From IMG/VR virus record IMGVR_UViG_3300025417_000097, positions 1 through 22,644 of that record: a stretch of DNA of 22,644 nt. The stretch is one strand, 5' to 3'. Below, piece by piece: positions 1-22,644 of the stretch; position 1 is the first letter of the stretch, and each line of letters begins with the position of its first letter. Made by a program: the position numbers and the translations under genes. Source of the stretch: a virus. Under the pieces are notes generated by a model that worked only from the letters and a program-made list of their open reading frames with translations, did no database searches and had not been told where the DNA came from.

Positions 1-945
1 TCCACGGGTTTTGCCTTTGGTTGCAATACCATCGGCACGACGAGAAGCGTTTGACACCGGTTTGGATGTCAGACCGCCTTTTGCCATCTTTTTGACTGCT
101 CCGCCTTTGCGATAGCCAACAGCGCCGCCAGTCCAATCGGATTCATCCAATGCTTTTTTGGCTGGTGTTTCAGCCGCCTTTTGAGCGACAGAACCTGACG
201 GGCTGTTGGGTAACTGGCGCGTTGGGTTATTGGCAATTTGACGGGTTGGATTGTTTTGAATCGCTTGCCTTGCAGTGCCGGGCAAACCATCGTAGCCACC
301 AACTTGACGAGCGCCACTTGAGCCAACAAACGTAACAGGGGTTTCGGTTGTAGCCAATGCGCGACCGCCAGTCAAAGCCTCTTGAGCCGCCTTGCGTCCA
401 GCCAGACCTCTAGCCATTGAACTCATAGCTTTTAAACCAGGGCCTCCGCCCATCATGGTTTCTAAACCGGCTTGAGTCTGAGCGCTGGTTGGAAGTTGGA
501 CATATCTTGCCAATTCATTGGCAGTTGGTCCGCCTTGACCGCCACGCCCGCTACCGCCTTGACCGGTATAACTTGGGGTTTGATAAGCTGAAGAGCCATA
601 CTGAGTGCCACGGGACATCCCAGCTTCGCGGTCGCGGGGATTGCCTTGCGCCGATGGTTTGGACTTTGTAGCTGGTTTAGATGAAGAGCTTGCGTTACGC
701 ACGCTCTCTTGAGGGGTTGATTGATTGCCATAATTTTGGGCAAAATCAGAAATCTCTTGAGAATCAATTGAATTGTTTGCGGCCTCAAGTAAGTCCACAT
801 CATTTGATTGATCCTGTTGAGATGGCTGTGGGGCTTGAGGGGCCGCTCCGGTAGAGGTTGGGGCAGTCGTATTATTGCCGCCAATCTTATCCCTGAACAT
901 GTACCCCAAAGCGGCTAAAGCCGCAAGACTGTTTAAGTTTGCCAT
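1..945 (-). CDS. Gly/Lys-rich phage protein of unknown function (3' end outside window)
   Basis: This is an open frame of 315 codons with no stop before the window edge, so the C-terminus is missing. The start at 945 has an AAGGAG Shine-Dalgarno a few bases upstream. The N-terminus (MANLNSLAALAALGYMF) is a short hydrophobic stretch that could be a weak membrane or export segment. It is followed by a low-complexity region rich in Q, S, P and N (about residues 30-130), a Gly-rich patch (about 140-160), a repeat of NNPTRQ-type units near residue 240, and a basic Gly/Lys tail (YRKGGAVKKMAKGG, then RADGIATKGKTRG). A similar tail occurs in the next gene upstream. Such tails are common in small virion-associated proteins of uncultured aquatic phages, but I know of no function. 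It sits at the distal end of the structural block, so a virion or lysis-related role is possible. The overlapping shorter frames are shadows. Confidence 0.75.
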   Translation of the reverse strand, partial: MANLNSLAALAALGYMFRDKIGGNNTTAPTSTGAAPQAPQPSQQDQSNDVDLLEAANNSIDSQEISDFAQNYGNQSTPQESVRNASSSSKPATKSKPSAQGNPRDREAGMSRGTQYGSSAYQTPSYTGQGGSGRGGQGGPTANELARYVQLPTSAQTQAGLETMMGGGPGLKAMSSMARGLAGRKAAQEALTGGRALATTETPVTFVGSSGARQVGGYDGLPGTARQAIQNNPTRQIANNPTRQLPNSPSGSVAQKAAETPAKKALDESDWTGGAVGYRKGGAVKKMAKGGLTSKPVSNASRRADGIATKGKTRG

Positions 946-954
946 GATGGCTCC

Positions 955-1521
955 TTAGACTTTACCGCCGCGCTTCATGCCCTTATTCCCGGGCATAGAG
1001 ACTTGACGGGCCTTGGTATGACCTTTTTCCTGAATGCTGTGTTCACCGTGGGCCTTGATGCCACCGGATACAACCTTCTTCATGGGAGTGGCGATGATTC
1101 CGCCTTTGGCGTACTTTGCCATGCCACCGCGCTTCATGCCGCCCATATCTGGAACGGTAGGACCAGTATCGCCAAGGTTTGTGCCTTTGGTCTTACCGCG
1201 CTTTTGAACTGCGCTCTCACCGAAGCGAGTCAGTTTGTTAGAGCCTTTTTCCACATCCTTGGACATGTTACGTGGACCCATTGATTCTTTCATAACGCCA
1301 CCTTTTTTAAAGAGAGCCGATTTTCCATGATGGGTTTCCGGCTGATTAACAACTTGACTATCTGCGCGGGACTTTACACCGCCAGAACCAAACTTTCTAC
1401 CTTTGTCGGCTTCCATGAAATCTTTGCCCACCGACTTGGGTATCCCTAACTCTTTGGCTTTGGATGGATTGTTTGCAACCATCGCCATGAGATTATGCTG
1501 TTTTTGACTAACTGAGGGCAC
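955..1521 (-). CDS. Basic Gly/Lys-rich protein, DUF3008-like N-terminus
   Basis: The product is 188 residues. I chose the GTG start at 1521 rather than the longer frame to 1560 because GTG follows a GGGAG motif at good spacing and gives an N-terminus (MPSVSQKQHNLMAMV) typical of a family of small phage proteins that begin MPxxSxxQ. The SVGKDFMEADKGRKF segment is also typical of that family. The start lies inside the end of the preceding gene, overlapping it by 14 bases in another frame, which suggests translational coupling. The rest is basic and low in hydrophobic residues, with recurring KRGG and AKGG motifs (for example MKRGGMAKYAKGG) and an MKRGGKV end. It looks largely disordered and could bind nucleic acid, but no catalytic motif is visible. 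The function is unknown; the gene is clearly real from its RBS, spacing and the shared tail motif. Confidence 0.75.
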   Translation of the reverse strand: MPSVSQKQHNLMAMVANNPSKAKELGIPKSVGKDFMEADKGRKFGSGGVKSRADSQVVNQPETHHGKSALFKKGGVMKESMGPRNMSKDVEKGSNKLTRFGESAVQKRGKTKGTNLGDTGPTVPDMGGMKRGGMAKYAKGGIIATPMKKVVSGGIKAHGEHSIQEKGHTKARQVSMPGNKGMKRGGKV

Positions 1522-1762
1522 TTCTTTGCTCCCGCATAAAAGATTCAAGTTTCTCATCAAGCCTGTCTAAACGGGCGAGAACTCGATCAATGTCACCATG
1601 AACATCGGATTTGGTCACAAAATTGCGGGCGCTTTCCTCCCGGGTTTTGTTCAAAAGGATGTCCAGCCGCTTGATTTCATCAGATTTATCTTTGATGAAC
1701 CACATGAGCAAAGCTGACACAAATGACAGCGATGCGTTCCATAAAATCATTTCCGTACTCAT
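1508..1762 (-). CDS. Small membrane protein with C-terminal coiled coil (holin/spanin-like candidate)
   Basis: The product is 84 residues. The ATG at 1762 is preferred to the upstream in-frame ATG because it begins one base after the stop of the previous gene (TGATATGAG) and has a purine-rich AAGGTGG upstream. Residues about 5-22 form one hydrophobic segment (MILWNASLSFVSALLMWF), followed by a charged region (KDKSDEIKRLD) and a heptad-like region (IDRVLARLDRLDEKLESFM) predicted to form a coiled coil. One membrane segment plus a cytoplasmic or periplasmic coiled coil resembles small phage proteins annotated as holins or DUF1515-type membrane proteins. Lysis is a plausible role, but no endolysin is adjacent in this window, so this remains inference. 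Confidence 0.7.
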   Translation of the reverse strand: MSTEMILWNASLSFVSALLMWFIKDKSDEIKRLDILLNKTREESARNFVTKSDVHGDIDRVLARLDRLDEKLESFMREQRSALS

Positions 1763-1763
1763 A

Positions 1764-2033
1764 TCAGCATTTCCACCTTGCAAGGGATGCCGCCTTACGG
1801 GTCGGCTTCCCATTTTCATCCTTCATAGGACCGGGCATGCCTGACATGCGAGCGCAGAAAGAATCTTTACGTGAACCACCCTGAGGCTGAGGAGCTTTCA
1901 AGTGACTGCCTGTTACGGCGTTGTACTTGGCACGACCCTTGGCCGTAAGACCTGCGCCTTTAGAGACAGGGAGCTTTTCACCACGGCCAACAGCCAGCGA
2001 TGGTCCTTTTTTCTTTGGTGTTGCTTTAGCCAT
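1764..2033 (-). CDS. DUF6321-like small basic phage protein
   Basis: The product is 89 residues. I start at the ATG at 2033 (MAKATPKKKG), which has AAAGG six bases upstream; the TTG further upstream is less likely. The gene overlaps the end of the glycosyltransferase gene by 8 bases. The segment GLTAKGRAKYNAVTGSHLK followed by APQPQGGSRKDSFCARMSG and the final ARWKC match my memory of the conserved pattern in DUF6321 phage proteins (Gly-Leu-Thr-x-Lys-Gly-Arg-Ala-Lys-Tyr-Asn, Ser-Phe-Cys-Ala-Arg-Met-Ser-Gly, C-terminal Trp-Lys-Cys). Two conserved cysteines could bind metal or pair. The molecular role is not known to me. It belongs to the late block, and its small basic character fits a virion-associated or DNA-binding protein. 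Confidence 0.8.
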   Translation of the reverse strand: MAKATPKKKGPSLAVGRGEKLPVSKGAGLTAKGRAKYNAVTGSHLKAPQPQGGSRKDSFCARMSGMPGPMKDENGKPTRKAASLARWKC

Positions 2034-2766
2034 TGACAACCTTTAAACGCGACTGGCGGATGTTATCCACAAGAGGCATAACAACATCCTCGCGGAAATT
2101 GCGGGTGAACTCATTGGAGCCGACATGAGGCAGGCTAATGTCCACATCAATGTGGACTGTAAAGCCCATGCTTGTAGCGCGGTCGCAGAATAGGTAATCC
2201 TCGCCCACGTACTTGCCATTCACAATGTCAAAATCAAACACCGCCGACATCTTCTCGGTCGGTGACTTCTCATACATCCACTCGGGATGGGCTTCAATCA
2301 GCGCTTCAATGACATGGCGCTGGATTAACATAAAGCCTGTTGGGGCGCGTTTTACGCGCATCAATGAGCCATCAAACTCCAGGTCACCATGCTCATCAAA
2401 GTACAAGTCGGTGAAAAAGTTTTGGTCTTTGGCTCTGCGGGGGTAAGCCCCGGTCGTGATGTCTTTAGTACCACTTTGAGCCATCAGGCGCAGAATATCA
2501 TCGGCTGTTGCGATAACGTCTGCGTCAATAAAAAGCAATTCTGTTGCTTCTGTTTTTAGAAACTCATGAACCAAAGCGTTGCGGGCCATGGTAATGATTG
2601 AGCAATTTGACAGGTCAGACAAAATAACAGACACACCAAGTTGAATTGCCTTGGGCATTAGTTGCGCCAAAGCAAATGCAGTTTTGATGTTTAGCTTACC
2701 GTCGTAAGTAGGCACGCCGATAAACAGCGTGCGCTTAGCCAACGATGCTTTTCTGGTTTCAGCCAT
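2026..2766 (-). CDS. GT-A fold glycosyltransferase (family 2-like)
   Basis: The product is 246 residues. It begins with a Rossmann-like beta strand (TLFIGVPTYDG, about 13-23), has a nucleotide-sugar binding region with ARNALV (about 61-66), and then the metal-binding DxD motif in LLFIDADV (DAD at 81-83), typical of GT-A transferases. Later come GAYPRR, a PTGFMLI segment and GEDYLFCDRA (about 188-197), the usual acidic catalytic-loop region, followed by an HVG motif. It probably transfers a sugar from a nucleotide donor to a virion protein, DNA base or surface glycan; the acceptor cannot be read from sequence. The start at 2766 lies 8 bases inside the end of the upstream structural gene with no strong RBS, so translational coupling is likely. 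Its place in the late block favours glycosylation of a structural protein or a superinfection role. Confidence 0.85.
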   Translation of the reverse strand: MAETRKASLAKRTLFIGVPTYDGKLNIKTAFALAQLMPKAIQLGVSVILSDLSNCSIITMARNALVHEFLKTEATELLFIDADVIATADDILRLMAQSGTKDITTGAYPRRAKDQNFFTDLYFDEHGDLEFDGSLMRVKRAPTGFMLIQRHVIEALIEAHPEWMYEKSPTEKMSAVFDFDIVNGKYVGEDYLFCDRATSMGFTVHIDVDISLPHVGSNEFTRNFREDVVMPLVDNIRQSRLKVVNG

Positions 2767-3283
2767 AGTGGATAGTCACAAAACCCATGTTCACCATGTA
2801 AACATAAATGCCGTTTAAACACAATTGGCCTTCGCCGGGAACAAGTAGTTGTTGTGTAGCTGTTGCGCCAGTCAGTGTTTCATATGTGGCTATCCAAATA
2901 TTGGTATTGCCTGAAACATATTGACAACCGGTGCCTGCGTTTGTCACAGTGCCCGAGTTAATGTCGGTCATGGTAAACGTGTTGGCGTCAGTTACCGTGA
3001 TAACGTAGTTGCCATCAGTTGCCGACACGCCGGAACTGCTATTAAAAGAAATCCCGACAGTCGCACCGGTGCTTAACCCATGCCCCGTAGAAGAGACAGT
3101 GATGGTATTACCTGAGCGCCCATATGTGCCAGATGTTACTGGCGCAGTATTGGTGTCAAAGAAAACAATATTACCTGCTTGGCTTGCATTTCCACACAAA
3201 GTTACTTGCTTTTTACGGCAACGAAACTTTGTTAAAAAACCAGATTGGTTTAAATGCGCCGCCCGTACATCTGTTTGCATCAT
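2759..3283 (-). CDS. Structural protein with a beta-rich FCCH-like module
   Basis: The product is 174 residues. The start at 3283 (MMQTD) has AAGGAG about 9 bases upstream; the next codon is also ATG. The middle third (about residues 60-110) contains STGHGLSTGATVGISF, then DGNYVITVTDANTFTMTD and SGTV. I recognise this pattern from beta-barrel modules resembling the FCCH domain, which recur in phage head and tail proteins. The C-terminal part (LVPGEGQLCLNGIYVYMV) looks like the end of a small virion component. It is the first gene after the intrinsic terminator at 3299-3320 and is coupled to the glycosyltransferase gene. A head-closure, decoration or fibre role is possible, but I cannot decide among them. 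Confidence 0.7.
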   Translation of the reverse strand: MMQTDVRAAHLNQSGFLTKFRCRKKQVTLCGNASQAGNIVFFDTNTAPVTSGTYGRSGNTITVSSTGHGLSTGATVGISFNSSSGVSATDGNYVITVTDANTFTMTDINSGTVTNAGTGCQYVSGNTNIWIATYETLTGATATQQLLVPGEGQLCLNGIYVYMVNMGFVTIHYG

Positions 3284-3298
3284 GATTGATTGCTCCTT

Positions 3299-3320
3299 AA
3301 AAGAGGGGGCCTAAGCCCCC
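3299..3320 (-). terminator. Intrinsic terminator after the 237-residue structural gene
   Basis: Read on the minus strand, a perfect 6-bp stem GGGGGC/GCCCCC with a TTAG loop (3305-3320) is followed by TCTTTT. It lies between the stop at 3326 and the next RBS at about 3293-3298, so the U-tract almost touches the next Shine-Dalgarno. It probably gives partial termination and lowers expression of the downstream genes. Confidence 0.75.
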
Positions 3321-3325
3321 ATCAA

Positions 3326-4039
3326 TCAGTCAAAGTTACCGTATGGGTAAGTGGTGCTGTTACCAATGTTGGCGTCAACTTGCGTATAACGCAGAGCAAA
3401 AGTGAACGTGCCAGCAGTGATAACTGGCAATGTGGTGCCCGTGCCGCCAGTGTAAGGAATGGTCAATGTAACCACAACTTGCGAAAAAGTTGCTGGCTCA
3501 ACCACACCCATGGGGTTGGTAAAGTCTGCGGTTGTTGCATTGGTAGCCAACAATTGAGCGCCAGTTTGCACAACGGTGTTACGACCAGTGGCGGCGTTCA
3601 TTGAGGTCACACTACCATAAGTGGTGGTGTTAAAGCCATTGCCAATGCTTGCGGTAACGGTGCCGATTGTGCCGCCGGTAGCTGTAATAGCTACGTTGGT
3701 ATCCAACAAGAAGTCATTGATGTTGGAGGATGTAGGCAAATAAAACACCACGCCACGGTACAAAGTACCAGTACCACCTGTGCCTGCGTCAGCCGTGATG
3801 GTGGCGGCAGTTGGAGGGTAAGCTGTAGAGCTTGGTGTATATACAACACCGTTGATGTTGGGGATTTGGTTGCCGTTAACAAACTGACCGGAACCGCCGC
3901 TGTAACCAGCAGTAGCCACAGTGGTGTTTGTTAAAACAATACTGCAATCTTGCACGAGGTCGGTATAACCAACATCGCGGATTGCGCCAAAACGGGAATT
4001 ACCGGCCAGAATTGGTCCGGAAAACGTAGAACGTGCCAT
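3326..4039 (-). CDS. Thr/Gly-rich phage structural protein (capsid-associated candidate)
   Basis: The product is 237 residues. The start at 4039 (MARSTFSGPILAG) has AAGGA upstream at an acceptable distance. The composition is dominated by T, G, A, V, N and S, with few charges after residue 40, as in all-beta virion surface proteins. The N-terminal SGPI motif followed by a short basic stretch resembles the second capsid-associated protein found near the major capsid gene in many uncultured aquatic phages. It is flanked by a promoter upstream (4128-4156) and a terminator downstream, so it may form its own strongly expressed transcript, as suits an abundant virion protein. No enzymatic motif is present. 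Function is inferred from composition and position only. Confidence 0.7.
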   Translation of the reverse strand: MARSTFSGPILAGNSRFGAIRDVGYTDLVQDCSIVLTNTTVATAGYSGGSGQFVNGNQIPNINGVVYTPSSTAYPPTAATITADAGTGGTGTLYRGVVFYLPTSSNINDFLLDTNVAITATGGTIGTVTASIGNGFNTTTYGSVTSMNAATGRNTVVQTGAQLLATNATTADFTNPMGVVEPATFSQVVVTLTIPYTGGTGTTLPVITAGTFTFALRYTQVDANIGNSTTYPYGNFD

Positions 4040-4127
4040 GACAAAGAGTCCTTATGCAAAAGTACCCGTACCAATCGTTGCATCGTCTGCTGGGGCAGTC
4101 CGGCACAGGTAATCACCCAGTTATCCT

Positions 4128-4156
4128 AATATACATGATTTAAACATGTGCAACAA
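4128..4156 (-). promoter_or_regulatory. Sigma-70-like promoter restarting after the capsid terminator
   Basis: On the minus strand, TTGTTG (4151-4156), a 17-base spacer and TATATT (4128-4133) make a good sigma-70 match with expected initiation near 4121. It lies immediately downstream of the major capsid terminator and upstream of the structural gene starting at 4039, which is where a restart promoter would be needed. Confidence 0.55.
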
Positions 4157-4168
4157 GCATTTAAACGT

Positions 4169-4191
4169 AAAAAAAGGGGCCCGAAGGCCCC
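4169..4191 (-). terminator. Strong intrinsic terminator after the major capsid gene
   Basis: On the minus strand, the stem GGGGCC/GGCCCC is closed by a TTCG tetraloop and followed by seven T residues (4169-4175). This is a near-ideal rho-independent terminator. It begins 17 bases after the capsid stop codon and insulates the capsid transcript from the genes to the left. Confidence 0.9.
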
Positions 4192-4207
4192 TCTTTGTGC
4201 AACCGGA

Positions 4208-5119
4208 TCAGAATGAACCGGAAGAACCCCAAACGCCCAATGGATCGGACCAGCCGAAACTGTAACGCTCACGGGACTTGTAACGGACGTTGCCGGTATC
4301 AAAGTCACCGTCCATGCTGTTTTGCATGGGGGTACGCACGAAGTGCTTCAGACCGTTAGGAACGTCAGTGGTCAGGAACCATGCGTTAGGATCGGTCAAG
4401 AAGTGGTTAACGGTGTAGCCTTCAGAGACAGAACCGTTGTTCTTCAATGCGTTGATGTCGTTGTTGTTTGTACCAACGCGCAACTCGGTTTCGAGCAAGC
4501 GGGTAGCAACAAACATCAATTGTGGAGGAACAACCAGTTTGCGTGGCTTTGCGGCCAACAGCAAACCACGTTCATCCGTCCAACCAGCGATTTGAATAAC
4601 TGCGGCTTCCAAAGAAGTCTCATTCAAGTCAGCTTGAGTGGTTGGGGTGTTGGCGTTAGTACCGCCGCTAACCAAGGGGTGGGCAGAGCTGAATAGAGCA
4701 ACGCCGTCGCCGCCTACATAAGTAGAGGAGAAGCCGTTATTCAACACAGCGGCAGCTTTAACCTGCTTGGTGTAAGCCATGGCACGGGCCAAGCCTTTGG
4801 TGTAACGAGCAGACAGGCTGTCGTACAAGTTATCTTCAATCGCTTCTTCAGTGATTGAGAAACCCAAAGCGATGGTTTCGTGGTTATAGCGAGTGGTCCA
4901 TGCCTCTTGAGCGTTGTCATAAGAGATCGCAGAACCTTCAGGCTTCACAGGAGCAGCGCTGAAGCCGGACAGTTTTGTCTCCTCTTCAAACGAACGCTCA
5001 GAAGTCTCAGTTTCGTAGATTTCTTTATGCTCTTCGCCGTAACGGGCGTACTCCAAACCGAACAATGCGTTCAGGCCAGGGAGCAATTCTTTAAGTAGTT
5101 GTGCGCGTGAAATAGCCAT
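4208..5119 (-). CDS. Major capsid protein (HK97 fold, Mu-like)
   Basis: The product is 303 residues, a normal size for an HK97-fold capsid protein without a long delta domain. The start at 5119 (MAISRAQLLKELLPGLNALF) has AAGGAG upstream. The N-terminal helix is followed by an acidic, E-rich segment (YETETSERSFEEETKLSGF), then a core with AISYDNAQEAWTTRYNHE, LARAMAYTKQVKAAAVLNNG, LFSSAHPLVSGG and KLVVPPQLMFVATRLLETE, and a C-terminal part with RTPMQNSMDGDFDTG and ERYSFGWSDPLGVWG. The SSAHPL and LVVPP patterns are those I know from Mu gpT-type and related major capsid proteins. Its position after scaffold and capsid-associated genes, with a strong terminator just behind it, fits the most abundant virion protein. 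No capsid maturation protease is visible nearby. Confidence 0.88.
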   Translation of the reverse strand: MAISRAQLLKELLPGLNALFGLEYARYGEEHKEIYETETSERSFEEETKLSGFSAAPVKPEGSAISYDNAQEAWTTRYNHETIALGFSITEEAIEDNLYDSLSARYTKGLARAMAYTKQVKAAAVLNNGFSSTYVGGDGVALFSSAHPLVSGGTNANTPTTQADLNETSLEAAVIQIAGWTDERGLLLAAKPRKLVVPPQLMFVATRLLETELRVGTNNNDINALKNNGSVSEGYTVNHFLTDPNAWFLTTDVPNGLKHFVRTPMQNSMDGDFDTGNVRYKSRERYSFGWSDPLGVWGSSGSF

Positions 5120-5129
5120 GATTTACTCC

Positions 5130-5744
5130 TTAGACCCCGGTGGTGTCGTTGTACTGGGGCAGGTTCCACTTCACCACAAACTCATAATAAGTGGTGCTGT
5201 TGCTGCTCTGAGGGCCAGTAGCGCTTGCCGAAATGACATCAATCACGCGAACTGGGAAAGTGTTGGTGGTGGTGGCAGAGGAGCCATCAATACCATAAGC
5301 AGAGTCACCAGTGTTGGTAGAACCTGCACCGGCAACCATAGCCACGTTCTTGCCAACCATCGCGGCACGTGTGTATGCGGCGGGGGTGGTAGAGCCAGCG
5401 GTGGTAGCGGCCACTTGGAACACAGCGTTTGGATCATCCACAACGTAGGCGTAAGCCAAAGCGGTTGCAGTAGACAAAGCTGCGGGGTAGTACTGGCCCT
5501 GAACGGTTTGACCGGCAGAGTTTACGTACTGGCAACCAACCAAAACACCGGCGGTGTCGCCAGAGTTGGTGGCAGTTTTAGCGATCAAGTAGCCACCAGA
5601 GATAGCCACGGTGTCGCCGTTAAGGATTGCGGTAGCGTAGCCAGCCGCAATAGGGATTTGACGGATCGCTCCGGCGTAGGGCAGACCATCCAGTCGGTTG
5701 ACTGGTTTGAAGCCATACGTCTTGCTGACGGTAGGATAAGCCAT
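5130..5744 (-). CDS. Capsid-associated protein (decoration/head-stabilising candidate)
   Basis: The product is 204 residues. The start at 5744 (MAYPTVSKTYGFKPVNRLDG) is preceded by AAGGAG, and the stop lies 10 bases before the capsid start. The opening YGFKPVN followed by a hydrophobic AGAIRQIPIAAGYAT segment is a pattern I associate with a protein encoded directly upstream of the major capsid gene in uncultured aquatic phages. The rest is A, T, G, V-rich and probably all beta. The adjacent position, similar composition and lack of catalytic motifs suggest a decoration or minor head protein. This role is inferred; mass spectrometry of virions from a relative would settle it. Confidence 0.72.
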   Translation of the reverse strand: MAYPTVSKTYGFKPVNRLDGLPYAGAIRQIPIAAGYATAILNGDTVAISGGYLIAKTATNSGDTAGVLVGCQYVNSAGQTVQGQYYPAALSTATALAYAYVVDDPNAVFQVAATTAGSTTPAAYTRAAMVGKNVAMVAGAGSTNTGDSAYGIDGSSATTTNTFPVRVIDVISASATGPQSSNSTTYYEFVVKWNLPQYNDTTGV

Positions 5745-5757
5745 CTAAGACTCCTTA

Positions 5758-6225
5758 TTACTTAGAACCTGAACCAAAAGTCACCTCAGACCGACGTTCA
5801 GAAAACTTCGGCATATTGGGGTGGCTTTCGCGCATGAATGATTGATCCACCGATTCCATTTGAGTCCTGTTTTGGCGTGAGTAATAATCATCACGTTGTT
5901 TTAAGAATTCAGACGGAATACGGCAAAGTACGAGGCCCCCAATCTCAATGCCGCCCTTAAAGCGACCATCGACAACTGAGTGCATCATCAACTCCGGATA
6001 TTCGTCAGCCTTTACAGGCTCGAAACCCTCACGGAGCTTTGAAGAGATGTTTCCGGGATCAGATGTTCCCAAAGTGCTGATACGAATGTAACGATGCGTC
6101 CATCCCGGACGGGGATTTGGCATTGGCAAAGTTTCAGGCTTTTGCCACGATTCTGCGCGATAAAAATCAGCAGACCGGGTTTCCAATTCGCGTGGTTTGC
6201 GCTTTTGTTCAACAACTTGTTCCAT
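5758..6225 (-). CDS. Conserved phage head-region protein of unknown function
   Basis: The product is 155 residues. The start ATG at 6225 shares its first base with the last base of the scaffold stop codon (TAATG), so the two are translationally coupled. The sequence is hydrophilic, with a basic, acidic N-terminal third (EQKRKPRELETRSADFYRAE) and a central WTHRYIRIST segment. GGIEIGGLVLCRIPSEF suggests a short beta region, and the polar C-terminus ends in GSGSK. I do not recognise a family with a named function. Its place between scaffold and the capsid-associated gene is constant in related phage cassettes as far as I recall, so a head-assembly role is the simplest guess. Confidence 0.7.
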   Translation of the reverse strand: MEQVVEQKRKPRELETRSADFYRAESWQKPETLPMPNPRPGWTHRYIRISTLGTSDPGNISSKLREGFEPVKADEYPELMMHSVVDGRFKGGIEIGGLVLCRIPSEFLKQRDDYYSRQNRTQMESVDQSFMRESHPNMPKFSERRSEVTFGSGSK

Positions 6226-7163
6226 TATTCACCTCTATTTAAAATTGCTACCTGTTTTGCGTATGCCTCTGGAGTAATCCCGAGCTTGCGAGCTAACGCA
6301 ACTTGAGATGGCTTCAGTCTGACGCGACTAGGCGGTGTGCTTCTTGACGCCGGTGCAACCGGTGAAGCGGATCGTGCGCGGCGCGGTTCATCTCCCGCCG
6401 GATTGGATCGTGTTTGGGATGTCCGATCATCTTCATCGCTCTGAGTGTCAAAGTACTCAGGAAACCTTTTGCGCATAGCGCCGTCGATAGTACGAAAATA
6501 CTCTTCAGTACCGACATAGTTCGGACCATACTCGCGTGCTAATTTTTTGTCAAGCCCCATTGCAAGCATAGTCATTTCGTCATCCTTTCCAAACCAATCT
6601 GAGTTATCAGATACCCAAGTTTGGGTGCGTGGAGACATTGACGATTGCTGTTGTGGTTGCTGGCGCTGAGGCACTTGGAAGTTGTCATGAATCTCAACCG
6701 GACGCATTGAACTTGTGCGGTCAAGCTTCAAAGTTGCCTTAGACACCTCCTCCTGCGCAGACACCAATTTATCGGAATCTCCAGCCTCAAAAGCTTCTTT
6801 GAGCTTCTTTTTGGCTGATTCCAGCTCAATTTCTGCGGCGGATTTAGAGGTTTGGATGTAAGCCTCACTGCCGGTTTTGAGTTGAGTTTTCAGGCGCTGG
6901 TTCTCTTCATACACAGCACGGGCAAAATCTTCAGCCGCTAAGCGCTCTTGTTCAGCGGCCTCACGGGCCCGCTTTTCCTCATGATAGCTTTCTGAAAACT
7001 TACGCATCCGTTTCTGGACACGTTGACCATATTCACTCAGCTCTTCATCGGTAGGATCAATGCTTTCTTTGGCTTCAACTTTTTCCTCGGGTTTCTCAGC
7101 CTCAACATCTACCTTGATTTCCTCTTCGACCTCATCGGGGAATTTGAATTCTTCTGTTGCCAT
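6225..7163 (-). CDS. Capsid scaffolding protein
   Basis: The product is 312 residues. It is very acidic at the N-terminus (FPDEVEEEIKVDVEAEKPEEK), followed by a long heptad-rich helical region (about residues 45-165: RMRKFSESYHEEKRAREAAE, QRLKTQLK, AELELESAKKKLKEAFEAG-like), then a Q-rich linker (about 185-200), and a basic C-terminal part rich in R, S and P ending in a helix (LKPSQVALARKLGITPEAYA). A coiled-coil body with a basic C-terminal capsid-binding end is typical of phage scaffolding proteins, and the gene lies between the portal and major capsid genes, the standard place. It would guide procapsid assembly and leave the shell before or during packaging. No serine protease motif is visible, so it does not look like a protease-scaffold fusion. 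Confidence 0.85.
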   Translation of the reverse strand: MATEEFKFPDEVEEEIKVDVEAEKPEEKVEAKESIDPTDEELSEYGQRVQKRMRKFSESYHEEKRAREAAEQERLAAEDFARAVYEENQRLKTQLKTGSEAYIQTSKSAAEIELESAKKKLKEAFEAGDSDKLVSAQEEVSKATLKLDRTSSMRPVEIHDNFQVPQRQQPQQQSSMSPRTQTWVSDNSDWFGKDDEMTMLAMGLDKKLAREYGPNYVGTEEYFRTIDGAMRKRFPEYFDTQSDEDDRTSQTRSNPAGDEPRRARSASPVAPASRSTPPSRVRLKPSQVALARKLGITPEAYAKQVAILNRGE

Positions 7164-7165
7164 GA

Positions 7166-7585
7166 TTAGCTCCCCGCTCTCTGGATGCCACGTGGGTCTT
7201 GGACCACTGCATCAATCGAGTCATCGTTGATGATCCGGAACTCTTGGCCGTGAATTTTTAACCTTGTGCCTGTATTGGGGCGGACGATGACAAAGTCACC
7301 CTCTTTACAAGATGGACCACTTGGGAATCTGGTTTTGTCTTTAAAACAATCAGGCCCCAGCTTAACCACGAACAGCACTGGGGTCAGCACCTCTTCATGG
7401 CGCATGGTCTGCGAATCCTTAATCAAGCCAACCTCACTGTCTGAGAATTCCTCCTCAGCCTGCGGGACAACCGTTAGGATTTTGTAAGTTGAAGGGTCCG
7501 GCAGTTGTCGTGCCTTTTCCTCCGCCGCTTTGTTCATGATCCGGGATAGATCAACGGCAAGCGCGGGATTGATAACTTCAGTCAT
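7166..7585 (-). CDS. GroES-like phage cochaperonin
   Basis: The product is 139 residues. I place the start at ATG 7585 (MTEVINPALAVDL), which has a GGAG seven bases upstream and overlaps the end of the previous gene; the longer frame to 7609 adds an unlikely leader. Residues about 66-132 fit a GroES fold: VLTPVLFVVKLGPDCF, then RFPSGPSCKEGDFVIVRP (the GroES pattern of an invariant Gly-Asp after Lys), GTRLKIHGQEFRIINDDSID and VVQD. The region in the place of the GroES mobile loop (about 50-66) is charged rather than hydrophobic, so the way it contacts GroEL may differ. Phage cochaperonins such as T4 gp31 adapt host GroEL to fold the major capsid protein, and the gene's position between portal and scaffold suits that job. 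Confidence 0.8.
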   Translation of the reverse strand: MTEVINPALAVDLSRIMNKAAEEKARQLPDPSTYKILTVVPQAEEEFSDSEVGLIKDSQTMRHEEVLTPVLFVVKLGPDCFKDKTRFPSGPSCKEGDFVIVRPNTGTRLKIHGQEFRIINDDSIDAVVQDPRGIQRAGS

Positions 7586-7775
7586 CTGAATGCTCCAGTT
7601 TATGCACAAGGTCGTTGATAAACTCTATTGCGAAACCAAGACCTTGGATCATTCCGCATAGGTGTCTGTACTCAGCAAAATCCTTTGGAAACCCCCTGTA
7701 GCATGAGGTTTCATAATCAGATTTTTGCTGGTTGAGTTCTCTGACCGCGTGGGTCAGGATTTGTGTATCGTTCAA
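7578..7775 (-). CDS. Small conserved phage protein, TTG start
   Basis: The product is 65 residues (MNDTQILTHAVRELNQQ onwards). The only suitable start is TTG at 7775, which follows AAGGAG at good spacing and overlaps the portal stop by four bases (TTGA). The stop overlaps the cochaperonin start in the same way. The sequence is probably all helical, with a DFAEYRHLCGMIQGLGFA segment that I associate with small proteins found next to portal genes in uncultured aquatic phages. No function is known to me. The tight overlaps on both sides imply coordinated translation with portal and cochaperonin. Confidence 0.72.
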   Translation of the reverse strand: MNDTQILTHAVRELNQQKSDYETSCYRGFPKDFAEYRHLCGMIQGLGFAIEFINDLVHKLEHSDD

Positions 7776-10240
7776 GCTTTCTCCTTATCAACTTTGGGTT
7801 TGTTGGATTGGGCTTTGTGTTTGGCAATATCAATGCCAAGCTTTGTGCCCTCAAATTCCATTTGTTGCTTAAGTTTGTCTTTGGCGGCGGCGGCTGTTGC
7901 TGATACTTGCATAGCCGCAATTTCTTTCTGAGCCATGATGCGAGCCTCTTCCAAGCGGATGCGATCCGCCTTTTCTGCGGCCTCGATCTGTTGCTTTTGC
8001 TCTTTCAGCTTCATGTCCTGTTGTTTCAACTGGAGTTCCTGCATTTGCATCTGGATCACGGGGTCCTGCATTTGCTGTTGGTTCTTTTGTTGTTGGGCTT
8101 GCTGTTGATCGCGCTGGGTGATCTGTTGAGAGGCCTGCGCCGCCCGGATGGCGATTTGATCCGCTACATCTTTTGGAACATTCACTGGCTCATCATCATC
8201 TGCGTGTTGAGGTAATGTCATGCCCATGGCCTCCTCAATCTGGCGGCGGTACTCCATGGCAATGTGTTCATTCACGTGAGCCATGGCTGCGGCCATGATC
8301 TGCTGGGCCTGAGGGTTCATCTGCATCATTTGCTGAATTTTGGGATTCTGGATCGCAGACATGTGCACTTGAATGTGGGCCTGATGGTTTTGCTCGATGA
8401 ATGCCTTGACGGGCTTCATGGTCAGCAGGTTTTGGTTCTCTGTCACGGGGTCCGTGGCAACCATGTCCTCTTCAATCGGAACCAGCTTGGCGGCATTCTT
8501 AACGCCCAACACCTCAATCATTTGACGGTGCAACAAAGGCATGTCGTAGTATTGAGGGGATGATTGGGCCAATTGGAATACGGCCTGATACTGAACGATC
8601 TTTTGAGCCATCGTGGCGGCGTTAGGATCGCTCACGGGGATGACATCCACCAAGCTGTAGTCATCTTTCTTAGCCTTGCGACCGCCATACTCTGGGTCGT
8701 ATGAATACTCCTCGGGGGTGTCCTCAGCAATGATGGCTTTGAGCAGTTTAAACTCTTGCTTCATGCTGAAATGCATACGGGCTTGGACAGCCCCCATAAC
8801 CTTTAAGGTGCGCTCAAGGATAGCCAAGGTTGTACCTACGGGCGCTTGACTGGACATGTCCGACACCTTCATGTCACCGGACGATGCAAAGGCGCGGCCC
8901 TCCTCTACGATTTGTTGGAAGAGGGTATATAAAACTTGGCTTGGCTCTTTATAAGGGAGCGGTAGGATGTTGTCACGGATTGATCCGCCGGGCACATCAA
9001 CGTCACGGAACTCACCGGGGTTGATTGGGGTGTCATCACCTTTAATGCGCAGTCCTCGGGTTTTGAGTCCTCCCGGGAGATTGCTAAGAGTACCAGCATC
9101 AATGAGCTGGCGCATAAGCATAGTGGCAGACTTAGCATAACCACCAATAAGGTGGATGAGTCCATAACCATAGAAGCCAAATCCGGGGATGTATTGGTAG
9201 TGGACGAAATGCTGTCGTTTGATGTGGAGCTTGTCTTCTTCATACCAATTTCTGCGGATAGAAAGAATCTTACGGGTGCCCTTATCCAGCGTCACAACAT
9301 AAGGCAGGGCAATGCCCGTGGGCTCACCCTTCTTATTTGTATGCTCAAAGCCTTTAAGGTCAATGTCCACATGCATCTCAAGGATGCGGTAGCGGTCGTC
9401 CTGAATGGCGGTCATGCCCATCTCTTCGGACTTTTGCTTTTCAATATCATCAAGCTGGAGGACCGGGTCACCCAATTCAATATCCCGGTAGAACCCGGAA
9501 TCCATTAACTTGATGACTTCATTTTCATTTTTACGCATCACGTGCGTGACACGGGGAGAGCTTTCAATATCCGATTCCCCGTAAGGCACAACAATGTCCT
9601 CTGCGGGGATGAATACAGCTTTTTGACGGCCAAGGCTTGGGTCGTAGTAAACCTTTTTGAAAGCCGAGCCTGAGATTGGCAGGTTCCACAAAAGCTTTTC
9701 ATGCTCCGGGCGGTACTCTGTCATGACCTCCGTCAATTGGTAGTTCATGTCCTCACGTACCCGGGATGCGGCTTTGTCTACGTCAGGGGTGTCTTTACCA
9801 ATGATGGCTGTCTTTACAGGTCCTGCGGCTGGGAATGTTTCAGTGATGCCTTCTGACTGAAACCTGACGACCGACTCAGCCAGCATGGGGTGGAATATCC
9901 CGCAGGCCCCGTTCCAAGGTTCAGTCCTCTCCTCATAGCGCAGGCCCAAGAGCTTTAAGCCTTCTACGTAGGTCTGAGCCCATTCCTTGCGGTCGTTGAT
10001 GTCTTTGTCAAAATCATTGACCAGGTCCTCTCCTAAACTCTGGAGGACACGCTCATCCATGATTTCAGCTAAGTTGCCATCAAAGGGAATCTCTTCCTCT
10101 TCATGAGGCATGAGATCAACCTCTAACCCATCAATGTTTAGCTTTACATCTTCAGGGTCTTCAATTTCAATTTGAAGATCGGGCTCATCGTTTAAACGAT
10201 CAAGTCCTTCAGGTGTTTGGTACAGGGCTTTTTCTAACAT
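7772..10240 (-). CDS. Portal protein (P22-like, large)
   Basis: The product is 822 residues, long for a portal. The N-terminal ~60 residues are acidic, then the portal body includes WAQTYVEGLKLLGLRYEERT, EPWNGACGIFHPMLAESVVRF, LPISGSAFKKVYYDP, VPYGESDIESSPRVTHVMRK, and RQHFVHYQYIPGFGFYGYGL followed by a stretch of helix (about 385-500) where the channel-lining helix would lie. Residues about 690-822 are a Q-rich, coiled-coil tail (QQQAQQQKNQQQMQ, then KLKEQKQQIEAAEKAD), matching the C-terminal helical barrel that P22-type portals carry. It forms the dodecameric ring at the capsid vertex through which DNA is packaged. It follows terL by 9 bases; together with terL it identifies the packaging module. 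Function is confident; the precise subfamily is not. Confidence 0.9.
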   Translation of the reverse strand: MLEKALYQTPEGLDRLNDEPDLQIEIEDPEDVKLNIDGLEVDLMPHEEEEIPFDGNLAEIMDERVLQSLGEDLVNDFDKDINDRKEWAQTYVEGLKLLGLRYEERTEPWNGACGIFHPMLAESVVRFQSEGITETFPAAGPVKTAIIGKDTPDVDKAASRVREDMNYQLTEVMTEYRPEHEKLLWNLPISGSAFKKVYYDPSLGRQKAVFIPAEDIVVPYGESDIESSPRVTHVMRKNENEVIKLMDSGFYRDIELGDPVLQLDDIEKQKSEEMGMTAIQDDRYRILEMHVDIDLKGFEHTNKKGEPTGIALPYVVTLDKGTRKILSIRRNWYEEDKLHIKRQHFVHYQYIPGFGFYGYGLIHLIGGYAKSATMLMRQLIDAGTLSNLPGGLKTRGLRIKGDDTPINPGEFRDVDVPGGSIRDNILPLPYKEPSQVLYTLFQQIVEEGRAFASSGDMKVSDMSSQAPVGTTLAILERTLKVMGAVQARMHFSMKQEFKLLKAIIAEDTPEEYSYDPEYGGRKAKKDDYSLVDVIPVSDPNAATMAQKIVQYQAVFQLAQSSPQYYDMPLLHRQMIEVLGVKNAAKLVPIEEDMVATDPVTENQNLLTMKPVKAFIEQNHQAHIQVHMSAIQNPKIQQMMQMNPQAQQIMAAAMAHVNEHIAMEYRRQIEEAMGMTLPQHADDDEPVNVPKDVADQIAIRAAQASQQITQRDQQQAQQQKNQQQMQDPVIQMQMQELQLKQQDMKLKEQKQQIEAAEKADRIRLEEARIMAQKEIAAMQVSATAAAAKDKLKQQMEFEGTKLGIDIAKHKAQSNKPKVDKEKA

Positions 10241-10249
10241 CTTTATCCT

Positions 10250-11764
10250 TTAAACGGTGTAATATTTTTCAGAGCGGCGACCTTTGAAGTAAATCGGCTC
10301 ATCGGGTTCATCGGATGCGATAGTGATGAAACCGCCTTGTCTAAAGCGGAGCAATGCCTGCGATGTCGAGTCAACCAAGTCATCATGGTCGCCATTGGGG
10401 AAAGATGCGCATTCTTCTATCAGCTCATCGGCCCACCGGGTATCAGGACACCACACAATGCCAGCTTCAAATAAAGGTGAGACTGCGTTTACACGCGCAA
10501 TCTTATCGCTTCCTTTGCTTGGTGTGTACTCCTGAATGGGCACTCCAATGTTTTTAAGCTCATAAATGAGCGGAGCGCCAGCGGCTTTCTTTTCAACCAA
10601 GACCAAATCCGGGTTCCAGTCCTTGTAATACTGTAGGGCGGTTGCCTTGAGTTCAGGAAACTCCATGCGCTTTTTAAAACTGTCCAAAACAATGATGTTT
10701 GTCTTGTAGTTTCCCTTTTCATCAGGGTGCTGAAAGACACCCCATATGGTTAATGCAGAGTAATCTGCGCGGTTGTTCTTTTCAAATGCTGTATCCCAGG
10801 AATGGATGATGAATTCGCACTGAGGTGGTCGGGATTCCTGCCAAATCCGCCAATACTCCCTCTTAAGGATCGCACCTTCCTCGGATGTGGGGTTTTGTTG
10901 GTACTGGGCGTTCCATTTGGAGGTTGGAATCTCAGCTTTGATCGCTTCAAGCTCTTCTCTTTTCCAAAATCCGGGCCATAAAGGTGTTCCAGAGGGCAAA
11001 ATAGCGGGAAATTCGATAACTTCCCAGCCATCTACGCCATCTTTTTCGCTGTTTTTAAGGATTTGGCCGGTTAAATCACGCTTTGCCCACCGGGTCATCA
11101 CAATAATAATGGCCCCACCTGGCTGTAAACGCTGGCGAGGGCCTGATGTAAACCACTCATATACCCCATCAAAGACTGCGGGGTTATTCTGTTTAGCCTC
11201 TTGCTCTGAATGGGGGTCGTCAATGATCAATAGATCAGCGCCTTTACCCGTCACAGCGCCGCCTACACCAATAGCAAAGTAGTCACCCCCGGCGTTAGTG
11301 TTCCACCGTCCTGCGGCTTTAGAGTCAGAAGACAGTTTTGTATCAAATACCTTCTCATACACCGGGGATTGGACCAAGTTTCTTACCTTACGTCCAAATC
11401 CCGTAGCCAATTCAGCGGTGTGGGCTGTTTGAATGATCTTTTTCTCCGGGTAGATACCCAAAAACCAAGCTGGCAAAAGATAAGACGCAAACTCAGATTT
11501 AGTGTGTCGGGGAGGCATATTGATAATTAACCTCTTAAGCTCCCCTGATGCCACTCTCTCAAAAGCATCAGCCATGATCTGATGATGTTTACCCGAAATA
11601 AAACCATCCCACATCTTTGAGGCAAAAAAGATAAAAGATGCCCGGCACCTCTTTGAAGTGTCCTCATCCAATATTTGACGAATCTTTCTGCGGTCGTTTA
11701 AACCAACCATCGGCAGTAGCGCGTTGTACTGCTCAATCTCTTGCATGGTCAGCAAATCACTCAT
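10250..11764 (-). CDS. terL: Terminase large subunit (packaging ATPase-nuclease)
   Basis: The product is 504 residues, a normal TerL length. The N-terminal ATPase domain has an adenine-binding region near residue 45-60, a Walker A variant PPRHTKSE (84-91), Walker B LLIIDDP (178-184) with the catalytic acid, and a coupling-motif region VMTRWAKRDL (222-231). The C-terminal RuvC-like nuclease shows HSWDTAF (first acid near 324), LVEKKAAG (E391) and HDDLVDS (460-466), giving the expected three acidic clusters. It drives ATP-dependent translocation of DNA into the procapsid and cuts the concatemer. The start ATG at 11764 overlaps the LexA-like gene's stop (ATGA), so the two are co-translated. A GTTTAAAC palindrome lies inside the gene at 11696. 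Confidence 0.95.
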   Translation of the reverse strand: MSDLLTMQEIEQYNALLPMVGLNDRRKIRQILDEDTSKRCRASFIFFASKMWDGFISGKHHQIMADAFERVASGELKRLIINMPPRHTKSEFASYLLPAWFLGIYPEKKIIQTAHTAELATGFGRKVRNLVQSPVYEKVFDTKLSSDSKAAGRWNTNAGGDYFAIGVGGAVTGKGADLLIIDDPHSEQEAKQNNPAVFDGVYEWFTSGPRQRLQPGGAIIIVMTRWAKRDLTGQILKNSEKDGVDGWEVIEFPAILPSGTPLWPGFWKREELEAIKAEIPTSKWNAQYQQNPTSEEGAILKREYWRIWQESRPPQCEFIIHSWDTAFEKNNRADYSALTIWGVFQHPDEKGNYKTNIIVLDSFKKRMEFPELKATALQYYKDWNPDLVLVEKKAAGAPLIYELKNIGVPIQEYTPSKGSDKIARVNAVSPLFEAGIVWCPDTRWADELIEECASFPNGDHDDLVDSTSQALLRFRQGGFITIASDEPDEPIYFKGRRSEKYYTV

Positions 11765-11994
11765 AAATCTAAAATCTCTTTAACGCCCCGGTCCAAAACC
11801 CTGATCGAATTGAATTTATAAGCCCTCAATGTCAACAATCCCTCATCCTGCAATGCATGCACGATCCGGTGAATGTTGGACTTAGACTTCAAACCAATCC
11901 CATTGGCTATCACCTGATAAGAAGGCGAAACTCCATGAAGCTTGATATAAGCCCTAATGAAATCTAAAACAAGTTGACGCTTGGACATAAACAT
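11761..11994 (-). CDS. LexA-like winged-helix DNA-binding protein without protease domain
   Basis: The product is 77 residues. The whole length matches the LexA N-terminal domain: KRQLVLDFIRAYIKLHGVSPS, then YQVIANGIGLKSKSNIHRIV (helix-turn-helix, about 27-47) and ALQDEGLLTLRAYKFNSIRVL (wing, about 48-70). The LexA autoproteolysis domain (Ala-Gly site, Ser-Lys dyad) is absent, so it cannot be cleaved by RecA in the usual way. It probably acts as a small regulator of late or packaging genes. The start at 11994 (a second ATG lies at 11988) has no clear Shine-Dalgarno but is immediately preceded by a GTTTAAAC palindrome, and a GAACGTTC palindrome lies 18 bases further upstream; either could be its own operator. 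It overlaps terL by four bases. Confidence 0.8.
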   Translation of the reverse strand: MFMSKRQLVLDFIRAYIKLHGVSPSYQVIANGIGLKSKSNIHRIVHALQDEGLLTLRAYKFNSIRVLDRGVKEILDL

Positions 11995-11995
11995 A

Positions 11996-12122
11996 GTTTA
12001 AACACAACTGTGAACGTTCGCAAGCATTTAAACGCAATTTATATATACCCCGGCCTATTTCGTTTACACGACATACCCGGGGGTCTTTATGGTTTAAACT
12101 GGTGGCGTGGGTGAGAACGTTC
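11996..12122 (-). promoter_or_regulatory. Upstream region of the LexA-like/terL unit: palindromes and a TATA element
   Basis: Within this stretch are GTTTAAAC at 11996-12003 and 12092-12099, and GAACGTTC at 12012-12019 and 12115-12122. An AT-rich element (TATATATAAA on the minus strand, about 12038-12047) could be a -10 region. GAACGTTC resembles the half-sites of Gram-positive LexA boxes (GAAC, GTTC) without the usual four-base spacer. A possible -10 upstream of a palindrome and a gene encoding a LexA-type DNA-binding domain suggests autoregulation, but no clear -35 is visible. The operator call is inference. Confidence 0.4.
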
Positions 12123-12129
12123 GTGTAAT

Positions 12130-12209
12130 GGGGGTAGGGGGTAATCGGGGGAGTGGAATACAGTGCAGGCGCGGGAGGGGGACCCATTTCCAAAAAGGGG
12201 GTATAGGGG
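12130..12209 (+). other. G-run cluster between terS and terL (possible G-quadruplex or packaging signal)
   Basis: The plus strand carries runs of five G at 12130-12134, 12137-12141 and 12147-12151, then GGGAGGGGG at 12173-12181, GGGGG at 12197-12201 and GGGG at 12206-12209. The first three runs are separated by two and five bases, which fits a four-stranded G-quadruplex using a later run as the fourth. The tract is non-coding and lies just downstream of the terminase small-subunit gene. Packaging initiation sites often lie in or near terS, so a pac-related function is possible but unproven. Confidence 0.4.
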
Positions 12210-12253
12210 TCGCCAACTAGCGTCTTCCACGCATTCCAATCGTTATCCCCCCA

Positions 12254-12964
12254 TCATCCCCTGATGACCGTAGCAGGAGCAGGCTCAGCGTTTAAACGTG
12301 GAGCTTCAACCTCGAGTACTTGCGCTCTATTGATTGGCCTCACGTTGCTAAGCAGGCGCAAGTGTCCCGCAAGCTCCTTACGCAACTGATCTGCGCTTAC
12401 TGTGACATCCTCCACTGGTGCTGTTTCAGTCTTATTGAACATGCCTACAGTCTTACCCATTAGCTCTAAAGCTTTGAGCCTTGAGCCCTCTTGCTTAGCT
12501 TCCTTGACATAGTGCAACAGTGTCTTCATGACAAACCTTTTCGTTGCCTGCATGTCATCTACCATCGCCTCTGCCGTCTCTCCCCAATGCTCATTCAACA
12601 TTGCCTGCACCCTTGGGTCTTGCGATAGTTTCCATGCATTCGACTTGATCACTGCTTGCTTTGCCTTAGCGTCTGGGTAAGCCTCCCTATACGCTTGCTC
12701 TTGTGTTTTTCCCTCTATGAGCCCTCTAGCAAATGCATGTGCTCTCTGACTTAATGGTTTTATTCTCTCTGTTCCTACGGGCTTTCCATCTATCCTTACT
12801 CTTGGGGGTTCTGCGGTCTGGACCAACCGTTCCGCTTCGCTCATCTCACCCGGGTTTTCATCACCGTTCAACCCCATGTCTTGCGCGGCCCTCTCCAGTT
12901 CCTCCAAGTAATCATCCCGACTCATTGCACCCATTCTCCGACCGTTGTTTTCATCAGCACTCAT
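12254..12964 (-). CDS. terS: Terminase small subunit
   Basis: The product is 236 residues from the ATG at 12964. Three consecutive ATG codons (12970, 12967, 12964) follow an AGGGG; the third gives the best spacing, and an upstream in-frame ATG at 13006 has no RBS. Residues about 70-130 contain LSQRAHAFARGLIEGKTQEQA and YREAYPDAKAKQAVIKSNAW and then QDPRVQAMLNEHWGE. This is the TerS DNA-binding helix-turn-helix pattern (AF..GL..G.T..EAY..AYP, followed by A..L...P.V). The remainder is helical and would form the oligomerisation core and TerL-contacting end. It would recognise the packaging site and load TerL. It is separated from terL by the LexA-like gene and a 259-base non-coding region. Confidence 0.85.
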   Translation of the reverse strand: MSADENNGRRMGAMSRDDYLEELERAAQDMGLNGDENPGEMSEAERLVQTAEPPRVRIDGKPVGTERIKPLSQRAHAFARGLIEGKTQEQAYREAYPDAKAKQAVIKSNAWKLSQDPRVQAMLNEHWGETAEAMVDDMQATKRFVMKTLLHYVKEAKQEGSRLKALELMGKTVGMFNKTETAPVEDVTVSADQLRKELAGHLRLLSNVRPINRAQVLEVEAPRLNAEPAPATVIRG

Positions 12965-13013
12965 CATCATTACCCCTAAGTATTTGTTTAAACGTAACGT
13001 TCGCATAACCCAA
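12965..13013. promoter_or_regulatory. Upstream edge of terS with palindromes
   Basis: The terS Shine-Dalgarno (AGGGG, 12973-12977 on the minus strand) lies here, preceded by a GTTTAAAC palindrome at 12986-12993 and an AACGTTCG element at 12997-13003. The same two motif types occur upstream of the LexA-like gene, so terS and terL may share a regulator. No convincing sigma-70 hexamer pair was found. Confidence 0.35.
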
Positions 13014-13257
13014 TAAAGTTATCCACAGGCAAGTGTAAACAGTAGTACTACACATTGTCAACAAGGCCTGTTTAAACCAAAACCCATACCAACCCCGCCC
13101 AAACCCTTTTAAGCCCCTTCCTGACCTCATCACCTGAAAGTTATCCACAGGTAAGTGTTAACTGATGTACTACACGTTGATTTAAGGCCCTTATTTCGTT
13201 TTGTCCATACCAACCCCGCCTGAAACCCTTTCAGGGGCTTCTAGGCCCCTTCAATTA
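13014..13257. repeat. Two ~122-bp tandem direct repeats with DnaA boxes: candidate replication origin
   Basis: Copy 1 (about 13014-13135) and copy 2 (about 13136-13257) each begin AAAGTTATCCACAGG and contain AAGTGT, a run like TACTACAC, an AAGGCC, CCATACCAACCCCGCC and CCCTT, in the same order, with divergence between. Each contains a perfect DnaA box, TTATCCACA, at 13019-13027 and 13141-13149 (spacing 122). Copy 1 also contains a GTTTAAAC (13070-13077). The repeats sit between divergently transcribed blocks, the usual site of a phage origin or control region. Copy 2 carries a small hairpin, GAAACCC/GGGGCTTC-like with CTGAAACCCTTTCAG near 13220-13234. No AT-rich unwinding element is obvious, though 13190-13200 and 13300-13330 are AT-richer. 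Host DnaA involvement is inferred. Confidence 0.6.
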
Positions 13258-13353
13258 CATCTATTCTCTAGGGAATCCATACCCTCTAATAAGAGCGAAA
13301 AAATCCTCACTGACCCGGCGATTAAATAACCCCACGGATCACTGGGTTATTAC

Positions 13354-13384
13354 TTGACCACCGTTTAAATCGTTGTGTTATGAT
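13354..13384 (+). promoter_or_regulatory. Rightward sigma-70-like promoter for the plus-strand block
   Basis: TTGACC (13354-13359) and TATGAT (13379-13384) are separated by 19 bases, with expected initiation near 13391. The bases before the -10 (CGTTGTG then T) closely match those of the sRNA promoter at 21831-21861, which also has a 19-base spacer. A near-palindrome GTTTAAAT lies in the spacer (13363-13370), so a repressor or activator binding there would control it. It is the only good promoter before the first plus-strand gene. Confidence 0.6.
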
Positions 13385-13390
13385 TCGTCC

Positions 13391-13619
13391 CAAGCACTAG
13401 CAGTAGCACTCGATTCGATGCAATTACTAGCGTGATATGAACGGCCCATCAAGGTCGGTCTGAGGCGAAACCCAAAGGAAGTTTGGGAGCAAGTCAGACA
13501 GGGTTCTGCCCTGTAGCTGTCCACCGTGACGCTAGATAAAACATCCCATATGAGATGTAACCGTGATGCCTACGCTGTGGGCATTGCAGTGCCATCTTGC
13601 ACGACTCTGAAAGTAACTC
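13391..13619 (+). ncRNA. Long structured 5' leader of the plus-strand block
   Basis: About 229 bases separate the promoter from the first start codon and contain no convincing gene. A closing helix CTAGCGT (13427-13433) with ACGCTAG (13529-13535) encloses GTCTGA/TCAGAC (13458-13463 with 13494-13499), inside which CCCAAA/TTTGGG (13471-13476 with 13482-13487) forms a hairpin with a GGAAG loop. ACAGGG/CCCTGT (13498-13503 with 13509-13514) forms another and competes for two bases with the previous helix. Perfect long-range and nested pairing suggests a regulatory leader, such as a riboswitch-like element, a processing site or an independent RNA. I recognise no known class; the cobalamin riboswitch core is absent. 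Confidence 0.5.
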
Positions 13620-13901
13620 ATGCAAATCAACTACACCACTCTCAAGGCCCACGTTCTGAACAACTTGAAGTTGGCTCAAAAGGACTTCAACAAAAACCCG
13701 AACAGCACTTACTGGTCAATCCTGACCCGCGCAATGCTGGTTCACCAGCAGGTCACCGCCCTCCAGCGCGACCGCAACATTGGTCACCTGTGCGAACGCC
13801 TGAACCGCATCCCCTTTGGTGAGTGGGATGAAACCATCGTCCGCCACGCCCTTGGCCTGTCCATCCGCGATGTTCTGGCCCCGTCAATCACTAACGTCTG
13901 A
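13620..13901 (+). CDS. Small early protein of unknown function
   Basis: The product is 93 residues (MQINYTTLKAHVLNNLKLAQ onwards). It is the first gene of the plus-strand block. The sequence is basic and mostly helical in appearance, with a central SILTRAMLVHQQVTALQRDR and a C-terminal RIPFGEWDETIVRHALGLSI. No metal-binding cluster, nucleotide-binding motif or membrane segment is visible. The Shine-Dalgarno is weak (GAAAG about 8 bases upstream), so translation may depend on the structured leader. Early phage genes of this size often bind host proteins, but nothing in the sequence says which. Confidence 0.7.
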   Translation: MQINYTTLKAHVLNNLKLAQKDFNKNPNSTYWSILTRAMLVHQQVTALQRDRNIGHLCERLNRIPFGEWDETIVRHALGLSIRDVLAPSITNV

Positions 13902-13911
13902 TTCCACCGTG

Positions 13912-13933
13912 AAGCCCTGCGAGTCAGGGCTTT
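13912..13933 (+). terminator. Hairpin after the first early gene (weak terminator or attenuator)
   Basis: AAGCCCTG (13912-13919) and CAGGGCTT (13925-13932) form a perfect 8-bp stem with a CGAGT loop, but only three T follow, so termination would be partial. It lies between the stop at 13901 and the next RBS, and could instead stabilise the upstream mRNA. A GTTTAAAC follows at 13946-13953. Confidence 0.45.
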
Positions 13934-13968
13934 GCAGTGCAACCCGTTTAAACACTGAAAGGATCGTT

Positions 13969-14280
13969 ATGCCTACCATTACCCTACGCACCAAGACTGG
14001 TGCTGAGATCGCCACTGTCAAGTCCCACCTGCTGGTTGCCCACGCAGGTTCCGTCACCCACACCTTGCACCTGCACAAGTCGGTGCATGGTCACTGGACT
14101 GTCTCTGACCCCCGCACGGGCGGTGCAGTGCTTCACGTTAATGGGCAGTACATGGGCATCACCACATCAAGTGCTGGTTACACCTTGAAAGAAATCAAGG
14201 CACTTGCCCACTCTCAAATCGAGTCGCTCATTGAGCGCATTGGCTCCGATAAGTTCAACCAAGTTTTGGCTACCGCCTGA
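13969..14280 (+). CDS. Small beta-rich protein of unknown function
   Basis: The product is 103 residues. The start at 13969 (MPTITLRTKTGAEIATVKSH) has AAAGGA about 6 bases upstream; the longer frame beginning at 13816 overlaps the previous gene and lacks an RBS. The N-terminal two thirds alternate hydrophobic and polar residues (LHLHKSVHGHWTVSDPRTGG, AVLHVNGQYMGIT), suggesting a beta sheet, and the last third (TLKEIKALAHSQIESLIERI) is an amphipathic helix. Seven histidines lie between residues 19 and 56, which is notable but does not form a standard zinc motif. The next gene starts 10 bases downstream with an identical AAAGGATC leader, so the two are probably one transcript. Function unknown. 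Confidence 0.75.
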   Translation: MPTITLRTKTGAEIATVKSHLLVAHAGSVTHTLHLHKSVHGHWTVSDPRTGGAVLHVNGQYMGITTSSAGYTLKEIKALAHSQIESLIERIGSDKFNQVLATA

Positions 14281-14290
14281 AAGGATCATC

Positions 14291-14869
14291 ATGACATACG
14301 CAACACGTGAAGAGTGGCTCATTGCAGGCATTGAAGAACTGCGCCCGGTATTTGATGCTATCGGGCGACCCCTGCCACAACGCATCCGCCCTGCCTGCGG
14401 TTTTCCCCTTGGTTCCAAGCGATCCAAGGCCATTGGTCAGTGCTGGGCCGACACTGCCAGCGCTGACCGCACAATTGAAGTGCTGATCGCCCCGACCTTG
14501 GCCGATCCCGTTGCCGTCTTTGAAGTACTGGTGCATGAGCTTTGCCATGCCACATCAGGCGCAATGAATCACGGGGTACGCTTTCAGTCCACCGCCTCAT
14601 CTATGGGCCTTGAAGCTTGCGGGTCAGGCAAAGAATCATGGAAGTCCACAAAGGGCGATGCAAGTTTCCTGCCTGCTTACAAGGGCATGATCGATGGCCT
14701 TGGCCCTTACCCCCATGCGGCCCTGTCATTCGCTGATGCAAAGAAAACACAAGGCACCCGCATGCTCAAGGCCTGCTGTCCGTCATGCGGGTATACCGTG
14801 CGCCTTACCCAAAAATGGGCCGACCAAGGCCTGCCCACTTGCCCCTGCGGCGATGACTTAGCCCTTTAA
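14291..14869 (+). CDS. SprT-like zinc metalloprotease domain protein
   Basis: The product is 192 residues. The start at 14291 (MTYATREEWLIAGIEELRPV) follows AAAGGA. The active-site motif is VFEVLVHELCHATSGAMNHG, giving HELCH (82-86) and a third zinc-ligand candidate, His94, in the SprT/Spartan arrangement. A C-terminal zinc ribbon (about 160-190) shows CPSCGY and later CPCG, four cysteines at the expected spacing for SprT-family proteins. Family members cleave DNA-protein crosslinks or act near replication forks; in a phage this could clear proteins from DNA or attack host factors. It directly precedes the MoxR-type ATPase gene (21 bases) in one transcription unit, so a shared pathway is possible. 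Confidence 0.82.
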   Translation: MTYATREEWLIAGIEELRPVFDAIGRPLPQRIRPACGFPLGSKRSKAIGQCWADTASADRTIEVLIAPTLADPVAVFEVLVHELCHATSGAMNHGVRFQSTASSMGLEACGSGKESWKSTKGDASFLPAYKGMIDGLGPYPHAALSFADAKKTQGTRMLKACCPSCGYTVRLTQKWADQGLPTCPCGDDLAL

Positions 14870-14890
14870 TCCCTTAACGAAAGAAAAATT

Positions 14891-16318
14891 ATGTCCACTC
14901 AAATGAAACTGCAAATCGCTCGCCTCAAGCTTGAGACTGTGACCGGCGCTTATAAACAATTCGTGCGCATGCCTCAAAACGACATCAGTAAATCAGTCAT
15001 GGTCGATGCCTTGTATAACGAATTATTGCAGGGCTATATCACCTTTGATCAGATCGCCTATGCTACCCCTGTCGCACCTGCCCCTGTGGGCCTTGACCCC
15101 GCGATTGTCGCCAAGGTCGATGCGGCTGGTGCTACTGCCTCCCGCGCACATGATGCAACGATGGCGCATGAGCGCCAAATACACCAGCTTGCTGACTTGA
15201 TGAGTAGTGATCGCAAGGTGATGGACACCATCGCCATGCAGGTCGATTCCCTGTCCGACAAGATCGGCTCATTCAAGGTCGATGAGTCCCTGATCGCGCA
15301 GGCCATTGCCACTGCTGTGGCCGATGAGTTTGCCCCGTTTAAACGTGCCGTGCAGGACCTTCAGGCTGAGTCGGTTATCGCCGATTTATCCAGCGTTCAT
15401 ATCGTTGAAAATCAAACCACCCTCACGGCCTTTGGTGTTGATGTCCGCGATGTCAAGGGGCAAATGATGACCGTATCTATTTGGAACGACCCCGGCGCGC
15501 CATCGGTTGATCCTGATTTTGTTTGGACCGAAGACATCTTGCGCCACCTGATCCAATCCGATAAAACCGGTGAGAATTTATGGTTTGGGGGTGAGCGCGG
15601 TACGGGTAAATCCACCGTGGCTGAGCAATTTGCGGCTCGCACTGGTCGCGCGTTTAAACGCATTAATTTTCACAAGCATACATCCTCTGAGGAGTACTTA
15701 GGGGCCACCGGCCTGATCGATGGTAATACCGTCTTTGAGCCTAAGGATTTTCTGATGGCTTACTCATCCCCTTCATCCATTATTTTGTTGGATGAGGTAA
15801 CCAATGCTGACCCGGGTGAGCTTGCGCCCCTCAATGGTTTGCTTGAGCCCAATGCATCAGTCTCCATCGGGGGCCGTGTCTGGCGCAAAGCCCCGGGGGT
15901 TTTGATTTTTGCCGCTGATAACACCATGGGCAATGGGGATGAGTCTGGCCGTTATGCTGGCGTTCGTCCCATGAATTCCGCGCTTATTGATCGGTTTTCC
16001 CGGGTGATCCCTTTCACCTTTTTGCCTAATGATGAGGAGATCAAGGCAATTGTTTTGCGCACGGGTTGCACCCGGCCACTTGCTGAATATGTTCATCAGG
16101 TCATCCGAGTAGCTCGCGCAAAAGTTGAATCTGCCGATATTGTGGATGCCCCATCCATTCGCTCGGCGATGGCCTTTATCCGCGCTCTGCCCTACATCCC
16201 ATCGCGCCAAGCATGGGAGACCACTGTCGTGGCCCGTCAACCCTCTGAATCCCACGCGGTCCTGCGGGGCTTGTATGAAACCCACATCGATGATGCTTTC
16301 ATCATCAACAACATCTGA
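14891..16318 (+). CDS. CobS/MoxR-like AAA+ ATPase
   Basis: The product is 475 residues. The N-terminal ~200 residues are a poorly conserved helical extension (possible coiled coil near 85-160). The AAA+ module follows: Walker A GERGTGKS (234-241), a MoxR-type insertion region with HTSSEEYLGATG, Walker B IILLDEV (297-303), sensor 1 FAADNT (340-345) and an arginine finger in ALIDRFS (near 368). The layout, including LDEVTNADPGELAPLNGLLE, is that of CobS and MoxR ATPases. True CobS works with CobN and CobT to insert cobalt in B12 synthesis, but no CobN is present here, so a MoxR-like chaperone or remodelling role with the downstream VWA protein is more likely. Two GTTTAAAC copies lie in frame (15337, 15652). 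Confidence 0.88.
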   Translation: MSTQMKLQIARLKLETVTGAYKQFVRMPQNDISKSVMVDALYNELLQGYITFDQIAYATPVAPAPVGLDPAIVAKVDAAGATASRAHDATMAHERQIHQLADLMSSDRKVMDTIAMQVDSLSDKIGSFKVDESLIAQAIATAVADEFAPFKRAVQDLQAESVIADLSSVHIVENQTTLTAFGVDVRDVKGQMMTVSIWNDPGAPSVDPDFVWTEDILRHLIQSDKTGENLWFGGERGTGKSTVAEQFAARTGRAFKRINFHKHTSSEEYLGATGLIDGNTVFEPKDFLMAYSSPSSIILLDEVTNADPGELAPLNGLLEPNASVSIGGRVWRKAPGVLIFAADNTMGNGDESGRYAGVRPMNSALIDRFSRVIPFTFLPNDEEIKAIVLRTGCTRPLAEYVHQVIRVARAKVESADIVDAPSIRSAMAFIRALPYIPSRQAWETTVVARQPSESHAVLRGLYETHIDDAFIINNI

Positions 16319-16325
16319 GGTCAAT

Positions 16326-17894
16326 ATGAAAATTTATAAAGGCTATCAATTCAAATCTGCGGTTTGCGAATTGGTTCACAAAATTGCCCGTGACCTGAAT
16401 TGCAAAATATCAGTTACATGGACCGACCAAATCACGACCGCCGGGATCAATCAGAGAGGGACTATTTATCTTGCTGATGTCGCTGATGACGCGATCCTGA
16501 CTCACAATGACTTAGTTAAATATTGCGGGTTTGCTGTGCATGAGTTACTCCACCGCTTGTTCACCGACTTTACAATTTATGCTGACCACAATTATGTGGC
16601 TCAGTTACATAACGCTGTGGAGGATGCATTCATTGAGCACAAGGGGATCAGTTTAAACACAACCGGGAATATTAAAAACCTGCTGACCACTTTAGTTGAT
16701 AACATGGTCAGTGACTCTCTGGACTCAGTCTCTGATTGGGCCGACCCCCGTCAATACCCTTATGTCTTGGCAATTTATCTGCGCAACCATGCAACCCGCA
16801 AAATTCCATTGGCCAAGGGTCTGGCCCCGATCTTTGATCAGGCCAAAAACATGCTTGGCTCATGTCAGTCATCCGCTGATACTTTAAGTGTTGCCGTGTG
16901 GGTATACAATGAAATAAATAAGCTGAATAAACCCAGCCAAAACCCATCAGATCAAGCCACAAGCCCCGTAAAAAATGACGCCAAGAGTAAGGCCGCCCCC
17001 GATGGGGATAGCCCCTCTAATCGCTCTCCTGAAAACGGCGAACCATCCATTGGTGATGCGACCGCACCATTTAATGATGATGCCTTTTCTGCTGAGCCTA
17101 CACTTGAGGCCCCCAAGGGCAAAGCGGGTCCGGGTTCTTACAGTGAGGATGCACATGTTTGCAAGACCCCCCATTACGGCCCCGGCACTTGGATGGATGC
17201 CACGTTCCCGATCCCCGGTAAATTGCGGTACTCTGTGCGCCAACTGTTTGAGGATTCAGGGATCAATGATTTCCAACGCAATCGCAAGTCTGGTGCAATC
17301 AACATCCATGCTTTGCCCACCGTGTCATTTAATGATAAGGTGTTTAAACGCCGTCATGAGGTTGAAGGGATTGACACTGCGGTGACGATTGTGCTGGATG
17401 TCTCCACATCCATGTTTCAGGATGCCCCGATGTGCTATTCGATGGGGGTATCTGAGCGGATCGTTACCGCGATTCAAACCACCATCGCGCTGATGGAGAC
17501 ACTCGAAAAGGCGCAGGTTGCGGTATCGGTTGTAACCTTTGGCCGTTCCGCTCATATTCTTAAGCCCTTTGATATGCCGGTTAAGAAGGCTATAGCCCCT
17601 CTGCGCTCTCTTTCATCAGGGGGAGGGACTAATGATTACTTTGCCGTGCGCTATGCCCACAAGCAGTTACTGATGCGCCCCGAACAGCGCAAGATATGTT
17701 TTGTCTTGACCGATGGGGAGGGTCACGCTGATAAATGCAAGGAGCAGGTTATTACCGGGGAGAAGATGGGGATCACGACCATTGGGGTTGGTATCTTTCA
17801 CTATGTGGGCAACATCTTTTCTCAGCATGCATCGGTGCGTAATGTGTCCGACCTTGCCGAGGTATCGTTTAAACAAATGAAACTGGCCGCTTGA
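16326..17894 (+). CDS. CobT-like protein: HExxH metallopeptidase-like domain plus VWA domain
   Basis: The product is 522 residues. The start ATG at 16326 follows GAGG at good spacing, 7 bases after the ATPase stop. Residues about 60-110 contain AVHELLHRLFTDF (HELLH, 72-76) and NAVEDAFIEH (96-105), the HExxH plus downstream acidic pattern seen in CobT-like and DUF2201-type putative metallopeptidases. A low-complexity linker (about 200-280, P, S, D, N-rich) joins a C-terminal VWA domain: IVLDVSTSM (MIDAS DxSxS, 358-362), GGTNDYF (MIDAS Thr, about 435) and VLTDGEG (Asp 463). Such VWA proteins bind a partner through a metal ion and pair with MoxR/CobS ATPases, which the adjacency supports. An intrinsic terminator overlaps its stop codon. 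Substrate unknown. Confidence 0.85.
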   Translation: MKIYKGYQFKSAVCELVHKIARDLNCKISVTWTDQITTAGINQRGTIYLADVADDAILTHNDLVKYCGFAVHELLHRLFTDFTIYADHNYVAQLHNAVEDAFIEHKGISLNTTGNIKNLLTTLVDNMVSDSLDSVSDWADPRQYPYVLAIYLRNHATRKIPLAKGLAPIFDQAKNMLGSCQSSADTLSVAVWVYNEINKLNKPSQNPSDQATSPVKNDAKSKAAPDGDSPSNRSPENGEPSIGDATAPFNDDAFSAEPTLEAPKGKAGPGSYSEDAHVCKTPHYGPGTWMDATFPIPGKLRYSVRQLFEDSGINDFQRNRKSGAINIHALPTVSFNDKVFKRRHEVEGIDTAVTIVLDVSTSMFQDAPMCYSMGVSERIVTAIQTTIALMETLEKAQVAVSVVTFGRSAHILKPFDMPVKKAIAPLRSLSSGGGTNDYFAVRYAHKQLLMRPEQRKICFVLTDGEGHADKCKEQVITGEKMGITTIGVGIFHYVGNIFSQHASVRNVSDLAEVSFKQMKLAA

Positions 17895-17907
17895 TGCGGC
17901 CTTTTTT
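17885..17907 (+). terminator. Intrinsic terminator overlapping the CobT-like stop codon
   Basis: GGCCGC (17885-17890) and GCGGCC (17896-17901) form a 6-bp GC stem around TTGAT, which contains the TGA stop, followed by six T (17902-17907). It would end much of the SprT-CobS-CobT transcript and reduce expression of the small genes downstream. Ribosomes reaching the stop would mask the hairpin, so translation may modulate it. Confidence 0.8.
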
Positions 17908-17918
17908 CTGGAGCTTTT

Positions 17919-18008
17919 ATGTCTGATGAAACTTTCAACATCTGCCTTGCATGGATCGCTGGTTTTGCGACATGCTATCTTTTCTTAACCACTGGAGCCC
18001 CGCTATGA
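17919..18008 (+). CDS. Very small single-span membrane protein
   Basis: The product is 29 residues, MSDETFNICLAWIAGFATCY followed by LFLTTGAPL. It has a GGAG Shine-Dalgarno five bases upstream and its stop overlaps the next start (ATGA). Residues 8-25 form one uninterrupted hydrophobic segment long enough to cross a membrane; the N-terminal five residues carry two acidic charges. It begins right after the intrinsic terminator. Small membrane peptides of this size in phages can inhibit host membrane enzymes or assist lysis, but there is no evidence for a particular role. The overlap and RBS make it likely to be translated. Confidence 0.6.
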   Translation: MSDETFNICLAWIAGFATCYLFLTTGAPL

Positions 18009-18157
18009 AAGGACTTGATAACCATTACCGCACCCTACTGGCTCAGCATCAGGCCATGCTTGATGAGCCTGAGCCCGATGAGGTGCCCTGCGTCTATTGT
18101 GGATGGGCGCTGGTAGAAGATGAAATTTGCTCTAACCCCAACTGCCCGGAGGAATGA
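18005..18157 (+). CDS. Small zinc-ribbon-like protein
   Basis: The product is 50 residues (MKGLDNHYRTLLAQHQAMLD onwards). The ATG at 18005 overlaps the previous stop and has GGAG seven bases upstream. The C-terminal half contains VPCVYCGW and EICSNPNCPEE, giving two pairs of cysteines (CxxC, then CxxxxC) separated by about 11 residues, a likely zinc-ribbon knuckle. The N-terminal half is helical and polar, with an acidic DEPEPDE segment. Proteins of this sort are common in phage early regions and often bind nucleic acid or host RNA polymerase, but no specific function can be read. Confidence 0.65.
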   Translation: MKGLDNHYRTLLAQHQAMLDEPEPDEVPCVYCGWALVEDEICSNPNCPEE

Positions 18158-18315
18158 TGAATCACACTGAATCTGAATACATCAATGCTGGCTATGCCTT
18201 TGAGTGTGGCCGCATTCAGGCCGAGAGCCTGCGCAAAATGATTGAGTCTGAGCGGATCGAGGATCGCGCTGAGGCCCGCCGATTAATTGAACTGGGCCGA
18301 TCTGAAGCCCGATGA
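18157..18315 (+). CDS. Small charged helical protein
   Basis: The product is 52 residues (MNHTESEYINAGYAFECGRI onwards). A GGAGG motif lies four bases before ATG 18157; another ATG at 18154 overlaps the previous stop but is too close to the motif. The gene follows the zinc-ribbon gene without a gap. From residue 20 onward it is a highly charged amphipathic helix rich in E, R and A (AESLRKMIESERIEDRAEAR), and it contains a single cysteine. Compositional bias and tight packing support expression, but I see no recognisable family. Confidence 0.55.
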   Translation: MNHTESEYINAGYAFECGRIQAESLRKMIESERIEDRAEARRLIELGRSEAR

Positions 18316-18334
18316 CCGTACATAAAGGAAAGAT

Positions 18335-18559
18335 ATGTCTGAATTTACAAAAAAAGAAATGAACGAAATGGACAAACTGATTTCCATGTTGATGATGATC
18401 ATCAATGAATCCGGGGCAAGTCATGAGTGCGTCCAGTGCGTGATCGCCAAGTTACTGGTCATGGTTTTTGTCTCTGATACCACGAAAGATGAATTTCTTC
18501 ACATTATGAATTTTTGTTATGAATCCGAATTGAAACAAGCGTCAAAGGAGATGCACTAA
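18335..18559 (+). CDS. Small helical protein of unknown function
   Basis: The product is 74 residues (MSEFTKKEMNEMDKLISMLM onwards). It has AAAGGA about 6 bases before the ATG, and its TAA stop overlaps the next ATG (TAATG). The N-terminal 25 residues are Met-rich and amphipathic, followed by SHECVQCVIAKLLVMVFVSD with a CxxC pair and a short hydrophobic run that could be a buried helix or a weak membrane segment. The C-terminal part is acidic. No family is recognised. Its place in a row of overlapping small genes suggests an accessory early function. Confidence 0.65.
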   Translation: MSEFTKKEMNEMDKLISMLMMIINESGASHECVQCVIAKLLVMVFVSDTTKDEFLHIMNFCYESELKQASKEMH

Positions 18560-18804
18560 TGATTGAGATTATTAACACCCTCAAGGGGGCTGGATGGACC
18601 CTCACCCTATTTGATATTGGGGATAAGAATGCCTGCTTGGTGCTGGCCGTCAAATGCATGCCCCATGAGATGTGGTACTTGGGCCGTCAATGCCTTGAGT
18701 CCGATCTTGACATGGGGGCGGCCATGTATTCACCCAAGGATGGGGTTGCCTATTTCCCGCGCCTGATCGTTAATGCTGACTCGTATAGAGAGATATTCTC
18801 ATGA
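18559..18804 (+). CDS. Small protein of unknown function
   Basis: The product is 81 residues (MIEIINTLKGAGWTLTLFDI onwards). The ATG overlaps the previous stop (TAATG) with GGAG about 9 bases upstream. The sequence alternates hydrophobic and polar residues in several short strands (WTLTLFDI, ACLVLAVKC, MWYLGRQC), suggesting a small mixed alpha/beta fold. Three cysteines (26, 33, 45) are spread without a metal-binding spacing I can recognise. It overlaps the next gene by four bases (ATGA). It may be an antirepressor, a host-takeover factor or structural helper; none can be preferred. Confidence 0.65.
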   Translation: MIEIINTLKGAGWTLTLFDIGDKNACLVLAVKCMPHEMWYLGRQCLESDLDMGAAMYSPKDGVAYFPRLIVNADSYREIFS

Positions 18805-19028
18805 GGGAAATAAAAGCCTTAACCCATCACCACCCCGTCTTTTTAAAGGAGGCCTACAAGCATGCACGACTCAAGCTTTACGACACTGAACGACATTTTA
18901 GAGATGGTCAACGTTACATTAAATTCAATCCTGTCAATCTTAGATTTTGCGTTTACACGCACCGTTCATCCGGTCCCGTATATGCTGGGTCTTTTGACAA
19001 TATCGTAAGCGCAATGTTCAACGCATAA
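18801..19028 (+). CDS. Small basic protein of unknown function, last of the plus block
   Basis: The product is 75 residues (MREIKALTHHHPVFLKEAYK onwards). The ATG overlaps the previous stop (ATGA). It is rich in H, K, R, F and Y, with a HHH run near the N-terminus and a VNLRFCVYTHRSSGPVYAGS segment that looks like two beta strands and a turn. The basic, aromatic character could suit RNA or DNA binding. It ends just before the bidirectional hairpin at 19033-19048 and so closes the plus-strand transcript. No family is recognised. Confidence 0.62.
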   Translation: MREIKALTHHHPVFLKEAYKHARLKLYDTERHFRDGQRYIKFNPVNLRFCVYTHRSSGPVYAGSFDNIVSAMFNA

Positions 19029-19050
19029 AGAAGGGGGCGTAAGCCCCCTC
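19026..19050. terminator. Bidirectional terminator between convergent blocks
   Basis: GGGGGC (19033-19038) and GCCCCC (19043-19048) form a perfect stem with a GTAA loop. On the minus strand it is followed by TTCTTTA, a fair U-tract; on the plus strand it is followed by TCCTACTT, a poorer one. It lies between the end of the plus-strand small-gene block and the stop of the minus-strand primase-helicase, where a shared terminator is expected. Confidence 0.65.
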
Positions 19051-19135
19051 CTACTTACCCTGTCGGAGAACGAAAGATCACTCCCGGTAAGCTGATGCGG
19101 TTTACGAATGCTGGACCACTCACACCTAACGTCCT

Positions 19136-20824
19136 TTAAAAGTTATCCAAATTTTCTGAGTACACGCCTGCGGTTTTGTTATATAGAAGGGTTGACTCGC
19201 CCTGAGTACCCACCCACCTGTAACGACATTTCCATACCGCTATTTCAACGACTGCGCCTTGGCCCCGGTGCACCGTCAATCCACAATCTGCTTTTGCCCA
19301 CCAAGCCATCGATCCACTGATCGACATTCCATCTGGCCTTGGTTGCTCATTCCCGGAGCGGCTCATCTTTGAAGGATGGGCGACAAACCATGTATGCACA
19401 TCGTTTGCCATGCAAAATTTCCTCACCCTCGTCAACATGTTACTGATGGCCTCAGTCTCTGTCGTGTCCCTTTTGTCCATATCAATGTAGTTATATGGAT
19501 CAATCACCATTCCCCGGATTCCCATTCGTTTAACTGCGGCCCGAGCCCTCTCAAGTATGGAGTCCAATGTGCTGGGCTCCTCCCCGTTTGAATCAATGAA
19601 GAGGAAATGTTCTTGCACCCATTTAAACGCCTCCTCCTTTTCCACCTCCGCCATCCTGTCCCGGCCATCAAAGAACCTTTTGCGCATGTAGATTTCCATT
19701 AAGCGGGTGATATGGATTTCAGGCTGATTCTCAAATGAACAGATCGCAAATTTCCAATCTGATTTCTGCGCGAGGTTGACCATTAGCTGGTCTACAAAAT
19801 TGGATTTACCGGATGACGGGTAACCGGTGACCACCGACAACTGACCTGATGCCACGGTATATATCTCATCCAGGCTGGGGTAGCCCGTTGATTCCCCCTT
19901 GCCTGTTCCCTGTTTAAACAAGTCATTGATGCGGTCGCGGTACACCTCCGGATCGCTGAGCCCGCTGATGGGGTAGGGCTGCGCACTGTCTATAACATCC
20001 TGTATCGACCGAGAGGGGTCATTGGTGTGGATTTCATTTAAATCTTTGGCATCGAACTTGGCGAGTCGGCATTTATCCTTTCCAATTCGCCGTGCCAACT
20101 CTTCAGCAAGGGCCTGTCCGGGCACATCCTGATCCGTGGCTAGGACAACATATGGAGCGGCCTCTAAAACTTCACGGGCATTCCATACAAAGGCAAACTT
20201 TTTATCCTCACTTGGTAGGACCTTACCATCTGCGACTTTAACCGGGGCGCCCGACGGGACGGATAGGACATTGTTTAAACCAACCTCAACGCCTGTGAGG
20301 TAATCCATCTCTCCCTCAACGATGATGATGGGCTCACCTTTAATAATGTTTTCAATTCCAAAGAAGTCATGGGCCCCTCCCATTTCCTGCGTGAAGTCTT
20401 TACCTTCAATGGATCGGTACTTGGCGGCGACCAGTGAACCGTTTCGATAATAGGGAAACCCGATGGCCTCCGTCTCTTTATCTAACTTGCCAAACCATTT
20501 TCGGGCTGAGAATAATTTGGCTTTATCTGCGGTGGCTTTTGATATGCCCCGTGTAAACAGGAAATCGTAATGTTTCTGCGTGAGTGCATTACTGAGGATT
20601 TTGGGATTGGGTACGGCTGACAAAGGGACACCCCTTCTTTCTGATTTGGGTTGGACTGATCCGTTGGCGTAGCAGTGATGGCAGTGGTACACAACTGCGC
20701 CGTCAGGCTTGCTGGTAAGGGTCATGTCTTTGATGTTCTTTTTTCTGCGCTCGGGCAGACAGAACGGGCAGACAACCCTTGTTGTCTCATTGAATGAGAC
20801 CTCGGATAAAAGAGCCTCAATCAT
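19136..20824 (-). CDS. Primase-helicase (T7 gp4-like)
   Basis: The product is 562 residues, with the domain order of T7 gene 4 protein. An N-terminal zinc-binding module has CPFC (19-22) and CHHC (48-51). The primase region follows, with a TOPRIM fold: IIIVEGEMDYLTG (catalytic Glu at 170) and VVLATDQDVPGQ (Asp-x-Asp at 231-233). A linker leads to a RecA/DnaB-type helicase with Walker A GYPSSGKS (334-341), Walker B MVIDPYN (439-445), and HP..S and GSMAWWAKAD motifs further on. It unwinds the fork and makes RNA primers for phage replication. The 5' end overlaps the HNH gene by four bases (ATGA). No DNA polymerase is visible in this window, so it may be encoded outside it or supplied by the host. 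Three GTTTAAAC-like elements lie in the gene. Confidence 0.93.
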   Translation of the reverse strand: MIEALLSEVSFNETTRVVCPFCLPERRKKNIKDMTLTSKPDGAVVYHCHHCYANGSVQPKSERRGVPLSAVPNPKILSNALTQKHYDFLFTRGISKATADKAKLFSARKWFGKLDKETEAIGFPYYRNGSLVAAKYRSIEGKDFTQEMGGAHDFFGIENIIKGEPIIIVEGEMDYLTGVEVGLNNVLSVPSGAPVKVADGKVLPSEDKKFAFVWNAREVLEAAPYVVLATDQDVPGQALAEELARRIGKDKCRLAKFDAKDLNEIHTNDPSRSIQDVIDSAQPYPISGLSDPEVYRDRINDLFKQGTGKGESTGYPSLDEIYTVASGQLSVVTGYPSSGKSNFVDQLMVNLAQKSDWKFAICSFENQPEIHITRLMEIYMRKRFFDGRDRMAEVEKEEAFKWVQEHFLFIDSNGEEPSTLDSILERARAAVKRMGIRGMVIDPYNYIDMDKRDTTETEAISNMLTRVRKFCMANDVHTWFVAHPSKMSRSGNEQPRPDGMSISGSMAWWAKADCGLTVHRGQGAVVEIAVWKCRYRWVGTQGESTLLYNKTAGVYSENLDNF

Positions 20825-21078
20825 TTCATTGAAGCATCTGATTTGCGGGCGTAGGACCTATTGGCGGATGCTGATTTGACCCGCAGATTTGAACGGGTAG
20901 TCTTCCCGCCTTTACCGAGAGGGGTCACATGATCCACATCTTTACCGTCACCCTTGTGGACCAATCCCTCACGCTCCAACATTCGCCGGGCCTTGTTGCG
21001 CTCAGCTCTTTTTTTCTTAACCTCTGGAGTGCCATCGTAGTTGGCATATTCAGCTTTGTAATCACGGTTTCGTGTCAT
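20821..21078 (-). CDS. HNH endonuclease-like protein
   Basis: The product is 85 residues, just long enough for one HNH module. The C-terminal half shows KDVDHVTPLGKGGKTTRSNL (HNH first His in VDHVTPL, about residue 49; Asn in the SNLR position) followed by NRSYARK. The classical second metal His is replaced or missing, as in many short phage HNH proteins, so activity is uncertain. The N-terminus (MTRNRDYKAEYANYDGTPEV) is basic and may bind DNA. It lacks the CxxC pairs of the larger HNH class. The stop overlaps the primase-helicase start, implying one transcript; HNH proteins near replication or packaging genes often nick DNA for replication or packaging. Confidence 0.75.
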   Translation of the reverse strand: MTRNRDYKAEYANYDGTPEVKKKRAERNKARRMLEREGLVHKGDGKDVDHVTPLGKGGKTTRSNLRVKSASANRSYARKSDASMK

Positions 21079-21101
21079 GATTTTCTTTCGTTGGATTAGT
21101 T

Positions 21102-21130
21102 AATATACAAAATAAAAAGAGGGTTGTCAC
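21102..21130 (-). promoter_or_regulatory. Promoter of the HNH/primase-helicase unit
   Basis: On the minus strand, GTGACA (21125-21130) and TATATT (21102-21107) are separated by 17 bases, a good sigma-70 match with expected initiation near 21095, just before the HNH start at 21078. A GTTTAAAC palindrome lies further upstream (21179-21186), at the end of the previous gene. An ACCGGC/GCCGGT stem spans about 21135-21168 and overlaps the region just upstream of the promoter. Confidence 0.55.
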
Positions 21131-21187
21131 GACCGGCAAGAGCAAAAACTTTTACCCTAGCCGGTTAGCATGAATCCCGTTTAAACA

Positions 21188-21394
21188 TCAATCCAAATCA
21201 ATTTCAACCTGGTTGGCATCACGCGCAGTTTCAACTTTGGTCCCCTTACCGAGAAGGGTAACAAGGTCATCCTGCGAGGCGACATTGATGTTGAACGCAG
21301 TCTTTGCGACATGTGCCAACGCTTGCGAACGATTAGCCGCCCGCACCAGTCTTGCATCAGCCCCGTGATAAACAGCGTAGATTCTTCCAGTCAT
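21188..21394 (-). CDS. Small early protein of unknown function
   Basis: The product is 68 residues (MTGRIYAVYHGADARLVRAA onwards). It has a strong AAGGAG (21400-21405) before the ATG. The N-terminal 25 residues resemble a short beta-hairpin followed by a helix (LVRAANRSQALAHVAKTAF), then an acidic tail ending in EIDLD. This recalls small phage proteins with the pattern YAV..G...RLVRA.N..QALAHVA, which I have seen in uncultured phage genomes without a function. A perfect GGTTACC/GGTAACC hairpin sits just upstream of the RBS and may control translation. It heads the minus-strand replication unit. Confidence 0.72.
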   Translation of the reverse strand: MTGRIYAVYHGADARLVRAANRSQALAHVAKTAFNINVASQDDLVTLLGKGTKVETARDANQVEIDLD

Positions 21395-21408
21395 TTTCTC
21401 TCCTTAAC

Positions 21409-21430
21409 GGTTACCAAAAGGGCGGTAACC
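21409..21430 (-). promoter_or_regulatory. Hairpin next to the RBS of the 68-residue gene (possible translational operator)
   Basis: On the minus strand GGTTACC (21424-21430) pairs with GGTAACC (21409-21415) across an 8-base loop, only 3-4 bases before the AAGGAG at 21400-21405. Its perfect 7-bp stem directly upstream of an RBS is typical of a protein-binding operator or stabiliser. No U-tract follows, so it is not a terminator. Confidence 0.5.
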
Positions 21431-21704
21431 TTGCCCGTAACGCTTGCGTTTAAGTCTCTTATTAAATTTCACCCAAAGACCCCCCTACCCCAGACGGAGT
21501 AGAGAGGGAAAGGTGCTTCACCCCACATTAGTGGATCATCATGTGAACGTTGTGTTCAACCCCTAGGCTTGATGATTCGACCAGCCCCACGGATTATTCG
21601 GGAACTGCCCCCTAGCCTTACGGCATACCGTGTACGCTTTCCTTCCGCGCCACCACGACTGGGGTGCTTGCTATCGTGCGGAGTACGACGGCTGAATGTG
21701 GACG
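21431..21704 (-). other. Gene-free stretch with a cluster of hairpins on the minus strand
   Basis: No credible gene is seen. On the minus strand, ATCATCA (21570-21576) pairs with TGATGAT (21535-21541) around a TGAAC/GTTCA hairpin (21544-21548, 21554-21558). CCAC/GTGG with a TAAT loop follows (21523-21534), then GGTG/CACC (21512-21522) and a pyrimidine run. At 21651-21664 the sequence CCCCAGTCGTGGTGG matches a repeated element of the large RNA to the right, and ACGG/CCGT with a TATG loop lies near 21620-21630. It may be the leader of the 68-residue gene or a further small RNA. Confidence 0.4.
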
Positions 21705-21824
21705 AAAAAAAACCGTTAGGTCTAGCCCCGAGTGAGACGGGCAATCCCTTGCGGGACAGCCAACCCCTTACGGGGCCGGAGCTAGAACTAACGGTTTTCT
21801 TGTTGGCGTCTCACTTCCAACAGT
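21705..21824 (-). ncRNA. Compact structured small RNA (kissing loop, two GNRA tetraloops, own terminator)
   Basis: The RNA runs from about 21824 to the T-run at 21705-21712. Its 5' hairpin pairs GTTGG with CCAAC (21802-21806, 21817-21821 on the plus strand). An outer helix follows: AACCGTTAG and CTAGC on the 5' side pair with GCTAG and CTAACGGTT on the 3' side, with a small internal loop. Inside are CCCC-GTAA-GGGG and CCC-GCAA-GGG, both GNRA tetraloops, and CCCG-TCTCACT-CGGG. The 7-base loop of the last hairpin is fully complementary to AGTGAGA in the loop of the 5' hairpin, so a kissing loop is predicted. The outer helix ends in eight T, so it is also the terminator. I do not recognise a known family. 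Confidence 0.8.
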
Positions 21825-21830
21825 GCGCGG

Positions 21831-21861
21831 ATTATAACCACAACGTGGCATCGCATGTCAA
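21831..21861 (-). promoter_or_regulatory. Strong promoter of the structured small RNA
   Basis: On the minus strand a perfect TTGACA (21856-21861) and a perfect TATAAT (21831-21836) are separated by 19 bases. The discriminator CCGCGC is GC-rich, as in stable-RNA promoters, and predicted initiation is at A21824. The spacer end (CGTTGTGGT) resembles that of the promoter at 13354-13384. The element lies just downstream of tRNA-His, so the RNA has its own transcript as well as possible read-through from the tRNAs. Confidence 0.75.
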
Positions 21862-21873
21862 GAAGTATTTTGG

Positions 21874-21947
21874 TGGGGTGAACGGGGGAATCGAACCCTC
21901 GCTGACGGAATCACAATCCGCCGTGCTACCACTACACTACGAACACC
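21874..21947 (-). tRNA. tRNA-His (anticodon GTG)
   Basis: The minus strand folds as a cloverleaf. The D-arm is GTGT-AGTGGTA-GCAC, and the anticodon stem GCGGA/TCCGT encloses the loop TTGTGAT with anticodon GTG at positions 34-36. The T-arm has the standard TTCGATT loop. The G at 21947 (position -1) pairs with the discriminator C at 21877, the identity mark of tRNA-His, and a CCA end appears to be encoded (21874-21876). The acceptor stem has two T-T mismatches in the middle and the T-stem has an A-C mismatch, so it is somewhat degenerate or under relaxed selection. It lies 18 bases from tRNA-Pro. Confidence 0.75.
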
Positions 21948-21965
21948 GTAGTGGTCAGTGATGAT

Positions 21966-22043
21966 TGGTCTGGGTGGCAGGATTTGAACCTGCGGCCTCC
22001 GCCTTCCAAGGGCGGCCGTCTACCGGGCTGACATTACACCCAG
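21966..22043 (-). tRNA. tRNA-Pro (anticodon TGG)
   Basis: The minus strand has a perfect 7-bp acceptor stem CTGGGTG/CACCCAG, an anticodon stem CCGCC/GGCGG enclosing CTTGGAA with anticodon TGG at positions 34-36, and a perfect T-stem GCAGG/CCTGC with a TTCAAAT loop. A discriminator A and an encoded CCA follow (21966-21969). The D-arm carries one extra base. The anticodon TGG reads CCA and other proline codons with wobble. A possible -10 (TATACT, 22087-22092) lies upstream. Phage tRNAs often support codons overused by the phage relative to the host. Confidence 0.82.
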
Positions 22044-22086
22044 AGATAATCGGTCGAGGAAGAGCGGTTGCTTTCATAATGCGCGG

Positions 22087-22092
22087 AGTATA
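22087..22092 (-). promoter_or_regulatory. Possible -10 element of the tRNA unit
   Basis: TATACT on the minus strand is followed by CCGCGCATT, the same GC-rich discriminator pattern as after the TATAAT of the small-RNA promoter (CCGCGCA). No convincing -35 lies at 17-19 bases, so it may be weak or depend on an activator; the tRNAs may instead be read from the large RNA transcript upstream. Confidence 0.35.
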
Positions 22093-22127
22093 CACGGAAT
22101 TAGGTACGGGGAATATTTATACACCCG

Positions 22128-22644
22128 ACCCCCGCACTGGTGTTGTTGGCGGTCTTTAGGAGACTCGTTTAATGTCACAGACCTTCAGCTTGGACACCAA
22201 CACGACTGGGGACTGACGTTCAGTACATTTCGGCTTACTGCGTCTACTCGTCCCGATTTCTCGGCATCAATCCCCATGCGTGTAGGTTGTTGGTGGGGTT
22301 TGGATTTCGTGGGATGTCCATTCTCCCGTGCGCCGTTGCGAACCCAACGGTAAGCGTCCTTCGTCTATCGCACTACACCAACACGGCTGAGGGCTGAGGC
22401 AGTTGGAGACGCGCACCTTGACATGCACCAAGTCTTTTCCCACGACAACCCCCATGCGTGTTAGTTGTTGGCGGCCCTAAGCGGCTCCGGGCGCTGGTAC
22501 ATCCTAACGGGCAAGCTCTCTTACCGTGCCTAAGTACCTTGCTTTCACCAACAAGACTGAAGACTGTTGCGGTTGCGATCCGCGCGGAGCATCGGGATTA
22601 AGGTTGCATATCGTGTTGTGCGCACAAGGGACGACATAGACTTC
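22128..22644 (-). ncRNA. Large repeat-built structured RNA region next to the tRNAs (5' end outside window)
   Basis: This stretch has no plausible gene (one 62-codon frame lacks support) but is highly structured on the minus strand. Two element types alternate. Element A, like CAGTCGTGTTGGTG, occurs at about 22546-22566, 22376-22396 and 22195-22215. Element B, like CCRCCAACAAC then ACACGCATGGGG, occurs at about 22450-22474, 22272-22298 and 22129-22154. A can pair with the following B through TGTTGGTG/CACCAACA, and B with the next A through ACACG/CGTGT and GGGG/CCCC, so alternative folds are possible. Further hairpins include CCGTTG/CAACGG (about 22334-22351) and GGTAC/GTACC. Setting and size recall the GOLLD and ROOL giant phage RNAs, often found by tRNAs, but membership is not shown. 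Confidence 0.55.

Follow-up and report, generated by a model that had tools for sequence, protein, structure and literature searches.

RNA1 is a predicted compact phage small RNA of an uncatalogued family, an assignment that is well supported because covariation is strong, the promoter-like hexamers and the U-run are conserved, no Rfam match was obtained and about 84 phage records contain it. As the comparison of sequences shows, it is a conserved module of fixed architecture consisting of a 5' hairpin (P1), an outer stem of approximately 20 bp (P2) around two further hairpins (P3 and P4), a pseudoknot and usually a terminal U-run. A second structured RNA (RNA2) follows in nearly all loci, and we tentatively take RNA1 to form the front domain of a noncoding transcription unit with two RNAs, a reading that falls just short of probable.

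Genomic setting and distribution of RNA1

The window, i.e. the whole stretch of 22,644 nucleotides that was analyzed, is a 22.6-kb tailed-phage fragment with genes for terminase, portal, major head protein and primase/helicase. RNA1 is encoded on the minus strand, where it follows tRNA-Pro and tRNA-His; the coordinates of its elements and of the adjoining features are listed in Table 1. As given in the preliminary description of this DNA, both hexamers of the promoter-like sequence are perfect and the minus strand carries a 120-nt stretch with eight Ts at its end. The promoter spacer in the window exceeds the optimum length. In 61 relatives the hexamers 5' of RNA1 reach a mean of 9.7 out of 12 promoter matches, versus 7.1 in shuffled sequences. 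The 120-mer folds with -62.2 kcal/mol compared to -36.8 +/- 3.7 kcal/mol for dinucleotide shuffles (z = -6.8), and none of 200 shuffles was as good.

Table 1. Positions of RNA1, its structural elements and the adjoining features in the window
Feature	Positions	Strand	Description and evidence
Sigma70-type promoter-like sequence	21831-21861	-	TTGACA (21861-21856), 19-bp spacer, TATAAT (21836-21831); sequence
RNA1, structured RNA of ~120 nt	21705-21824	-	predicted start ~21824, U8 end; fold z-score, covarying family of 61 sequences
P1, 5' hairpin TGTTGG / CCAACA with 10-nt loop	21801-21822	-	81.8% of alignment cells paired; double changes in 6/6 pairs, alignment ragged
Pseudoknot strand 1, AGTGAGACG in P1 loop	21807-21815	-	covaries with 21739-21731; likewise in type II
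P2a 5' strand, AACCGTTAG	21788-21796	-	pairs with 21719-21711; 99.8% of cells paired; double changes in 9/9 pairs
P2b 5' strand, CTAGCTCCG	21777-21785	-	pairs with CGGGGCTAG (21730-21722); 99.5% of cells paired; double changes in 6/9 pairs
P3, hairpin CCCC-GTAA-GGGG	21764-21775	-	stem invariant in model family; loop GNRA in 12/61
P4, variable hairpin (GGC..TCCC-GCAA-GGGA..GCC)	21740-21761	-	some hairpin in 59/61; absent in L017 and L019
Pseudoknot strand 2, CGTCTCACT	21731-21739	-	abuts 3' strand of outer stem with zero spacer; covariation
P2b 3' strand, CGGGGCTAG	21722-21730	-	partner of P2b 5' strand
P2a 3' strand and U-run, intrinsic-terminator-like 3' end	21705-21719	-	U-run of 5-9 in 61/61 type I
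Linker, CGTCCACATTCAG	21692-21704	-	imperfectly complementary to P1 5' strand and loop (P0); partial match only
RNA2 class A, conserved noncoding element of ~225 nt	21466-21691	-	consensus fold, positive covariation term

Two further parts of the window may be mentioned. Positions 22142-22575 on the minus strand contain three repeat units about 170-180 bp apart and bounded by GTTGGTG..CACCAAC stems, which are possibly degenerate tRNA-like elements and whose folding exceeds the chance level only a little. The DNA just upstream of RNA1 in locus L019 shares 90% identity with one of these units. On the plus strand (14891-17894) an ATPase gene and a cobaltochelatase-CobT-like gene are adjacent (phrog_249, phrog_1576/17276), which are usually annotated as porphyrin/cobalamin genes.

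The search for homologues started from IMG/VR relatives of the neighboring primase/helicase, among which blastn delivered about ten RNA1 homologues ahead of the same gene block. The core pattern of RNA1 is matched by 71 IMG/VR stretches, 70 of which are strong according to the covariance model R1. Pattern matches, primase loci, the window and the GenBank phage MW202545 (L275) together make up the family of about 84 records. Neither RNA1 of the window nor that of related loci has a match in Rfam 15, whether gathering scores or E <= 5 are applied, in agreement with the earlier statement that no known family is recognizable; a published description of the family was not found in a literature search of incomplete coverage. 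MW202545, in which hypothetical proteins are annotated over both RNA1 and RNA2, was the sole match when 50,697 annotated phage records were searched by blastn with several RNA1 and RNA2 queries. Plasmids gave no RNA1 or RNA2 match. A search with model R1, run without a positive control, was likewise empty for 399 genomes from a single bacterial order drawn around Duganella.

The core pattern also matches 120 stretches of bacterial genomes. These were rejected as RNA1, being chance matches or repeats in GC-rich genomes, of which R1 scores only two, weakly (27 bits). In the genome of Alcaligenaceae bacterium CAII-53 (L155-L274), CCCCG..GGGG..CGGGGTC repeats are present by the dozen; they fit the core pattern by chance but, apart from the two weak 27-bit matches, not the RNA1 model. 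RNA1 matches on the opposite strand were dismissed as an artefact of the palindromic P2.

Architecture of RNA1 and pairing of the P1 loop

Covariation of type I RNA1 was evaluated in an alignment of 61 distinct sequences. The long enclosing helix of the preliminary description is borne out: the outer stem P2 is paired in 99.5-99.8% of the alignment cells, and 15 of its 18 pairs show double changes. Compensatory changes, which had been expected for all helices, are present in P2, in all six pairs of the raggedly aligned P1 and in seven of eight pseudoknot pairs, but not in P3, whose stem is invariant. The two GNRA tetraloops of the window are not a trait of the family: the P3 loop is of the GNRA type in 12 of 61 relatives and mostly reads GUAU or GCAU, and P4 is freely variable.

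In the window all 9 nt of AGTGAGACG (21815-21807) are complementary to CGTCTCACT (21739-21731). This pairing had been left out of the covariance model. It is formed in 92.4% of the cells with double changes in seven of the eight pairs (61 distinct relatives), and its covariation score is 0.448, compared to 0.138 +/- 0.015 for shuffled sequences and a maximum of 0.17 for slid partners. The claim of a kissing loop thus stands as far as the pairing is concerned, which is real and covarying, but the P1 loop pairs with a junction strand instead of the loop of a third hairpin. The proposed third inner hairpin (CCCG-TCTCACT-CGGG) was rejected as it competes with the covarying outer stem, in which CGGGG pairs with CTCCG, and only 19 of 61 relatives could form a similar 4-bp closure, wobble pairs included. 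Because of this clash and the rarity of such a closure, the predicted P1-loop pairing is a pseudoknot and not a kissing loop. With the third hairpin unconserved and GNRA loops in a minority of relatives, RNA1 was also not retained as a kissing-loop/GNRA compact RNA.

A sequence-divergent type II RNA1 ('CATGC' type) was found in the course of the search for what follows RNA1, and it has the same architecture. The full 7-bp Watson-Crick score with the partner strand is reached by 31 of 34 distinct type II loops, and cognate loop-partner pairs score on average 13.7 out of 14, compared to 9.27 +/- 0.32 for permuted pairs (maximum 10.6 in 10,000 permutations). The matching of loop and partner in type II therefore provides an independent confirmation of the pseudoknot. 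Further, longer RNA1-like leaders occur upstream of RNA2 in three groups (L296, L352, L376 and L384; L297, L307 and L310; L401 and L402). These leaders possess long 3' stems, mostly with a U-run, and are unrelated in sequence to types I and II.

RNA1 had been described as something other than a plain terminator, and this view holds, with P1 and the pseudoknot conserved and covarying. The alternative of a mere terminator/promoter pair with incidental extra folding is scarcely credible: P2 and the U-run do form a good intrinsic terminator, but this alternative is contradicted by the covariation of P1 and pseudoknot in two sequence-divergent groups. Because the type II relatives L288, L332 and L416 (as well as L403) have lost the U-run and kept P2 and the pseudoknot, RNA1 is more than a terminator.

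RNA2 and the linker

Directly after the U-run of RNA1 an RNA2 of some class is present in 65 of the 67 loci with enough sequence; in L017 a protein gene follows RNA1 directly, with no RNA2. At least four classes of RNA2 were distinguished (A, B, C and D). In the window RNA2 belongs to class A, for which no promoter of its own was seen and no Rfam match was obtained, RF02932 included. Classes B and C are new. The class D RNA2 of MW202545 (L275, 8106-8223) is a Betaproteobacteria-1 RNA (RF02932), scored with 100 bits versus a cut-off of 49; it adjoins the 3' end of RNA1 behind six tRNA genes. RF02932 is thus the partner of RNA1 in L275, and RNA1 itself is not a member of that family. RNA1 as a required upstream element of the Betaproteobacteria-1 RNA in cells was rejected, as no RNA1 was found near nine Burkholderiales RF02932 loci, weak ones included.

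By their own motifs, at least 119 stretches with class A (IMG/VR), 56 with class B and 98 with class C were found, each number being a lower bound. A stem followed by a U-run precedes RNA2 in 80/90 (class A), 28/46 (class B) and 57/69 (class C) of the cases, versus 40/2376 control positions; the class A RNA2s scored as lacking it are mostly misses of the strict rule. Among 88 class A RNA2s, about 21 (L303, L314, L286, L110 and L354 among them) carry a nested insert with a predicted tRNA-like cloverleaf, e.g. GATGGTGTAGCTCAG...GGGTTCGAAGCCAGCCACCATC, with z of about -4.3. Classes B, C and D look like exchangeable cassettes because the genes that follow them differ within a single terminase group of phages.

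No promoter was seen in the 10-50 nt between the U-run of RNA1 and RNA2 in the RNA1-RNA2 loci. Twelve class B loci without RNA1 (L393, L400, L406, L407, L409, L412, L415, L417, L418, L420, L427 and L430) show a conserved promoter-like TGN-CATAAT sequence of the extended -10 type, which lies 14 nt upstream of their first conserved motif. Its position beside the first helix suggests that class B RNA2 may be a gene in its own right, with a 5' end near the TGN-CATAAT motif.

The earlier reading as a small RNA remains valid insofar as RNA1 is a structured phage RNA of a new family, but it is nearly always the upstream half of an RNA1-RNA2 pair. An RNA2 being nearly constant directly downstream, RNA1 is therefore more likely to function as a leader module than as a lone sRNA. 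RNA1 as an independent, fully terminated and nuclease-resistant trans-acting sRNA is a serious rival that we consider somewhat unlikely; it would act by pairing of P1 or through a protein on P3, with RNA2 as a neighboring gene in a cluster of the kind formed by phage tRNAs. It is favored by the promoter-like hexamers and the U-run of 5-9 in every type I sequence, by the diversity of genomic contexts and the existence of L017, and by the invariant sequence of the P3 stem, suggesting recognition. Such a role does not explain why RNA1 stands near-obligately right before RNA2 across RNA2 classes and RNA1 types, why the linker is complementary to RNA1, why the U-run is lost in some relatives and why no promoter of RNA2 was seen.

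The linker, which spans 10-45 nt from the U-run to RNA2, is often complementary to the 5' strand and loop of P1, as in L382 (GTTGCCGTGGAAA / TTTCCACGGCAAC). A first test by broad local alignment (26.1 versus 23.4) was too noisy, and shorter, register-restricted tests were used instead. Cognate 13-mers of type I linkers score 13.8 versus 11.6 +/- 0.36 for permuted ones (0/5000), and 46 mostly type II linkers score 15.4 versus 13.9 +/- 0.28 (0/10,000), in both cases with relatedness not corrected for. About ten loci (L021, L086, L101, L016 and others) lack the pairing, and it is weak or partial in the window. Because the pseudoknot strand and the linker are both complementary to P1, this hairpin could pair with a partner on either side of the terminator.

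The CI immunity RNA of phage P4 is a small phage leader RNA in which a seed has partners in the same leader and termination is involved. By analogy, the P1 seed of RNA1 might pair with the leader of the own or of an incoming related phage and cause premature termination, which would result in a loop-specific immunity. This second serious rival is improbable in our estimate. The seed is complementary to flanking leader sequences on both sides of the terminator, namely the strand before it and, in many loci, the linker after it, and the highly variable loops co-change exactly with their partner, both as expected for such an RNA. Most partners are intramolecular, as in an ordinary pseudoknot, and the GUGGAA core common to many type I loops would limit the specificity. 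RNA1 further differs from the P4 CI RNA in its covarying intramolecular pseudoknot, its perfect outer terminator stem and the second structured RNA that follows.

Possible function and relation to known RNAs

The reading of RNA1 as front domain is based on its linkage to RNA2, the lack of a promoter between them, the complementarity of the linker and the variants without U-run. Transcripts would start at the RNA1 promoter, and the pseudoknotted P2 stem with the U-run would end most of them, yielding an abundant compact RNA of about 120 nt. We assume that polymerases reading through make RNA2, which is promoterless in these loci. In the read-through RNA the linker would replace the pseudoknot strand and pair with the P1 5' strand and loop (P0). 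P0 would close RNA1 into one long hairpin and separate the 5' end of RNA2, probably aiding its processing. RNA1 would thereby set the dose and the 5' end of RNA2, and it may also act alone.

Several observations fit poorly with this leader function. A strong conserved terminator is an odd route to the expression of RNA2, the read-through being an assumption; L017 has a protein gene in the place of RNA2; the linker pairing is not general; and the P2 terminator has no obvious dependence on the pseudoknot, which leaves an attenuation by the pseudoknot unexplained. Cis-regulation of one fixed protein gene was rejected because the flanking genes are diverse among loci, as was a constant association with tRNA genes, which among the scanned loci are present only in the window, L275, L150 and L013.

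In HK022 the put RNAs promote read-through. As a put-like cis antitermination leader, RNA1 would modify RNA polymerase so that RNA2 is completed. Both are promoter-proximal structured phage RNAs ahead of further transcription, and RNA1 is near-obligately upstream of long untranslated structured RNAs, but it normally ends in a U-run, and a terminator that is near-universal in type I runs counter to the requirements of a put site. Because the U-run is conserved, a put-like antiterminator is less likely, and we regard it as highly improbable.

The pRNA of the phi29 type pairs two hairpin loops between molecules. It shares with RNA1 the size of about 120 nt, the origin from phages and two complementary segments that vary together. 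The second segment of RNA1 is a junction strand and no conserved hairpin loop, for which reason a membership in this group was rejected; RNA1 is also not tied to packaging genes.

Transcriptional riboswitches such as those for fluoride and preQ1 (PMC11077080, PMC11625349) have in common with RNA1 a pseudoknot on the 5' side and an intrinsic terminator behind it. RNA1 differs from them in that the outer stem of its own fold serves as the terminator stem. A riboswitch was rejected since types I and II differ in primary sequence and share no conserved ligand-like core, and since the downstream protein genes vary. P4 CI RNA, HK022 put and the terminator riboswitches are the nearest functional analogues of RNA1, and none of them fits fully.

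Compared with the front-domain reading, it is a more doubtful possibility that these loci represent a categorically new kind of phage locus, in which a standard pseudoknotted RNA1 front module is combined with interchangeable cargos from at least four classes of larger structured RNA that look unrelated, some with nested tRNA-like cloverleafs, and P1 picks its partner before or after the terminator, as an RNA-only switch in the competition between phage and host or between phages.

A compact phage genome here spends about 350 bases on two linked structured RNAs (21705-21824 and 21466-21691). Their two-part arrangement recurs in more than 100 metagenomic phage contigs with many gene contexts, and it is nearly unseen in annotated phage genomes, with the single match mentioned above. 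The exact co-change of loop and partner makes the predicted structure directly testable, and the exchangeable RNA2 cargo opens a way towards understanding what the orphan Betaproteobacteria-1 RNA does.
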